From contig NZ_JACHMD010000001.1 of assembly GCF_014204835.1 (NCBI RefSeq), forward strand, positions 2,170,001 to 2,234,000: a DNA stretch of 64,000 bases, given 5' to 3'. The stretch's first letter is position 1. Each line of letters opens with the position of its first letter. The translations under genes and the position numbers were made by a program. Under the pieces are notes generated by a model that was not told where the DNA came from, did no database searches, and saw only the letters and a program-made list of their open reading frames with translations. Below are positions 1 to 64,000 of the stretch, one piece after another. The DNA is from Microbacterium marinum. GTDB lineage: Bacteria; Actinomycetota; Actinomycetes; Actinomycetales; Microbacteriaceae.

Positions 1-1
1 T

Positions 2-2728
2 GACCCGAACAACCAGGCTTACCAGCCGAAGCCCAGGCAGGTCGAATGGGCGGTGAACCGGGCCGTCCTCGGCCAGCTCACTGAGACGCGTCCCGCGAAC
101 TGGCGCAACCTCGGAATGCCTTCGTACTCCGCACAAGGGTTGTTCCCTCGAGTGACTCTCGCGGGCGGGGGAACGATCCCTCCACAGATCTCTCTTGCCG
201 TCCTGATGCAGGAGTCGAACCTGTGGCAGGCATCGCGGTTCACTTCCCCGGGCAACACAGGGAATCCCTTGATCGGCGACTACTACGGCAATCGCGGAAC
301 GCCGTGGGAGGTGCACTTCACGTACGCGGACTGCGGGTATGGCGTGGGCCAGATCACCGACGGCATGCGCCTCGCTGGCCGTGAACGAGCCGGCGAAGTC
401 GCGCTGCCCTACAACCAACAGCGCGCCATCGCTCTCGACTACACCGCGAACATCGCGATGTCGGTGCGCATGCTGGGCCAGAAGTGGAACCAACTTGCTG
501 CCAAGGGCATCACCATCAACAATGGCAGCGCGAACTACATCGAGAACTGGTTCGGCGCCGTGTGGGCGTACAACACGGGGGTGCAGCCGTCCGTCAACTT
601 CGGGAATCCGGGGTGTGACCCGGGTCCCAACTGCACGGGAGCAAGCGGCACGTGGGGTCTGGGGTGGTCGAATAACCCCGTCAACCCCATCTACGCGGCG
701 GCACGACAGCCGTTCCTCGAGGTGAGTGCGGCCGACGCAGCGACACCCCAGTACTGGCCTTACCCCGAGAAGATCATGGGCTTCGCTGCTTGGGGCCTTG
801 AGCTTCCCCAGACCGTGTGGGCGGATCCGGATACGCGTACGTACCCCGCCGATTATGCGCACTCGTACCGGGTCGCGAACTGGCTCAGCACCGACAACTT
901 CAATGGGGAGCTCAATCGATCTCAGGTAAAGCCGCCGCGCGAGTTGTTCTGCGAGACGAGCCGGAACCTGTGCGACCCGACAACGACGGCAGCATGCACG
1001 CTCTCCAGCAAAGAGTGCTGGTGGAACGGGAACGCGACATGGAAGCCCGACTGCTCGAACTACTGCGGGTACGGTTTCCAGCGTTTCCCTTCGTCATACA
1101 CCACCGAGGCGTCCAGCATGGCGTCAACGCTGCCAGCACTGACGCTACGGTCGAGCTTCCTGCCGAACTGCGCAGCGGTGCCCAGCAATTGGCTGGTAGT
1201 TGATGACACCAAACACTCGAGTGCTCGGAACCCAGCCGACTGCACAACTCGCCCGTCGACAGGGAGCTTCGAATTCACCTTCCCGTTCGCCGAAGCGAAC
1301 GGGAGCTACCCTGCCAAAATCGATGTGCACCAGCAGGGCGGCGGCTTCAACGGGCACTTCTACTTCGCGCGCATGCATAAGGAGAATGCTGACATCAACG
1401 CCGGCGATCGCCTCAAGGTGACCGGCGAGTGGAGCCTCGGACAATCGCTCAACCAGTGGACTCGAGTATGGGTGCACATGCCGAGCTATGCGGCGTGGAC
1501 GCCTCAGGCCGGATACACCGTCACATACGGGCCGAACGAGTCCCAGACGCGCTACCTTCCTCAACGTCGATATGCGAACGAATGGGTACCGCTCGGAGTC
1601 TTCGACGTGAACGGCGTGCCGACGGTGTCGATGACTAACTTGGTGACGGACGTGAACCCTGAGGACCCACGCGGGGCGGGCATCGATGACGTTGCCTGGG
1701 ATGCGGTGGCATTCGAGCCGCTCTCTTCTAAGCCTGAGCACTTCGTTGTCGCACTCGGCGACTCCTACTCCTCTGGTGAGGGCGCCGGCGCCTACGAGCC
1801 GTGGTCCGACAACAACGGCAACGACGCAGAGAAGCGCAACCGTTGCCACCAGTCGGACAACGCGTGGGTCCGGAAGAGCACGATCCCGGGCGAGACGCAG
1901 AGCATCGGGGCTTTGTCCGACGCGAGTAGCTCGAAAATGGACTTCCACTTCCTCGCCTGCTCCGGTGCCGAATCCGAGCACCTACTCCCCTACCATTCCG
2001 TCGCCGGCGCAAAGCCGAGTAACGGTTGGGGTGAGAACGGTAGGTTCGGGCAGAACGGAATGGTGAGCCAGATGGACGCGGGCTATCTGGACGAGAACAC
2101 CACGCTCGTCACCCTGTCCATTGGGGGGAACGACATGCACTTTGCCGGCGTTATCTCGGAGTGCGCCGGCAGCACGGTCATGCCAGCCGGACACGACAAC
2201 TGCAGTCACAAGATCCTCTCTGGCGATACGGATTCGATCGTCGTCGCTTCAGAAGAACGGCTTCAGTCGGAGCTTCCGGACAGCATCGACACAGTGCTCA
2301 ATGAGGTTCGACTACGCGCTCCGAACGCGTCGATAGTGCTGATGGGGTACCCGAAGCTGTTCGAGACCGGATCAACGTGCATCACGGTTGCGGCTGTGAA
2401 CAAGGGCTGGCTGAACGAGTTGTCGGACGGCATTCAGGATGTGATGGACTCCGCTACCGACGCGGTCGACTCACCTTCCGCGCGAGCGGTTTCCGTGTCG
2501 CCGCAGGCGGCGTTCGCGGGCAAGAACCTTTGCGTTGCGAACGGCTCTGGAATAACCGGCCTCGAGTTCGGTCTGACTCGAGGCGAGCCCGCGGTGTTCT
2601 TCGCGGGTGACTTCCGTATCGTCTCAACTCAGGGTGTCGTCTCACAGACCTCGGTGCATCCGAACAACCTTGGTACCGACTATTTCTCGTCGGCCCTGGA
2701 GGAAGCGCTTGTCGATCTCTACCCGTAA
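2..2728 (+). CDS. secreted lytic transglycosylase / golvesin-like / SGNH hydrolase fusion (5' partial)
   Basis: The reading frame is open to the left edge, so the true start and any signal peptide lie outside the window. A lysozyme-like domain comes first; its catalytic Glu is probably in VLMQESNLW near position 213, and the ENWFGAVWAYNTG block at about 541-576 is typical of this family. A Cys-rich linker (CWWNGNATWKPDC) and a golvesin/Xly-type carbohydrate-binding region (VDVH/GGGFNGHF-like blocks) follow. The C-terminus is an SGNH/GDSL hydrolase with GDSYSSGEG near 1757, GGND near 2125 and a late HPNN near 2656. Similar three-part proteins are common in streptomycetes. I infer a secreted cell-wall or carbohydrate-ester hydrolase. 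GC is lower than in the rest of the window. The start is not determinable here. Confidence 0.85.
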   Translation, partial: DPNNQAYQPKPRQVEWAVNRAVLGQLTETRPANWRNLGMPSYSAQGLFPRVTLAGGGTIPPQISLAVLMQESNLWQASRFTSPGNTGNPLIGDYYGNRGTPWEVHFTYADCGYGVGQITDGMRLAGRERAGEVALPYNQQRAIALDYTANIAMSVRMLGQKWNQLAAKGITINNGSANYIENWFGAVWAYNTGVQPSVNFGNPGCDPGPNCTGASGTWGLGWSNNPVNPIYAAARQPFLEVSAADAATPQYWPYPEKIMGFAAWGLELPQTVWADPDTRTYPADYAHSYRVANWLSTDNFNGELNRSQVKPPRELFCETSRNLCDPTTTAACTLSSKECWWNGNATWKPDCSNYCGYGFQRFPSSYTTEASSMASTLPALTLRSSFLPNCAAVPSNWLVVDDTKHSSARNPADCTTRPSTGSFEFTFPFAEANGSYPAKIDVHQQGGGFNGHFYFARMHKENADINAGDRLKVTGEWSLGQSLNQWTRVWVHMPSYAAWTPQAGYTVTYGPNESQTRYLPQRRYANEWVPLGVFDVNGVPTVSMTNLVTDVNPEDPRGAGIDDVAWDAVAFEPLSSKPEHFVVALGDSYSSGEGAGAYEPWSDNNGNDAEKRNRCHQSDNAWVRKSTIPGETQSIGALSDASSSKMDFHFLACSGAESEHLLPYHSVAGAKPSNGWGENGRFGQNGMVSQMDAGYLDENTTLVTLSIGGNDMHFAGVISECAGSTVMPAGHDNCSHKILSGDTDSIVVASEERLQSELPDSIDTVLNEVRLRAPNASIVLMGYPKLFETGSTCITVAAVNKGWLNELSDGIQDVMDSATDAVDSPSARAVSVSPQAAFAGKNLCVANGSGITGLEFGLTRGEPAVFFAGDFRIVSTQGVVSQTSVHPNNLGTDYFSSALEEALVDLYP

Positions 2729-3296
2729 CCGATATCGAGCCGCGGCGTTCGCTGGAGCCGCGCTCGCTGTGGGGCTGGCTGGATGCGCAACTAGCCCCAC
2801 AGCGGAGGGTGTCGCGAACGGAGTGGTGTACTCCGGAGATGTCCTGCTCGACGACATCTCATCTGCGCTGGAGGTGACGGAGGCGGGTACAGTTGACGAC
2901 TTCGTATCTCAGAACGGGATTGCGCTGACTGCCCCCAAACCGGAGGACGAAGTAGGGCTGCCCTGGGTGCTTGCACAGACCGCGTCCGATCGGGACCTTG
3001 AAGAGCGGTTCGGTGACCGTCAGCCGGATGGCGCTCGCGAGCCAACTGTCCTCGCGCTGGATACGGATGGCGAGGAGGGCGTGGTTCGCGTCTTCTTGCG
3101 AGTCGGAACGGCCGAGACCGTTGGGTTCGGTCCGACTTACTACGTCTACTTCGCGTGTGTCGACTACGCGATCGACTTGCGCACAAGCGACGTTGCCGCG
3201 GCGCGGGCGGAGTGCCCCAACTTGCCAGAGGCGCTCACCGACCTTGCCGAACCTCTGCCTGCGGACGTTGTCGCCGTCGGCGCAGCATGGCCTTGA
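2709..3296 (+). CDS. putative lipoprotein of unknown function
   Basis: I place the start at the TTG at 2709: GGAGGA (2698-2703) lies five bases upstream, and this start gives a short Arg-rich N-region, a hydrophobic stretch and the lipobox LAGC. The mature part (about 170 residues) is acidic, with no domain I recognise; an FACVDYAIDLRT...CPNL segment contains two Cys. The start codon lies inside the last 20 bases of the upstream hydrolase, so translation is probably coupled. It may be a partner or immunity lipoprotein for the secreted hydrolase, but this is inference only. Longer in-frame versions starting upstream would lack a signal peptide. Confidence 0.7.
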   Translation: MSISTRNRYRAAAFAGAALAVGLAGCATSPTAEGVANGVVYSGDVLLDDISSALEVTEAGTVDDFVSQNGIALTAPKPEDEVGLPWVLAQTASDRDLEERFGDRQPDGAREPTVLALDTDGEEGVVRVFLRVGTAETVGFGPTYYVYFACVDYAIDLRTSDVAAARAECPNLPEALTDLAEPLPADVVAVGAAWP

Positions 3297-3875
3297 GCAG
3301 GGCCACGTATCAGCGGGCCTGTCCGCGCATTGAAGACGGCCTCGCGGCGTCTCGTAAGACTGCCGGAGACTTGCCACATCGGTAGCCGCGGTCATGAGAG
3401 TGTCCCTCTTTGCGAGTGCCTGCGCAGGGCGCTGTCTAGCGCAAGCAAGACGGCCATCGACGCGTATGAGCGCGACAGCCGATATCCCTCTCTGCAGTGA
3501 GGCGGCGACCCGGAATCGCGAGCTTGGCACCGCCCACGTACATAGTTTCCGCGGGTCGGGAGCCCGCAAAAACGCTCACCTACGGAGACGCTTAGCGCCA
3601 GGGCCGGGCCGGAATGAGCCGATATCGGTCGCATTTTCATCGCACTGCTCCGTCACCTCCCGCACTCCCCCGTACTTCGACGTGCGGAAAGCGTAGAGAC
3701 GCGTAGGCAAGCAGAGCGTGTTCACGTTTCTGCTCAGTTTGCTGGCGTTTCTGACACTTTTCTGCCCAGGAGCGAAACTGAAGCTCCCGAGATGCCTCGT
3801 TCTGCCCCATAATTCCGCGGACCTTGGAGTGGACGAAGCATTTGAAGCAAACTGGGTTTGGTTCGGTACGCGTAA
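3297..3875. other. gene-free segment of the element remnant
   Basis: No ORF on either strand here has recognisable domains, a good ribosome binding site and plausible codon use. The stretch has lower GC than the flanking chromosome and a small GCGGG/CCCGC hairpin near 3550-3570 followed by an A-run. It lies where the rest of the integrase should be, downstream of the int stub, so I read it as decayed element sequence. Confidence 0.5.
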
Positions 3876-4082
3876 CTACGGAGCACTACGGAATTGCCCG
3901 ATCCGCGGGATCATGCCGATTGAGCATTCGCCTCGGGCGGCAAGGCGTTGGGCGCCAGAACGCGGGCGCTTCACCTCTCCACCGGCGGTGCGGGTACGAG
4001 CTCGAGCTCGCCAGACCTCCCCGTCCTTCCACGCTGTCACATTGCCAAGCGCGCCTACCGCAAGTGGCGGGCGGCCTGCCAT
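3876..4082 (-). pseudogene. tyrosine integrase N-terminal stub
   Basis: Starting at ATG 4082 the frame encodes about 68 residues. The beginning, MAGRPPLAVGALGNVTAW then GEVWRARARTR, matches the N-terminal arm-binding start typical of actinobacterial phage/ICE tyrosine recombinases. After roughly 45 residues similarity to the family stops and a stop codon follows; no catalytic R...HxxR...Y region is visible in any frame to the left. The ATG shares one base with the stop of the upstream excisionase gene (TGATG), the usual xis-int coupling. I infer a deletion-truncated integrase that cannot catalyse excision. Confidence 0.6.
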
Positions 4083-4423
4083 CAGGCGGCCTCCTGCGCA
4101 TCGAGCCACGCGTCGACGTCGCTTTCGCGGTACCGAACGCGACGCCCCACGCGGAGGAACTTCGGGCCGTAGTCCCTGGTACGCCAGTCTTCGATGGTGC
4201 GGACGGGGACCTGGAGATACTCCGCCAGCTCGGTCTGCGTCAGGAGGCGGCGGCTGGAGGCGGTGTTGTTTTCGCTCATGCCTTCCACATGCCCGGTATT
4301 CCTGCGGGCGCGTTCGGGCTCAGTCCGTAGTCGTCGAGACGGCACAACGGCCAGGGGCGGCAAACCAGCTATGTCCGGCCAATAAGTGGACAGCTCGCTG
4401 GGTTGCTCATCGTGCTCAGACAT
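4082..4423 (-). CDS. excisionase-family HTH DNA-binding protein (AlpA/Xis-like)
   Basis: A 113-residue protein. Residues about 60-110 form the short winged HTH of excisionase/AlpA proteins (LTQTELAEYLQVPVRTIEDW, then VRYRESDVDAWLDAQ). The first 48 residues have no recognisable fold. Start ATG 4423 has TGAGGAG six to seven bases upstream; an internal ATG at 4279 would leave only the HTH but is preceded too closely by GGAAGG. The gene sits between a tRNA and an integrase stub, so it probably directed excision of the element or regulated it. Confidence 0.75.
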   Translation of the reverse strand: MSEHDEQPSELSTYWPDIAGLPPLAVVPSRRLRTEPERARRNTGHVEGMSENNTASSRRLLTQTELAEYLQVPVRTIEDWRTRDYGPKFLRVGRRVRYRESDVDAWLDAQEAA

Positions 4424-4474
4424 GTCGCGCTCCTCACCAGCCGCCAGATGTCGCGGCTATCGGAGTCGAATGCG

Positions 4475-4548
4475 TAGGGCGGGTGGGACTTGAACCCACG
4501 ATCGTCGGGTTATGAGCCCGCTGCCTTGACCAGCTTGGCCACCGCCCC
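4475..4548 (-). tRNA. tRNA with CAU anticodon (Met, or Ile2 after lysidine modification)
   Basis: The minus strand folds into a full cloverleaf. The acceptor GGGGCGG (4548-4542) pairs with CCGCCCT, with a terminal G1:U72. The anticodon loop is CUCAUAA and the T arm GTGGG/CCCAC closes TTCAAGT. CCA is not encoded. Three consecutive G:C pairs flank the anticodon loop, as in initiator tRNA, but the initiator C1xA72 mismatch is absent, so I do not assign fMet. Its 3' end faces the element remnant, consistent with use as an integration site. Confidence 0.85.
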
Positions 4549-4562
4549 CTGTGGAGAGAAGC

Positions 4563-5636
4563 CTAACGCGGCCGGCGTTCGTCGTCCTTCACGGGCGGCT
4601 CCGGCCACACCTTCGACACGGCTTCGGTGAGCCGGATGGATCCGGTCGAGGGATGAGGATCACCGGCGCCGCTGCCGCGCTGAATCGGGATCTCCTGGCT
4701 CTCGCTCACGACTTGCGGGTGATACCGGGCGAGCTGGAACACTCCGGCGATCGCGAGCGCCCCCGCGATGGCGAAGCCGATGTAGGCGCCGAGCGGCGCG
4801 CCCTGTGCCTCGTTCAGCACGGCGAGACCGATCGCGATCGCCACGATCGGGTCGATGACGGTGAGACCGGCGATGACGAGGTCGGGCGGACCCGACGAGT
4901 ACGCCGTCTGCACGAAATACGCACCCATGGCCGTGCCGACGAGGAGACCGACGACGCACAGGACGGTCAGCCACTCGAAGTCGCCCGACTTGATCCTGCT
5001 GATGACGACCTTGGCGAGCGTGGCCACGAAGCCGTAGACGATGCCGGCCGCGACGATGTAGAACAGGGCCCGCGTGCGCTTGCGGAGTGTCACCCACAGC
5101 ACGCCCAGGACGACGACGACACCGAGCAGGATGAGCAGAACGGTGATCAGCTGCGGGTCGGACACGCCACGATCCGTGGCGTACAGCGCCGCCACGGTGA
5201 CGAAGACGAAGATCCCGCCCACACACAGCGCGATCGCGATGATCGAGCGCCGGGTGGGCTTGTGGCCGCTGATCCGCGCGTTCAGAAGGGTCGTGATCAC
5301 CAGTGAGATCGCACCGATCGGCTGCACGAGGATCAGCGGCGCGAACGACAGCGCGGCGAGTTGGCAGACGATCGCCAGGCCCAGCATCACCGTCCCCAGC
5401 ACCCAGGACGGTCGACCCAGCAAACGCACGAGCTGGCCGCCGGTGAGGCCTGCCGTTCCCTCTCGGGCGGTCTGTGCCTCGACCTTCTGCACGCCGCGGT
5501 GCTGATACTGCGCACCGAACGACATGAACACCGCACCGAGCACCGCGAGCGGGATGCCGATGAGAATGGCGGGATCGCGGAACACGCCGACGAGCTCGTC
5601 GGTGAGGTCGCTGATGGACGTCGCCAGGTGAAGCAC
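4563..5636 (-). CDS. DMT-superfamily membrane transporter
   Basis: A 357-residue integral membrane protein with about nine to ten hydrophobic segments in two similar halves, typical of drug/metabolite (EamA/NIPA-like) carriers. A conserved-looking PLILVQPIGAISLVITTLLNA segment lies in the first half and LVIAGLTVIDPIVAIAIG in the second. The C-terminal 55 residues are hydrophilic and probably cytoplasmic. The substrate is unknown. The GTG start at 5636 has TATCGT exactly six bases upstream, suggesting a leaderless transcript, divergent from def. The gene ends just before the tRNA. Confidence 0.75.
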   Translation of the reverse strand: MLHLATSISDLTDELVGVFRDPAILIGIPLAVLGAVFMSFGAQYQHRGVQKVEAQTAREGTAGLTGGQLVRLLGRPSWVLGTVMLGLAIVCQLAALSFAPLILVQPIGAISLVITTLLNARISGHKPTRRSIIAIALCVGGIFVFVTVAALYATDRGVSDPQLITVLLILLGVVVVLGVLWVTLRKRTRALFYIVAAGIVYGFVATLAKVVISRIKSGDFEWLTVLCVVGLLVGTAMGAYFVQTAYSSGPPDLVIAGLTVIDPIVAIAIGLAVLNEAQGAPLGAYIGFAIAGALAIAGVFQLARYHPQVVSESQEIPIQRGSGAGDPHPSTGSIRLTEAVSKVWPEPPVKDDERRPR

Positions 5637-5642
5637 GCCTCG

Positions 5643-5648
5643 ACGATA
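5643..5648 (-). promoter_or_regulatory. -10 element, leaderless start of DMT transporter
   Basis: TATCGT on the minus strand ends exactly 6 nt before the GTG at 5636. It lies back to back with the def promoter in a 41-bp divergent gap. Confidence 0.45.
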
Positions 5649-5665
5649 CCCGGCTCCCCGCTCGA

Positions 5666-5671
5666 TAGGCT
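5666..5671 (+). promoter_or_regulatory. -10 element, leaderless start of def
   Basis: TAGGCT followed by 6 nt and the GTG of def. No convincing -35 hexamer and no clear Shine-Dalgarno are present, fitting transcription initiation at the start codon. Confidence 0.5.
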
Positions 5672-5677
5672 GGCGAC

Positions 5678-6244
5678 GTGGCCGTACGACCGATTCGCAT
5701 CATGGGCGATCCCGCCCTCCATTCCGTCGCAGCACCGGTGGACGAGGTGACCGACGAGATCCGCGACCTGGTGGCGGACATGTTCGAGACGATGGATGCC
5801 GCGCCCGGCGTGGGCCTCGCCGCACCCCAGGTCGGCGTGGGCCTGCGCATCTACACGTACACCTACCAGGATGACGACGGGGCGCCGTGGCGGGGCGTGA
5901 TCATCAACCCCGAACTGTGGATGACCCCGCCCGAGCCCGGCTCCCCCGACCCCGACGACGAGTCGGAAGGGTGCCTGTCGTTCCCGGGCGAGCGCTTCCC
6001 ACTCCGACGCTCCGACGAGGTACGCGTCACCGGCACGGACCTCGACGGATCACCGGTCGACATCCGCGTCGACGGCTGGCGCGCGCGGATCATGCAGCAC
6101 GAGTTCGATCACCTCAACGGCATCCTCTATATCGACCGCCTCGACGACGGCGACTGGAAGACCACGCAGAAGATCGCGCGCAAACGCGGATGGGGCAAGC
6201 CCGGGAACCAGTGGGTTCCCGGCGTGGACGACCTCGACGCCTGA
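5678..6244 (+). CDS. def: peptide deformylase
   Basis: A 188-residue metalloenzyme that removes the formyl group from the N-terminal Met of nascent proteins. All three family motifs are present: GVGLAAPQVG (motif 1, Q near residue 50), EGCLSFPG (motif 2, metal-ligand Cys) and QHEFDHLNG (motif 3, HExxH with catalytic Glu). Length is typical. The GTG start is supported by a TAGGCT hexamer 6 nt upstream. It is an isolated single gene here, not paired with fmt. Confidence 0.95.
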   Translation: MAVRPIRIMGDPALHSVAAPVDEVTDEIRDLVADMFETMDAAPGVGLAAPQVGVGLRIYTYTYQDDDGAPWRGVIINPELWMTPPEPGSPDPDDESEGCLSFPGERFPLRRSDEVRVTGTDLDGSPVDIRVDGWRARIMQHEFDHLNGILYIDRLDDGDWKTTQKIARKRGWGKPGNQWVPGVDDLDA

Positions 6245-6249
6245 GTGCG

Positions 6250-6486
6250 TCAGCCGCGGTTGCGTCGAAAGCGCGCTTCACGCGCGGCGACGTGCCAGCC
6301 GACCCCCGTCGTCACGGTCGCGAAGGATACGAGGAGCCCGAAGAAGGACGCCCCCTGGTCCAACCCGTAGGTGCGCCCGTACGCGACGGCCGACAGAAGG
6401 AAGACGATCAACGCCACACCGGCGACGACCGCGCCCACGATCTCTCCCATGCTCCACCGCGATTCGGTGCGCTGTGCACTCTGCAT
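6250..6486 (-). CDS. small two-segment membrane protein, hypothetical
   Basis: A 78-residue protein with two hydrophobic helices (EIVGAVVAGVALIVFLLSAV and SFFGLLVSFATVTTGVGWHV) and a basic C-terminus (REARFRRNRG). I do not recognise the family. ATG 6486 is chosen because CACACT lies exactly 6 nt upstream, resembling the leaderless starts elsewhere in the window; longer frames upstream are Arg/Pro-rich and lack membrane character. It converges with def. Confidence 0.6.
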   Translation of the reverse strand: MQSAQRTESRWSMGEIVGAVVAGVALIVFLLSAVAYGRTYGLDQGASFFGLLVSFATVTTGVGWHVAAREARFRRNRG

Positions 6487-6632
6487 GGGTTCAGTGTGCG
6501 CGGACCTGCACTCCTGCGCAATGAGGAAGAGTTGAACGGTGTCGGATCGTGGCGGATGCCGGTGGCGTGTGGTGCAGACGGTCGCCGATGACGACTGCAT
6601 CGCTGAAGGCACGGCATCCTCGAGACGACGAA

Positions 6633-6660
6633 GGCCCGGTACCGCGATGCGGTCCGGGCC
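6633..6660 (-). terminator. hairpin terminator downstream of tRNA-Asn
   Basis: GGCCCGGtACCGC (6633-6645) and GCGGTCCGGGCC (6649-6660) form a 12-bp stem with one bulged T and a 3-nt loop. On the minus strand it ends GGGCCTTCGTCGTC rather than in a pure U-tract, like other terminators in this window. Confidence 0.65.
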
Positions 6661-6667
6661 ATTCTCG

Positions 6668-6743
6668 TGGCTCCCCGGCTTGGACTCGAACCAAGAACCT
6701 ATCGGTTAACAGCCGATTGCTCTGCCAATTGAGCTACCGAGGA
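6668..6743 (-). tRNA. tRNA-Asn (GTT)
   Basis: Complete cloverleaf on the minus strand: acceptor TCCTCGG/CCGGGGA, D arm GCTC...GAGC, anticodon loop CTGTTAA with GUU, T arm TTGG-type with GGTTCGAGTCC, and an encoded CCA at 6670-6668. A hairpin terminator lies directly downstream. Confidence 0.95.
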
Positions 6744-6804
6744 TCAGTCACCCGTGCGCGGGCAACTCCCCTATCGTAGCAAAGCCCGACGGGTGCTCAT
6801 GACA

Positions 6805-7572
6805 TCAGACGGCGATACGCGTCGACTCGTCCGGAGTCCACGACAGGTGATCGAGGTCCGGCCCGACACCCACCGTGTGGCCGGCGCGCAGGACGAGGAT
6901 GCCTGCACCGAGACCCTCCACCAGCTCGCGTTCGTTCGTCACGGCGACGAGCGCCATCCCGTCGATCACCCGCCGCGAGAGGGCCTCCAGCACGGCGGGG
7001 CGGACGTCGACGTCGAGGTTCGCGTACGGCTCGTCGGCGATGAGGACAGTCGGGTCGAGCACCAGGCTCCGCGCGATCGCGACCCGCTGCCGCATCCCTG
7101 AGCTGAGCTCGTAGGGGTACTTGTCCGACGAGCCGATCGGAAGGTGCAGCTCGTCGAGCAGACTGGCGACGCGCAGGGCGAGCGCACGCTCGTTGACCTT
7201 CCGGTCCCGCGTCGTGATGGGTTCTGCGACGATCTCCGCAACCGTGAGTCGGGCGGGCAGGTGCGCGTTGGAGCCCTGCGCGAGGTAGCCGGTGCGGAAG
7301 GTCCGGATCCGCCGCGCGCGGCCCCGTGCACGCAGCGGGATGCCGGCGACCTCGGCCGCACCGCCCACAACCGTGAGGTCGCGCGGTTCGGCGCCCGCGA
7401 GCGCTGCAGCCAGGCTCGACTTGCCCGAACCGGTCGCGCCCATCACCGCGACCGACTCCCCCGGCGCGAGCCGGAAGGTCACCCCATCGACGACACGGAC
7501 GCCCGCAGACGAGCGCGCGATCGACAGGTCGTCGCAGCGGATGGCCGCTTCGGGATCATTCGCTCGCACCAT
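6805..7572 (-). CDS. orphan ABC transporter ATP-binding protein
   Basis: A 255-residue ABC ATPase with Walker A GATGSGKSS (about residue 45), signature LSSGMRQRVAIARSL (about 165), Walker B VLIADEP and a final switch region TNERE in place of the usual H-loop His. The nearest family appearance is the peptide/nickel (Dpp/Opp) ATPases. No permease or binding protein is adjacent, so its partners must be elsewhere. Start ATG 7572 follows CAGGAT by 6 nt; the longer frame upstream is Gly/Arg-rich shadow sequence overlapping dnaG. Confidence 0.8.
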   Translation of the reverse strand: MVRANDPEAAIRCDDLSIARSSAGVRVVDGVTFRLAPGESVAVMGATGSGKSSLAAALAGAEPRDLTVVGGAAEVAGIPLRARGRARRIRTFRTGYLAQGSNAHLPARLTVAEIVAEPITTRDRKVNERALALRVASLLDELHLPIGSSDKYPYELSSGMRQRVAIARSLVLDPTVLIADEPYANLDVDVRPAVLEALSRRVIDGMALVAVTNERELVEGLGAGILVLRAGHTVGVGPDLDHLSWTPDESTRIAV

Positions 7573-7604
7573 GCGTCCATCCTGCCCGCTCCGACGGTGC
7601 GTTG

Positions 7605-9458
7605 CTATCCGACCTCGGTCAGCACGCGCCGACGCTGGTCGAGCTCCCGGAGCGCGACGCGGACGCGCCGACCCTCCTCGGAGTCCGCGGGTACGCGTTG
7701 GACCGCTCCCAGCAACTGCGCCTTCTCCTGGTCGATCGCGCGCAGCCGCAGCCGGCGGCACAGAGCGAACGCCGAGGCTTTCGCCCCCGCCTCCGTCAAC
7801 GCCGGGAACGAGGAGGTCAGCAGTTCGGCCGCGAGAGAGCGGTACGGTTCGCGCGTGGCATCCACCGCCGCCGTGGCCCACCCGACACGGGTCCGGTCGG
7901 GCTGGGTCAGCACAGCCTGCCGTACGGCCTCGAGCGCGGGATGCTGCATCGGGAGCGCCAGGGCCGCATCGACCTCCGCCGCATCGATCGTGTGGCCGTA
8001 CTGGAGGATTCCCATGAGAGCGTCGCGCTCCAACGAGACCGCCGCAGATGCGGGGAGCGTGGCGACGGTCACGCGGACCATCTCAGGCGCCCCTGCCGCC
8101 TGCACCTCGACGGGCGGCGAGGCGTTGTCGCGCGATGCGCGGCTGCCGCGGGCTGCCCGCTCGACGGCGGGCGTCACCTCGCCCAGGTCCATGCCGAGCT
8201 TGCGCGCCAGCACCCGCGTGTATCCCGGCCGAAGCGACGAGTCGCGGATCTCCGCCACGATCGGCGCCGCAGCACGCAACGCCCCGACACGCCCCTCGAC
8301 GCTGCCGAGGTCGAAGCCCGCGAGCTTCTGATCGATGACGAACTCGAACATCGGCGCCTTCGCATCCATCAGCGCGCGAACGGCGCCATCACCCCGGTTC
8401 AGTCGCAGGTCGCACGGATCGAGCCCGTCCGGCGCGACGGCCACGTAGGTCTGCGCAGCGAAGCGCTTCTCGTCGGCGAATGCGCGCAGGGCCGCCTTCT
8501 GACCTGCGGCATCCGGATCGAAGGTGAAGATGACCTCGCCCGACGCGTCGTCATCGCCCATCACTCGACGCAGCACCGAGATGTGGTCGGAGCCGAATGC
8601 CGTACCGCAGGTCGCGATCGCCGTCGTGATGCCGGCGAGGTGGCAGGCCATCACGTCGGTGTAGCCCTCCACGACGACCACCCGATGCGACCGGGAGACG
8701 TCCTTCTTGGCGAGGTCGAGGCCGTACAGCACCTGCGCCTTCTTGTAGATGGGCGTCTCGGGGGTGTTCAGGTACTTGGGGCCCTGGTCGTCGTCGTACA
8801 GCTTGCGGGCGCCGAAGCCGATCGTCTGACCCGTCAGGTCGCGGATGGGCCAGACAACCCGCCCCCGGAAGCGGTCGTAGACGCCGCGCTGCCCCTGGGA
8901 GACGAGTCCCGCGGTTGCCAGCTCCTCGTCCGAGAACCCCTGGGAGCGGAGGGCTTCGCGCATGTTGTTCCACCCCTTGGGCGCGTAGCCGATCCCGAAG
9001 TGCGCCGCCGCCCCGGCGTCGAAGCCGCGCTCACCGAGAAAGCGTCGACCCGTCTCGGCTTCGGGGCTCGCCAGCTGCGAACGGAAATACTCGGCGGCAG
9101 CGGTATTCGCTTGGTACAGGCGCGTCCGCCCGCTGGTCTCGGGCGCCGGTCCACCGTCCTCGTAGTGGAGGGTGTAGCCGATCCGACCTGCCAGTCGCTC
9201 CACCGACTCGGTGAAACTCAGGTGGTCCATCGCGCGCAGGAACGAGTACACGTCTCCCGACTCACCGCATCCGAAGCAGTGGTAGTAACCGACCTGCGGT
9301 CGCACGTGGAAGCTCGGGCTGCGCTCGTCGTGGAACGGGCAGAGGCCCTTGAGCGATCCGACACCGGCAGACTTCAGGGCGACGCGCTCCCCCACGATGT
9401 CGGCGATGTTCGTGCGGGCCTTCACCTCATCGACATCCGCCTGGAGGATGCGGGCCAT
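7605..9458 (-). CDS. dnaG: DNA primase
   Basis: A 617-residue primase that makes RNA primers at the replication fork. The N-terminal CHC2 zinc finger is visible (CPFHDE...YHCFGCGES), followed by the RNA polymerase-like core with the TOPRIM blocks VVVEGYTDVMA and FDPDAAG, and a C-terminal DnaB-interaction domain. Length and start (MARILQADVDEVK) match the family. Its ATG overlaps the dgt stop as TGATG, so dgt and dnaG are co-translated, an arrangement common in Actinobacteria. Confidence 0.97.
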   Translation of the reverse strand: MARILQADVDEVKARTNIADIVGERVALKSAGVGSLKGLCPFHDERSPSFHVRPQVGYYHCFGCGESGDVYSFLRAMDHLSFTESVERLAGRIGYTLHYEDGGPAPETSGRTRLYQANTAAAEYFRSQLASPEAETGRRFLGERGFDAGAAAHFGIGYAPKGWNNMREALRSQGFSDEELATAGLVSQGQRGVYDRFRGRVVWPIRDLTGQTIGFGARKLYDDDQGPKYLNTPETPIYKKAQVLYGLDLAKKDVSRSHRVVVVEGYTDVMACHLAGITTAIATCGTAFGSDHISVLRRVMGDDDASGEVIFTFDPDAAGQKAALRAFADEKRFAAQTYVAVAPDGLDPCDLRLNRGDGAVRALMDAKAPMFEFVIDQKLAGFDLGSVEGRVGALRAAAPIVAEIRDSSLRPGYTRVLARKLGMDLGEVTPAVERAARGSRASRDNASPPVEVQAAGAPEMVRVTVATLPASAAVSLERDALMGILQYGHTIDAAEVDAALALPMQHPALEAVRQAVLTQPDRTRVGWATAAVDATREPYRSLAAELLTSSFPALTEAGAKASAFALCRRLRLRAIDQEKAQLLGAVQRVPADSEEGRRVRVALRELDQRRRVLTEVG

Positions 9459-10849
9459 CAGAGACCTTCGATCGGCTCGGGCAGTGCGAAGCCGCTGGAT
9501 GCCACGACACGCGAACCCGCCGGCCACAGGCCGAGCTCGCGCAGATCCACTGCGCCGACCAGCGCGGAATGCCACTCGATGGCGAAACGGTCGGTGAGGG
9601 TCGCGACCTGGTCGACGACGACACGCTTGCGCTCCGCATCGGTCCGACTCGCCGCGAAGTCGACCGCGTGAACCCGATCGAGGTGCTCGGGGCGCTCGAG
9701 AAGAGCGGAGGCGAGGCGCTTCAGGACGCGACGCTGCTCCTTGTAGAGCCCTTTGCGTCCATCGATGGAGACGACGAACGCGCCGATCGTCCCCTTGAGG
9801 ACCGCCATCTCCGCCTCGATGACCCGCGGTACGACCATGCGGCCACGGTAACGGGTGAGCGCGGGGGTGTCGTAGTGCTCACGGGTGGCGGCGGTCGCGG
9901 CGCGTGCGAAGCGGCCGATGAAGTCGGAGGTGAGGTTCTTGAGCCGGGCGACCGACGCGCGCGTCCCGTCGAACTCCGTCATCCACTCGGGCAGTCGAAC
10001 GAGCCGGTAGAGGGCGTCGGCGAGCTCGTCCCGACTGAAGCCGAGACCCACCCACGACTGGATCGCGGTCAGGAGGGATTCGCGCTCCCGCGCATCGGCC
10101 AACCGACGCGGGTCGAGGTACCCGTTCAGCACGGCGTCCTCGAAGTCGTGGACCGAGTACGCGATGTCGTCGGACAGGTCCATGACCTCCGCTTCGATGC
10201 ACCGCACGCGGCCGGGAGCGCCCTCGCGCATCCAGGCGAAGACGTCCTCATCCTCGGCGTACACGCCGAACTTCTGACGCCCTCCCGGGTCGGGGATCGC
10301 ATGATCCGCCGTCCACGGGTACTTGCAGGTCGCGTCGAGGCTGGCCCGTGTCAGGTTCAGTCCGAAGCTGCGCCCGTCCTCGTCCACGACCTTGGGTTCC
10401 AGTCGCGCGAGGATGCGGAGCGACTGCGCGTTGCCCTCGAATCCGCCGATGTCCTCGGCCCATTCGTTGAGTGCACGCTCGCCGTTGTGACCGAACGGCG
10501 GGTGTCCGAGGTCGTGGCTCAGACACGCGGTGTCGACGACGTCGGGCGACAGCTCCAGCGCGATCGCGAGCTCACGACCGACCTGCGCCACTTCGAGCGA
10601 ATGCGTGAGCCGGTTGCGAGCGAAGTCCGCGGGGCTCGCGGGGCTCAGCACCTGCGTCTTGGCCGCGAGTCGGCGGAATCCCGCCGAGTGCAGCACCCGG
10701 GCGCGGTCGCGCGCGAATCCGTCGCGCTGCGAGCGATGCCGCTCCGGGTGGAAGCGTTCGGCGTCGGAGTCCACGTACCCGGCGGGACGTCCGGGCGCGA
10801 CCCCGACCCCGCTCGCCAACTCAGCCGCCACTGGTGTCGAGCTCCGCAT
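9458..10849 (-). CDS. dgt: deoxyguanosinetriphosphate triphosphohydrolase family protein
   Basis: A 463-residue HD-domain dNTPase that hydrolyses dGTP (or other dNTPs) to nucleoside and triphosphate. The H...HD...D metal site is seen as RNRLTHSLEVAQ and CLSHDLGHPPFGHNGE in the first third, with EVMDLSDDIAYSVHDFEDA further on. Start ATG 10849 lies inside the 3' end of dusB; a GTG at 10831 with GGAG ten bases upstream is an alternative. It sits between dusB and dnaG with overlaps on both sides, linking nucleotide pool control to priming. Confidence 0.9.
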   Translation of the reverse strand: MRSSTPVAAELASGVGVAPGRPAGYVDSDAERFHPERHRSQRDGFARDRARVLHSAGFRRLAAKTQVLSPASPADFARNRLTHSLEVAQVGRELAIALELSPDVVDTACLSHDLGHPPFGHNGERALNEWAEDIGGFEGNAQSLRILARLEPKVVDEDGRSFGLNLTRASLDATCKYPWTADHAIPDPGGRQKFGVYAEDEDVFAWMREGAPGRVRCIEAEVMDLSDDIAYSVHDFEDAVLNGYLDPRRLADARERESLLTAIQSWVGLGFSRDELADALYRLVRLPEWMTEFDGTRASVARLKNLTSDFIGRFARAATAATREHYDTPALTRYRGRMVVPRVIEAEMAVLKGTIGAFVVSIDGRKGLYKEQRRVLKRLASALLERPEHLDRVHAVDFAASRTDAERKRVVVDQVATLTDRFAIEWHSALVGAVDLRELGLWPAGSRVVASSGFALPEPIEGL

Positions 10850-11981
10850 CGGCGAGTGCGGTGGATGCCGCGTGGCCGATCTCCCGCGAGTCCAGCCAGC
10901 CGTCGGGCAGTGCGGGTCGCTTCGGCGTGCCGGCACGTCCTCGCTGTCCCTCGGCGGCGGCACCCGGGTAGGGCGCGCCGAGGTCGAGCTCGCCGAGCAG
11001 GTCGTCGATCTCGGTGAGCGAGGATGCGGTGGCCAGCTTCGCGCGCAGGTCTCCGCCTACGGGATACCCCTTGAAGTACCAGGCGACGTGCTTGCGGATG
11101 TCGCGGCACCCGCGATCCTCGTCCTCGAAGAACTCCACGAGCAGTTCGGCGTGACGGCGGAAGGCTGCGGCCACGAACCCGAGGGTGGCATCGACGGGGT
11201 CCGCGGCGTCGCCGGAGCCGAGCTCACGGGCGAGGTCGCCGAAGAGCCAGGGACGGCCGAGGCACCCGCGGCCGACGACGACACCGTCACAGCCGGTCTC
11301 GGTCATCATCCGACGGGCGTCCTCCGCCGACCAGATGTCGCCGTTGCCGAGGACGGGGACGCTCGTCACCGTCTCCTTGAGCTTGGTGATCGCCGACCAG
11401 TCGGCGTTGCCGGAGTAGAACTCGGAAGCCGTGCGAGCGTGCAGCGCGACGGCGGCGACGCCGGCGCCCTCGGCGATCCGGCCGGCCTCGAGGTAGGTCA
11501 GGTGATCGGAGTCGATGCCCTTGCGCATCTTCACCGTGAGCGGAACGGACCCCGCCGCTGCCGCGGCGCGCTCGACGATCTCGCGGAAGAGCTCGGTCTT
11601 CCACGGCAGCGCGGCGCCGCCGCCCTTGCGCGTCACCTTGGGGACGGGGCAGCCGAAGTTCAGGTCGACATGATCAGCGTGGTCTTCGTCGACGATGATC
11701 CGGACGGCCGCCTCCACGGTGGCCGGGTCCACGCCGTACAGCTGGATGGATCGCGGCGTCTCGGACTCGTGGTGGCGGATGAGGCGCATCGTCGTGGCGT
11801 TGCGCTCGACGAGCGCGCGCGTGGTGATCATCTCGCTGACGTACAGTCCCGCGCCGTACTCGCGGCACAAACGGCGGAACGCGGTGTTGGTGATCCCCGC
11901 CATGGGTGCGAGCACGACGGGCGCGTCGAGCGTGATGGGCCCGATGCGCAGGGGCGCGGGGGGTGCGACGGTCGTGGACAT
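10821..11981 (-). CDS. dusB: tRNA-dihydrouridine synthase
   Basis: A 386-residue FMN TIM-barrel enzyme that reduces uridines in tRNA D-loops. Visible family marks are LAPMAGITNTAFRR at the N-terminus, the catalytic-Cys block NFGCPVPKVTRKGGG, VKMRKG, LHARTA and GNGDIWS followed by GVVVGRGCLGRPW. Start ATG 11981 has GGAAGGAT immediately upstream. It is the first gene of the coupled dusB-dgt-dnaG set. The C-terminal tail beyond the barrel (PGAAAEGQRGRAG) is low-complexity. Confidence 0.95.
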   Translation of the reverse strand: MSTTVAPPAPLRIGPITLDAPVVLAPMAGITNTAFRRLCREYGAGLYVSEMITTRALVERNATTMRLIRHHESETPRSIQLYGVDPATVEAAVRIIVDEDHADHVDLNFGCPVPKVTRKGGGAALPWKTELFREIVERAAAAAGSVPLTVKMRKGIDSDHLTYLEAGRIAEGAGVAAVALHARTASEFYSGNADWSAITKLKETVTSVPVLGNGDIWSAEDARRMMTETGCDGVVVGRGCLGRPWLFGDLARELGSGDAADPVDATLGFVAAAFRRHAELLVEFFEDEDRGCRDIRKHVAWYFKGYPVGGDLRAKLATASSLTEIDDLLGELDLGAPYPGAAAEGQRGRAGTPKRPALPDGWLDSREIGHAASTALADAELDTSGG

Positions 11982-12032
11982 ATCCTTCCCATTCTCCCAG
12001 ACGGCGAGCGCTCCCGGCATCGTCCCGCGCCC

Positions 12033-12038
12033 TATCGT
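12033..12038 (+). promoter_or_regulatory. -10 element of glutathione peroxidase gene
   Basis: TATCGT ends 6 nt before ATG 12045. The spacer GGAGAC could alternatively act as a weak Shine-Dalgarno, so leaderless use is less certain here. Confidence 0.4.
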
Positions 12039-12044
12039 GGAGAC

Positions 12045-12539
12045 ATGACCGAGAGTGCCTCCCTCCGCGAGATTCCGTTCACCACGGCCGATGGGGAGGA
12101 GAAGACGCTCGGCGACTTCGGTGACAAGACCTTCCTGATCGTCAACGTCGCCTCCAAGTGCGGCCTCGCCCCGCAGTACGAGCAGCTCGAGGAGCTCCAG
12201 CGGCAGTACGGCGATCGGGGCCTGCAGGTCATCGGTTTCCCCTGCAACCAGTTCATGGGTCAGGAGCCCGGGTCGATGGAGGAGATCCTCGACTACTGCG
12301 CCGTGAACTGGGGCATCACGTTCCCCATCATGGACAAGGTTCGCGTCAACGGCTCCCACGCGGCTCCCCTCTACAAGGCGCTGAAAAAGGCGCCCAACGC
12401 CGAACGCGCCAAGGGCCCGGTGATGTGGAACTTCGAGAAGTTCCTCGTGACGCGGGGCGGCGAGCTGCACCGCTTCCGCCCCCAGACCAAGCCGAACGAG
12501 CCCGAGGTGATCGCCGCGATCGAGGGCGCACTCACCTGA
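12045..12539 (+). CDS. glutathione peroxidase family thiol peroxidase
   Basis: A 164-residue thioredoxin-fold peroxidase. The peroxidatic residue is Cys39 (VNVASKCGL), not selenocysteine, followed by the family blocks GFPCNQFMGQEPG and WNFEKFLV. Cys-type bacterial members usually take electrons from thioredoxin or mycothiol rather than glutathione, so the physiological reductant is uncertain. The gene is divergent from dusB and ends at a 20-bp stem shared with the convergent DsbA-like gene. Confidence 0.92.
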   Translation: MTESASLREIPFTTADGEEKTLGDFGDKTFLIVNVASKCGLAPQYEQLEELQRQYGDRGLQVIGFPCNQFMGQEPGSMEEILDYCAVNWGITFPIMDKVRVNGSHAAPLYKALKKAPNAERAKGPVMWNFEKFLVTRGGELHRFRPQTKPNEPEVIAAIEGALT

Positions 12540-12548
12540 GATCCCACG

Positions 12549-12594
12549 GACGACGAAGGCCGCATCCCGGGACAGGGATGCGGCCTTCGTCGTC
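12549..12594. terminator. bidirectional 20-bp hairpin terminator
   Basis: Perfect inverted repeat: arms 12549-12568 and 12575-12594 with a 6-nt loop, placed between two convergent genes. The distal arm reads GGCCTTCGTCGTC instead of a U-tract. Confidence 0.8.
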
Positions 12595-12604
12595 GGGGCT
12601 GCGG

Positions 12605-13282
12605 TCAGCTCGCGGCGGGCTCCTCCGCGCGCTCGGCCCACACCTGGCGGGCGATCTGCGCGAACGCCGCGGCAGGCTGCGCGCCGCTCACGCCGTACTT
12701 TCCGTCGATGACGAAGAACGGCACACCCTGGATGCCGTAGGCCTGCGCCTGCGCCTGGTCGGCGCGAACGGCTTCGAGGTAACGGCCCGACTCCAGCGCT
12801 TCGCGGGTGGCCTCGGCGTCGAGACCGACATCACCGGCGAGCGCAACGAGGTCGTCGATCTTCCCGACGTGACGGCCTTCGGTGAAGTACGCCGACATGA
12901 GGCGCTCGGTCATCTCCTTCTGCATGCCCTGCTCTTTCGCGAAGTGCAGCAGCTCGTGGGCCTTGACCGTGTTGGTGTGCTTCAGGATGTCGAAGCGGTA
13001 GCCGAGGCCCGCGTCGGCGGCGACGCCGGTCACGCGCTCGAGCATCTGCTCCACCTGATCGGCCGGCATGCCCTTGTGATGCGCGAGGAAGTCGATCTCG
13101 CTGCCCTCGAAGTCGACGGGGGTGTCCGGCGAAAGTTCGTAGGAGTGGAAGGTCACCTCCACCTGGGGGGCGTCGGCATCCTCAGCGATCTCGGCGAGAC
13201 CGGTCTCGAGGTTGCGCTTTCCGATGTAGCACCACGGGCAGGCGATATCGCTCCACACGTCGATCTTGATGGCATCCGTCAC
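12605..13282 (-). CDS. DsbA-family oxidoreductase (FrnE-like)
   Basis: A 225-residue thioredoxin-fold protein with an inserted helical domain. The active site is CPWC in DIACPWCYIGKRN near residue 12, and the cis-Pro loop is GVPFFVIDGKYGVSGAQ near the C-terminus. There is no signal peptide, so it is a cytoplasmic FrnE/2-hydroxychromene isomerase-type protein rather than a periplasmic DsbA. I choose GTG 13282, which places the CPWC at the family's usual distance from the start. Its exact substrate is unknown. Confidence 0.88.
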   Translation of the reverse strand: MTDAIKIDVWSDIACPWCYIGKRNLETGLAEIAEDADAPQVEVTFHSYELSPDTPVDFEGSEIDFLAHHKGMPADQVEQMLERVTGVAADAGLGYRFDILKHTNTVKAHELLHFAKEQGMQKEMTERLMSAYFTEGRHVGKIDDLVALAGDVGLDAEATREALESGRYLEAVRADQAQAQAYGIQGVPFFVIDGKYGVSGAQPAAAFAQIARQVWAERAEEPAAS

Positions 13283-13330
13283 ACCCCGTGCAACGTCGTC
13301 CGCCCCTCGCGGTATTCCCTGCTCCCCTCC

Positions 13331-13336
13331 TAGGCT
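13331..13336 (+). promoter_or_regulatory. -10 element, leaderless start
   Basis: TAGGCT, six bases (TGCGGG), then ATG 13343. Confidence 0.5.
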
Positions 13337-13342
13337 TGCGGG

Positions 13343-13909
13343 ATGCTGTCGGCCGACGATCCGCTCCCGTTCCGTCCGCAGCGCGTCGTCATCGCGGGCA
13401 CCACCGGCGTCGGCAAATCCACTCTCGCCCGCCGCCTGGCGGATGTCTGGACGCTCGAGTACACCGAGCTCGACTCGCTCTTCCACGGCCCGGACTGGAC
13501 CGTGCGACCGGAGTTCCTGAGCGAGGTCCGCCGCATCGCCGAGGGCGATCGCTGGGTGTCGGAGTGGAACTACTTCAGCTCGGGCGGCGGTCAAATCCTC
13601 GGCGAGGGCGCCGACCTCGCGATCTGGCTCGACCTGCCCCGGCGGATCGCCCGGGCCCGGCTGCTTCGCCGCACCTTGCGCCGCCGCATCCGTCGTGAAC
13701 AGCTCTGGAACGGCAACATCGAGCCGCCGCTCTCGACCGTCTTTCGCGACCCCAGTCACATCCTCCGTTGGGAGATGCGCACTCACGCGACCTGGAAGAC
13801 GCGGATGCCGGTGGTCGCCGCCGAGTACGAGCTTCCCGTCGTGCACTTGAGGAATCCACGCGAGGTCGATCAGTGGCTCGCCGGACCGGCGGCGGACGCC
13901 GCTCGCTGA
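13343..13909 (+). CDS. P-loop NTPase, adenylate-kinase/topology-modulation-like
   Basis: A 188-residue cytoplasmic protein with Walker A AGTTGVGKSTLARRL near residue 20, an ELDSLFHGPDW acceptor-type segment, and a DLAIWLDLPRRIARARLLRR lid-like region, as in FlaR/AAA_17-type small kinases. Members are usually annotated as AAA or topology modulation proteins; the phosphate acceptor is unknown. The start is supported by TAGGCT 6 nt upstream. It stands alone between convergent and divergent genes. Confidence 0.75.
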   Translation: MLSADDPLPFRPQRVVIAGTTGVGKSTLARRLADVWTLEYTELDSLFHGPDWTVRPEFLSEVRRIAEGDRWVSEWNYFSSGGGQILGEGADLAIWLDLPRRIARARLLRRTLRRRIRREQLWNGNIEPPLSTVFRDPSHILRWEMRTHATWKTRMPVVAAEYELPVVHLRNPREVDQWLAGPAADAAR

Positions 13910-13912
13910 GCC

Positions 13913-14719
13913 TCAGGACGCGGTGGGGGCGTCCTTCGCTCCGCCGAAGCGGCGGTCACGGGAGAGGTAGAGCTCGATCGCCGCCCACAGATCGGTGCGA
14001 GAGAAATCGGGCCAGAGCGTGTCGAGGAAGACCATCTCGGCGTAGGCGGCTTCCCAGAGAAGGAAGTTCGAGGTCCGCTGCTCCCCGCTGGAGCGGACGA
14101 ACAGATCGACGTCGGGCATGTCGGGCACATACAGGTGACGACGGAGCGTCTTCTCCGTGATGGCGGAAGGCTTGAGGCGTCCCCGGGCGATTTCCTCCCC
14201 CATGGCCCGCATGGCGTCGACGATCTCGTGCCTTCCCCCGTAGTTCACGCACATGGTCAGGGTGAGACCCGTGTTGCCCGCCGTCAGCTGCTCGGCGTAC
14301 TGGAGCTCTTTGATGACCGAACCCCACAGCCGCGGCTTCCGCCCCGCCCAGCGGATGCGGACATCCCACTCGTTCAGCTGATCGCGGCGGCGGTGGAGCA
14401 CGTCGCGGTTGTACCCCATGAGGAAACGCACCTCTTCGGGTGACCGTGCCCAGTTCTCGGTCGAGAAGGCGTACACGCTGAGGTGCTTCACCCCGGCCTG
14501 GATCGCCCCGGCCACCACGTCGAGCAGCACTTCCTCGCCGGCGCGGTGCCCCTCGATCCGGGTGAGGCCCCGACGGTTCGCCCAGCGGCCGTTGCCGTCC
14601 ATCACGATCGCGACGTGCCCGGGAACCGCACCCTTCGGGAACGCGGGCGGATGGATGCCCGTCCAGTCCAGCGCGCGGTAGGGAACCGCATCGCGGTGGG
14701 TGTAGGGCTTGGGACTCAC
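13913..14719 (-). CDS. uppS: isoprenyl transferase (undecaprenyl diphosphate synthase family)
   Basis: A 268-residue cis-prenyltransferase that elongates allylic diphosphates to the polyprenyl carrier used in peptidoglycan synthesis. The catalytic Asp is D41 in [12 protein letters not shown]; other family blocks are [44 protein letters not shown] and DTLWPDF. The GTG at 14719 overlaps the recO stop as GTGA, so the two are coupled. Confidence 0.94.
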
Positions 14720-15444
14720 CGTGGGGCCTCCAGGTGTGAGAGGGATCGGATGCCGCGCTCGAGGTGGAACTGCGCGTACGCCGAAATGAGACCGGACGAC
14801 GCGGCGGAGGCACCTGCGGACGCGGCATCCACGACGTCCCACTCCCCCGCGAGCAGTGCGCGCAGCAGGTCCCCCGTCTCCGGCGCGATGCGCGCGGACC
14901 CCGTCGGTGCGCACGCACTGCAGACGACGCCGCCGAGCTGCGCGACGAACCACTCGTGCGGTCCGGGAGCGCCACAGCGGGCGCACGCCTGCAGCGACGG
15001 CGCCCAGCCCGAGAGCGACATGACCCGCAGGAGGTAGGAGTCGAGCACCGATCGCGAGGCGTGCTCACCCCGCGAGAGCGCCCGAAGGCCGCCGAGTAGG
15101 AGCAGGTACTGCTGTGGCGTCGCCTCCGCCTCGTTCAACCGATCGGCAGTCTCGGCCATGGCGGATGCCGCGGTGTACCGCTCGTAGTCCGGGACGATGT
15201 CGGCGCCGTAGGCCCCGAGCGACTCTGCCTGCTGCACGATGTCGAGGGAGCGCCCCTTGTACAGCTGGACGTCGGCCACCATGAACGGCTCGAGCCGGGC
15301 ACCGAAGCGGGAGGACGTTCGCCGCACGCCCTTCGCGACGGCGCGGATCTTGCCGTTCCGGCGGCTCAGCATCGTCACGATGCGGTCCGCCTCCCCCAGC
15401 TTGTGGGTGCGCAGGACCACGACTTCGTCGCGGTATGTCGGCAT
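14716..15444 (-). CDS. recO: DNA repair protein RecO
   Basis: A 242-residue recombination mediator that helps load RecA onto SSB-coated ssDNA. An N-terminal OB fold is seen ([21 protein letters not shown]...[11 protein letters not shown]), then a helical domain with zinc ligands CARCGAPG and CSAC near residues 150-170. Length is typical. It leads the coupled recO-uppS pair and is divergent from the TRIC channel gene. Confidence 0.95.
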
Positions 15445-15467
15445 CCATCCATTATCGCGTGACGGGG

Positions 15468-15473
15468 CACAAT
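15468..15473 (+). promoter_or_regulatory. possible -10 element, leaderless start
   Basis: CACAAT (deviating from TANNNT at the first base) lies exactly 6 nt upstream of GTG 15480. Confidence 0.3.
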
Positions 15474-15479
15474 GAAGGC

Positions 15480-16166
15480 GTGACCGAGTCGCAGTTCCTG
15501 ATCCCGCTCTGGGCCGACCTCACCGCCGTCGGGCTGGGCGGCGTCCAGGGCGCCCTGTTCGCGTCGGGATTCGTCGGACAGCGACGGCTCGATCTGCTGG
15601 GCGTCGCCATCATCGGCATCGTCATGGGACTCGGCGGCGGCATGATCCGCGACCTCCTGCTGAACACGACGCCGGTCGCGCTGCAGAGCAACTGGTACCT
15701 GCTGACGGTGACGGGCGCAGCGCTCGTGGGAATGCTCCTCGCCGGCGTCTTCCACCGTCTGAACGCGGTGATCGTCGCCCTCGACGCCGTCGCCATCGGC
15801 ATGTTCGGCGCGCTCGGCACCACGAAAGCCCTCGCCCTGGGGCTGCCCGCCATCCCCGCCCTGTTCGTCGGCGTGTGCGCCGCCGTCGGCGGCGGTCTCC
15901 TCCGCGACGTCTTCATGGGACTGCCCGTCGCCATGATGCACGTCGGGTCGCTCTACGCGATCGCCGCCGCCGGTGGATGCGCCGTCCTCGTCACCCTCGA
16001 CATCGTCGGCGTCGAGGCGGTGCCGGCGGCGATCGCGTGCATCGCTGTCACCGCCGTCATCCGCGTCCTCGCCGTCGCATTCGACATCTCCCTGCCCGAG
16101 CAGCGGGCGCTCTACCGCCGCAAGGTCGCCGTCGAGACCTCGACGATTCCGATCATCAAGCCCTGA
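15480..16166 (+). CDS. TRIC/UPF0126 family cation channel protein
   Basis: A 228-residue membrane protein with about seven hydrophobic helices in two repeats, each ending with the family motif: [10 protein letters not shown] near residue 50 and [11 protein letters not shown] near 140. Prokaryotic TRIC homologues form trimeric potassium-permeable channels; ion selectivity here is inferred. The start GTG 15480 is the only one that puts a polar N-terminus just before the first helix. It ends close to the convergent leuA. Confidence 0.85.
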
Positions 16167-16184
16167 CGGCGACCGCTGCGGCGA

Positions 16185-18792
<2,608 letters not shown>

Positions 18793-18798
18793 CCGCGG

Positions 18799-19728
18799 TC
18801 ACGGCAGGAGCGCGAGCTTTCCGCCGGGATGGCCGCCCATGAGCAGAGCGGCCGCCTCCCGCGCGTGAGCGAGCGGGAACGTCCGCGCCACGGGCACCTC
18901 GAGGAGCCCACGTTCGGCGAGGTCGATCAGGGCCGGCCGAGCGGCGTCGCGGAACACGGCGCTCGCCTTCTTCATCCCGCCGATGGCGACGATGCCGTCA
19001 GGTTCCACCCGGTCAGCGCGGACGATGGTGATGATGCGGCCCCGATCGCGCACCAGCGCGAGGGACGACGCGATGGCCTCGTCGGTCCCGACCGCGTCGA
19101 GCGCCGCGACGAACGGCGCAGCCGCGGCATCCGTCGCCCGATCGATGAGGCCGTCGCCGTAGGTGATCGGGATGCCGCCGTAACGGCGGACCACGTCGGC
19201 ATTGCCCTCGCTGGCTGTCCCCACCACCCGGATGCCGCGCACGGCGGCCTGCTGCAGGAAGCTCACCCCGACGGCGCCGGACGCGCCGTGCAGCAGCACC
19301 GTGTCACCCGAGCCGGCGCCGCTGAGTTCGACGAGCTCGGCGGCGGTGGCGCCCGCGAGCAGGAGATTGGCCGCTGCAGGATGGGTGAGCGTCGTCGGCT
19401 TCGCGAACACCTTCGCGGCCGGCACGGTGAGCTCGCCCGTGTATCCGCCGCTCACCCGGAAGGCGATGACCTCGTCGCCGACCCGCGCCGGGCCCGACCC
19501 GATTTCGGTGTCGGGACCGAGCGCCGTGATCTCGCCAGAGACCTCGTAGCCGATCGGCGCGGGGAAGGTCCCGCCGGGCCCGCTGCTGTACTTCACGTCG
19601 GCGGGGTTCATGCCCGCCGCATGCACCCGGATCGTCACCTCACCGGGCTTGGGCGCGGGCACGTCGACCTCGCGGAGCTCCCACGCCTCGATCCCGCCCG
19701 GTCCCGTCGCCATCCATGCCTGCGTCAT
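18799..19728 (-). CDS. zinc-independent NADP-dependent quinone oxidoreductase/alcohol dehydrogenase family
   Basis: A 309-residue MDR-superfamily protein. The N-terminal GroES-like domain (PKPGEVTIRVHAAGMNPADVK, GYEVSG) is followed by a Rossmann domain with a GASGAVG nucleotide-binding loop near residue 150. The Cys/His zinc ligands of true alcohol dehydrogenases are missing, as in quinone reductases. Start ATG 19728 has GGGAGG six bases upstream. Substrate unknown. Confidence 0.85.
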   Translation of the reverse strand: MTQAWMATGPGGIEAWELREVDVPAPKPGEVTIRVHAAGMNPADVKYSSGPGGTFPAPIGYEVSGEITALGPDTEIGSGPARVGDEVIAFRVSGGYTGELTVPAAKVFAKPTTLTHPAAANLLLAGATAAELVELSGAGSGDTVLLHGASGAVGVSFLQQAAVRGIRVVGTASEGNADVVRRYGGIPITYGDGLIDRATDAAAAPFVAALDAVGTDEAIASSLALVRDRGRIITIVRADRVEPDGIVAIGGMKKASAVFRDAARPALIDLAERGLLEVPVARTFPLAHAREAAALLMGGHPGGKLALLP

Positions 19729-19763
19729 GATGTCCTCCCGTGGATCGTCGGCGCCGTCGCCGG

Positions 19764-20654
19764 TCAGAAACCCAGTCGCCCGAGCTGTTTGGGGTCGCGC
19801 TGCCACTCTTTGGCCACGCGCACGCGCAGGGAGAGGAAGACGCGCCGTCCGAGGAGCGGCTCGATGCCCGCCCGCGCCCGCGCCCCGACGTCGGCGAGCC
19901 GTGAACCCTTGCGACCGATGATGATCGCCTTCTGACTGTCGCGCTCGACGACGATGTTGGCGTAGACGTCGGTGAGGTCACTGTCCTCGCGGTCGGCGAT
20001 GTCCTCCACCGTCACTGCGATGGAGTGCGGCAGTTCGTCGCGCACGCCGTCGAGGGCTGCCTCGCGAATGATCTCGGCGATGCGGTCTTCGATGCTCTCG
20101 TCGGTGACGACGCCTTCGGGGTACAGGGCGGGGCCGGCCGGCATGAGCTCCAGAAGCTCGTCGGCCAGGACGTCGAGCTGATCCTCGGTCACCGCCGACA
20201 GCGGGATCACGGCGTCCCAGTCCTCACGGAGCGCGTCGACCTCCATCAGCCGCTCGGTGATCTCATCCCTCGAGGCGATGTCGACCTTGGTGACGATGGC
20301 GATCTTCTTTGCTCGTCCGTATCCGTCGAGCGATGCGGCGATACGGCGATCCCCCGGTCCCACCTTCTCGGTGGCCGGAACGAGGAAGCCGATGGCGTCC
20401 ACGTCGCCGAGCACCTGCTCGACGAGGTCGTTCAACCGCTGACCGAGGAGGGTCCGGGGTTTGTGGATGCCCGGGGTGTCGACGATCACGAGCTGCCCGG
20501 CAGGCCGATTCACGATACCGCGAATGGCGCGGCGCGTCGTCTGCGGCTTGTCGCTGGTGATCGCGACCTTCTCGCCGACGAGCGCGTTCGTGAGCGTCGA
20601 CTTGCCGACGTTGGGCCGACCGACGAAGGTCACGAATCCTGAGCGGTGCGTCAT
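19764..20654 (-). CDS. era: GTPase Era
   Basis: A 296-residue ribosome-assembly GTPase that binds 16S rRNA near its 3' end. G1 is GRPNVGKST at residue 12, the switch region is KPQTTR, G3 is DTPG, G4 is TKVD, and the C-terminal KH domain contains KAIIIGRKGSRL. The gene follows ybeY and the CBS-domain gene by a few bases, the standard order for this rRNA maturation cluster. Confidence 0.96.
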   Translation of the reverse strand: MTHRSGFVTFVGRPNVGKSTLTNALVGEKVAITSDKPQTTRRAIRGIVNRPAGQLVIVDTPGIHKPRTLLGQRLNDLVEQVLGDVDAIGFLVPATEKVGPGDRRIAASLDGYGRAKKIAIVTKVDIASRDEITERLMEVDALREDWDAVIPLSAVTEDQLDVLADELLELMPAGPALYPEGVVTDESIEDRIAEIIREAALDGVRDELPHSIAVTVEDIADREDSDLTDVYANIVVERDSQKAIIIGRKGSRLADVGARARAGIEPLLGRRVFLSLRVRVAKEWQRDPKQLGRLGF

Positions 20655-20657
20655 GGT

Positions 20658-21980
20658 CTATTCCGATCCCCGCGAGATGCGGATCTCCCCGGTCCGGGGC
20701 GAGAACGCGGCATCCGCCGCCTCGAGGCTTTCGAGGCGCTCGACGAAGACGGTGGCGAGTCCGCGGCCGCGGCCGCGCGACGTTCCCCCGGTGAGCACCA
20801 GTCCGCCGTATTCGACGCGCGCTCCGGGAACGGGGACGCTTCCGAGCGCCTTGCCGAACAACCCGCCGATGGAGTCGACGTCGTCGTCCTCCAGGTCGAT
20901 GTCGAACAGGTCTCCAACCTCGTCGAGGGCGAGTCGCGTACTGACGCGGAACCGCCCGTCCCCCATGTCGGAGATCTCCGCCAGCCGGGAGTCGTACTCG
21001 TCGGCGATCTCGCCCACCAGCTCCTCGATGAGGTCCTCCAGCGTGACCAGGCCCGACACGCCGCCGTACTCGTCCACGACAAGGCACACGTGCACGGCTT
21101 CGCGCTTCATCTGCTGCAGAAGCGTCTCCGCACGCATCGACTCCGGAACGAACACGGCGGGGCGGGCGATCTGAGCCACCGGCACACCACGCCACGCGGT
21201 CTCGTCGCGGAAGGCGAACTGCACCAGGTCCTTCAGGTACACGACGCCGGTGATGTCGTCAGCCTCACCATCGGCGACCGGGATGCGGGAGACGCCCCTG
21301 TCGAGGAACAGCGTCATCGCCTGCTGGGTGGTCGCCGCGGCATCCACCGTCACCATGTCGGTGCGAGGGACCATGACGGCGCGCACGAACCTGTCGGTGA
21401 AATCGAAGACGGAGTGGATGAGGTCGCGGTCGTCCGCCTCGATCAGGTCCTGGGATGCCGCTTCGTCCACCATGCTGAGCAGCTGCTCCTCCGAGGCGAA
21501 GGACGCGTTGCGGTGGATCCCGGGCGTCAGCCGATCGCCGATGAGGACGAGAAGGTGCGCCAGCGGCCCCAGCACGATGCGCGCGCCGCGGATCAGGGGG
21601 GCGCATGCTCGGAGGAAGCCCTTCGCGTGCTGCCGGCCGACGGCTCGAGGCGATGCACCCACCAGCACGAACGACGCGATCGTCATGATGACGACCGCGG
21701 CGAGCATGGCCCACCAGATGTTGTCGAAGACGAGGGTGAAGGCCACCGTGACGAGGACCGCCGCGGCGGTCTCCACGAGGATGCGGATGAAGACGACGGC
21801 GGTGCGGTGGGCGTCGGGGTCGGCCGAGATCCGCAGCAGCGTCGCAGAGCCACGGCCGTTCTCGCCGAGAGCCTCGAGGTCGGTCCGCGACGTCACGTCG
21901 AGCGCGGCCTCGAGAGAGGCCATGAGTCCGCCGAGGGCGACCAGGAGGACGGCGGCGACGAAGAGGAGGATCTCGGTCAT
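20658..21980 (-). CDS. hemolysin/CorC-type CBS-domain membrane protein
   Basis: A 440-residue protein of the CNNM/HlyC-CorC family. N-terminal membrane helices (DUF21-type, residues about 1-130) are followed by a CBS pair (VMVPRTDMVTV ... GVSRIPV; VPESMRAETLLQQM ... VVDEYGG) and a CorC_HlyC C-terminal domain. Members are implicated in magnesium/cobalt homeostasis; hemolysin naming is historical. Its ATG overlaps the ybeY stop as ATGA. Confidence 0.9.
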   Translation of the reverse strand: MTEILLFVAAVLLVALGGLMASLEAALDVTSRTDLEALGENGRGSATLLRISADPDAHRTAVVFIRILVETAAAVLVTVAFTLVFDNIWWAMLAAVVIMTIASFVLVGASPRAVGRQHAKGFLRACAPLIRGARIVLGPLAHLLVLIGDRLTPGIHRNASFASEEQLLSMVDEAASQDLIEADDRDLIHSVFDFTDRFVRAVMVPRTDMVTVDAAATTQQAMTLFLDRGVSRIPVADGEADDITGVVYLKDLVQFAFRDETAWRGVPVAQIARPAVFVPESMRAETLLQQMKREAVHVCLVVDEYGGVSGLVTLEDLIEELVGEIADEYDSRLAEISDMGDGRFRVSTRLALDEVGDLFDIDLEDDDVDSIGGLFGKALGSVPVPGARVEYGGLVLTGGTSRGRGRGLATVFVERLESLEAADAAFSPRTGEIRISRGSE

Positions 21981-22444
21981 GCGCGGCGTCGGCGCTCGCT
22001 GGCGCGGAACGACGCGATGAGCTCCTTCTGCAGACCGAACATCTCGCGCTCGTCGTCGGGCTCGGCGTGATCGAACCCGAGCAGGTGGAGGAGCCCGTGG
22101 GTCGTCAGGAGGATCAGCTCGTCGATGGTCGGGTGTTTCGCCGCGACCGCCTGGGTCTCGGCGACCTGGGGGCACAGCACGATGTCGCCCAGCAGCCCTG
22201 CGGGCGTCGGAGCCTCGTCGGTGCCGGGCCGCAGCTCGTCCATCGGGAAGCTGAGCACGTCGGTCGGCCCCGGCTCGTCCATCCACTGCACGTGGAGGGC
22301 CTCCATGGCTCCCTCGTCGACGAGGAGGATCGCGAGATCGGCGTCGGGGCTGACGTGCAGTTCGGCGAGATTGTGCTCGGTCAGTCGCAGCAGCACGGTC
22401 TCGTCGACGTCGACGCCCGATTCGTTCGTGATCTCGATGGTCAT
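21977..22444 (-). CDS. ybeY: endoribonuclease YbeY (rRNA maturation)
   Basis: A 155-residue zinc-dependent RNase for 16S rRNA 3'-end maturation and ribosome quality control. The metal site is the canonical HGLLHLLGFDH (His-x3-His-x5-His), preceded by TDVLSFPMDE and LGDIVLC. Its start overlaps the phoH stop by 4 nt. Confidence 0.96.
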   Translation of the reverse strand: MTIEITNESGVDVDETVLLRLTEHNLAELHVSPDADLAILLVDEGAMEALHVQWMDEPGPTDVLSFPMDELRPGTDEAPTPAGLLGDIVLCPQVAETQAVAAKHPTIDELILLTTHGLLHLLGFDHAEPDDEREMFGLQKELIASFRASERRRRA

Positions 22445-23544
22445 GATCGTCCTCGCTTGGGCTGGCGGTCGCGGGGGCCGCCGGGTCGTAGGGTCGAGCG
22501 GCGCTCGGCGCGGTTCGCGAACTCGCTGGCCTCGTCGCGGTCGCGACGAGCGGCGAGACGCTCCTCGTCGTAGACGCTGTAGGCGTCGACGATGCGGCCG
22601 ACCAGTGTGTGCCGAACCACGTCATCGCTCGTCAAGGTGGCGAAGTGGATGTCGTCGATGTTCTTCAGGACGCGGGTGACGAGCCGCAGACCCGACGCCC
22701 CCTGCGGCAGGTCGACCTGGGTGATGTCGCCGGTGACGACCATCCGCGTTCCGAATCCCAGTCGCGTGAGGAACATCTTCATCTGCTCGGGCGTGGTGTT
22801 CTGCGCCTCGTCGAGGACCACGAACGAATCATTGAGGGTACGTCCGCGCATGTAGGCCAGCGGGGCGACCTCGATGGTGCCCGACGCCATGAGCTTGGGG
22901 ACGAGCTCGGGATCCATCATCTCGTTCAGCGCGTCGTAGAGCGGCCGCAGGTACGGGTCGATCTTGTCGGTCAGCGTGCCGGGCAGGAACCCGAGACGCT
23001 CCCCCGCTTCGACCGCGGGACGCGTCAGGATGATGCGGCTGACTTCCTTGCGCTGCAGCGCCTGGACGGCCTTCGCCATCGCGAGATAGGTCTTGCCCGT
23101 TCCGGCCGGGCCGATCCCGAACACGATCGTGTTCTCCTCGATGGCGTCGACGTACGCCTTCTGACCCATCGTCTTGGGCCGGATGACCTTGCCCCGCGAG
23201 GAGAGGATGGCTTCCCCCAGCACCTCGGACGGCCGCATGCCGGAGTTCTCGCGGAGGATCCGGTTGGACTGCGTGACATCGCTGGGGTCGAGCCCCTGTC
23301 CCGCACGCGCCATCCCGATCAGCTCTTCGACGAGGGCGCGCGCGCGGGCGACGGCCTCGGCATCGCCGCTCAGGGTGATCTCGTTGCCTCGCACGTGCAC
23401 CTGGACGTCGGGGTGCTCCCGCTCGACGGTCCGGAGCAGCCGGTCCTGCGGGCCGAGGAGCTGGACCATCGCGACGCCGTCGGCGTAGATCCGGGCCACC
23501 GTGGGATCGCCGGCCTCGTTCGTGCTCTGCGTCGGGTCAGTCAC
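22441..23544 (-). CDS. PhoH family ATPase
   Basis: A 367-residue protein: an N-terminal KH-like region (about residues 20-110), then a RecA-like PhoH domain with Walker A GIGPAGTGKT, LTRPAVEAGE, Walker B VVLDEAQN and TGDITQVDLP. PhoH proteins are thought to be RNA helicase/RNase-associated; the neighbouring ybeY and era support a role in RNA metabolism. The C-terminus is Arg-rich. It overlaps the HIT gene by 8 nt. Confidence 0.93.
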   Translation of the reverse strand: MTDPTQSTNEAGDPTVARIYADGVAMVQLLGPQDRLLRTVEREHPDVQVHVRGNEITLSGDAEAVARARALVEELIGMARAGQGLDPSDVTQSNRILRENSGMRPSEVLGEAILSSRGKVIRPKTMGQKAYVDAIEENTIVFGIGPAGTGKTYLAMAKAVQALQRKEVSRIILTRPAVEAGERLGFLPGTLTDKIDPYLRPLYDALNEMMDPELVPKLMASGTIEVAPLAYMRGRTLNDSFVVLDEAQNTTPEQMKMFLTRLGFGTRMVVTGDITQVDLPQGASGLRLVTRVLKNIDDIHFATLTSDDVVRHTLVGRIVDAYSVYDEERLAARRDRDEASEFANRAERRSTLRPGGPRDRQPKRGRS

Positions 23545-23884
23545 CCAGGCTCCCTTCGGTCAGCCCACCGCCGAGGACGTGCGCGTGCACGTGGAAGACG
23601 GTCTGTCCGGCATCCGAGCCGGTGTTGAAGACGAGGCGGAAGTCCCCGCCGGCGTGTTCGGCCGCCACCGCGTTCGCCAACCCGATGACCTCGGCGAGGA
23701 GGTCGGGGTCCCCGGCGGCGAGTTCGACCACATTGCGGTACTGCTCGGTCTTGGGGATGACGAGGAGGTGGACGGGCGCCTTCGGCGCGATGTCGCGGAT
23801 GGCGAAGGCGTTCTCGGTCTCGGCGATGATCTCCGAGGGGATCTCGCCGCGAAGGATCCGGCTGAAGATCGAGGGCTCGCTCAT
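23537..23884 (-). CDS. HIT family nucleotide hydrolase
   Basis: A 115-residue Hint-branch HIT protein with the histidine triad HVHAHVLGG near the C-terminus and the NAFAIRDIAPKAPVHLLVIPK core. It likely hydrolyses adenosine 5'-phosphoramidate-type substrates. Start ATG 23884 has TAGACT exactly 6 nt upstream, so an internal promoter probably starts a HIT-phoH-ybeY-CBS-era unit here. Confidence 0.93.
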   Translation of the reverse strand: MSEPSIFSRILRGEIPSEIIAETENAFAIRDIAPKAPVHLLVIPKTEQYRNVVELAAGDPDLLAEVIGLANAVAAEHAGGDFRLVFNTGSDAGQTVFHVHAHVLGGGLTEGSLGD

Positions 23885-23890
23885 GCGTCC

Positions 23891-23896
23891 AGTCTA
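23891..23896 (-). promoter_or_regulatory. -10 element, leaderless start of HIT gene
   Basis: TAGACT on the minus strand, then GGACGC and ATG 23884. Confidence 0.5.
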
Positions 23897-23921
23897 GTCA
23901 GCGGCCCTCCGACGGGACCGG

Positions 23922-24659
23922 TCACCACCGACCGAGCGCCGCGTTGACGAGGGCGAGCGCGACCGGGCCCGCCGTCGACGTCCGCAGGACCGTGTCGCCC
24001 AGGCGGACGCTTTCCGCACCCGCGTCACGGAGCTGCGCGAGCTCCTCCGCGGAGATCCCGCCCTCGGGTCCCACGACGAGGACGATGTCCCGCGGGTCGG
24101 CAGGGTCGAGCTCGACCGAGGTCAGCGCCGTCGCACCCGTCGGCTCGAGCACCAGCATGCGCGACGACGCGGCCCGGCGAACGAGGTCCTTCGTCGACAC
24201 CGGCTGCGACACGACCGCGAGCCACGCGCGGTGTGCCTGCTTCGCGGCCTCCCGCGAGATCGTCTCCCATCGGGCGACGCCTTTGGCGGTCTTCGCACCC
24301 TCCCACCGGGACACGCTGCGCGCTGCCTGCCACGGGACGATCTCGTCGACGCCGAGTTCGGTCGCCGCCTGGACGGCCATCTCATCCCGGTCGCCCTTCG
24401 CGAGCGCCTGGACGAGCACCGTGCGCGGGCGCGGCTCGCCCGTCTCCGTGCGGGTCACGACCTCGACCTGCACTTCCTTCGGCTGCACGGATGCCACGGT
24501 GCCGGTCAGCCACACACCGCGACCGTCGCCGACCGTGACCTCCTCCCCGACACGGACGCGGCGGACCGAGGCGGCGTGATGCGCCTCGGCGCCGCCGAGC
24601 ACCACGACGTCTCCGACGCGGGCATCGCCCGCGCTCTCGAGCAGGAAGTGGAGCGCCAT
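23922..24659 (-). CDS. rsmE: 16S rRNA (uracil(1498)-N(3))-methyltransferase
   Basis: A 245-residue SPOUT-class methyltransferase. The N-terminal PUA-like part has AEAHHAASVRRVRVGEEV; the trefoil-knot SAM site is seen as VLVVGPEGGISAEE and VRLGDTVLRTSTA. Its ATG comes one base after the dnaJ stop, so the two are co-translated, as in most actinobacterial hrcA-dnaJ-rsmE operons. Confidence 0.95.
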   Translation of the reverse strand: MALHFLLESAGDARVGDVVVLGGAEAHHAASVRRVRVGEEVTVGDGRGVWLTGTVASVQPKEVQVEVVTRTETGEPRPRTVLVQALAKGDRDEMAVQAATELGVDEIVPWQAARSVSRWEGAKTAKGVARWETISREAAKQAHRAWLAVVSQPVSTKDLVRRAASSRMLVLEPTGATALTSVELDPADPRDIVLVVGPEGGISAEELAQLRDAGAESVRLGDTVLRTSTAGPVALALVNAALGRW

Positions 24660-24660
24660 C

Positions 24661-25773
24661 TCAGCGCTTGAACTTGTCGCGCAGCTTCGAGAACAGCCCC
24701 GGGTGGAACTCCGCCAGGTGCGGCGGTGCGGGCTTCGTGCGCTTGGCGAGTTCCTGGACGAGCGCGCGGGACTTCGGGTCGAGGTGCCCGGGGGTCACCA
24801 CCTGCACGCCGACGCGGAGATCGCCGCGGCCCGAGCCGCGCAACGGTGTGATGCCGCGCTCGCGGATCGTGAGCACGTCGCCGGACTGGACGCCGGCACG
24901 CACGTCGAGGTCCACGGCACCGTCGAGGGAATCGATCGTCACGCTCGTGCCGAGGATGGCGTCGATCATCGAGACCTCGAGGGTCGCCAGGAGATCATCG
25001 CCGTCGCGGCTGAAGACATCGTGGGGCTCGACCGTGACCTCCAGGTAGAGGTCGCCGTTCGGGCCGCCCGCCGGCCCCACCTCACCCGAGCCGGGGAGCT
25101 GCAGTCGCAGCCCGGTCTCCACGCCGGCCGGGATGTCGATCGACACGGTCCGACGCGCGCGCACGCGCCCCTGACCCTGGCAGGTCGAGCACGGGTACGG
25201 GATCGTCGTGCCATACCCCTGGCACGTCGTGCACGGCTGCGAGGTGACGACGTTGCCGAGGAGGCTGCGGACGGTGCGCTGCACCTGGCCCGACCCGTGG
25301 CAGATGTCACACGTGACCGGCTGCGTCCCGGGCTGGCAGCACGATCCCTGGCAGGTCTCGCAGAGGACGGCCGTGTCGACCTCGAGGTCGCGGTGCACGC
25401 CGAAGACGACGTCGCCGAGCGTGAGGTCGACGCGCACGAGCGCATCCTGACCACGCTCACGCCGCGAGCGCGGCCGGCCGGCGCGCGTGCCCCCGCCGCC
25501 CCCACCGAAGAACGTCTCGAAGATGTCGCTGAAGCCCCCGAAGCCGGCTCCGCCTCCGCCGAACCCGCCGTCGCCGCCCACGTCGTAACGCTGCCGCTGC
25601 TCCGGGTCGCTCAGCACGTCGTAGGCGTGCGTGACGAGCTTGAACCGCTCCGCAGCATCCTCTCCCGGATTCACATCCGGGTGCAGCTGGCGGGCCAGGC
25701 GACGGTACGCCTTCTTGATCTCATCCGGGCTCGCGTCGCGCGCAACGCCCAGGACCTCGTAATGGTCAGCCAC
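24661..25773 (-). CDS. dnaJ: molecular chaperone DnaJ
   Basis: A 370-residue type I J-protein that stimulates DnaK. The J domain has the HPD triad ([12 protein letters not shown], near residue 33), followed by a Gly/Phe-rich linker, a zinc domain with four Cys repeats and C-terminal substrate-binding domains. The first zinc repeat is CETCQGSC, with Cys where the family has Gly. It lies 33 bp after hrcA, the DnaJ2 arrangement, so it should be under HrcA/CIRCE control. Confidence 0.95.
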
Positions 25774-25806
25774 TTTCGCCTTTCCGGGCCTCGGGGCCCG
25801 CGTCGT

Positions 25807-26841
25807 TCAGCGCGCCTTCTCGTCTTCTTCGAGGAGGCGTGTCAGATAGTGCGCGACGGCCCGGACCGCCGCGAGGTTGCTGGGATAGTCCATGCGGGTC
25901 GGCCCGAGCACGCCCAGACGCGCACGGGACCCCGTGACGTCGTAGTCGCCCGCGACGACGGATGCCTCCGCCAGGCCGAACGGCTCGTTCTCACGGCCGA
26001 TGCTCGTCGCGAGGCCCTGCTCGTCGGCGACCATCTCGCCCATCAGCCGCAGCAGCGTCACCTGCTCCTCGATCGCTTCCAGCAGCGGGTAGATGCTGCC
26101 GCGGAAGTCGGACTCGCGGCGGGCGAGAGTCGCGGAGCCGGCCATGACCAGCCGGTCGTGACGGAACTCCTCGAGCTCCTCGGCGAGGGTCCGCAAGACG
26201 ATGCGGGTGTTGTCGTCGCGGCCCGGGATCGGATCCGCGTCGAGCAGCCGGGCGATCGCCACCGCGCCGTCGCGGACGCTCTCCCCGGTCAGCAGGGCAG
26301 CCATCGCATCCTTCACCTGCGCCGTCTCCTCGGCGGAGGGCTCCGAAGCCAGGAACGCGACCCGCTGCGACACCCGCCCCGTATCGGTGACGACGATCAC
26401 GACGGCTCGCGTGCCGCCGAGATGCACGACCTCGACGTGCGAGACGTTCGCGCGCGCGAACGAGGGGTACTGCACGATGGCGACCTGGCCGGTGAGCCGG
26501 GTGAGCGTTCGCACGGTGCGCACCAGCAGGTCGTCGAGGTCACCGGTGTCGGCCAGGAACGCGCCGATCGCGGAGCGCTGCGCGCCGCTCAGCGGGCGCA
26601 GCTCCGCCAGGTGATCGACGAACACGCGGTAGCCCTTGTCGGTCGGCACCCGGCCGGACGAGGTGTGGGGAGCCGCGATGAGCTCTTCGTCCTCGAGCAG
26701 GGCCATGTCGTTGCGGATGGTCGCCGCCGACACGCCGAACTGGTGTCGGTCGACGATGGCCTTGCTGCCGACCGGCTCCCTCGTGTCGACGTAGTCCTGC
26801 ACGATCGCCCGAAGGACCTGCAATCCCCGTTCCGAGACCAT
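25807..26841 (-). CDS. hrcA: heat-inducible transcriptional repressor HrcA
   Basis: A 344-residue repressor of class I heat-shock genes. The N-terminal winged helix is seen in QDYVDTREPVGSKAIV and VSAATIRNDMALLE, followed by the GRVPTDKGYRVFVD block and the HrcA core. Start ATG 26841 has GGAGGAGGGG just upstream. A perfect CIRCE operator overlaps the region 15-39 bp before the start, so hrcA-dnaJ-rsmE is autoregulated. Confidence 0.96.
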   Translation of the reverse strand: MVSERGLQVLRAIVQDYVDTREPVGSKAIVDRHQFGVSAATIRNDMALLEDEELIAAPHTSSGRVPTDKGYRVFVDHLAELRPLSGAQRSAIGAFLADTGDLDDLLVRTVRTLTRLTGQVAIVQYPSFARANVSHVEVVHLGGTRAVVIVVTDTGRVSQRVAFLASEPSAEETAQVKDAMAALLTGESVRDGAVAIARLLDADPIPGRDDNTRIVLRTLAEELEEFRHDRLVMAGSATLARRESDFRGSIYPLLEAIEEQVTLLRLMGEMVADEQGLATSIGRENEPFGLAEASVVAGDYDVTGSRARLGVLGPTRMDYPSNLAAVRAVAHYLTRLLEEDEKAR

Positions 26842-26855
26842 GACCCCTCCTCCGC

Positions 26856-26880
26856 TGGCACTCTCGTTCACCGAGTGCCA
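26856..26880 (-). promoter_or_regulatory. CIRCE operator for HrcA
   Basis: TGGCACTC (26856-26863), 9-nt spacer, GAGTGCCA (26873-26880): a perfect 8-bp inverted repeat with the canonical CIRCE spacing, immediately upstream of hrcA. Confidence 0.93.
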
Positions 26881-26911
26881 ATTCTATCGCGCGATGGGCT
26901 CGATGTGCGGA

Positions 26912-28129
26912 TCACACGGTGAGAGCACGCACCACGGCGTCCGCGAGCAGCCGCCCGCGACGCGTCAGCACGACCGTTCCCCCGATCGCCGCGGCACCGT
27001 CGATCAGGCCATCGGCGATGAGGGATGCCACCGCGCGCCGCCCCTCCGGGCTCGCCTCCGAGACCGGCACGCCGTCGACGATCCGCGACTGCAGCAGGAT
27101 CGCCTCCAGGCGCCGCGCCTCGGCATCGGGCAGCTCGCGTCCGGCAGCGGGTGACTGGCCCGACGCCATCCGCTGGGCGTAGGCGGCGGGATGCTTGACG
27201 TTCCACCACCGGAGTCCCCCGACGTGGCTGTGCGCACCGGGGCCGTACCCCCACCAGTCCTGACCGCGCCAGTACGACATGTTGTGCCGTGAGCGCTGCG
27301 CGTCTCCCGTGGCCCAGTTCGATACCTCGTACCAGCCGTACCCCGCCGCGCCGAGAAGCTCATCGGCCAGCTCGTACATGTCGGCCTGGAGGTCATCGTC
27401 CGGCGCCGGCACCTCGCCGCGACGGATCTGACGCTCGAGCTTCGTGCCCTCCTCGACGATGAGGGCGTACGCGGAGACGTGGTCGGGCCGCAACGCGATC
27501 GCCGTCTCGAGCGAGGTCCGCCAATCCTCGAGCGTCTCGCCGGGCGCCCCGTAGATGAGGTCGAGGCTGACGGCGAGGCCCGCACGACGGGCCGCCGCCA
27601 CCGCCGTCGCGATGTTCGCGGGGTCGTGCGTGCGGTCGAGCGCGGCGAGCACGTGCGGGACGGCCGACTGCATGCCCACCGACAGGCGGGTGACGCCGGC
27701 ATCGGCGAGCGTCTGCGCGACGGCATCCGTCATCGTGTCGGGGTTCGCCTCGACGGTGACCTCGGCGCCGGGTGCGAGGCCGAACGCCGCGCGGACACCG
27801 TCCAGCATGCGGGCGAGATCGCCCGGCGGGAGCAGCGTCGGGGTGCCTCCCCCGAAGAAGACCGTCTGCGCCGGCCGCAACGGACCCCGGTCTCCCAGCA
27901 CGTCCTTCGACAGCGCGATCTCGCGGAGGACCTCATCGGCGTAGGCGTCCTGCCGCGCACCGCGCAGCTCGGTCGCGGTGTAGGTGTTGAAGTCGCAGTA
28001 GCCGCAGCGCACGCGGCAGAACGGCACGTGCAGATAGACGCCGAAATCGCTCGCCGGATCGATGTGGACCTCCGCGGGAAGTCGACCGTCCGGGGGCGCC
28101 GGGTCGCCGAGAGGAAGGGCCGAGCCCAT
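26912..28129 (-). CDS. hemW: radical SAM heme chaperone HemW (coproporphyrinogen III oxidase-like)
   Basis: A 405-residue radical SAM protein. The iron-sulfur motif is CRVRCGYCDFN (CxxxCxxC) near residue 38, with FFGGGTPTLL and TVEANPDT following, and a C-terminal HemN-type domain. HemW proteins bind and deliver heme; they lack coproporphyrinogen oxidase activity despite old annotations. The ATG overlaps the DUF1990 stop (TGATG). The longer upstream frame is shadow sequence of that gene. Confidence 0.92.
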   Translation of the reverse strand: MGSALPLGDPAPPDGRLPAEVHIDPASDFGVYLHVPFCRVRCGYCDFNTYTATELRGARQDAYADEVLREIALSKDVLGDRGPLRPAQTVFFGGGTPTLLPPGDLARMLDGVRAAFGLAPGAEVTVEANPDTMTDAVAQTLADAGVTRLSVGMQSAVPHVLAALDRTHDPANIATAVAAARRAGLAVSLDLIYGAPGETLEDWRTSLETAIALRPDHVSAYALIVEEGTKLERQIRRGEVPAPDDDLQADMYELADELLGAAGYGWYEVSNWATGDAQRSRHNMSYWRGQDWWGYGPGAHSHVGGLRWWNVKHPAAYAQRMASGQSPAAGRELPDAEARRLEAILLQSRIVDGVPVSEASPEGRRAVASLIADGLIDGAAAIGGTVVLTRRGRLLADAVVRALTV

Positions 28130-28779
28130 CAGGCGCCGGTCGCGTACAGCGGCGAGATCGCCCGGTGGTAGCCGTGGAACAGCTCCCGTCGGCGCCGACG
28201 CACCAGCGGACGCCACAGTCGGTAGAGGAATCCGACGCGACGGTCGAAGGCTCGTACGATCAACCACACCTCGTCGTCATCACGCCACTCGACGAGGAAC
28301 GATTCCTCGCCGGACACGACCGACCCTTCGACCGTGCCGAGCGAGAACCCCACACGGCGCGGCTCGTCGGTCACCGAGATGACCCGCAGCTCGGCATCGG
28401 CCCGCATCCCGCCGACGCGTCCCCGAAGGTGGACGGTGGCGCCGGGGCTGACGTAGGGCGTCCCGTCCGCGTCGAAACGCTGCTCCTGATCCAGTCGGCT
28501 GGCCTGAACGGGCGTCCCCTCGGCGTCGAAGCCGACGCCGGAGTACATCGGACCAGATGCAGGCCGCACGTCGCTGACCGTCAGGCCCGCGCCGCGCTGC
28601 GCACCCCAGGAGAGGAGCTGGTCGGCGGCGGACCGGAACCGCGCGTCGCCGCTCCCGATGCGCCACGATGCCTCTGCGGGCACCGTGCCGTGGGGCGGAT
28701 ACCCCATCAGATCCGGAGCCTGCGTGGCTCCGACGGCGGCGTAGTCGACGGTCCCTGCCTGAAAGTTCCCGCGACGCAT
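28129..28779 (-). CDS. DUF1990 family protein
   Basis: A 216-residue soluble protein of the DUF1990 family, recognisable by ASWRIGSGDARFRSAADQLLSWG at about residue 37 and the EESFLVEWRDDDEVWLIVRAFDRR block near the C-terminus. Function is unknown; related plant and bacterial proteins are sometimes linked to lipid or stress responses. Start ATG 28779 has GGGAGGAGG with good spacing. It is translationally coupled to hemW. Confidence 0.8.
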   Translation of the reverse strand: MRRGNFQAGTVDYAAVGATQAPDLMGYPPHGTVPAEASWRIGSGDARFRSAADQLLSWGAQRGAGLTVSDVRPASGPMYSGVGFDAEGTPVQASRLDQEQRFDADGTPYVSPGATVHLRGRVGGMRADAELRVISVTDEPRRVGFSLGTVEGSVVSGEESFLVEWRDDDEVWLIVRAFDRRVGFLYRLWRPLVRRRRRELFHGYHRAISPLYATGA

Positions 28780-28802
28780 CTGACCACCTCCTCCCGCTCT
28801 GC

Positions 28803-30653
<1,851 letters not shown>

Positions 30654-30662
30654 GACCCAGCG

Positions 30663-30668
30663 AGTCTA
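30663..30668 (-). promoter_or_regulatory. -10 element of lepA
   Basis: TAGACT on the minus strand, 9 nt before ATG 30653; the expected transcript would have only a few untranslated bases. Confidence 0.4.
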
Positions 30669-30892
30669 CCGGGGCACCGACCGTCACAGAGGCATGCCGC
30701 TGCATCGGGCGCCGTGAAGTGGGACACGATATCGGGCACGGGAGGCGACACGCCAGCGCCGAGTCGCATGAGAAAGAGTTAACCGATCTGCCTCTTGTGA
30801 GCACGTCTCGCTGACCGAATGCTCAATGTGGCGGTCGGATCCTGCGCGGATGACGCAACGCGCCCGAACCGCCACCCGGGAGACAAACCACC

Positions 30893-33800
30893 GTGACGCA
30901 CCCATCCGCCCTCGCGCCCAGCCCGCGCCCCCGATTCCGACGCACCTGCGCCGCGCTGACCGCGGCCGCGGTCACATCGGCGGGGCTCGCCTTCAGCCCC
31001 GTCGCCGCCTCCGCAGCGGTCGACCCATCCTCGCCCCTCGTCATCAGCGAGGTGTACGGCGGCGGCGGCAACAGCGGAGCCGCCTTCAACCGCGACTTCA
31101 TCGAACTCGCCAACACGGGCGACGCCACCCTCGACCTCTCCGGCTACAGCGTGCAGTACGCCTCGGCCACCGGAGGGTCGTGGCAGGTCACGCCGCTCGG
31201 CGACATCGACCTCCCGGCCGGCGCACAGCTGCTGATCGGTCAGGCGCCGGGCTCGAACACCGCGCTCCCCGGGTTCGACGCCGACGTCGAGGGCTCGATC
31301 GCGATGAGCGGCTCCGGCGCGAAGGTCGCCCTCGTCTCCCAGGAGACCGCGCTCAGCGGCACCGCGGGCATCGCCGCGCTCCCCCAGGTCGTCGACCTCG
31401 TCGGCTGGGGAGGCACCGCCAACGCCTTCGCCGGCAGCGGCCCCGCCCCGGCGACCACGAACGCGACGAGCGTCTCCCGCGACGAGACCTTCGCGAACAC
31501 GGCCGACAACGCCGCCGACTTCACCGCCGGCGCGCCCACTCCCATCGGCCTGGGGAGCGACGTCGACCCCGAGCCCGAACCGGAGCCGGACCCCGAGAGC
31601 GCCACCATCGCGCAGATCCAGGGAACCGGCGAGGCGTCTCCATTCGCCGGCCGCACCGTCACGACCACCGGCGTGGTGACCGCCCACTACCCGACCGGCG
31701 GGTTCAACGGCTATGTCATCCAGACGCCCGGCACCGGTGGGGCGATCGACCTCGCCACCCACACGGCCTCCGACGCCGTCTTCGTCTACGCTCCCGGCGC
31801 CGTCGGCGAGGTCGCCCTGGGCGACACCGTCACCATCACCGGTGCCGTCTCCGAGTTCAACGGTCTCACCGAGATCACCGTCGCGGCAGGCGACGCCGTC
31901 GTCATCGCGGATGCCGAGGCCCCCACGCCCGCGACGGTTGCATGGCCCGAGAGCGCCGCCGCACGCGAGGCCCTCGAGTCCATGCTCATCGCGCCGCAGG
32001 GCGACTACACGGTGTCGAACACCTACAGCACGAACCGCTACGGCGAGGTCGGTCTCGCGACCGGTTCGGAGCCGCTCCGTCAGCCGACCGACGTCGCCCG
32101 GCCCGGGTCGGCCGAGGCGGCTGCGGTCGCCACCGACAACGCCGCCCGCGGCGTGCTCCTCGATGACGGCGCGACCACGGACTTCACCTCCGCCGCGAAC
32201 ACGTCGAAGACGCCGCCGTACGTCTCCCTCACCGAGCCGATCGTCGTCGGCGCCGGAGTGAGCTTCACCGAGCCGCTCATCGTCGACTACCGCAACAACG
32301 CCTGGAAGCTGAACCCCACCACCGCGCTCGTCGCGGACGGCTCCGGAGCCGGGGACGGCGTCGACTTCGAGAACACCCGCACAGCGGCACCCGAGACCGT
32401 CGGCGGCGACCTCTCGATCGCATCCTTCAACGTGCTCAACTACTTCACGACCCTCGGCACGGATGCCGCCACCTGCACCGCCTACGCCGACCGCTTCGGA
32501 GACGGCGTCACCGTGCGCGACGGCTGCTCGCAGCGCGGAGCGTGGGACGCGGAAGACCTCGCCCGCCAGCAGGCGAAGCTCGTCTCCGCCATCAACTCCG
32601 TCGACGCCTCCGTCGTCGGACTCATGGAGATCGAGAACTCGGCGGCGCTCGGCGAGACCCCCGACGAGGCGACCTCGACTCTCGTCGACGCTCTCAACGC
32701 CGACGCAGGGGCAGGCACCTGGGCGTTCGTCCCCTCCTCGGACGAGCTGCCCGCGGCATCCGAGCAGGACGTCATCACGAACGCGATCATCTACCAGCCC
32801 GCGCTGGTCTCGCCCGTCGGCGACGCTCGCGCGCTCGGCGATCAGAGCGCCGACGGTCAGGCGTTCGGCAACGCCCGCGAGCCGATCGCGCAGGTCTTCG
32901 AGCCGGCCGACGGCGGCGCGGAACTCCTCTTCGCCGTCAACCACTTCAAGTCGAAGGGATCCGCCGGCCCCTGGCCGGGCGACGCCGACACCGGCGACGG
33001 GCAGGGATCCTCGAACGAGTCCCGTGTCCGCCAGGCGACGGCGCTGCGGGACTGGATCGCCGAGATCCAGGGTGACGTCGACGCCGTCGCACTCGCGGGC
33101 GACTTCAACTCCTACGGCCAGGAAGACCCGCTGCAGGTTCTCTACGAAGCGGGTTACGCCGACGCGGAGCACGCGCTCGAGGTCGGCAGCTCCTCCTACA
33201 GCTTCTCGGGACTGTCCGGGTCGCTCGACCACATCCTGCTGAACGAGGCGGCATTGGGCCGCGCGACCGGCGCGGACATCTGGAACATCAACTCCGGAGA
33301 AGCCCTCGCGCTGGAGTACAGCCGGTTCCGCTCGCACGGCACCGAGTTCTACGCCCCCGACGCCTACCGCTCCAGCGACCACGACCCCGTGATCGTCGGA
33401 CTCGACGCGGATGCCGCACCGGTCGAACTGACCCTGCTCGGCATCAACGACTTCCACGGCCGCATCGACGCGAACACGGTCGCGTTCGGTGGCACCGTCG
33501 AAGAGCTGCGCGACGCGGCATCCGGCCCCGTGCTCTTCCTCTCTGCCGGCGACAATATCGGCGCATCGCTGTTCGCCTCGTCCGTGTCGCAGGATCAGCC
33601 GACCATCGACGTGCTGAACGCCCTCGACCTGGAGGCCAGTGCCGTCGGCAATCACGAGTTCGACCGCGGGTTCGATGACCTCGCCGGCCGGGTGTCCGAC
33701 CAGTTCGACGCACCGCAGCTGGGAGCGAACGTGTACCTGAAGGGCACCGACACGCCGGCGCTCGACGAGTACGCCCTCCTCGAGGCGGACGGCCTGTCCG

Positions 33801-35626
33801 TCGGTGTCATCGGCGTCGTGACGGAGGAGACGCCCTCGCTGGTGACCCCCACCGGCATCGAAGACGTCGAGTTCGGCGATGCGGTGGCGGCCGTCAACCG
33901 GGTCGCCGCGCAGCTCAGCGACGGCGACGCCGCCAACGGCGAGGCCGACGTGATCGTCGCGCTGTACCACGAGGGCGCCGGTGCCGGCACTCCGGACGGG
34001 GCGACGCTGGAGGAGGAGATCGCTGCCGGCGGGCCCTTCGCCGCGATCATCGAAGAGACCTCCCCCGAGGTGGACGCGATCTTCACCGGCCACACCCATA
34101 AGGAGTACGCGTGGTCCGCTCCGGTGCCCGGCACCGACCGCACTCGCCCCGTCGTACAGACCGGTTCGTACGGAGCGAAGATCGGCGAGATCACCCTCAC
34201 GATCGACCCCGCCACCGGCGAGGTCACCGCACACACCGAGCGCAACGTCGCCCGCACCACCACGCCCGCCGCAGAACTGGTCGCGACCTACCCGCGCGTG
34301 GCGGAGGTCGACCGCATCGTGAAGGCCGCCCTGGCCAACGCCGCGGCGATCGGGAACACGGCGGTGGCCGAGGTCTCCGGCGACATCACGACGGCCTACT
34401 CGGGTGGTTCGTACGTCGACGGCGTGTACGCGGGCGGCACCCGCGACGACCGCGCCTCGGAGTCCACGCTCGGCAACACCGTGGCGAACATGCTGCGCGA
34501 CAGCCTCGCCGACCTCCCCGACGGCGCCGTCATCGGCGTCACCAACCCCGGCGGTCTGCGCGCGGACCTCTGGGACACGCAGGCCGAGTTCGGTGCGGGA
34601 GCCGTCTCCGGTCTGTCCGACGGGACGATCTCCTTCAGCCAGGCGAACGCGGTCCTCCCCTTCAACAACACGCTGGCCCTTGTCAGCCTCACCGGCGAGC
34701 AGTTCACCACGATGCTCGAGCAGCAGTGGCAGCGCGACGCGGCCGGCAACGTTCCGCAGCGGCCGTACCTGCAGCTCGGACTCTCGGACAACGTCTCGTA
34801 CACCTACGATCCGGCACTGCCGGAGGGTGAGCGGATCACGTCTGTGACGATCGACGGCGCGCCCATCGACCCGGCCGCGACCTACCGGATCGGAACGTTC
34901 TCGTTCCTCGCCGCCGGTGGCGACAACTTCCGGGTCTTCACCGAGGGCACGGGATACGTCGACACGGGCCTTGTGGACTACGAGGCGTGGGTGGACTACC
35001 TCGCGGACGGGTCGCCCGTCGCCCCGTCGTTCGCCAAGCACGCCGTCCAGGTGTCGGGTGTCCCCGAGTCGGTCGAACCCGGCAGCACGGTCGCCTTCGA
35101 CGTCGCCGGTCTGAACCTGACCAGCCGCGGCGCCCCCGCGAACACCGAGCTCACCGTGAGCCTCGGCGACCAGGCGCTGGGCACTGTTCCGGTGACGGCC
35201 GGGGCGGCATCGGTGAGCGTCACCCTCCCGGCCGGCACGCCGGCGGGAACGGCGGTCCTCACCCTCACCGCGGCCCCCAGCGGGACGACGGTGCAGGTGC
35301 CGGTGACGGTGACGCAGGCGGCCGAGCCCGCCGCGAAGACGCGCACGCGTCTGGTCGCTCTGCCGCCCGTGCAGCTGGGGCGCCTCGTCCCCGCCACGCT
35401 CGTCGCGCACGTCTCCCAGGAGGGCGGCCGACCCGACGGTGTGGTCGAGTTCCGCGAGGGCGACACCGTGATCGCGACGGTCGACGTCCGGAAGGGCATC
35501 GCCAGCACGACCCTCGGGCGCCTCTCGCGCGGAACGCATTCGTTCACGGCGGTGTTCGTGCCGGACGACCCGGCCGTGGCCGAGGGTTCGGAGAGCAACA
35601 CCGCCAAGGTGCGCGTGCTGTTCTGA
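30893..35626 (+). CDS. secreted ExeM/NucH-type endonuclease fused to a UshA-type 5'-nucleotidase
   Basis: A 1577-residue exported protein. A signal peptide (Arg-rich start, then AALTAAAVTSAGLAFSPVAASA) is followed by a lamin-tail domain (about 45-190), an OB-fold-like segment (about 235-330), and an endonuclease/exonuclease/phosphatase domain (about 490-835: IASFNVLNY, MEIENSA, NHFKSKG, GDFNSYG, SDHDPV). A calcineurin-like 5'-nucleotidase (about 840-1140: GINDFHGRID, AGDNIG, GNHEFDRG, TGHTHKE), its C-terminal domain (to about 1390) and Ig-like repeats follow. No LPXTG anchor is visible, so it is probably released. I infer it degrades extracellular DNA to nucleosides and phosphate. A hairpin terminator follows. 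Confidence 0.9.
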   Translation: MTHPSALAPSPRPRFRRTCAALTAAAVTSAGLAFSPVAASAAVDPSSPLVISEVYGGGGNSGAAFNRDFIELANTGDATLDLSGYSVQYASATGGSWQVTPLGDIDLPAGAQLLIGQAPGSNTALPGFDADVEGSIAMSGSGAKVALVSQETALSGTAGIAALPQVVDLVGWGGTANAFAGSGPAPATTNATSVSRDETFANTADNAADFTAGAPTPIGLGSDVDPEPEPEPDPESATIAQIQGTGEASPFAGRTVTTTGVVTAHYPTGGFNGYVIQTPGTGGAIDLATHTASDAVFVYAPGAVGEVALGDTVTITGAVSEFNGLTEITVAAGDAVVIADAEAPTPATVAWPESAAAREALESMLIAPQGDYTVSNTYSTNRYGEVGLATGSEPLRQPTDVARPGSAEAAAVATDNAARGVLLDDGATTDFTSAANTSKTPPYVSLTEPIVVGAGVSFTEPLIVDYRNNAWKLNPTTALVADGSGAGDGVDFENTRTAAPETVGGDLSIASFNVLNYFTTLGTDAATCTAYADRFGDGVTVRDGCSQRGAWDAEDLARQQAKLVSAINSVDASVVGLMEIENSAALGETPDEATSTLVDALNADAGAGTWAFVPSSDELPAASEQDVITNAIIYQPALVSPVGDARALGDQSADGQAFGNAREPIAQVFEPADGGAELLFAVNHFKSKGSAGPWPGDADTGDGQGSSNESRVRQATALRDWIAEIQGDVDAVALAGDFNSYGQEDPLQVLYEAGYADAEHALEVGSSSYSFSGLSGSLDHILLNEAALGRATGADIWNINSGEALALEYSRFRSHGTEFYAPDAYRSSDHDPVIVGLDADAAPVELTLLGINDFHGRIDANTVAFGGTVEELRDAASGPVLFLSAGDNIGASLFASSVSQDQPTIDVLNALDLEASAVGNHEFDRGFDDLAGRVSDQFDAPQLGANVYLKGTDTPALDEYALLEADGLSVGVIGVVTEETPSLVTPTGIEDVEFGDAVAAVNRVAAQLSDGDAANGEADVIVALYHEGAGAGTPDGATLEEEIAAGGPFAAIIEETSPEVDAIFTGHTHKEYAWSAPVPGTDRTRPVVQTGSYGAKIGEITLTIDPATGEVTAHTERNVARTTTPAAELVATYPRVAEVDRIVKAALANAAAIGNTAVAEVSGDITTAYSGGSYVDGVYAGGTRDDRASESTLGNTVANMLRDSLADLPDGAVIGVTNPGGLRADLWDTQAEFGAGAVSGLSDGTISFSQANAVLPFNNTLALVSLTGEQFTTMLEQQWQRDAAGNVPQRPYLQLGLSDNVSYTYDPALPEGERITSVTIDGAPIDPAATYRIGTFSFLAAGGDNFRVFTEGTGYVDTGLVDYEAWVDYLADGSPVAPSFAKHAVQVSGVPESVEPGSTVAFDVAGLNLTSRGAPANTELTVSLGDQALGTVPVTAGAASVSVTLPAGTPAGTAVLTLTAAPSGTTVQVPVTVTQAAEPAAKTRTRLVALPPVQLGRLVPATLVAHVSQEGGRPDGVVEFREGDTVIATVDVRKGIASTTLGRLSRGTHSFTAVFVPDDPAVAEGSESNTAKVRVLF

Positions 35627-35661
35627 CCGACGGTCGCTGACGTCGACCGACGGCGCACGAC

Positions 35662-35696
35662 ACGGCGGGGCGGGCCTTCGAGGCTCGCCCCGCCGT
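35662..35696 (+). terminator. terminator of the nuclease/nucleotidase gene
   Basis: Arms 35662-35676 and 35682-35696 pair over 15 bp (one G:T) with loop TTCGA, followed by CGTTTTCGTT. It lies 36 bp after the stop. Confidence 0.8.
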
Positions 35697-35708
35697 CGTT
35701 TTCGTTCG

Positions 35709-35714
35709 TAGGCT
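35709..35714 (+). promoter_or_regulatory. -10 element, leaderless start of hydrolase gene
   Basis: TAGGCT, spacer GGAACC, ATG 35721. Confidence 0.5.
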
Positions 35715-35720
35715 GGAACC

Positions 35721-36452
35721 ATGTCCGCCCAGGTCGTCTTCGTCCACGGCATCCGCACGTCGGCCACCATGTGGCGGGCGCAGGTCGAGCACCTCCGCAG
35801 CATCGGGGTGGGCGCGGTCGCCGTCGATCTTCCCGGGCACGGAAAGCGGATGTCGGAGACGTTCACCCTCGACGGCGCTTTCGAGACGATCGATGCGGCC
35901 GTTCGGGATGCCGCCTCGCGAGGCCCGGTCCTCCTCGTCGCCCATTCGATGGGCGGGCTGGTGTCGATCGAGTACGCGGGCCGAGAGGACAAGCCGCCCG
36001 TCGATGCGTTCATCGCGGCGGGCTGCACGGCGATTCCGCGGGGCGTGGGCCTCGCGGCGTACCGCGCGCTCACCCGCGGCTTCGATCGACTCCCCCGCCG
36101 CGGGCAGTATTTCACCGACCTCGTCCTGGACCGGACGCTCCCCGCCGAGACCCGCGCCGACTTCGGGGCCGGCGGGTACGCCTACGACACGCAGGACATC
36201 GCCCTCCGGAGCCTGTCGGTGCTCGACCTCGTCGCCGCGCTCGCCCGGATCGACGTCCCGATGTGGTTCGTCAACGGCCAGTGGGATCAGCTGCGGGTCA
36301 ACGAGCGTCTGTTCACGACGCTGAAGCCGGAGGCTGAGCTGATCGTGGTCCCCCGGACGTCCCACCTGGTCACCGCGATGCGGCCGCGCGTCTTCAACGC
36401 GGTCATCGATCTCGCCCTCGCCACGATGGCGGCGAAGTCCGCTTCGGCGTGA
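35721..36452 (+). CDS. alpha/beta hydrolase
   Basis: A 243-residue cytoplasmic alpha/beta-fold hydrolase. The oxyanion region is [12 protein letters not shown], the nucleophile elbow AHSMGG (Ser near residue 77), an acid is likely in NGQWDQLRV, and the catalytic His in VPRTSHLVT. No signal peptide. The substrate cannot be inferred from sequence. It has its own promoter after the upstream terminator and precedes rpsT. Confidence 0.85.
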
Positions 36453-36466
36453 CCGATCAGACCTGA

Positions 36467-36472
36467 TAGACT
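36467..36472 (+). promoter_or_regulatory. -10 element for rpsT
   Basis: TAGACT with a weak -35-like TTCGGC 18 nt upstream, about 110 nt before the rpsT start. The predicted leader contains a GTGTG/CACAC inverted repeat. Confidence 0.35.
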
Positions 36473-36582
36473 CTCAAGTCGGCTTGCCGTGTGGGTTCCT
36501 CCCTCACACGACCGCCGCAAGACGCCCCTCTACCGTCGCGCGGCACATCATCCGAACACCTCCGAACGAAAGATACGTCTCC

Positions 36583-36843
36583 GTGGCGAACATCAAGTCG
36601 CAGATCAAGCGCAACAAGACCAACGAGAAGGCGCGCGAGCGCAACAAGGCCGTCAAGAGCGAGCTGAAGACCGCGGTGCGTCGCACCCGCGAGGCCATCT
36701 CGGCCGGCGACAAGGCCGCTGCCGAGGCGGCGCTGCTGAAGGCCACCAAGAAGCTCGACAAGGCCGTCAGCAAGGGTGTCATCCACCAGAACCAGGCGGC
36801 GAACCGCAAGTCGTCGATCGCCAAGCAGGTCGCCGCTCTCTGA
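36583..36843 (+). CDS. rpsT: 30S ribosomal protein S20
   Basis: An 86-residue basic helical protein of the small subunit. [18 protein letters not shown] at the start and the Lys/Ala-rich helices ending [17 protein letters not shown] are diagnostic. The GTG start gives the standard N-terminus. It is followed directly by a strong hairpin terminator and is divergent in position from holA. Confidence 0.97.
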
Positions 36844-36857
36844 GCCCGATCGGTTTC

Positions 36858-36890
36858 CGAAGGCCCGTCCCCACTGGGGGCGGGCCTTCG
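36858..36890 (+). terminator. rpsT terminator
   Basis: A 15-bp stem (36858-36872 with 36876-36890, one T:G pair) around a 3-nt loop, ending GGGCCTTCGTCGTCGG. Confidence 0.8.
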
Positions 36891-36928
36891 TCGTCGGTGC
36901 GGCGGTTGGTGCACTCACCTCATCGCGC

Positions 36929-36985
36929 CGAGCCGACGCAATCTGTCGCCTGCCGAGGGCGGATGCCGCAATCTGCGTCGGCTCG
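36929..36985. repeat. 12-bp inverted repeat between rpsT and holA
   Basis: CGAGCCGACGCA at 36929-36940 and its exact complement at 36974-36985 flank 33 nt; the octamer GCAATCTG also occurs twice directly inside. It lies between two convergent genes, after the rpsT terminator, and may be a REP-like element or the holA-side terminator. Confidence 0.5.
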
Positions 36986-37053
36986 CGCGCAGCGGCGCGT
37001 CGGACCGCGCGCGGCGGGTCGGGTCGCGCGCTGCCGCGGCGGCCGGAGCGGGG

Positions 37054-38088
37054 TCAGGACCCGTAGGGCGCGCGGGTCGCGACGACGGTGACCAGGCGCT
37101 CGACGGCGAAGACGGGGTCGCGTGACGCGCCCTTGACCTCGGCGTCGGCACGAGCGGCGGCCTGGATCGCGATGCCCAGCGACGACTCGGTCCATCCGGA
37201 GAGGTCGCGGCGGGCGCGGTCGACCTGCCAGTCCTTCATCCCGATGCGCGCGGCGAGGGCGGAAGCCGGCTCGCGGCTTCCCGCCACGCGCGCCATGGTC
37301 CGCAGCTTCGATGCGATCGCCGCGACCATCGGCACGGGGTCGGCGCCCGACGCCAGTGCGTGTCGCAGTGCGATCAGCGCGTCACCGTAGCGCCCGGCGA
37401 TCGCGGTATCGGCGACGGCGAACGCCGTCGTCTCGACCCGGCCGCCATAGTAGCGGGTCACGATCTGCTCCGTGATGTCGCCGTCGACATCGGAGATGAG
37501 CTGCTGGCACGCCGCGGCGAGCTCGGTGAGGTCGTCGGCGAACGCCGAGACGAGCGATCGGAGGGCGGGCGGTGCGATGCGGCGTTTCGCGGCCTGGAAC
37601 TCTCCGGCTGCGAAGTCGAAGCGATCGGAGTCACGTTTGACGGCGGGGCAGGCGATCTCGACTCCCCCACCGGTCCCGGCGCGAATCGCGTCGAGGAGCT
37701 TCTTCCCCCGCACACTCGAGCCGGTGTGGCGGAGCACGATCGTGGCACCGTCCTGCGGGGCGTCGAGATATGCGATCGCCTCGGCGAGGAAGGCGTCGGA
37801 GCACTTCTCGACGCCCGAGACACGGACGAGCCGCGGCTCGCCGAAGAGGGAGGGTGAGGAGACGGCCAGGAGTGTGCCGGGTGCGTAGTCGTCGGCACGG
37901 ACGTCGGTCACCTCGAGGCTCGGATCCTCGGCACGGAGGTAGTCACGAAGGCCGGCGGTGGCGCGTTCCGCACACACTTCCTCAGGCCCCGAGACGAGGA
38001 CGACAGGTGCCGGCTGCGGCGCGCGCCACGAGATCTGCGGGATCGCCGACTTCGTCGTCTTCGCGGCGGGGCGGCGGGGGCTCGGCAT
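37054..38088 (-). CDS. holA: DNA polymerase III subunit delta
   Basis: A 344-residue clamp-loader subunit. It has the AAA+-like fold without a Walker A motif: VVLVSGPEEVCAERA at the N-terminus, FGEPRLVRVSGVEKC, and a C-terminal helical domain (AIASKLRTMARV, MKDWQVDRARRDL). It matches the usual actinobacterial HolA, which lies next to comEC. TAGGCT lies 7 nt before ATG 38088, so it may be leaderless. Confidence 0.92.
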   Translation of the reverse strand: MPSPRRPAAKTTKSAIPQISWRAPQPAPVVLVSGPEEVCAERATAGLRDYLRAEDPSLEVTDVRADDYAPGTLLAVSSPSLFGEPRLVRVSGVEKCSDAFLAEAIAYLDAPQDGATIVLRHTGSSVRGKKLLDAIRAGTGGGVEIACPAVKRDSDRFDFAAGEFQAAKRRIAPPALRSLVSAFADDLTELAAACQQLISDVDGDITEQIVTRYYGGRVETTAFAVADTAIAGRYGDALIALRHALASGADPVPMVAAIASKLRTMARVAGSREPASALAARIGMKDWQVDRARRDLSGWTESSLGIAIQAAARADAEVKGASRDPVFAVERLVTVVATRAPYGS

Positions 38089-38095
38089 GGGCTCC

Positions 38096-38101
38096 AGCCT
38101 A
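38096..38101 (-). promoter_or_regulatory. -10 element, near-leaderless start of holA
   Basis: TAGGCT, 7 nt, ATG 38088. Confidence 0.4.
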
Positions 38102-38746
38102 CCGAGGGGCGCCGACGCCGCGCCGTCGTGGCAGGACGATTCGGGACAGCGCCCATACCGCGGTGGCCGAAGCCAGCAGCATCGCCAGCAGCCCGAGGCT
38201 CGTGAGGACGAGCGGGCCGAGCCCGCGGCTCGGCAGCAGGAAACCGTAGGGCACCCAGCCGTCGTTCTGACCGCGGAGGAGCACGACGACCAGCCAGACG
38301 AGCGGGTAGGGCAGCACGAGCCAGACGCTCCGCCACGGCAGCCGTGGGCGGTCGCGAACGAGCACCCAGTCGAGCACGGCATAGAGCGGCAGCCCGGCAT
38401 GCAGGACGGCGCTCACCCAGGGCGGCGCCGATCCCGTGCCCGGGACGAACCCGTTGTAGACGACGCCCACGACGATGAGACAGGCGACTGCGCCACCGCG
38501 GGCGAGGGCCAGCCACGTGGGGACGGCCCTGTTCCGGAGGAGAAGGATGCCGGTGACCCCGAGCACGAGCGCGCTCCACACCGCGGTCTGGTTCGTGAAG
38601 TACCCGAAGAAGTCGAACGGGTTCGCACTCCCCCGCGAGGCGGAGCGGGCGAACGTCCATCCCAGGACAGCGACGACGGCGACGGCCACCCCCAGCAGGA
38701 TGCCGCCGGTCACGACGACAGCGCGAGGCGTGCGGGAGGCAGGCAT
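38099..38746 (-). CDS. Pr6Pr family six-helix membrane protein
   Basis: A 215-residue membrane protein with six predicted helices, typical of Pr6Pr (FAR-17a/AIG1-like) proteins: FFGYFTNQTAVWSALVLG after helix 1, YNGFVPG, and LPYPLVWLVVVLLRG with WVPYGFL later. Function unknown. It has its own TAGGCT-leaderless promoter and sits between comEC and holA, splitting what is usually a tight pair. Confidence 0.8.
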   Translation of the reverse strand: MPASRTPRAVVVTGGILLGVAVAVVAVLGWTFARSASRGSANPFDFFGYFTNQTAVWSALVLGVTGILLLRNRAVPTWLALARGGAVACLIVVGVVYNGFVPGTGSAPPWVSAVLHAGLPLYAVLDWVLVRDRPRLPWRSVWLVLPYPLVWLVVVLLRGQNDGWVPYGFLLPSRGLGPLVLTSLGLLAMLLASATAVWALSRIVLPRRRGVGAPR

Positions 38747-38752
38747 CCGGCC

Positions 38753-38758
38753 AGCCTA
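38753..38758 (-). promoter_or_regulatory. -10 element, leaderless start of Pr6Pr gene
   Basis: TAGGCT, spacer GGCCGG, ATG 38746. Confidence 0.5.
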
Positions 38759-38764
38759 CGAGAG

Positions 38765-41068
38765 TCAACCGTCTTCACCGCGGGACCGCCAGAGCCGGAT
38801 CCCCTCGCCGTCACGCCAGAGGGCGATGTCGCCGGACGAGTCGGTGCGGGCAACGATCGCCTGCTCCTCCCGAAGGAGGTCGAGGATCTCGTCTCGCGGG
38901 TGGCCGTACGTGTTCTCGCCGACCGTCACGAGGGCGACGGCCGCATCCAGCTGCCGGTACAGGCTGTGGTCCTGGTCGGCGCTGCCGTGGTGCGCGACCT
39001 TGACGACCGAGTACGTGCGATCGATCGTGCGGGAGGCGATCAGGGATCGTTGCGACGGGGCCGACAGATCGCCGAGGAAGATCGCGTCGGGGACGCGGCA
39101 TCCCGTGACGTCGATCACGACACTCGCATCGTTCCCGGATGGATAGACCGGGTCGCGCGGCTTCGGCCACAGCACACGCCAGCGGCACTCCCCCAGGACG
39201 CCGCCCTGACCGGCCGACACCTCCTGCGTCCGCGCGCCTGCAGAGGTGAACCGGGCGAGCATCGCGGTCGCCTCCGGGTCGGGCACCGGACCGTGCAGGA
39301 CGAGGTCCGCGCGCCCGACCAGGGCGTCCGCGCCGCCGCGATGGTCCATGTCGAAATGGGTCAACACGAGCACGTCGACGTGCTCGATCGCGAAGCGGTC
39401 GAGGCACGCGCTCAGGGGTTCCGGCTCCGGCCCCGTGTCGATGAGCATGATCGCGTCGCCGGAGCGGACGAGGACGGCGTCGCCCTGACCCACCTCGCAA
39501 GCCAAGATCGCCCAGTCGTCCGGTGCACGGGTCCGGTCGATGAGGGTCCGGAACGGGCCCGCGCCCGCCGCGACGACGATGATCGTGACGAGTGCCCACC
39601 CCGCCCACCGTCGCAACCGGTGCCGGCGTGTAGCGAGCACGATGCCGATCGCTGCTCCTGTCGCGGCGAGGGCGATGAGCCCCGGCATCCCTTCCAGCCA
39701 TCCGATGGAAGCCCCGGGCAGCCGCGCGGACAGGTCCGCCGTTCCCGCGATCCAGGCCGCAGGCAGCCACGCGATCGCCGCGAGCCCCTGCGCGAGCACC
39801 GGGAACGGCAGTGCGAGGCAGGACAGCAGACCGAGGACGGTCGCGGCGGGCGCTGCGGGACCCGCGAGCAGGTTCGCGAGCACGCCGACCAGGGGCACGG
39901 TCGGCTCGATCAGGATGAGCAGCGGTCCGCAGGCGAGCTGCGCCGCGAGCGGAACGGAGAGCGCGAGCGCCAGCGGGGCCGGCATCCATTTCGACATCCC
40001 GTCAGCGAGCGGCCCCGCGAACAGGAGCAGCGACCCTGTCGCGACGGCCGACAAAGCGAAGCCGAGGGATGCCGCGAGCCACGGATCGACGACGAGCAAC
40101 ACGCACACCGACGCGGACAGGATGGACATCCCCGCGCCGATACGTCCCAGGAGGACCCCGAGCATCGCGATCGCCGCCATCGCCCCCGCTCGGACCACGC
40201 TCGGTTCGGGTGAGACGAGCACGATGAACCCCACCAGTGTGATGAGTCCCGCGGCGACGCGGATGCCGCGGCGCGCCCCGCAGAGCGCTGCGATGCCGAA
40301 CGCGATCCCGACGACGAGCGCGCAGTTCGCCCCTGAGACCGCGGTCAGATGAGACAGCGATGATGCCTTCATCTGTTGATCGAGGTCCTCGGTGACGGCC
40401 GACGTGTCGCCCACGGCGAGGCCCGGGACGAGCCCTGCGCCCGGGTCGGGCAGGCCGTCGACCGCCTCGACCAGGCCCGTCCGCAGCGCGGCCGCGACGG
40501 CGAGCGGACCGGTCGGGGCTCGCACGAGCCGAATCGTGGATGCCTCGATCACGAGGACCTCACGATCAGCGGCATCCGCTCGAGACGCCGTTCCCGTCAC
40601 CTCGGCCTGAGCACCGAGGTCGAGCCCGGCCAGGCGCTCCTGCACGCGGACGAGCACGGGAGCCGAGACGGGCGTCGAGTCCGAGCCGATCGTCGCGGAT
40701 CGCGTTATCGCGTCGAAGCGGAATGCTGTCGCCGACCGTTCGATCTTCCCCACGACGTCGACGTTGAAGGTGACGCTGCGACCGCCGGTGATCTGGAGCC
40801 CCGACACCGCGTCCCGCGCAGGCTGGGCGACGGCGACGTGGGATGCCGTGGCCCCGGCGACAGCGAGCGCCACCGCGATGAGGGCGAACACCGTCGGCCC
40901 CGCGCGTGTCGAGGCGATCGCCAGTGCGAGGGCGGCGCTGACCCACAGCGCGACGGCGAGTGTCCCCGCGTGCTCCGGGAAGCTGATCGCCGCCCCGGCG
41001 CCCGCCCAGCCTCCGAGCGCGACCGGCAGCAACCGCAGATCGCGGCGCCGCGCGGCTCGCATCGTCAT
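38765..41068 (-). CDS. comEC: ComEC/Rec2 family DNA uptake channel
   Basis: A 767-residue polytopic protein. Several N-terminal helices and an OB-like external domain (about 90-190) are followed by the competence membrane domain (about 210-500) containing HLTAVSGANCALV. A C-terminal metallo-beta-lactamase domain has LTHFDMDHRGG and KVAHHGSADQDHS. It would translocate single-stranded DNA across the membrane. All expected parts are intact. In relatives comEA lies immediately upstream; here a 960-bp insert intervenes. Confidence 0.93.
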   Translation of the reverse strand: MTMRAARRRDLRLLPVALGGWAGAGAAISFPEHAGTLAVALWVSAALALAIASTRAGPTVFALIAVALAVAGATASHVAVAQPARDAVSGLQITGGRSVTFNVDVVGKIERSATAFRFDAITRSATIGSDSTPVSAPVLVRVQERLAGLDLGAQAEVTGTASRADAADREVLVIEASTIRLVRAPTGPLAVAAALRTGLVEAVDGLPDPGAGLVPGLAVGDTSAVTEDLDQQMKASSLSHLTAVSGANCALVVGIAFGIAALCGARRGIRVAAGLITLVGFIVLVSPEPSVVRAGAMAAIAMLGVLLGRIGAGMSILSASVCVLLVVDPWLAASLGFALSAVATGSLLLFAGPLADGMSKWMPAPLALALSVPLAAQLACGPLLILIEPTVPLVGVLANLLAGPAAPAATVLGLLSCLALPFPVLAQGLAAIAWLPAAWIAGTADLSARLPGASIGWLEGMPGLIALAATGAAIGIVLATRRHRLRRWAGWALVTIIVVAAGAGPFRTLIDRTRAPDDWAILACEVGQGDAVLVRSGDAIMLIDTGPEPEPLSACLDRFAIEHVDVLVLTHFDMDHRGGADALVGRADLVLHGPVPDPEATAMLARFTSAGARTQEVSAGQGGVLGECRWRVLWPKPRDPVYPSGNDASVVIDVTGCRVPDAIFLGDLSAPSQRSLIASRTIDRTYSVVKVAHHGSADQDHSLYRQLDAAVALVTVGENTYGHPRDEILDLLREEQAIVARTDSSGDIALWRDGEGIRLWRSRGEDG

Positions 41069-41403
41069 TTCGATAGGTTCGGGGAGCGCCGACGCCTCCG
41101 GCTCCGTCTACCGGCGATCAGGGGACGATATCGGTCATGGGGCACCGGTGGAGAATGAGAGCGAACGGCCTCGCCGCGCTTCCGACAGATCAGGGTCGGC
41201 TGATCGAAACGGTCGGGTGCGCCTCGGGGGTGAGGCCAGCATCGCCAACGACATCCGGATTTGCGTCACCATGCCCCTGGGCGCCGCTGATGCATCGTCG
41301 TCAGCGAGACGCCGAGGTTCCCTGAGCACCAGCGCTCGCAGAGGCGAGGCGGCCAACCCGGCCGAATGGGCGCACGTAGATGTCCGCCGAAGAGGGGACA
41401 GCG
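41069..41403. other. gene-free left part of the com-region insert
   Basis: No credible ORF on either strand. It contains the comEC 5' flank and then sequence of mixed, lower GC content leading to a SD-like GAGGGG at 41391-41398 before ATG 41404. I see no transposase, terminal repeat or clear promoter. Confidence 0.4.
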
Positions 41404-41689
41404 ATGATCGCAATCCATCGAATACATTCGCGTCAGGACGGCAAAGTCGGGGTGGGGCGCTACCGGCCTCACGGCTGTGTGTGCAGCCGCCGGCACGGCG
41501 GCGGGTGGGCCCATCGGAGCGGCTGCATTTGGCGCCGCCTGTCTGGCTATTGCAGGGTCCGGTGTGTACACAGCTGGCGTTGCGGACAACTCCAGCCCGA
41601 AAAGATGTCTTCAACTGACTATCACCTTTACTGTTATCACCTCGCCAGTACCTTGGTTCGATACGTATAGAGGGGGGAACTGCAAGTGA
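41404..41689 (+). CDS. Gly/Ala-rich hydrophobic small protein, bacteriocin-like; start uncertain (possible frameshift)
   Basis: The frame open from 41408 to the TGA at 41689 encodes a Gly-zipper-like hydrophobic core (GTAAGGPIGAAAFGAACL then AIAGSGVYTAG) and an AT-rich polar tail with two Cys, ending GGNCK. The only standard in-frame start is GTG 41477 (70 residues, no SD). ATG 41404, which does have a good SD, is one base out of frame; removing one base would give a protein of about 94 residues beginning MSQSIEYIRVRT. The stop overlaps the next gene as GTGA. Small size, composition and a coupled membrane partner suggest a bacteriocin-like or toxin peptide, by inference only. Confidence 0.45.
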
Positions 41690-41916
41690 AGGAGAATCGA
41701 AGCGCCAACCGTTTCCGGTACTTTTTCGCGGACACATGGTGGCGTATCACCTGGTTTGTCGGTGCCGTTGTCTGGTGCGCAGTGTTCAACACCGTTCTCG
41801 TGACTACAGATGCAGATCCGACGTGGATCGGTCCTGTCTCAGTGATCCCCCTTCTCGCGTTCGCCGCTGATGTGCTCCGTCGCGATCACGTCATGCGCCG
41901 GAACGAAACACGCTGA
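41686..41916 (+). CDS. small two-helix membrane protein, possible immunity partner
   Basis: A 76-residue protein with aromatic-rich N-terminus (RFRYFFADTWWRITWF), two hydrophobic segments (about 19-37 and 47-62) and a charged C-terminus (RRDHVMRRNETR). The GTG start overlaps the stop of the preceding small ORF, and AGGGGGG lies eight bases upstream. Codon use is more AT-rich than in neighbours. I do not recognise a family; position and topology resemble immunity proteins of small bacteriocins. Confidence 0.6.
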   Translation: MKENRSANRFRYFFADTWWRITWFVGAVVWCAVFNTVLVTTDADPTWIGPVSVIPLLAFAADVLRRDHVMRRNETR

Positions 41917-42026
41917 AAGCGCCCGCAGGGACCGCCCGCTAGACGCCGGCGGCCCCTGCTGGACGGTCCGCCTCGGTCATCCTCAAGGACGGTAGCGACG
42001 TCACCATCCCTGCGCGGTTCGACCAC

Positions 42027-42617
42027 TCACACCGTCACCAGGTCGCGGAGGGATTCGAGCATCTTCTCGCCGATACCGGGGACGGCCATGAGGTCGTCGA
42101 CGCTTGTGAACCGACCGTTCTGGTCTCGCCAGTCGATGATCCGTTGCGCGATCGCCGGGCCGACGCGCGGCAGGGTGTCGAGCGCGGCGACGTCTGCCGT
42201 GTTGAGGTTGACGCGGCCATCACCCTCCGGCGCCGCGGAGGTACCGGCATCCGTCCTCTCGTCGCCCTCGGCGGGGATCAGGAGCTGCTCACCGTCGCTC
42301 ACCGGCCGCGCGAGGTTCACGCCGTCGCGAGACGCCTTCTCCGAGAATCCCCCGGCGGCGGCGACAGCGTCGACGACGCGGGCATCCTGGTCGAGACGGT
42401 AGAGACCGGGGACGCGCACCTCACCCGAGACATGCACGTACACCGATGCCGGCGCCACCGTCTCGGAAACGACCTCGGGCACCGTGTCTACGGCTGACTC
42501 CGCGCCCGTCCGGACGATCCCGATCGCGATGGTGACCGCAGCAACGACGACCACGAGGACGACGGCGGCACCGATCGCCAGCCGACGTCGAGACCTCGGC
42601 ACCGTCTGCGCATCCAT
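42027..42617 (-). CDS. comEA: ComEA-family helix-hairpin-helix DNA-binding protein
   Basis: A 196-residue exported or membrane-anchored DNA receptor. One N-terminal membrane helix is followed by a SLBB-type domain (VYVHVSGEVRVPGLYRL) and a C-terminal HhH pair (VNLNTADVAALDTLPRVG, IGEKMLESLRDLV). It should hand DNA to ComEC. I start at ATG 42617 (GAGGAT 6 nt upstream); ATG 42644 is possible but its SD is too close. Confidence 0.9.
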   Translation of the reverse strand: MDAQTVPRSRRRLAIGAAVVLVVVVAAVTIAIGIVRTGAESAVDTVPEVVSETVAPASVYVHVSGEVRVPGLYRLDQDARVVDAVAAAGGFSEKASRDGVNLARPVSDGEQLLIPAEGDERTDAGTSAAPEGDGRVNLNTADVAALDTLPRVGPAIAQRIIDWRDQNGRFTSVDDLMAVPGIGEKMLESLRDLVTV

Positions 42618-42710
42618 GGCACGATCCTCGCGGCGTCGCACCATCCTCTCCGCACCCGGCGAAGGGACGGTGGACGAACGACGATCAGAGGTCCGCAGTG
42701 GAGAAGACGC

Positions 42711-45320
42711 TCAGGAGACGGTGAAGCTCACGACCTTCGGCGCTCGTACGACGACACGGGTGATGTCCCTGTCACCGATCGCACGGCGGACCTTCTCGTC
42801 GGCGCGGGCACGCGCCTCGAGCTCGTCACCGGAGATCTTCGCCGGCACCGTCAGGGTGCCGCGCACCTTGCCGTTGACCTGAACGACGGCCGTCACCGAC
42901 TCCTCCACGAGCAGGGTCGGGTCCGCCTGACGCCACGGGACGACACCCACGAACGGCTCGTACCCGAGGATCTCCCACATCTCCTCGGCCGTGTGCGGCG
43001 CGAAGAGGTCGAGGATCATCGCGACGGCCTCTGCCGCCTCGCGGACTGCGGCATCCGCGGGGCCGGCGCCCGAGTCGATCGCCTTGCGGGTCGCGTTGAC
43101 GAGCTCCATGAGGCGGGCGACGACGACGTTGAACTTCGACTGCTCAACGAGACCGACGACATCGGCCCACAGCCGGTGGGTCACACGGCGCAGCGCCGAG
43201 TCCCCCTCGGCCCAGACGACGTCGGTCGGGCTCGCGACATCGGATGCCACGCGGAGCGCCCGGGCGAGGAACTTCTGCGCGCCGGTGGTGGACACATCCT
43301 CCCAGTTGATGTCGTCCTCGACCGGGCCGGCGAAGGCGATCGCCACGCGCACCGCGTCGGCGCCCGGATCGGTCATGCTCGAGGCGAACTCCACGAGGTT
43401 TCCCTTGGACTTCGACATCTTCGAGCCGTCGAGGAGGACCATGCCCTGGTTGATCAAGCTGGTGAACGGCTCCGTGAAGTCCACGAGCCCCATGTCGAAG
43501 AGGACCTTCGTGATGAAGCGGGCGTACAGCAGGTGCAGGATCGCGTGCTCGACTCCGCCGATGTACGAGTCCACAGGCGCCCACTTCGCCGCCTCCGCGG
43601 TCGGGAAGGGCTGCGCGGCATCCGTGGGCGCGAGGAAGCGCAAGAAGTACCACGAGCTGTCGACGAAGGTGTCCATCGTGTCGGCATCGCGAAGCGCCGG
43701 CTCGCCCGTCTCGGGGTCGACGGTGTTCACCCATTCGGTGGCGCCACCCAGCGGCGAGGTGCCCTTCGGCTTCAGGTCGAGGCCGGTGGCATCGGGCAGA
43801 CGTACGGGCAGCTGCTCGTCGGGCACTGGGACGATCCGACCGTCCGAGGTGTGGATCATGGGGATCGGGGTTCCCCAGAAGCGCTGCCGGGAGATGAGCC
43901 AGTCGCGCAGGCGGTACGACTTCGCCGCACGACCGTTGCCCGCTGCCGAGAGCTCCTCGATCGCGCGGGTGATGGCGTTGCGCTTGGACAAGCCGTTGAG
44001 CGACCCGGAGTTGATCAGTCGCCCGTCGCCGGTGAGGGCGACCCCCGTCCGCACCGGGTCGAGTGCCTCGAGGTCCTCGTCGCCCAGCGGGTCGATCGGC
44101 ACGCCGTCGTCGTCGAGCTCGATCACCGGGATCGCCCCGGTCACGGGCGCGGTCGTGTCGACGACCACCTTGACGGGCAGATCGAACGCTCGCGCGAAGT
44201 CGAGGTCTCGCTGATCGTGCGCCGGCACCGCCATGACGGCACCGTGGCCGTAGTCGGCCAGCACGTAGTCGGCCGCCCAGATCGGGAGGCGCTCACCGTT
44301 GATCGGGTTGATCGCGAACCGGTCGAGGAAGACGCCCGTCTTCGGACGGTCCGTCGACTGACGCTCGATGTCGCTCGATTTCTGGACCGTGTCGAGGTAG
44401 TCCTGGAAGCGCATCCGCACCGCACTGGACGACCCCGCGGCGAGCTCCGCGGCCAAGTCGGAATCGGGCGCCACGACCATGAAGGTCGCACCGTGGAGCG
44501 TGTCGGGGCGGGTGGAGAAGACGCTGATCTTCTCGGCGCGTCCCTCGATCTCGAAGTCGATGTCTGCGCCGACCGACCGACCGATCCAGTTCCGCTGCAT
44601 CTGCAGCACCTTGTGCGGCCAGAATCCCTCGAGCTGGTTGAGGTCGTCCAGCAGCCGGTCGGCGTACTCGGTGATCTTGAAGTACCACTGGGTCAGCTTC
44701 TTCTTGACGACCTCGGCGCCGCAGCGCTCGCAGTGCCCGTCGACGACCTGCTCGTTCGCGAGGACCGTCTGGTCATTCGGGCACCAGTTGACGGCGCTCT
44801 GCTTGCGGTAGGCGAGGCCCCTCTCGTACAGGCGCTGGAACAGCCACTGGTTCCAGCGGTAGTACTCGGGATCGCTGGTGTGGAGCACGCGGCTCCAGTC
44901 GTAGCTCGAGCCGAACTCGCGGAAGCTCTTCTTGTGCTGGTCGATGTTGTTGTAGGTCCACTCGCGCGGATCCGAACCAGCGCCGCCCTTGATCGCCGCG
45001 TTCTCGGCCGGCAGCCCGAACGAGTCCCACCCGATCGGGTTCAGGACGTTGTACCCGCGGTGCCGCCAGAAGCGCGCGACCGCGTCGACGTAGGCGTAGT
45101 TCTCGGCGTGACCCATGTGCAGGTCGCCCGAGGGATACGGGAACATGCCGAGGACGTACTTCCGGGGGCGAGTGTCCTCGTCGCCGCCCGCCCGGAACGG
45201 GTCGGCCTCAGCCCAGCGTGCCTGCCACTTCGTCTGGATGGCCGAGGAGTCGAAGGAGCCCGGCTCGGGGGTCGAAGCGTCGGTGGGGGTGCTGGAAGAC
45301 ACGGAGAACCAATCGTGCAT
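42711..45320 (-). CDS. leuS: leucine--tRNA ligase
   Basis: An 869-residue class I synthetase. The HIGH signature is HMGH ([15 protein letters not shown], near residue 65), CP1 editing domain and zinc-ligand Cys pairs (NWCPNDQ, CERCG) are present, and the KMSKS loop is intact ([10 protein letters not shown]). Length is typical. There is no Shine-Dalgarno before ATG 45320; GTG 45302 is an alternative start. A TAGGCT 33 nt upstream would give a short leader with a small hairpin. Confidence 0.97.
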
Positions 45321-45352
45321 GAGGTCGGGAGGGCGCGCGAAAGCGCCGTTCC

Positions 45353-45358
45353 AGCCTA
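45353..45358 (-). promoter_or_regulatory. -10 element of leuS
   Basis: TAGGCT on the minus strand, 32 nt before ATG 45320; the leader can form GGCGC-TTTCGC-GCGCC. It lies in the 51-bp gap after pabB. Confidence 0.4.
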
Positions 45359-45371
45359 GCGGACCCGGATT

Positions 45372-46655
45372 TCACCAGCCCGGCGGCAGCGCGCCACCGA
45401 GCGCCGCCAGCGGCCCGCGGGCTTTCACCCCGACCTCGGCGACCTCGTCCGCGGCGATCGAGCCCCAGGTGATCCCGCCGCCCGCGCCCACGTACGCGCC
45501 GTCGGGGTGGGTGACGATCGATCGGATCACCATCGCCAGATCCAGAGCACCGTCCTCGCCGATCCAGCCGAAGCATCCCGCGAACAGTCCGCGGGATGCA
45601 CCTTCGAGCCGGTGCAGGATCTGCATCGCCGACAGCTTCGGCGCCCCCGTCATGCTGCCGGCCGGGAACGCGGCATCCCACAGCTCGCCGACTGTCGTGC
45701 CCCCGATCAGCCGGCCCGCGACGGTGCTCACCAACTGGTGGACGGCCGGGTAGCTCTCGATTTCGAGCAGGCGTTCCGCGGCGACGGTCCCCGGTTCGCA
45801 CACCCGCTGCAGATCGTTGCGCATCAGGTCGACGATCATGACGTTCTCGGCCTGCTCCTTCTCGCTGGCACGCAGCTCGGCGGCCAGCGCGGCATCCGTC
45901 ACCGAATCGACGCCGCGGGGACGTGTGCCCTTGATGGGGCGGGTCCGGACGATGCCGCCCGAGACCTCGAGGAACCGCTCCGGCGTGGCGCTGAGCAGCG
46001 CCGTCCCGCCGGAGCGGATCATCCCGCCGTGATGCGAGGGGGTCGCCTTCCGCAGCCGCAGATAGGTCTCGAAGGGGTCGACGGATGCCGCGGTCTCGAA
46101 GCGCGTCGCCAGGCACAGCTGGTACGCGCGGCCCTCCCGAATCTCCTCACGGCACTGCGCGATGAGATCCGCGTACTCGGCGGCGTCGTGACGCGCTGCT
46201 ACCTCCACCGTCGCAGGCGCGCCGGGGCGGGGGGCTCGCGCGCCCGCGGCCCATCCGTCGACCGTGGCGACGACGTCGGTGAGCTCGTCGGCCGGCGCGA
46301 CGACGAAGACGCGGCGTTCCGCGTGATCGAACGCGACGAAACGATCGACGCGCAGCCAGCGATCGGCGATTCCGCCCTCGGATGCCGGTGCGCCCGCGCG
46401 GCGCGCGGCTGTGTCGTACCCCGCCCAGCCGACCCAGCCGCCGGCAAACGGGCCGAAGGGGCCCTCGTCCGCTCCACCGCAGACGACCGCCGTCGGCGTG
46501 GCGGCAGGTGTCCCCTCGCCGATCCAGCTCCACCCCTCCGCGGCATCCGGCCCGGCATCGAGCCAGAACGCGTGCTCCGCGTCGGCCCACCCAGCGGCGA
46601 ACAGCGCTGCCGGATCGACCCACCCCGGACGCTCGAACGCGGAGAGTCGGGCCAT
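45372..46655 (-). CDS. anthranilate/para-aminobenzoate synthase component I family, probably PabB
   Basis: A 427-residue chorismate-binding enzyme. The active-site region shows QLCLATRFE, RPIKGTRPRG, MIVDLMRNDLQRVCEPGTV, and FPAGSMTGAPK. No glutamine amidotransferase or lyase partner is adjacent. The shortened N-terminal domain and lack of trp neighbours favour aminodeoxychorismate synthase over TrpE; isochorismate synthase is less likely. ATG 46655 is chosen because TAATCT lies exactly 6 nt upstream. Confidence 0.85.
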   Translation of the reverse strand: MARLSAFERPGWVDPAALFAAGWADAEHAFWLDAGPDAAEGWSWIGEGTPAATPTAVVCGGADEGPFGPFAGGWVGWAGYDTAARRAGAPASEGGIADRWLRVDRFVAFDHAERRVFVVAPADELTDVVATVDGWAAGARAPRPGAPATVEVAARHDAAEYADLIAQCREEIREGRAYQLCLATRFETAASVDPFETYLRLRKATPSHHGGMIRSGGTALLSATPERFLEVSGGIVRTRPIKGTRPRGVDSVTDAALAAELRASEKEQAENVMIVDLMRNDLQRVCEPGTVAAERLLEIESYPAVHQLVSTVAGRLIGGTTVGELWDAAFPAGSMTGAPKLSAMQILHRLEGASRGLFAGCFGWIGEDGALDLAMVIRSIVTHPDGAYVGAGGGITWGSIAADEVAEVGVKARGPLAALGGALPPGW

Positions 46656-46661
46656 CCCCAC

Positions 46662-46667
46662 AGATTA
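46662..46667 (-). promoter_or_regulatory. -10 element, leaderless start of pabB-like gene
   Basis: TAATCT, spacer GTGGGG, ATG 46655. Confidence 0.45.
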
Positions 46668-46724
46668 TCGGGGCATCCATCGGAATCGTCGGGGCATCCC
46701 CCAGGCGCCGTCGCCGGCGCTCGG

Positions 46725-46730
46725 TAGCCT
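46725..46730 (+). promoter_or_regulatory. -10 element, leaderless start of DedA gene
   Basis: TAGCCT, spacer GAGGGG, GTG 46737. Confidence 0.45.
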
Positions 46731-46736
46731 GAGGGG

Positions 46737-47420
46737 GTGAACGAGTTCCTCACCTGGCTGCTCGACACCGTGCAGGATGTCGACCCCGTGGTGCGGACGA
46801 TCGTCGCGGGTGTCGCGATCATGCTCGAGACGAGCGTGCTCGTGGGGCTGATCGTGCCCGGCGACACCATCGTCATCGTCGCCGGCACCGCGGTCGGGAG
46901 CGTCGGCGAGGGGGCGATCCTCGTCGTGACTGTGCTCGTGGGCGCGCTGGTCGGTGAGAGCATCGGGTTCGCGCTCGGGCGCTGGCTGGGGCCGCGCATC
47001 CGCTTCTCGCGCTTCGGCGCGCTCATCGGAGAGAAGAACTGGATCCGCGCCGAGCTGTACCTCCGCCGCCGCGGCGGCGTGGCGATCTTCCTGTCGAGGT
47101 TCCTCCCCGTCCTGCACTCCCTCGTGCCCCTCACCGTCGGGATGAGCGGCTACGCGTACCGTCGCTTCCTGGCGTGGACCTTCCCCGCGTGCGCCATCTG
47201 GTCGATCGCGTACGTCTCCGTCTCGGCCGCGGCCGCGGGGGGCTACCGGGAGCTCGCTGACAGCCTGCATTTCGCCGCCTACCTGTTCGTCGGCGTCATC
47301 GCCGCGTTCCTGGTGCTCGCGTACGTGATCAAGCGGGTCATCGCGGCACGGGAGGCCCGTCATCTCCGCACCGACGTTGTCAACTCCTCCGAGGGTGAAG
47401 CCGGCGACGTGAAAGACTGA
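46737..47420 (+). CDS. DedA family membrane protein
   Basis: A 227-residue SNARE-associated/VTT-type membrane protein. The family signature is visible as ETSVLVGLIVPGDTIVIVAG and RRGGVAIFLSRFLPVLHSLVPLTVG (residues about 30-50 and 105-135), with four to five helices. DedA proteins act in lipid-carrier recycling or membrane homeostasis in other bacteria; the exact substrate here is unknown. The App1-like gene follows after 5 bp, suggesting an operon concerned with lipids. Confidence 0.9.
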   Translation: MNEFLTWLLDTVQDVDPVVRTIVAGVAIMLETSVLVGLIVPGDTIVIVAGTAVGSVGEGAILVVTVLVGALVGESIGFALGRWLGPRIRFSRFGALIGEKNWIRAELYLRRRGGVAIFLSRFLPVLHSLVPLTVGMSGYAYRRFLAWTFPACAIWSIAYVSVSAAAAGGYRELADSLHFAAYLFVGVIAAFLVLAYVIKRVIAAREARHLRTDVVNSSEGEAGDVKD

Positions 47421-47425
47421 AGCCG

Positions 47426-48472
47426 ATGGCTTCTCCGACGACCCCCGAGACGAAGATCCTCTGGTTCGCGCGCCTCGAGTACCGCTTTCACGCCTGGCGT
47501 GAAGGGCGTGCGCGTGCGCGCGGACGGCGACCCACGGTCGCCCCGTTCCCCGGGTACGGCAGCACCGAGTGGGTGCGCGTCCTCGGCCGCGTGCTCATCG
47601 CCCCGAAGGTGAAACGGCGCGAGCGCGGCGAGTACGCGGGCGTCCGCGGGTGGCGCAGCTTCGCGGCCGTCCCTATCGCGCACGCCACCGTCACGGTGAC
47701 GATCGACGGCGTCGACCACGAGGTCGCCGCCGATCGCGGTGGTGTCGTCGACATCGTGTTGCCGGCGAACCTCTCCCCCGGGTGGCAGACGGTGACGATG
47801 CACGTGGAAGGCTCCGAGCCGGTGGAGGCCCGGGTGTTCATCGTCGGCGCCGACGTGCGCTTCGGTGTGGTGTCCGACATCGACGACACCGTGATGGTGA
47901 CGGCGCTGCCGCGACCGTTCCTCGCTGCCTGGAACTCCTTCGTCTTGAACGAGCACGCTCGGCAGCCGGTCCCGGGCATGGCGGTCCTGTTGGAGCGGCT
48001 CATGCGGGACAACCCGGGTGCGCCGATCCTCTACCTCTCCACCGGTGCCTGGAACGTCGCCCCCACGCTCGTCCGCTTCCATCGCCGCCACCTCTTCCCC
48101 TCGGGGGCGCTCCTCCTCACCGACTGGGGGCCCACGCACGATCGGTGGTTCCGCAGCGGCAAGGCCCACAAGGAGGAGAACCTGCGCCGGCTCGCTCGGG
48201 AGTTCCCCGACATCGACTGGCTGCTGGTGGGCGATGACGGGCAGCGCGATGACGAGATCTACACCGCGTTCACCGTGGAGCACCCCGATCAGGTGTCGGC
48301 GGTCGCGATCCGGCGCCTCACCCCCGCCGAGGCGGTCCTGGCCGGTGGTCGCACCGCCGTGGACGACCACACCGCCGCAGGCGTGCCGTGGGTGACCGGG
48401 GACGACGGTTCGGAGCTGCTCGAGCGGCTGAGTGACGTCGGCGTCATCCGCGACGTCGCAGACCCCGCCTAG
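47426..48472 (+). CDS. App1-family phosphatase (DUF2183)
   Basis: A 348-residue protein with an N-terminal beta-rich domain and a C-terminal HAD-like App1 domain with the DxDxT/V motif in VVSDIDDTVMVT, followed by LYLSTGAWN, the SGKAHKEENLRRL Lys loop and LLVGDDGQRDDEIY. Yeast App1 is a phosphatidate phosphatase; bacterial activity is inferred. It follows the DedA gene closely. Its TAG stop doubles as the first bases of the next gene's -10 hexamer. Confidence 0.88.
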   Translation: MASPTTPETKILWFARLEYRFHAWREGRARARGRRPTVAPFPGYGSTEWVRVLGRVLIAPKVKRRERGEYAGVRGWRSFAAVPIAHATVTVTIDGVDHEVAADRGGVVDIVLPANLSPGWQTVTMHVEGSEPVEARVFIVGADVRFGVVSDIDDTVMVTALPRPFLAAWNSFVLNEHARQPVPGMAVLLERLMRDNPGAPILYLSTGAWNVAPTLVRFHRRHLFPSGALLLTDWGPTHDRWFRSGKAHKEENLRRLAREFPDIDWLLVGDDGQRDDEIYTAFTVEHPDQVSAVAIRRLTPAEAVLAGGRTAVDDHTAAGVPWVTGDDGSELLERLSDVGVIRDVADPA

Positions 48473-48475
48473 GCT
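48470..48475 (+). promoter_or_regulatory. -10 element, leaderless start of SRAP gene
   Basis: TAGGCT, spacer GACGCC, ATG 48482; the TAG is also the stop codon of the App1 gene. Confidence 0.5.
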
Positions 48476-48481
48476 GACGCC

Positions 48482-49189
48482 ATGTGCGGAAGATTCGTCG
48501 TCGCGAACGTGGCATCCGAGTTGGTCGGCGTGCTCCGCGTCGACGTGGAGGGCGACGATCTGCCCGCGCCGTCCTACAACGTGGCACCGACCGCTCAGGT
48601 GGGCATCGTGCTCGATTCCGCCAAGACCGATCCACCCACCCGCCGTCTCGAATCGGCACGCTGGGGCCTCATCCCGGGGTGGGCGAAGGACCCCAAGATC
48701 GGGGTGAAGGCGTTCAACGCCCGCTCCGAAGAGCTCGAGGACAAGCCGATGTTCCGGCAGGCGCTCATCAAGCGTCGTGCCATCGTCCCGGCCACCGGGT
48801 ACTACGAGTGGGCGACGACCGACGACGGCAAGGTGCCCTACTTCATCGCGCCGGCCGACGGCTCGCCGATGCTGTTCGCCGGGCTCTACGAGTGGTGGAA
48901 GGATCCGCAGAAGGCCGAAGACGACCCCTCCAAGTGGCTCCTGTCCTTCACGATCCTCACCCGTGATGCGGTCGCCCCGCTCGGCTCCATCCACGACCGG
49001 ATGCCGCTGTTCGTCGACGCCGACTTCGCCGACGCGTGGCTCGACACCGAAGTGGACAATGTCGGAGACCTGCTGGATGCCGCGGTGGACGCGGCGCCGG
49101 CGGTCGTCGAAGGGCTGACGGACCACGAGGTCGGACGCGAGGTGGGGAACGTCCGTAATGACTCCCCCGACCTCATCCGCCCGGTGTGA
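48482..49189 (+). CDS. SOS response-associated peptidase, HMCES/YedK type
   Basis: A 235-residue SRAP protein that forms a stable thiazolidine crosslink with abasic sites in ssDNA. The catalytic Cys2 is exposed after Met removal (MCGRFVV). The conserved Asn (SYNVAPT), the GYYEW Glu and the HDRMP His are all present, as is WGLIPGWAKD. The start is fixed by the Cys2 requirement and the TAGGCT hexamer. The neighbour downstream is annotated in relatives as a DNA glycosylase, a sensible partner that makes abasic sites. Confidence 0.94.
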   Translation: MCGRFVVANVASELVGVLRVDVEGDDLPAPSYNVAPTAQVGIVLDSAKTDPPTRRLESARWGLIPGWAKDPKIGVKAFNARSEELEDKPMFRQALIKRRAIVPATGYYEWATTDDGKVPYFIAPADGSPMLFAGLYEWWKDPQKAEDDPSKWLLSFTILTRDAVAPLGSIHDRMPLFVDADFADAWLDTEVDNVGDLLDAAVDAAPAVVEGLTDHEVGREVGNVRNDSPDLIRPV

Positions 49190-49203
49190 CCGCTGCGGCC
49201 GCC

Positions 49204-49209
49204 TATCCT
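49204..49209 (+). promoter_or_regulatory. -10 element, leaderless start
   Basis: TATCCT, spacer CGTCAG, GTG 49216. This decides the start of the following gene over the upstream GTG at 49186. Confidence 0.45.
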
Positions 49210-49215
49210 CGTCAG

Positions 49216-50073
49216 GTGACGACCACCACCCGCCTCCGCCTCTCGCGCGCCGAATGGTCGGCCCGTGCCGCGGCGCACGAGCAGCGTGCCGACGCGCTCA
49301 CCGCCGGTCGGCGCGCTCGAGTGCAGCGCGGGCAGACGCATCCCGTGGACGACTTCCTGTACACGTACTACTCGTACAAGCCGGGTCTTCTGCGCAAGTG
49401 GCATCCGGGGCGGGAGGTGGCCCTGATGGATGCCGCTGACGCGCCCCACGCCGCCTGGCGCTGGTACCGCGTGGACGGCGAAAGCGTGGTCGTCGACGTG
49501 GACGCGTTCCTGACCGAGAAGGAGCCGCTCGTCCGGGCGATCCGCGGCATCCTCACCAGCACGCTCAACCGAATCGGCTCGTATGGCTGTTTCGGCATGC
49601 ACGAATGGGCGATGGTCTACCGGGACCGGGAGACGCGACATCCGGTGCCACTGAGGCTCGGGCACAGCGGAACCAATGCGGTCGTCGAGTCGCATGACCT
49701 CCGATGCACGCACATCGACGCGTTCCGCTTCTTCACCCCCGAGGCCACGCCGAAGAACCGGTTCGCGCCGGCGCGCGAGACCCAGGCCGACCACGAGCAG
49801 CCGGGCTGTCTCCACGCCGGGATGGATCTGTACAAATGGGCGGTCAAGCTCGGCCCGCTCGTGCCGGGCGAGGTGCTGCTCGACGCGTTCGAGTTGGCCC
49901 GCGACATCCGCGAACTCGACATGCGCGCATCTCCGTACGACCTCCGCGACTGGGGCTATGAGCCGGTCGCGGTAGAGACGTCGGCCGGGAAGGCCGCGTA
50001 CGTCGCCGCCCAGCGGGGGTTCACCGAGCGGGCTCAGCCGATCCGTCGCGGGCTCCTCGAGCGGATCGGCTGA
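49216..50073 (+). CDS. conserved protein annotated in relatives as 3-methyladenine DNA glycosylase
   Basis: A 285-residue soluble protein beginning MTTTTRLRLSRAEWSARAA. Characteristic blocks are DDFLYTYYSYKPGLLRKWHPG, FGMHEWAMVYR, THIDAFRFFTPEATPKNRF and DLYKWAVKLGPLVP. I recall this actinobacterial family carrying the 3-methyladenine glycosylase label, but I see neither a helix-hairpin-helix nor an AAG-type catalytic motif, so that function is unproven. GTG 49186, overlapping the SRAP stop, is an alternative start adding ten residues. Confidence 0.65.
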   Translation: MTTTTRLRLSRAEWSARAAAHEQRADALTAGRRARVQRGQTHPVDDFLYTYYSYKPGLLRKWHPGREVALMDAADAPHAAWRWYRVDGESVVVDVDAFLTEKEPLVRAIRGILTSTLNRIGSYGCFGMHEWAMVYRDRETRHPVPLRLGHSGTNAVVESHDLRCTHIDAFRFFTPEATPKNRFAPARETQADHEQPGCLHAGMDLYKWAVKLGPLVPGEVLLDAFELARDIRELDMRASPYDLRDWGYEPVAVETSAGKAAYVAAQRGFTERAQPIRRGLLERIG

Positions 50074-50080
50074 GCGCGGG

Positions 50081-52000
50081 TCACTCCAGCTCGATGGTCG
50101 CGTCGGGGTTGTTCAGAACGATCATCGGGGTCACGGTCGCATGTCCCGCCGCCGCGATCCGGTCGCGATCGAACCGGACGAGCGGATCGCCGGTCTTCAC
50201 GACGTCACCCGCCGCCACGAGCGTCTCGAAACCGTCGCCCTTCATCGAGACCGTGTCGATGCCGATGTGGATGAGGAGCTCGGTCCCGTCGTTCAAGCGG
50301 AGTCCGATCGCATGGCCGGTCGGGAAGACGCTCTCGACGGTGCCGTCGGCGGGCGCCGTGACGACGTCGTCCGTCGGCTCGATCGCGATGCCCGGCCCCA
50401 TCGTGCCGTCCGAGAACATCTCGTCGGGCACGTCGCTCAGAGGGACGACTCGTCCGGCCACGGGGGCTTTCACCCGCACGACGGCCGGTGCGGTCGTGGC
50501 GACGGTCACCGGGGCCTCGGCTCCGGCCGGAGCGGATGCCGCACGTCCCCGCCCGGCGATCACGTCCTCCATCGCATCTTTCACGAACTGCACGTTCAAC
50601 CCGTAGACGACCTGCACCGAGGTGCCACCGGGGCGGATCGTGCCCGCAGCGCCCGCGCGTGCGAGTGCCTTGTCATCGACCTTGGACGTGTCCGCGACCT
50701 CCATGCGGAGTCGGGTGGCGCAGTTCTCGAGCTCGACGATGTTCGCGCTGCCGCCGAGGGCCGCGACGAACCGCTCGGCCGTGGCGTGGAAGTCGCCGCG
50801 AGGTGCGGCATCCGTCGTCTCGTCGTCGATGACCTCGTCGTCTTCGCGACCGGGCGTCTTCAGGTCCCACCGGCGGATGATCCAGCGGAACACGACGAAG
50901 TACACCGCGAACCAGAACACGCCCATCACGGGAATGAGCCAGGGGTTCTGCGCGAGCGGGTTCATCCAGCTCAAGACGAGGTCGATGAACCCGCCGGAGA
51001 AGCCGAACCCCATCCGCACCGGCAGAAGCGCCGAGACGAACAGCGAGATGCCCATGAACACGGCATGCACGAGGTACAGCCACGGGGCCAGGAACATGAA
51101 CGCGAATTCGAGCGGCTCGGTGACGCCGACGAAGAACGACGAGATGGCGCCGGAGAGCAGGATGCCGGCGGTGACCTTGCGCCGCGTCGTCTTCGCCGTC
51201 ACGTACATCGCCAGAGCAGCACCCGGGAGGCCGAACATCATGATGGGGAAGAAGCCGGTCATGTACTGACCGGTGACCCCGTACACACCATCGCCCGAGG
51301 ATCCCTGCAGGAAGTTGTTGAGGTCGTTGATTCCGGCGACGTCGAACCAGAACACGGAGTTCAGGGCGTGGTGCAGGCCGAGCGGGATGAGCAGGCGGTT
51401 GAAGAAGCCGTACAGGCCTGCACCGACGGGCCCGAGCGTGACGATCCATTCGCCGAAGCTGACGAGCCCGCCGTAGACGAACGGCCACACGAACATCAGC
51501 GCGACGGAGAGGACGAGGGAGGCGCCTGCAGTCACGATCGCGACCGATCGACGACCGGAGAAGAACGACAGCGCGTCGGGGAGCTTCGTGTCGCGGAAGC
51601 GGTTGTAGCACCAGGCGCCGATGAGACCGCAGATGATGCCGACGAAGACGTTCTGGATGTTGGTGAACGCGAGGTCGACATCCTCTGCTGCGGCGCCGGT
51701 GAGAGCGCCGATCGTGGTCGGGCTCAGCATCGTCGTGACCGTGAGCCACGAAACGAGGCCCGCGAGTGCCGACGTGCCGTCGGATTTCTTCGCCATGCCG
51801 ATCGACACACCCACCGCGAACAGCAGTGCGATGTTGCTGAGCAGGGCGCCGCCCGCCGCGGCGAGGAAGGCCGACGCGACGTTGTCGTCCCCGCCGTTCG
51901 CGGACTTGATCCAGTAACCGATGCCCGAGAGGATCGCCGCGACCGGCAAGACGGCGACCGGCAGCATGAGGGATCGACCCAGCCGTTGGAAGAACTTCAT
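50081..52000 (-). CDS. PTS transporter EIICBA, N-acetylglucosamine/glucose type
   Basis: A 639-residue three-domain permease. EIIC (about 1-375) has the GlcNAc-type start FFQRLGRSLMLPVAVLPVAAIL and GLHHALNSVFWFDVAGIND. EIIB (about 400-480) has the phospho-Cys ENCATRLRMEV. EIIA (about 510-639) has the phospho-His LLIHIGIDTV. The EIIC blocks resemble NagE more than PtsG, so GlcNAc is the likeliest sugar. GGGAG lies five bases before ATG 52000. No nag catabolic genes are adjacent. Confidence 0.88.
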   Translation of the reverse strand: MKFFQRLGRSLMLPVAVLPVAAILSGIGYWIKSANGGDDNVASAFLAAAGGALLSNIALLFAVGVSIGMAKKSDGTSALAGLVSWLTVTTMLSPTTIGALTGAAAEDVDLAFTNIQNVFVGIICGLIGAWCYNRFRDTKLPDALSFFSGRRSVAIVTAGASLVLSVALMFVWPFVYGGLVSFGEWIVTLGPVGAGLYGFFNRLLIPLGLHHALNSVFWFDVAGINDLNNFLQGSSGDGVYGVTGQYMTGFFPIMMFGLPGAALAMYVTAKTTRRKVTAGILLSGAISSFFVGVTEPLEFAFMFLAPWLYLVHAVFMGISLFVSALLPVRMGFGFSGGFIDLVLSWMNPLAQNPWLIPVMGVFWFAVYFVVFRWIIRRWDLKTPGREDDEVIDDETTDAAPRGDFHATAERFVAALGGSANIVELENCATRLRMEVADTSKVDDKALARAGAAGTIRPGGTSVQVVYGLNVQFVKDAMEDVIAGRGRAASAPAGAEAPVTVATTAPAVVRVKAPVAGRVVPLSDVPDEMFSDGTMGPGIAIEPTDDVVTAPADGTVESVFPTGHAIGLRLNDGTELLIHIGIDTVSMKGDGFETLVAAGDVVKTGDPLVRFDRDRIAAAGHATVTPMIVLNNPDATIELE

Positions 52001-52156
52001 CGTGACTCCCGTCCCGGCTCCCCCGATGGAGCCCTGCCGAGAGAGTACGCCTCCGATCGTCGCAGCACCGGGACGTCCACGCGCGTCGGAGCCGGGTCAA
52101 CCCTCTCGCGCCTCCCGCTCCGCGAGCGCAGGATGAGGGGGACGAAAGGATGACTC

Positions 52157-52381
52157 ATGACCGATGCACCCACATCGCCCGAGAACCTGGAGCGCTTCGC
52201 GGCCGGCGAGGGCGAGCACCTGCCACCGGCACCCGAAGGCGCCCCGGCCGGTCCTGACGACGCGGAGGAAGTGTTCACTCCTCCGCCGGGCAACACGCCG
52301 TACGCCGCCCGCACCACAGTGGACGACAATCGGACGCCCGAAGACGAGAGCGCCATCGACCCGAGCTGGACCAGAGAATAG
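52157..52381 (+). CDS. small acidic hypothetical protein
   Basis: A 74-residue, Pro/Glu/Asp-rich protein with no hydrophobic segment, probably disordered (EGEHLPPAPEGAPAGPDD, then TVDDNRTPEDESAIDP). AAAGGA lies upstream of ATG 52157. It is followed by a perfect terminator, which supports expression as a real unit. Function unknown. Confidence 0.6.
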   Translation: MTDAPTSPENLERFAAGEGEHLPPAPEGAPAGPDDAEEVFTPPPGNTPYAARTTVDDNRTPEDESAIDPSWTRE

Positions 52382-52392
52382 CCGGAAACCAC

Positions 52393-52418
52393 AAAACCCC
52401 CGGAGAACCGGGGGTTTT
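52393..52418. terminator. perfect bidirectional intrinsic terminator
   Basis: AAAACCCCCGG (52393-52403), loop AGAA, CCGGGGGTTTT (52408-52418): an 11-bp stem with A- and T-tracts, serving both the small acidic gene (+) and tRNA-Ala (-). Confidence 0.95.
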
Positions 52419-52420
52419 CG

Positions 52421-52493
52421 TGGACCTGAGGGGACTCGAACCCCTGACCCCCTGCATGCCATGCAGGTGCGCTACCAGCTGCGCCACAGGCCC
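52421..52493 (-). tRNA. tRNA-Ala (GGC)
   Basis: Cloverleaf on the minus strand: acceptor GGGCCTG/CAGGTCC with one G:U, anticodon stem CCTGC/GCAGG around ATGGCAT with anticodon GGC, T arm AGGGG/CCCCT. Discriminator A at 52421; CCA not encoded. Confidence 0.95.
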
Positions 52494-52564
52494 TTGGTCG
52501 CCGCTCGCGGCAACCCATTCAGCTTACTACACGTGAACGGGTGCTTCGAACGGAAGTGGGCGAC

Positions 52565-52942
52565 TCAGTCGGACGATGCACTCTCGGACACTCCGACGGG
52601 GATGATCGGGCAGTCCTTCCAGAGCCGCTCCAGCCCGTAGAAGACGCGCTCCTCCTCGTGGAACACGTGGACCACGAGATCGCCGAAGTCGAGCAGGATC
52701 CAGCGGGCCTCGCTTCGTCCCTCACGGCGGAGCCGCTTCTGACCCGCCTCCAGCATCCGCTCCTCGACCTCGTCGGCGATCGCCGCGACGTTGCGCTCAC
52801 TGGAACCGGTGACGAGAAGAAAGGCATCAACGAGCGGCAGCGGCTCGGACACGTCGAAAGCGACGAAGTCCTCCCCGCCTTTGCTGTCAGCCGCCGCGGC
52901 GGCGATCCGCACGAGCTCGTGCGTGTGTTCGGTGGCAACCAT
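52565..52942 (-). CDS. rsfS: ribosome silencing factor RsfS
   Basis: A 125-residue factor that binds L14 and blocks subunit joining during starvation. Family blocks VAFDVSEPLPLVDAFLLVTG, NVAAIADEVEERML and WILLDFGDLVVHVFHEEER are all visible. Its ATG overlaps the stop of the preceding membrane protein (TGATG), and it follows nadD in the standard actinobacterial order. Confidence 0.95.
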   Translation of the reverse strand: MVATEHTHELVRIAAAAADSKGGEDFVAFDVSEPLPLVDAFLLVTGSSERNVAAIADEVEERMLEAGQKRLRREGRSEARWILLDFGDLVVHVFHEEERVFYGLERLWKDCPIIPVGVSESASSD

Positions 52943-53988
52943 CAGAAGACTCCATTCACGACGGCCAGAATCAGGACCGTCGCCAGCGCGAGGGCGAGAG
53001 CACCGGCGGTGATCGCCAGTGTCATCATCAGCCGGCTGCCCTTTTCGGGCGCCGGCGGACGGATGATCTCGTCCGCGCTCTTGATCGTGCTGATCGCCGA
53101 GCTCGCGGCGATCGGGGTGGGTGAAGACGCGGGAGGGAGCTCCCCGTCGATGAGCGCCGCGTCGAGGTCTTTGCCGTCCTGCGAGCCGGGCACGGCTCCG
53201 GTGGAACCGTAGTTCTGCGGAAGCGAGTAGCTGCCGGTGATCAGCAGCTCACCCGTACCGATGATCGGAACGGACAGCGACCCCGTCTCGGGTGTCTGCG
53301 AAAGGATCAGCGCGTTCGGGGCCGAGCTCGAGCCGCCGCCGCCGCCGCGAGCGAGCAGGTGATCGAAGGATGCCGGCAACTCGACATCGCCAGGCTCGCC
53401 GGAAAGCAGCTGCGCGCCGAGACCCGGTGCGACGACCGGCGCCTTCTCCGTAGACTCCGCCTCGTCGTCGGTCTTGGGCTCCTCGGCCACGGCCGGGTCC
53501 TCGTCAGCCGCGTCGTCGTCGGCAGCATCGTCGGCGGCCTCCGCCTCGGGCTCGACGTCCGCAACGGGTTCCGGCTGGGACTCGTCGTCGACCTCCGCCT
53601 CGGGCTCCACGACCGGTTCTGCCTCCACCGCCGCGACGTCGTCCTGGTCTCGGTCGGACTCGTCGTGCGGCACGAGCTCAATCGCGGCGGTCCGCAGCTT
53701 GGCCTGGGCGCGCGCCTGCTTGCGACTGATCGGCCGGGCGTCGCCGTCAGCATCCGAGGCGACCACCTCGTCGACAGCGGGTTCCGACTCGGTGTCGACG
53801 GCAACAGACGAAGTGGACTCGGGCGCCTCTTCGACCGCGACGTCGTCCGTCTGCGTCTCCGCAGTCGCCGCGGCCGCCGCGGCTTCGTCCGCCTCCTCCT
53901 GCGTGATGATGGGGGTCGACGCCGTGTTGCGCAGTTCGCGCAGCTGCCGCCGGGTCAGCGGAGGGCTGGGCTGGTCTGGTGTGCTCAT
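52942..53988 (-). CDS. acidic single-pass membrane protein between nadD and rsfS
   Basis: A 348-residue protein. The N-terminal start [19 protein letters not shown] and the central part (about 30-180) are Glu/Asp/Val/Ala-rich low complexity ([22 protein letters not shown]). One membrane helix lies at the extreme C-terminus ([19 protein letters not shown]). A proline/serine-rich [18 protein letters not shown] segment precedes it. Such proteins commonly occupy this position in Microbacteriaceae, but function is unknown. ATG 53988 overlaps the nadD stop (ATGA). Confidence 0.75.
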
Positions 53989-54581
53989 GCCTTGCTCCGA
54001 TACAGGTGGTGCTTCGCAATGTATTGGACGACGCCGTCCGGGACGAGGTACCACACCGGGTTTCCCCGACTCACGCGCTCGCGACAGTCGGTGGACGAGA
54101 TGGCCAGCGCCGGGATCTCGAGTTCGCTGACGTCATCGGAAGGCAGTCCGTCGACGCTCAGCGTGTGTCCGGGGCGCGACACGGCGACGAAGTGGGCGAG
54201 ATCCCACAACTCCTGCACATCGCGCCAGCCGAGGATCTGCGCGATGGCGTCCGCGCCGGTGATGAAGAACAGATCCGCGTCGGGCCGCTGGGCCTTGAGG
54301 TCGCGGAGGGTGTCGATCGTGTAGGTGGCACCCCGGCGGTCCACATCCACGCGGCTGACGGTGAACATCGGATTGGATGCCGTCGCGATGACGGTCATCA
54401 GGTAGCGATGCTCGGCCGAGGAGACGCCCGACTTCTGCCATGGCTCGCCGGTGGGGACGAAGATCACCTCGTCGAGATCGAACGACTGCGCGACCTCGCT
54501 CGCGGCGACGAGGTGACCATGGTGGATCGGGTCGAACGTCCCGCCCATCACCCCGATCCGCGGGGCACGCGTCGATGCCAT
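53985..54581 (-). CDS. nadD: nicotinate-nucleotide adenylyltransferase
   Basis: A 198-residue NAD-biosynthesis enzyme converting nicotinate mononucleotide and ATP to deamido-NAD. The (H/T)xGH site is [12 protein letters not shown] and the C-terminal motif is [20 protein letters not shown] and FITGADA are also family blocks. It begins the coupled nadD-membrane protein-rsfS set. Confidence 0.95.
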
Positions 54582-54591
54582 TGCGGCGGCC

Positions 54592-54816
54592 TCAGTGGTG
54601 GCCGTGGCCCGCCTGCGGTGCCGGGTTCTTGGCCGCGTACGCCTCGGCCTTGTGCGCGTGGCGGTTGGCGACGTTGCGGTACGAAAGGGTGACCAGACCC
54701 AGCGAGAGGAAGACCACGAAGGCGACGATGCCGTATCCGAAGGTCTCCGCCATGACGTTGCCGCCGTGGGGCTCGGTCTCGGCTGCGGCGAGAGTGAGGG
54801 TCGTCGCGAAATTCAT
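54592..54816 (-). CDS. small single-helix membrane protein with His-rich tail
   Basis: A 74-residue protein with one hydrophobic helix ([17 protein letters not shown], about 28-44), a Lys/Ala-rich cytoplasmic segment and a GHGHH terminus. No signal peptidase site. Function unknown; the His cluster could bind metal. It lies 10 bp before nadD and after proA, so it probably belongs to the same transcript as one of them. Confidence 0.65.
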
Positions 54817-54860
54817 TCGGGCTCCGTTCGAGGATTCGGGTGCTCGACCAGTTTAGGCGG

Positions 54861-56120
54861 TCAGCGGCGGATCTGCCCGTTGCCGCGGGCGAGCCATTTG
54901 GTGGTGGTCAGCTCGGGAAGCCCCATCGGTCCGCGGGCGTGCAGCTTCTGCGTGGAGATGCCCACCTCCGCGCCGAAGCCGAACTCCCCGCCGTCGGTGA
55001 AGCGCGTCGACGCGTTGACCATCACGACGGCCGAATCGACCTCCTTCAGGAAGCGCTCGGCGTTCGCCTCGTCGTCGGTGACGATGGCTTCGGTGTGCTG
55101 AGTGGAGTACCGGCGGATGTGCGCGAGCGCGCCATCCAGGTCGTCCACGACGCGGACCGACACGTCGAGGCTCATGTGCTCGGTGGACCAGTCCGCCTCG
55201 GTCGTGGGCACGACTCCCCCGGCGAGGCCGCGAACCTCGTCGTCGCCGTGGACGGTGACGCCGTGCTCCTGCAGTGTGGCCACGACCGGTGCGATGAGGC
55301 GGTCCGCGGCGTCGCGGTGGACGAGCACCGTCTCGACCGAATTGCACACGCTGGGTCGCTGCACCTTCGCGTTGACGACGATCTCTGTCGCCCGCTTCAA
55401 CGGCGCGCTGGCGTCCAGCACGATGTGAACGACGCCGGCTCCGGTCTCGATCACCGGCACCGAAGACTCGGTCACGACCGTCTCGATCAGTCCCGCGCTC
55501 CCCCGCGGCACGAGCACATCGACCAGCCCACGCGCCCGCATCAGGGCCCGCGCGCCGTCACGACCGAAGTCGTCGACCGTCTGGATGGCCTCCGGGTCCA
55601 CCCCGGAATCGCTCAGCGCACTCCGCATGACCCGGATCAGTGCGGCGTTCGATGCCAGCGCAGCCGAACCTCCCCGCAAGACGACGGCGTTGCCCGATCG
55701 GAGCGCAAGCGCGGCGATGTCGACGGTCACGTTCGGGCGAGCCTCGTAGATCGAGCCGACGACCCCGAAGGGCACCGAGACCTTCTGCAGGTGCAGCCCA
55801 TTGTCGAGGGTGCGGTCATCGAGCACGTGGCCGACGGGGTCGGGGAGTTCCGCGACGTCGCGGACGGCGGCGGCGAGAGCCCGCACGCGCGGCTCGTCGA
55901 GGCGCAGCCGGTCGAGGAGACCCGCAGAGATCCCCTCCGCCTCCCCCCGGGCCAGATCCTCCGCGTTCGCGGCGACGATCTCCTCGACGTGCGCGTCAAG
56001 TGCGCGCGCGATCTCGTGCAGCAGCGCCGACTTCGCGGCATCCGACAGAAGACCGACCGAGCGCGATGCCTCGCGTGCGAGCTGCATCCGCTCCTGGGCG
56101 GTGACGACGGTGAGGCTCAT
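54861..56120 (-). CDS. proA: gamma-glutamyl phosphate reductase
   Basis: A 419-residue ALDH-superfamily enzyme producing glutamate-5-semialdehyde in proline synthesis. The catalytic Cys is in VQRPSVCNSVETVLVH, and GVVGSIYEARPNVTVD is typical. ATG 56120 has TAGACT exactly 6 nt upstream, so proA has its own leaderless promoter even though proB ends only 37 bp before it. Confidence 0.96.
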   Translation of the reverse strand: MSLTVVTAQERMQLAREASRSVGLLSDAAKSALLHEIARALDAHVEEIVAANAEDLARGEAEGISAGLLDRLRLDEPRVRALAAAVRDVAELPDPVGHVLDDRTLDNGLHLQKVSVPFGVVGSIYEARPNVTVDIAALALRSGNAVVLRGGSAALASNAALIRVMRSALSDSGVDPEAIQTVDDFGRDGARALMRARGLVDVLVPRGSAGLIETVVTESSVPVIETGAGVVHIVLDASAPLKRATEIVVNAKVQRPSVCNSVETVLVHRDAADRLIAPVVATLQEHGVTVHGDDEVRGLAGGVVPTTEADWSTEHMSLDVSVRVVDDLDGALAHIRRYSTQHTEAIVTDDEANAERFLKEVDSAVVMVNASTRFTDGGEFGFGAEVGISTQKLHARGPMGLPELTTTKWLARGNGQIRR

Positions 56121-56126
56121 CCCGCC

Positions 56127-56132
56127 AGTCTA
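56127..56132 (-). promoter_or_regulatory. -10 element, leaderless start of proA
   Basis: TAGACT, spacer GGCGGG, ATG 56120. Confidence 0.5.
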
Positions 56133-56157
56133 GGGCGGGCCCGACACCCGCCGATGC

Positions 56158-58571
<2,414 letters not shown>

Positions 58572-58829
58572 TTACTCGGCGAGCGACACGATGTTGACAA
58601 CCTTGCGGCCGCCCTTCGTGCCGAACTCGACGGCGCCCGCCTCGAGGGCGAACAGCGTGTCGTCGCCGCCACGGCCGACGTTCGCGCCGGGGTGGAAGTG
58701 GGTTCCACGCTGACGGACGATGATCTCGCCGGCGAGGACCTTCTGACCACCGAAGCGCTTCACGCCGAGGCGCTGTGCGTTGGAGTCACGACCGTTACGG
58801 GTGGAGCTTGCGCCCTTTTTGTGTGCCAT
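58572..58829 (-). CDS. rpmA: 50S ribosomal protein L27
   Basis: An 85-residue protein with the diagnostic [20 protein letters not shown] start, whose tail reaches the peptidyl transferase centre. There is no cleaved N-terminal extension as in Firmicutes. [20 protein letters not shown] is conserved. It lies 17 bp after rplU. Confidence 0.98.
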
Positions 58830-58846
58830 CTCTCGTGCCTCCTGGC

Positions 58847-59155
58847 TTACTTGATGCCGGTGATCTTGACGCGCGTGAGGTCCTGACGGTGGCCCTGGCG
58901 CTTCTTGTAACCGGTCTTGTTCTTGAACTTCTGGATGATGATCTTGGGGCCGCGCTCCTCACCGAGAACCTCGGCGGTGACCTTGACCTTGGCGAGCTTG
59001 TCCGCGTCGGTCGTCACGGCGTCGCCGTCGACGAAGAGGACGGCGGGCAGCTCGATCTTGTCGCCGACCTGAGCCTTCTGGCGGTCGAGCACCACGACGG
59101 TGCCGACTTCGACCTTTTCCTGACGGCCACCGGCGCGCACAACTGCGTAAACCAC
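58847..59155 (-). CDS. rplU: 50S ribosomal protein L21
   Basis: A 102-residue protein. The GTG at 59155 gives the standard start [15 protein letters not shown], and an AAGG-type SD lies upstream; longer frames add non-homologous residues. The [15 protein letters not shown]-terminus is typical. A promoter candidate is at 59278-59306 with a leader of about 115 nt. Confidence 0.97.
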
Positions 59156-59277
59156 TTCACACCTTGTTTCTTCTGTGGAGCGCACGGCTCCGGGCTCTGA
59201 TGAGACTGGGAAGTCCTGGTGCGGAAGCTAGGCTCTGCGTCGCCATAGGCCTGCGACACGTGACGCACCAAGGGTCC

Positions 59278-59306
59278 AGAATACCCGATCGGGACAGCAA
59301 GGGCAA
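59278..59306 (-). promoter_or_regulatory. rplU-rpmA promoter
   Basis: On the minus strand TTGCCC (59306-59301), a 17-nt spacer and TATTCT (59283-59278): the best -35/-10 pair I see in the window, as expected for a ribosomal operon. Confidence 0.5.
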
Positions 59307-59355
59307 AAGCACTCCGGGGTGGGTCGCTCCGGCCCGTGGTGGGTGCGCCGCGGCT

Positions 59356-59361
59356 TAGGAT
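59356..59361 (+). promoter_or_regulatory. -10 element, leaderless start of DUF4031 gene
   Basis: TAGGAT, spacer CGCGGC, ATG 59368. Confidence 0.45.
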
Positions 59362-59367
59362 CGCGGC

Positions 59368-59640
59368 ATGGCCGTGCTCGTGGACACCCCGCTCTGGCCG
59401 GCGCACGGCAGACTCTGGGCGCATCTCGTGTCGGATGCCGACCTCGACGAGCTCCACGCATTCGCCGCGCGCCACGGCATCCCCGCCCGCGCGTTCGACC
59501 GCGACCACTATGACGTCCCCGCCGACGCGATCGATGACCTTGTCGCCGGCGGAGCCCAGCGTGTCGACGCGCACGAGCTGACCCGCCGCCTGATCGCGTC
59601 GGGGCTGCGGGTCACCGCCCGCGAACGCCGCGGGCGGTGA
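59368..59640 (+). CDS. DUF4031 family protein
   Basis: A 90-residue soluble protein beginning MAVLVDTPLWPAHGRLWAHL, followed by a DADLDELHAFAARHGIP helix and FDRDHYDVPAD. This is the DUF4031 family, found widely in Actinobacteria without assigned function. The start is supported by the -10 hexamer 6 nt upstream. It converges with rne. Confidence 0.85.
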   Translation: MAVLVDTPLWPAHGRLWAHLVSDADLDELHAFAARHGIPARAFDRDHYDVPADAIDDLVAGGAQRVDAHELTRRLIASGLRVTARERRGR

Positions 59641-59646
59641 CGACCC

Positions 59647-62103
59647 TCAGGACTCGTCGGAGGCGGTGGACACCGGCGTGCCGGTGAGCGCCGCCGTCGT
59701 CACGCGACGACGTGCCCGGCCCTGACCGGGCGCCTTGGGCTCGGGGAGCGCCTCGAGGACGGAATCGAGCATCCGCTCCGTGTCGCTCTTCGGCGCGGCA
59801 TCCGCCTTCTTCTTCCGAGGACGCTTCGGCCGCTCGGCGCGCTCAGGTCGCTCGGCGGGCGCCGTCTCCTCGGCGGCCGCAGTGGGAACCTCTTCGCCGT
59901 GGGGGTGGATGGTGGATGCCGCGATCTGCGCGAGCGCCGACTTCACGCCTTCGGTGATGACGTGGGTGCCGCCGGTGGGTGCTGCGGCGGCGTTGCCGTT
60001 GCCGTTGCCGTTCTGCGACGACCCGTTGCCCTGGCGCGAGCGGCGGTTGCCGTTGCCTCCCCCACCCGCGGTGTTGCCGCCGGAACGGTGCTTGACCACC
60101 GGGTCGTGGTGGACGATGACGCCGCGACCCGCGCAGACCTCGCACGCCTCGCTGAAAGTCTCCAGCAGGCCGAGGCCGAGCTTCTTGCGGGTCATCTGGA
60201 CGAGACCGAGCGAGGTCACCTCCGCGACCTGGTGCTTCGTCCGGTCGCGGCTCAGGCACTCGACGAGGCGTCGCAGCACGAGATCGCGGTTGGACTCCAG
60301 CACCATGTCGATGAAGTCGACCACGATGATGCCGCCGATGTCGCGAAGGCGCAGCTGACGGACGATCTCCTCGGCAGCCTCGAGATTGTTCTTGGTGACG
60401 GTCTCCTCGAGGTTGCCCCCGGTGCCCACGAACTTGCCGGTGTTGACGTCGACGACGGTCATGGCTTCGGTACGGTCGATGACCAGCGAGCCGCCCGAGG
60501 GAAGCCAGACCTTCCGGTCCAGCGCCTTCTCGATCTGCTCGGTGACGCGGTGCTCGTCGAAAGGATCGTGATCACCCTCGTACTTCTCGATCCGCTCGAG
60601 CAGGTCGGGGGCGACGCCCGTCAGGTACGACGTGATGGTCTGGTACGCCTCGTCGCCCTGGATCAGCATCTTGCGGAAGTCCTCGTTGAAGACATCGCGC
60701 ACGATCTTGACGAGGAGATCGGGCTCGGAGTGCAGCAGTGCGGGCGCCTGCCCGTTCTGGGTCTGCGCGCTGATGTGCTCCCACTGCGCGGTGAGGCGCT
60801 GCACGTCGCGGGTCAGCTGCTCCTCGGTCGCTCCCTCCGCCGCGGTGCGCACGATCACGCCCGAGGACTCCGGGAGCACCTCCTTCAGGATCTTCTTGAG
60901 GCGCGCGCGCTCGGTGTCGGGGAGCTTGCGCGAGATGCCGTTCATGGCACCGCCGGGCACGTACACGAGGTAGCGGCCCGGGAGCGAGATCTGGCTGGTG
61001 AGGCGGGCACCCTTGTGTCCGACGGGGTCCTTCGTGACCTGCACGAGCACCCTGTCGCCGCTCTTGAGCGCCAGCTCGATCCGGCGCGGCTGGTTGCCGG
61101 TCTCCACAGCATCCCAGTCGACCTCGCCCGAGTAGAGCACGGCGTTGCGTCCGCGCCCGATGTCGACGAAGGCCGCCTCCATCGAGGGCAGGACGTTCTG
61201 CACGCGCCCGAGGTAGACGTTGCCGATGAGGGAGGCGTCCTGGTTGCGGGCGACGTAGTGCTCGACGAGGACGTTGTCCTCCAGGACGGCGATCTGGATC
61301 CGGCCGCTCTTGGAGCGGACGATCATGTCGCGGTCCACCGATTCGCGGCGAGCGAGGAACTCGGCCTCGGTCACGACGGTGCGGCGACGCCCCGCCTCGC
61401 GTCCGTCACGGCGCCGCTGCTTCTTGGCCTCGAGACGGGTGGAGCCCTTGATGCGCTGCGGCTCGGTGATGACCTCGACGGCGCGGCGGCGCGGCGTGGG
61501 CTCGTCGCCCGACTCGCCCCCGCGGCGACGGTTGCGTCGTCGCGCGCTGGACGAGGGCTCGTCGCCTTGCTCGTCGCGGTCCTCGCGGTCATCGCGCGCG
61601 CGGCCCGGGCGCGCCGGCAGCGGCACGATCTCGGGTGCGTAGAAGTGGAGTGCGGTCGAGACGGCCGACACGAACTGCTCGGGCAGGAGGCCGAGGCTCA
61701 CCGCCGTCGGCTTCTCCGCCTCCGCGGGCTCCTCGGTGTCGGGAGCGGCGGCGTCGGGGGCGGCGGCGGGCGCGGCGGTGTCGGGAGCGGCAGTGTCGGG
61801 CGCGGCATCCGCCTCAGGAGTCTCGCTCGACTCCGGCGCGTCGTTCGACTCTGCGGCAGCCGCCTCGGAAGCCTCGCTCGACTCCGGAGCGTCGGGCTCC
61901 CCCGTCGTCTCAGCGTCGGACTCGCCGACGGCCGGCGCCGCCGCGGTGTCCGTCGCGCCGGCGTCCACGGCGTCGGAGGTCGCAATGCCGGTGTCCTCGG
62001 TCGCGACGTCGGCGTCCGCGGTCACAGCGGGCTGCTCGGGGGCGTTCAGCTCCTGCTCGGAGACATCGGAGGGTGCTGATTCGTTGTTGTCATCGGCCAT
62101 CAC
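59647..62103 (-). CDS. rne: Rne/Rng family ribonuclease
   Basis: An 818-residue endoribonuclease for RNA processing and decay. The first about 160 residues are Ala/Glu/Asp-rich and disordered, followed by a basic stretch, the S1 domain (GNVYLGRVQNVLPSMEAAFVDI), the DNase I-like catalytic part with VDVNTG and VDFIDM metal Asp residues, and the zinc-link CEVCAGRG. The C-terminus is low-complexity Gly/Asn then Ala/Glu-rich. AGGAG lies ten bases before ATG 62103. A hairpin occupies the 5' UTR. Confidence 0.95.
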   Translation of the reverse strand: MMADDNNESAPSDVSEQELNAPEQPAVTADADVATEDTGIATSDAVDAGATDTAAAPAVGESDAETTGEPDAPESSEASEAAAAESNDAPESSETPEADAAPDTAAPDTAAPAAAPDAAAPDTEEPAEAEKPTAVSLGLLPEQFVSAVSTALHFYAPEIVPLPARPGRARDDREDRDEQGDEPSSSARRRNRRRGGESGDEPTPRRRAVEVITEPQRIKGSTRLEAKKQRRRDGREAGRRRTVVTEAEFLARRESVDRDMIVRSKSGRIQIAVLEDNVLVEHYVARNQDASLIGNVYLGRVQNVLPSMEAAFVDIGRGRNAVLYSGEVDWDAVETGNQPRRIELALKSGDRVLVQVTKDPVGHKGARLTSQISLPGRYLVYVPGGAMNGISRKLPDTERARLKKILKEVLPESSGVIVRTAAEGATEEQLTRDVQRLTAQWEHISAQTQNGQAPALLHSEPDLLVKIVRDVFNEDFRKMLIQGDEAYQTITSYLTGVAPDLLERIEKYEGDHDPFDEHRVTEQIEKALDRKVWLPSGGSLVIDRTEAMTVVDVNTGKFVGTGGNLEETVTKNNLEAAEEIVRQLRLRDIGGIIVVDFIDMVLESNRDLVLRRLVECLSRDRTKHQVAEVTSLGLVQMTRKKLGLGLLETFSEACEVCAGRGVIVHHDPVVKHRSGGNTAGGGGNGNRRSRQGNGSSQNGNGNGNAAAAPTGGTHVITEGVKSALAQIAASTIHPHGEEVPTAAAEETAPAERPERAERPKRPRKKKADAAPKSDTERMLDSVLEALPEPKAPGQGRARRRVTTAALTGTPVSTASDES

Positions 62104-62117
62104 TGGCTTACTCCTAG

Positions 62118-62140
62118 CGGACGGCTCCGCGTGCCGTCCG
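62118..62140 (-). promoter_or_regulatory. hairpin in the rne 5' leader next to the SD
   Basis: CGGACGGC (62118-62125) and GCCGTCCG (62133-62140) form an 8-bp stem whose 3' side ends two or three bases before the AGGAG of rne. It could limit ribosome access or mark an autoregulatory cleavage site. Confidence 0.45.
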
Positions 62141-62384
62141 GCGAAACTCTGGCGGCGCCGTCCCGTATCGGACGGGCCGCGAACTCACTCGGTCTGCAGC
62201 TGTTCTCCCCGCGTTCTGTGCGAGGTCGTGCTGCGCGGGCGGTCATCGCCCGAAGTCTTCTGGTGACGTCCGGGCGGCGCGGCCGCGGGGACATCGGCCA
62301 CCATTATCTCACTATCGCGCCCGAAACCGTGACGGAGCGGATTTGCACGGTCCTCAGCCCAGCCGGCGCATATGCAGCCGGTGC

Positions 62385-62390
62385 CATAAT
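62385..62390 (+). promoter_or_regulatory. -10 element, near-leaderless start of VKOR gene
   Basis: CATAAT, 7 nt, ATG 62398. The rest of 62141-62384 holds only the divergent rne leader. Confidence 0.4.
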
Positions 62391-62397
62391 CGCCCCC

Positions 62398-62997
62398 ATG
62401 ACGACCCCGCTGAATCATCCCCGCCCGACCGCGCTCGCGATCTGGCTCATCCTCGCGGGTGTCGTCGGATGGATCGCCGCGTTCGAACTCACCGTCGAGC
62501 GGATGAAGCTGCTGGCCGACCCGACCGCGTCGGCTGCGTGCGACATCAGCCTCCTCGTCCAGTGCGGCGCCAATCTGCAGTCCTGGCAGGGATCGGTGTT
62601 CGGCTTCCCGAACCCGATCCTGGGCCTCACCGGCTGGATGGCGCCGGTCGTGGTGGGAGCGGCCCTCCTCGCGAATGCCCGGTTCGCGCGCTGGTTCTGG
62701 CTCGCGTTCGGCCTGGGTGTGACCGGAGCGCTCGCTTTCGTGATCTGGCTCATCTCGCAGAGCATCTATGTTCTGGGAACGCTCTGCCCGTGGTGCATGG
62801 TGACCTGGTCGGTCACGATCCCGACGTTCTTCGCCGTCATCATGCATCTGCTGCGCATCGGCGCGATCCCCGTCCCCGAGCGGGTGCAGCGCGTCGCCGG
62901 GTCGCTGATGGCGTGGGTTCCCCTCATGTCGATCGGCGCGTTCGCGGTCATCGGGCTGCTCGCCCAGCTCCGGCTGAACTGGATCGCCGAGTTCTGA
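62398..62997 (+). CDS. vitamin K epoxide reductase family protein
   Basis: A 199-residue membrane protein with four to five helices. The VKOR redox Cys are visible: the loop pair CDISLLVQCG (about residues 48-57) and the membrane CPWC (TLCPWCMVTW, about 130). It would reoxidise a secreted DsbA-like oxidase using menaquinone. No thioredoxin domain is fused; the cytoplasmic DsbA-like protein at 12605 is not an obvious partner. Confidence 0.92.
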   Translation: MTTPLNHPRPTALAIWLILAGVVGWIAAFELTVERMKLLADPTASAACDISLLVQCGANLQSWQGSVFGFPNPILGLTGWMAPVVVGAALLANARFARWFWLAFGLGVTGALAFVIWLISQSIYVLGTLCPWCMVTWSVTIPTFFAVIMHLLRIGAIPVPERVQRVAGSLMAWVPLMSIGAFAVIGLLAQLRLNWIAEF

Positions 62998-63010
62998 GGG
63001 TCGGAGAACG

Positions 63011-63045
63011 ACGAAGCGCCCGGTCCGAGGACGCGGGCGCTTCGT
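63011..63045. terminator. bidirectional terminator between VKOR and ndk genes
   Basis: ACGAAGCGCCCG (63011-63022) and CGGGCGCTTCGT (63034-63045) form a perfect 12-bp stem between convergent genes. Confidence 0.75.
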
Positions 63046-63054
63046 GAGTTGGTG

Positions 63055-63471
63055 TCAGGCGAACCAGATGGAGAGCTCGCGCGCCGCGGACTCGGGGCTG
63101 TCGCTGCCGTGCACCAGGTTCTGCTGAACGGCCAGTCCCCAGTCACGTCCGAAGTCACCGCGGATGGTGCCGGGGGCGGCAGTGGTGGGGTCGGTCGTGC
63201 CGGCCAGCGAGCGGAATCCCTCGATGACGCGGTTTCCGGCGAGGCGGATCGCGACGGAAGGGCCCGACATCATGAAGTCCAGCAGCGGCTCGTAGAAGGG
63301 CTTGCCGGCATGCTCGGCGTAGTGCTGCTCCAGCCGCGCACGGTCGGGCTCGACCAGGCGGAGGTCGACCAGGGCATAGCCCTTCGCCTCGATGCGGGCG
63401 AGGATCGCGCCGGTGAGGCCGCGGGCGACGCCGTCGGGCTTGACGAGGACGAGGGTCTGTTCGGTGGCCAT
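63055..63471 (-). CDS. ndk: nucleoside diphosphate kinase
   Basis: A 138-residue enzyme balancing NTP pools. It starts MATEQTLVLVKPDGVARG; the phospho-His is in QNLVHGSDSPESA near the C-terminus. GGAGAC lies just before ATG 63471. It follows the DUF4233 gene by one base, downstream of folC, the usual Micrococcales order. Confidence 0.97.
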   Translation of the reverse strand: MATEQTLVLVKPDGVARGLTGAILARIEAKGYALVDLRLVEPDRARLEQHYAEHAGKPFYEPLLDFMMSGPSVAIRLAGNRVIEGFRSLAGTTDPTTAAPGTIRGDFGRDWGLAVQQNLVHGSDSPESAARELSIWFA

Positions 63472-63472
63472 G

Positions 63473-63865
63473 TCAGTCTCCGTTCGTTTCCGCCTGCGCG
63501 GCGAGCGCGGCGTTGCGCTCATCGAGAGCGCCGCCCTTGATGGTGGCATACACATACATCGCGCCGAAAACCACAGCTGCGATCAGCAGTGCGGGCACGA
63601 GGAATGCGCCCAGTGCGATGACACCCTGCAGCACGGCGCCCGCGAGCACGGCCCAGCGGTGCCGGACCAGTCCCGCGAGGCCGACCGTCACGACGGCGAG
63701 CACCGCGCCGGCGACGATCGCCCACCAGTCGTCGATGCCGTCCGGCAGCACCCGCAGCCCGAAGACGACGAGCCCGCCGAGGAAGACGACGAGCGACTCC
63801 GAGATCAGCACCACCGCGAGGAGGGATTCCTGCGCGCCGCGGTGGCGCCGCACCCGCGGACTCAC
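63473..63865 (-). CDS. DUF4233 family membrane protein
   Basis: A 130-residue protein with about four helices (SLLAVVLISESLVVFLGGLV at the start) and a charged tail. DUF4233 proteins occur almost always between folC and ndk in Actinobacteria, as here, but have no known function. The GTG overlaps the folC stop (GTGA). Confidence 0.88.
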   Translation of the reverse strand: MSPRVRRHRGAQESLLAVVLISESLVVFLGGLVVFGLRVLPDGIDDWWAIVAGAVLAVVTVGLAGLVRHRWAVLAGAVLQGVIALGAFLVPALLIAAVVFGAMYVYATIKGGALDERNAALAAQAETNGD

Positions 63866-64000
63866 TCGTTGTACCCGGCCTTCCAGTCTTCCGCGGCAGA
63901 CAGCGCCACGGCTTCACCCGCGAGCACGACGCTGCCGGCGATGATGACGGCTCGTCGATCGGATGCCGCAGCCCACGCGCGGGCCGCGTCCGCGGCCTCC
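63862..64000 (-). CDS. folC: folylpolyglutamate/dihydrofolate synthase C-terminus (partial)
   Basis: The last 45 residues of a gene running off the right edge: a helix AARAWAAASDRRAVIIAG, then SVVLAGEAVALSA, matching the FolC/Mur-ligase C-terminal strand VTGSxxxVGE. The DUF4233-ndk context strongly supports folC. The 5' part is outside the window. Confidence 0.8.
   Translation of the reverse strand, partial: EAADAARAWAAASDRRAVIIAGSVVLAGEAVALSAAEDWKAGYNE

Follow-up and report, generated by a model that had tools for sequence, protein, structure and literature searches.

Closticin 574 is made as a 309-residue pre-protein with a probable 27-residue signal peptide and an 82-residue mature C-terminal bacteriocin; it is probably processed outside the cell, and is called an unusual class II bacteriocin (PMC10888436). 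The closest closticin-like protein to have been synthesised, CLB of Bacillus altitudinis, had no activity on two indicator strains (PMC10888436), which counts against an easy generalisation of closticin-like activity. A primer for a closticin-like gene in the same source yields, on translation, a mature start of PDWSKIAA, and this predicted start fits cleavage between the D and P of a VADP motif (VAD/P). As described in PMC10888436, closticin 574 (Kemperman et al. 2003) is like the intact relatives of the locus described here in having a signal peptide, a long pro-region and a C-terminal peptide released after secretion. It differs from our copy, which is without the signal and pro-region, and from our type as a whole, in which the C-terminal domain is another one, with RNRAET in intact relatives, four cysteines and about 105 residues. 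The homology link to closticin 574 runs through the name annotated for a phage protein, not through the sequence of closticin 574 itself.

Further systems are comparable in part, by their published descriptions. The Cdz system of Caulobacter has a Gly-zipper antibacterial protein and a small transmembrane immunity protein, CdzI, a combination that may parallel ours, but Cdz uses type I secretion, has two toxins and is contact dependent (PMC5380434). Modular precursors whose C-terminal domain depolarises membranes, accompanied by immunity proteins, also appear similar; examples are the CDI ionophore toxins, whose immunity is polymorphic (PMC11630599), and EsxX of S. aureus (PMC12744356), which use other delivery systems. 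Polymorphic toxin systems (Zhang et al. 2012, PMC3482391) combine a constant N-terminal part, variable C-terminal domains and immunity genes, an organisation resembling that of the family found here; the terms closticin, DUF4258, DUF2283 and glycine zipper do not occur in 300,000 of the 357,715 characters of that paper. Type VI orphan immunity genes (PMC10539506, PMC10470768) are likewise retained without a toxin, and so offer a possible analogy, but they belong to type VI secretion in Gram-negatives.

The locus lies in a window (the whole stretch of 64,000 nucleotides analysed) that corresponds to positions 2170001-2234000 of the single-contig, 3.12 Mb genome of Microbacterium marinum. The best explanation, on the sequence comparisons given below, is that a closticin 574-like, Sec-exported pro-bacteriocin gene and its coupled immunity gene came from a related actinobacterium, and that all that would remain in the lineage of the window is the complete immunity gene and the end of the toxin gene, coding for most of the C-terminal mature domain. 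We give a probability of roughly two in three to the reading of the insert as a horizontally acquired orphan immunity module with a truncated closticin-like toxin tail. The initial annotation had proposed a module of an undescribed type; a wholly undescribed type is not supported, the architecture being that of closticin 574. Features of the locus are collected in Table 1.

Table 1. Features at the comEA/comEC junction (window coordinates; a dot marks a feature without strand).
Feature	Position	Strand	Remarks
comEC (host flank)	38765-41068	-	start now ATG; GTG in relatives aligned at the junction
CGAGCCGCGC, near present comEC start	41050-41059	-	candidate partner of CGAACCGCGC
Insertion, comEC start (41068, -) to comEA stop (42027, -)	41069-42026	.	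958 bp
ORF1 region, closticin-like 3' remnant	41441-41689	+	by profile homology; listed ORF 41477-41689
Purine-rich GAGGGGGG	41670-41677	+	8 nt ahead of ORF2 GTG; read from sequence
ORF2, two-helix membrane protein, intact	41686-41916	+	76 aa, GTG start
CGAACCGCGC, on comEA side of insert	42012-42021	-	candidate partner of CGAGCCGCGC
Relic of ancestral comEC 5' end, directly behind comEA stop	42012-42026	-	G375 GTGAGTGGTCGGACCGCGCGGCGCCGCGA; window GTGAGTGGTCGAACCGCGC, then insert
comEA (host flank)	42027-42644	-	

In all eight of the closest relatives at this junction (G179, G015, G375, G291, G056, G360, G376 and G408; comEC identity 70-86%), comEA and comEC overlap by 4 nt (gap -4), whereas in the window they stand 958 bp apart. 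The check for empty comEA-comEC junctions in relatives that the initial annotation had proposed thus agrees with its view of a transferred module. For 28 relatives a gap could be computed, the position of their comEC starts being extrapolated from alignments; it lies between -13 and 68 nt in 27 of them and is 263 in G289, while a 29th relative (G180) gave no value. In a second set of more distant relatives the 27 values obtained range from -87 to 344, with two loci yielding none; the apparent gap of 344 bp is that of G029, a more distant relative whose own ORF2-type gene is located elsewhere. Of the ancestral comEC, the window has kept the opening 19 nt (GTGAGTGGTCGAACCGCGC), which overlap the comEA stop; the insert comes next, and then the ATG-start comEC. 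The window junction was also aligned with that of G015. The sequences CGAGCCGCGC and CGAACCGCGC, both GC-rich and short, are suggestive of a possible imperfect 10-bp target duplication. The insert DNA has no copy in 97 relatives apart from matches of 28-41 bp in three of them, and there is no Rfam match in 40900-42150. The GC content of 41404-41916 is 0.587 against a mean of 0.690 (sd 0.031) over 2540 overlapping segments of the same length (step 25), none of which is lower, so that the region is indeed AT-richer than its neighbours, as first remarked. The whole insert has 63.3% GC, and its two ends 67.0% and 71.8%.

Two short plus-strand frames, both antisense to comEA and comEC, overlap by GTGA at 41686-41689, as the initial annotation had it. 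Its first frame, read as a Gly/Ala-zipper hydrophobic peptide in a region given from 41404, needs correction: ORF1 is rich in Gly and Ala, but it starts at GTG 41477, and the ATG at 41404 belongs to another frame (ORF 41380-41670), not to the frame that has homologues. The latter is open from the stop at 41405-41407 to that at 41687-41689 and contains no ATG, GTG or TTG ahead of GTG 41477. Homology starts at about 41441 and covers positions 248-330 of 330 in the three-sequence profile A1 (E 7.1e-27); a C-terminal profile is matched over 23-105 of 105 (iE 8.9e-33), and most of the homologous C-terminal domain is therefore present. A pro-domain profile built from 62 leaders had no hit anywhere in the window (threshold E 1e-3). 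The Sec signal peptide, absent from the window copy, is present in intact relatives such as L071-L076, as judged by eye and not by a predictor. In a six-frame search ORF1 matched three relatives (E 3.9e-19, 7.6e-16 and 7.9e-14) at the end of long open frames of 555, 332 and 326 codons; a protein search with ORF1, in which only proteins of similar length were candidates, gave no match. Neither of the two ORFs, nor any of three precursors of the window or sister type, had a meaningful match in Pfam, NCBIfam, PADLOC or PHROG, weak domain matches such as fn3_6 at 0.036 in L024 being set aside.

The intact relatives are secreted proteins of about 310-335 residues, laid out as signal peptide, pro-domain, (Y/F)P(V/I)VADP and variable C-terminal domain, followed by a coupled small membrane protein. 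By homology, ORF1 is the 3' end of the gene for such a protein, lacking signal peptide and pro-domain, and its treatment as a complete small peptide gene was rejected. The intact peptide/immunity pair of the initial annotation is thereby replaced by a toxin gene without its 5' part, export signal and pro-domain. Against the closest intact relative examined, a protein from another genus (G570), the remnant is identical at 59 of 76 aligned positions although synonymous sites are saturated (pS 0.87), which indicates that the C-terminal domain is strongly conserved in general and that truncation in the window is probably recent. The frame is open and retains the four conserved cysteines, as would be expected if ORF1 were expressed from GTG 41477 as a leaderless bacteriocin in a working two-gene module. 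However, no signal peptide, pro-domain or ribosome site is seen, the start codon falls inside the conserved domain (after GWGATGLTA), and the window-type intact relatives read have the precursor form; we consider leaderless expression extremely improbable.

ORF2 has two hydrophobic segments, with 19-residue Kyte-Doolittle peaks of 2.01 (from residue 21) and 1.67 (from residue 46), in line with its first description as a two-helix membrane protein. It thus has the membrane character expected of an immunity protein and also the expected position, as a small protein directly behind the toxin (GTGA overlap; 7/7 loci found from the toxin side). A protein search with ORF2 found three homologues of 85, 62 and 57% identity, the best of which (P0001, E 5.2e-39) is likewise 76 residues long. 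Run against 366 genomes from the genus, the ORF2 profile A2 hits 23, some of which had themselves supplied sequences to it; a draw of 249 from the family (window genome included in the draw) adds eight further genomes. Between ORF2 and the G570 partner 27 of 65 aligned residues are common, against the 59 of 76 for the toxin remnant. Comparison with the homologue in G375 gives dN 0.21 and dS 1.16 (dN/dS about 0.18, 72 codons); ORF2 is under constraint by these values, which take in divergence before transfer, possibly most of it. Plasmid records gave no match to ORF2, and 15 of them match part of the intact precursor L076, none over 80% of its length; in viral contigs the precursor had no relative, and ORF2 a single match of 14 residues. 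Because it is an intact member of the partner family of toxin-type precursors, ORF2 is a probable immunity protein; another role is also possible, given that a window-type toxin is missing nearby in 12 of the 23 genomes with an ORF2-type gene.

Starting from the toxin, a match to A1 was obtained in 85 of 295 genomes of the genus, and 30 loci were read. The window-type C-terminus (102-106 residues where intact) is followed by an ORF2-type partner in 7/7 loci with downstream sequence (L071, L072, L073, L075, L076, L077 and G218, the last as L083/L119); in an eighth, L078, the contig stops short. Since five of the seven partners belong to the A2 alignment itself, A2 cannot serve to test them; when only the window ORF2 was used as query, the G040 partner was found at E 3.1e-7 and the G072 partner weakly, at E 0.027. 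Intact window-type pairs also occur in two other genera of the family (G570 and G541). The homology search thus finds that the pair recurs in relatives, rather than the lack of pairing that the initial annotation had named as speaking against it, and its suggestion of a bacteriocin-like gene with an immunity-like partner is supported by the homologues and the recurrent pairing. A sister C-terminal type (89-92 residues, mostly ending WWVDxYRGGPCR) is followed, by reading, by a different small membrane partner in 9/9 loci, and this second partner family usually has a W[FW]xxIT motif near its start. In G296 (L184) the sister-type partner is a fused double unit of 146 residues, as if two immunity genes had been joined.

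The partner starts between -10 and +20 nt from the toxin stop in 16/16 loci with a hydrophobic partner, and at -4 in eight, as called by a script that chose starts near the stop and so favoured small offsets; 18 loci were given to it, and G407 (wrong frame chosen) and G218 (no frame found) were left out. Translation of the partner is apparently coupled to that of the precursor in the intact loci read. Mantel correlation of partner with precursor is 0.82 for the C-terminus and 0.82 for the N-terminus (n=13; without G407, G218, the window, G338 and G352, the last three having no or a partial N-terminus). The partner co-diverges with the whole precursor; a special tracking of the C-terminus was considered and dropped, as the test did not separate the two parts. 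Adjacency, apparent coupling and equal co-divergence with both parts would also suit a small membrane partner that helps to export, anchor or mature the secreted protein and has no part in immunity. However, the precursor comes with a signal peptide, many genomes have kept the partner by itself, and precursors with homologous pro-domains but different C-terminal types have partners of different families (DUF2283 following DUF4258, for instance); a helper function therefore seems to us quite improbable.

If, as we prefer, the partner is an immunity protein, the intact relatives would work as follows. The signal peptide would export the precursor, the pro-domain would keep the Gly/Ala-rich helical C-terminal domain harmless, and cleavage at VAD/P would release that domain, which could then insert into the membranes of competitors (by helix 257-300 in the AlphaFold model of L076). 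The two-helix protein, translated by coupling at the toxin stop codon, would sit in the membrane of the producer and block the toxin. In the window strain, ORF2 alone would protect its host from neighbours making this type of toxin. The locus ties an orphan membrane gene to a definite and testable toxin class.

Among the 23 ORF2-bearing genomes, seven have a precursor including the pro-domain upstream (in one of them, G218, frameshifted), three (the window, G407 and G331) have only a C-terminal toxin fragment upstream, and G066 (L103) has an 18-residue stump of the toxin C-terminus two bases ahead of an intact ORF2-type gene. The remaining twelve show no window-type toxin in about 1.5 kb upstream, C-terminal matches at iE 0.025 or weaker being counted as chance; among these twelve, the precursor in G083 carries a different C-terminus, and the match in G292 is weak. 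In G338, G228 and G352, too, partner genes accompany truncated C-termini, here of related types. The toxin can therefore be followed through intact, frameshifted, truncated, 18-residue stump and absent states, with the partner retained. Three fragments, one stump and twelve toxin-less loci indicate that toxin loss with partner retention happened repeatedly; in this series the partner outlasts the weapon.

Decay of this kind could also mean that the insert is inert debris, the toxin remnant being dead and ORF2 open only through recent transfer. Truncation of the toxin gene would agree with this, as would the G331 homologue of ORF2, itself split between frames, and the conservation of the remnant at saturated synonymous sites, by which the truncation is probably recent. 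No sigma-70-like promoter was recognised in 40950-42150 with the sigma-70 consensus, and the same region has three terminator-like patterns against 0.5 expected, two of them inside ORF2 and on its strand, both points in favour of debris; a possible ribosome binding site of ORF2 can be read in GAGGGGGG. However, ORF2 is intact with its start kept, as is the length of its 85% identical homologue, dN is well below dS in the comparison with G375 (with most divergence perhaps predating transfer), and ORF2-type genes without a window-type toxin are stop-free in 11 further genomes (weak G292 match not counted). We regard the debris explanation as unlikely, and prefer retention of ORF2 as an orphan immunity gene.

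In a related species, G375 (L191 4002-4229), an antisense ORF2-type gene lies between comEC and the next gene, without a toxin remnant. It is 64% identical to ORF2 and occupies the same operon region at a different gene boundary. Between the window and G375, dS is 1.16 for ORF2 against 0.30-0.67 for five neighbouring genes, which makes a single vertically inherited copy unlikely. No com gene was found within the 1.5-kb flanks in the other 21 ORF2-bearing genomes. The com location in both the window and G375 may reflect a hot spot, chance or relocation.

A contig scan with patterns from two conserved motifs returned 53 loci, 21 of them titled Microbacterium, the others including Streptomyces, Arthrobacter, Leifsonia, Cellulomonas, Clavibacter, Clostridia and candidate-phylum assemblies, and the C-termini behind VADP differ widely among them. 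The VADP motif was a selection criterion in A4 and in the contig scan, so that its presence there proves nothing; in A3, whose 11 rows were chosen by homology, ADP does not vary. Pfam was run on 37 proteins. Of the 46 numbered L132 and higher, 34 were included and 12 dropped as being close or short; L092, L095 and L099 were added by hand for looking like DUF4258 or DUF2599 types. Five of the 37 have a match at E 0.01 or better, all behind VADP (2/34 without those added by hand). Behind pro-domain and VADP are found DUF2599 in L095 and L099, DUF4258 in L092 (G254), DUF6973 in L156 (a Parcubacteria assembly), and a prokaryotic phospholipase A2 with a ricin-type lectin in L170 (a Saccharibacteria assembly). 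In G254 the DUF4258 protein, which also has a weak Colicin E5 match (E 0.15), is followed at -4 by a DUF2283 protein, an arrangement that we take to resemble toxin/antitoxin pairing, and the DUF4258 precursor and DUF2283 protein are plausibly a toxin/antidote pair with a Sec-type precursor.

The family is also carried by phages. BN12 (L182) and the Microbacterium phage Min1 (L183) encode a pro-domain, VADP or TADP and a C-terminus, with the gene for a small hydrophobic protein behind. The BN12 member, which adjoins holin and amidase genes and reads AFPIVADPSWWQIAKCAGA, is named 'putative closticin' by its annotators; as annotated, it has 219 codons and no signal peptide by eye. It is 32.4% identical to L076 over 49% of the latter (E 7e-8), the match lying in the pro-domain, the part absent from the window copy.

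An AlphaFold model of L076 (11 sequences; best pLDDT 73.3, other four 52.8-63.9; pTM 0.63) has a beta-rich pro-domain, helices at 245-253 and 257-300, and strands at 307-314 and 322-329. Foldseek against the PDB gave no match at E of 0.001 or less and only weak beta-sandwich matches; among the best 50 of 999 (E up to 10) the query TM-score is at most 0.30, the top ones being in glycosidases. We do not use this result as evidence, although it would sit comfortably with a precursor family of non-toxic surface or development proteins whose variable C-termini reflect something else, as would the small share of scanned members with a Pfam match. Such a non-toxic role is improbable in view of the closticin annotation and architecture, the DUF4258/DUF2283 pair, the phospholipase A2 and the carriage by phages.

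The family as a whole, as opposed to the window copy, has the constant N-terminal part, differing C-terminal domains and matching downstream genes of polymorphic toxins. We tentatively suggest, at somewhat less than even odds, that the VADP pro-domain marks an undescribed class of simply Sec-secreted polymorphic antibacterial toxins spread over Actinomycetota, Bacillota, candidate phyla and phages. In such a class, a single conserved processing site would be followed by exchangeable domains (membrane-active, nuclease-type, phospholipase and others), every one of them paired with a separate immunity gene; orphans of these immunity genes would have been kept repeatedly in Microbacterium, twice in the com operon. 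If this is true, bacteriocin protection and DNA uptake would stand side by side at com. The pattern suggests that closticin 574 may be one member of a large modular secreted-toxin family of soil and plant-associated bacteria, and bacteriocins and their immunity proteins could then be predicted simply, by finding the VADP pro-domain and taking the C-terminus and the next gene. Searches of the open-licence literature, judged by title or start of abstract, turned up no account of the wider family in actinobacteria. The genome of the window itself encodes a second family member (L124, about 1537-2337; match 1167833-1168522), which is apparently intact and has a 45-residue C-terminus behind VADP that ends IWGGLGAAVLACALGK.
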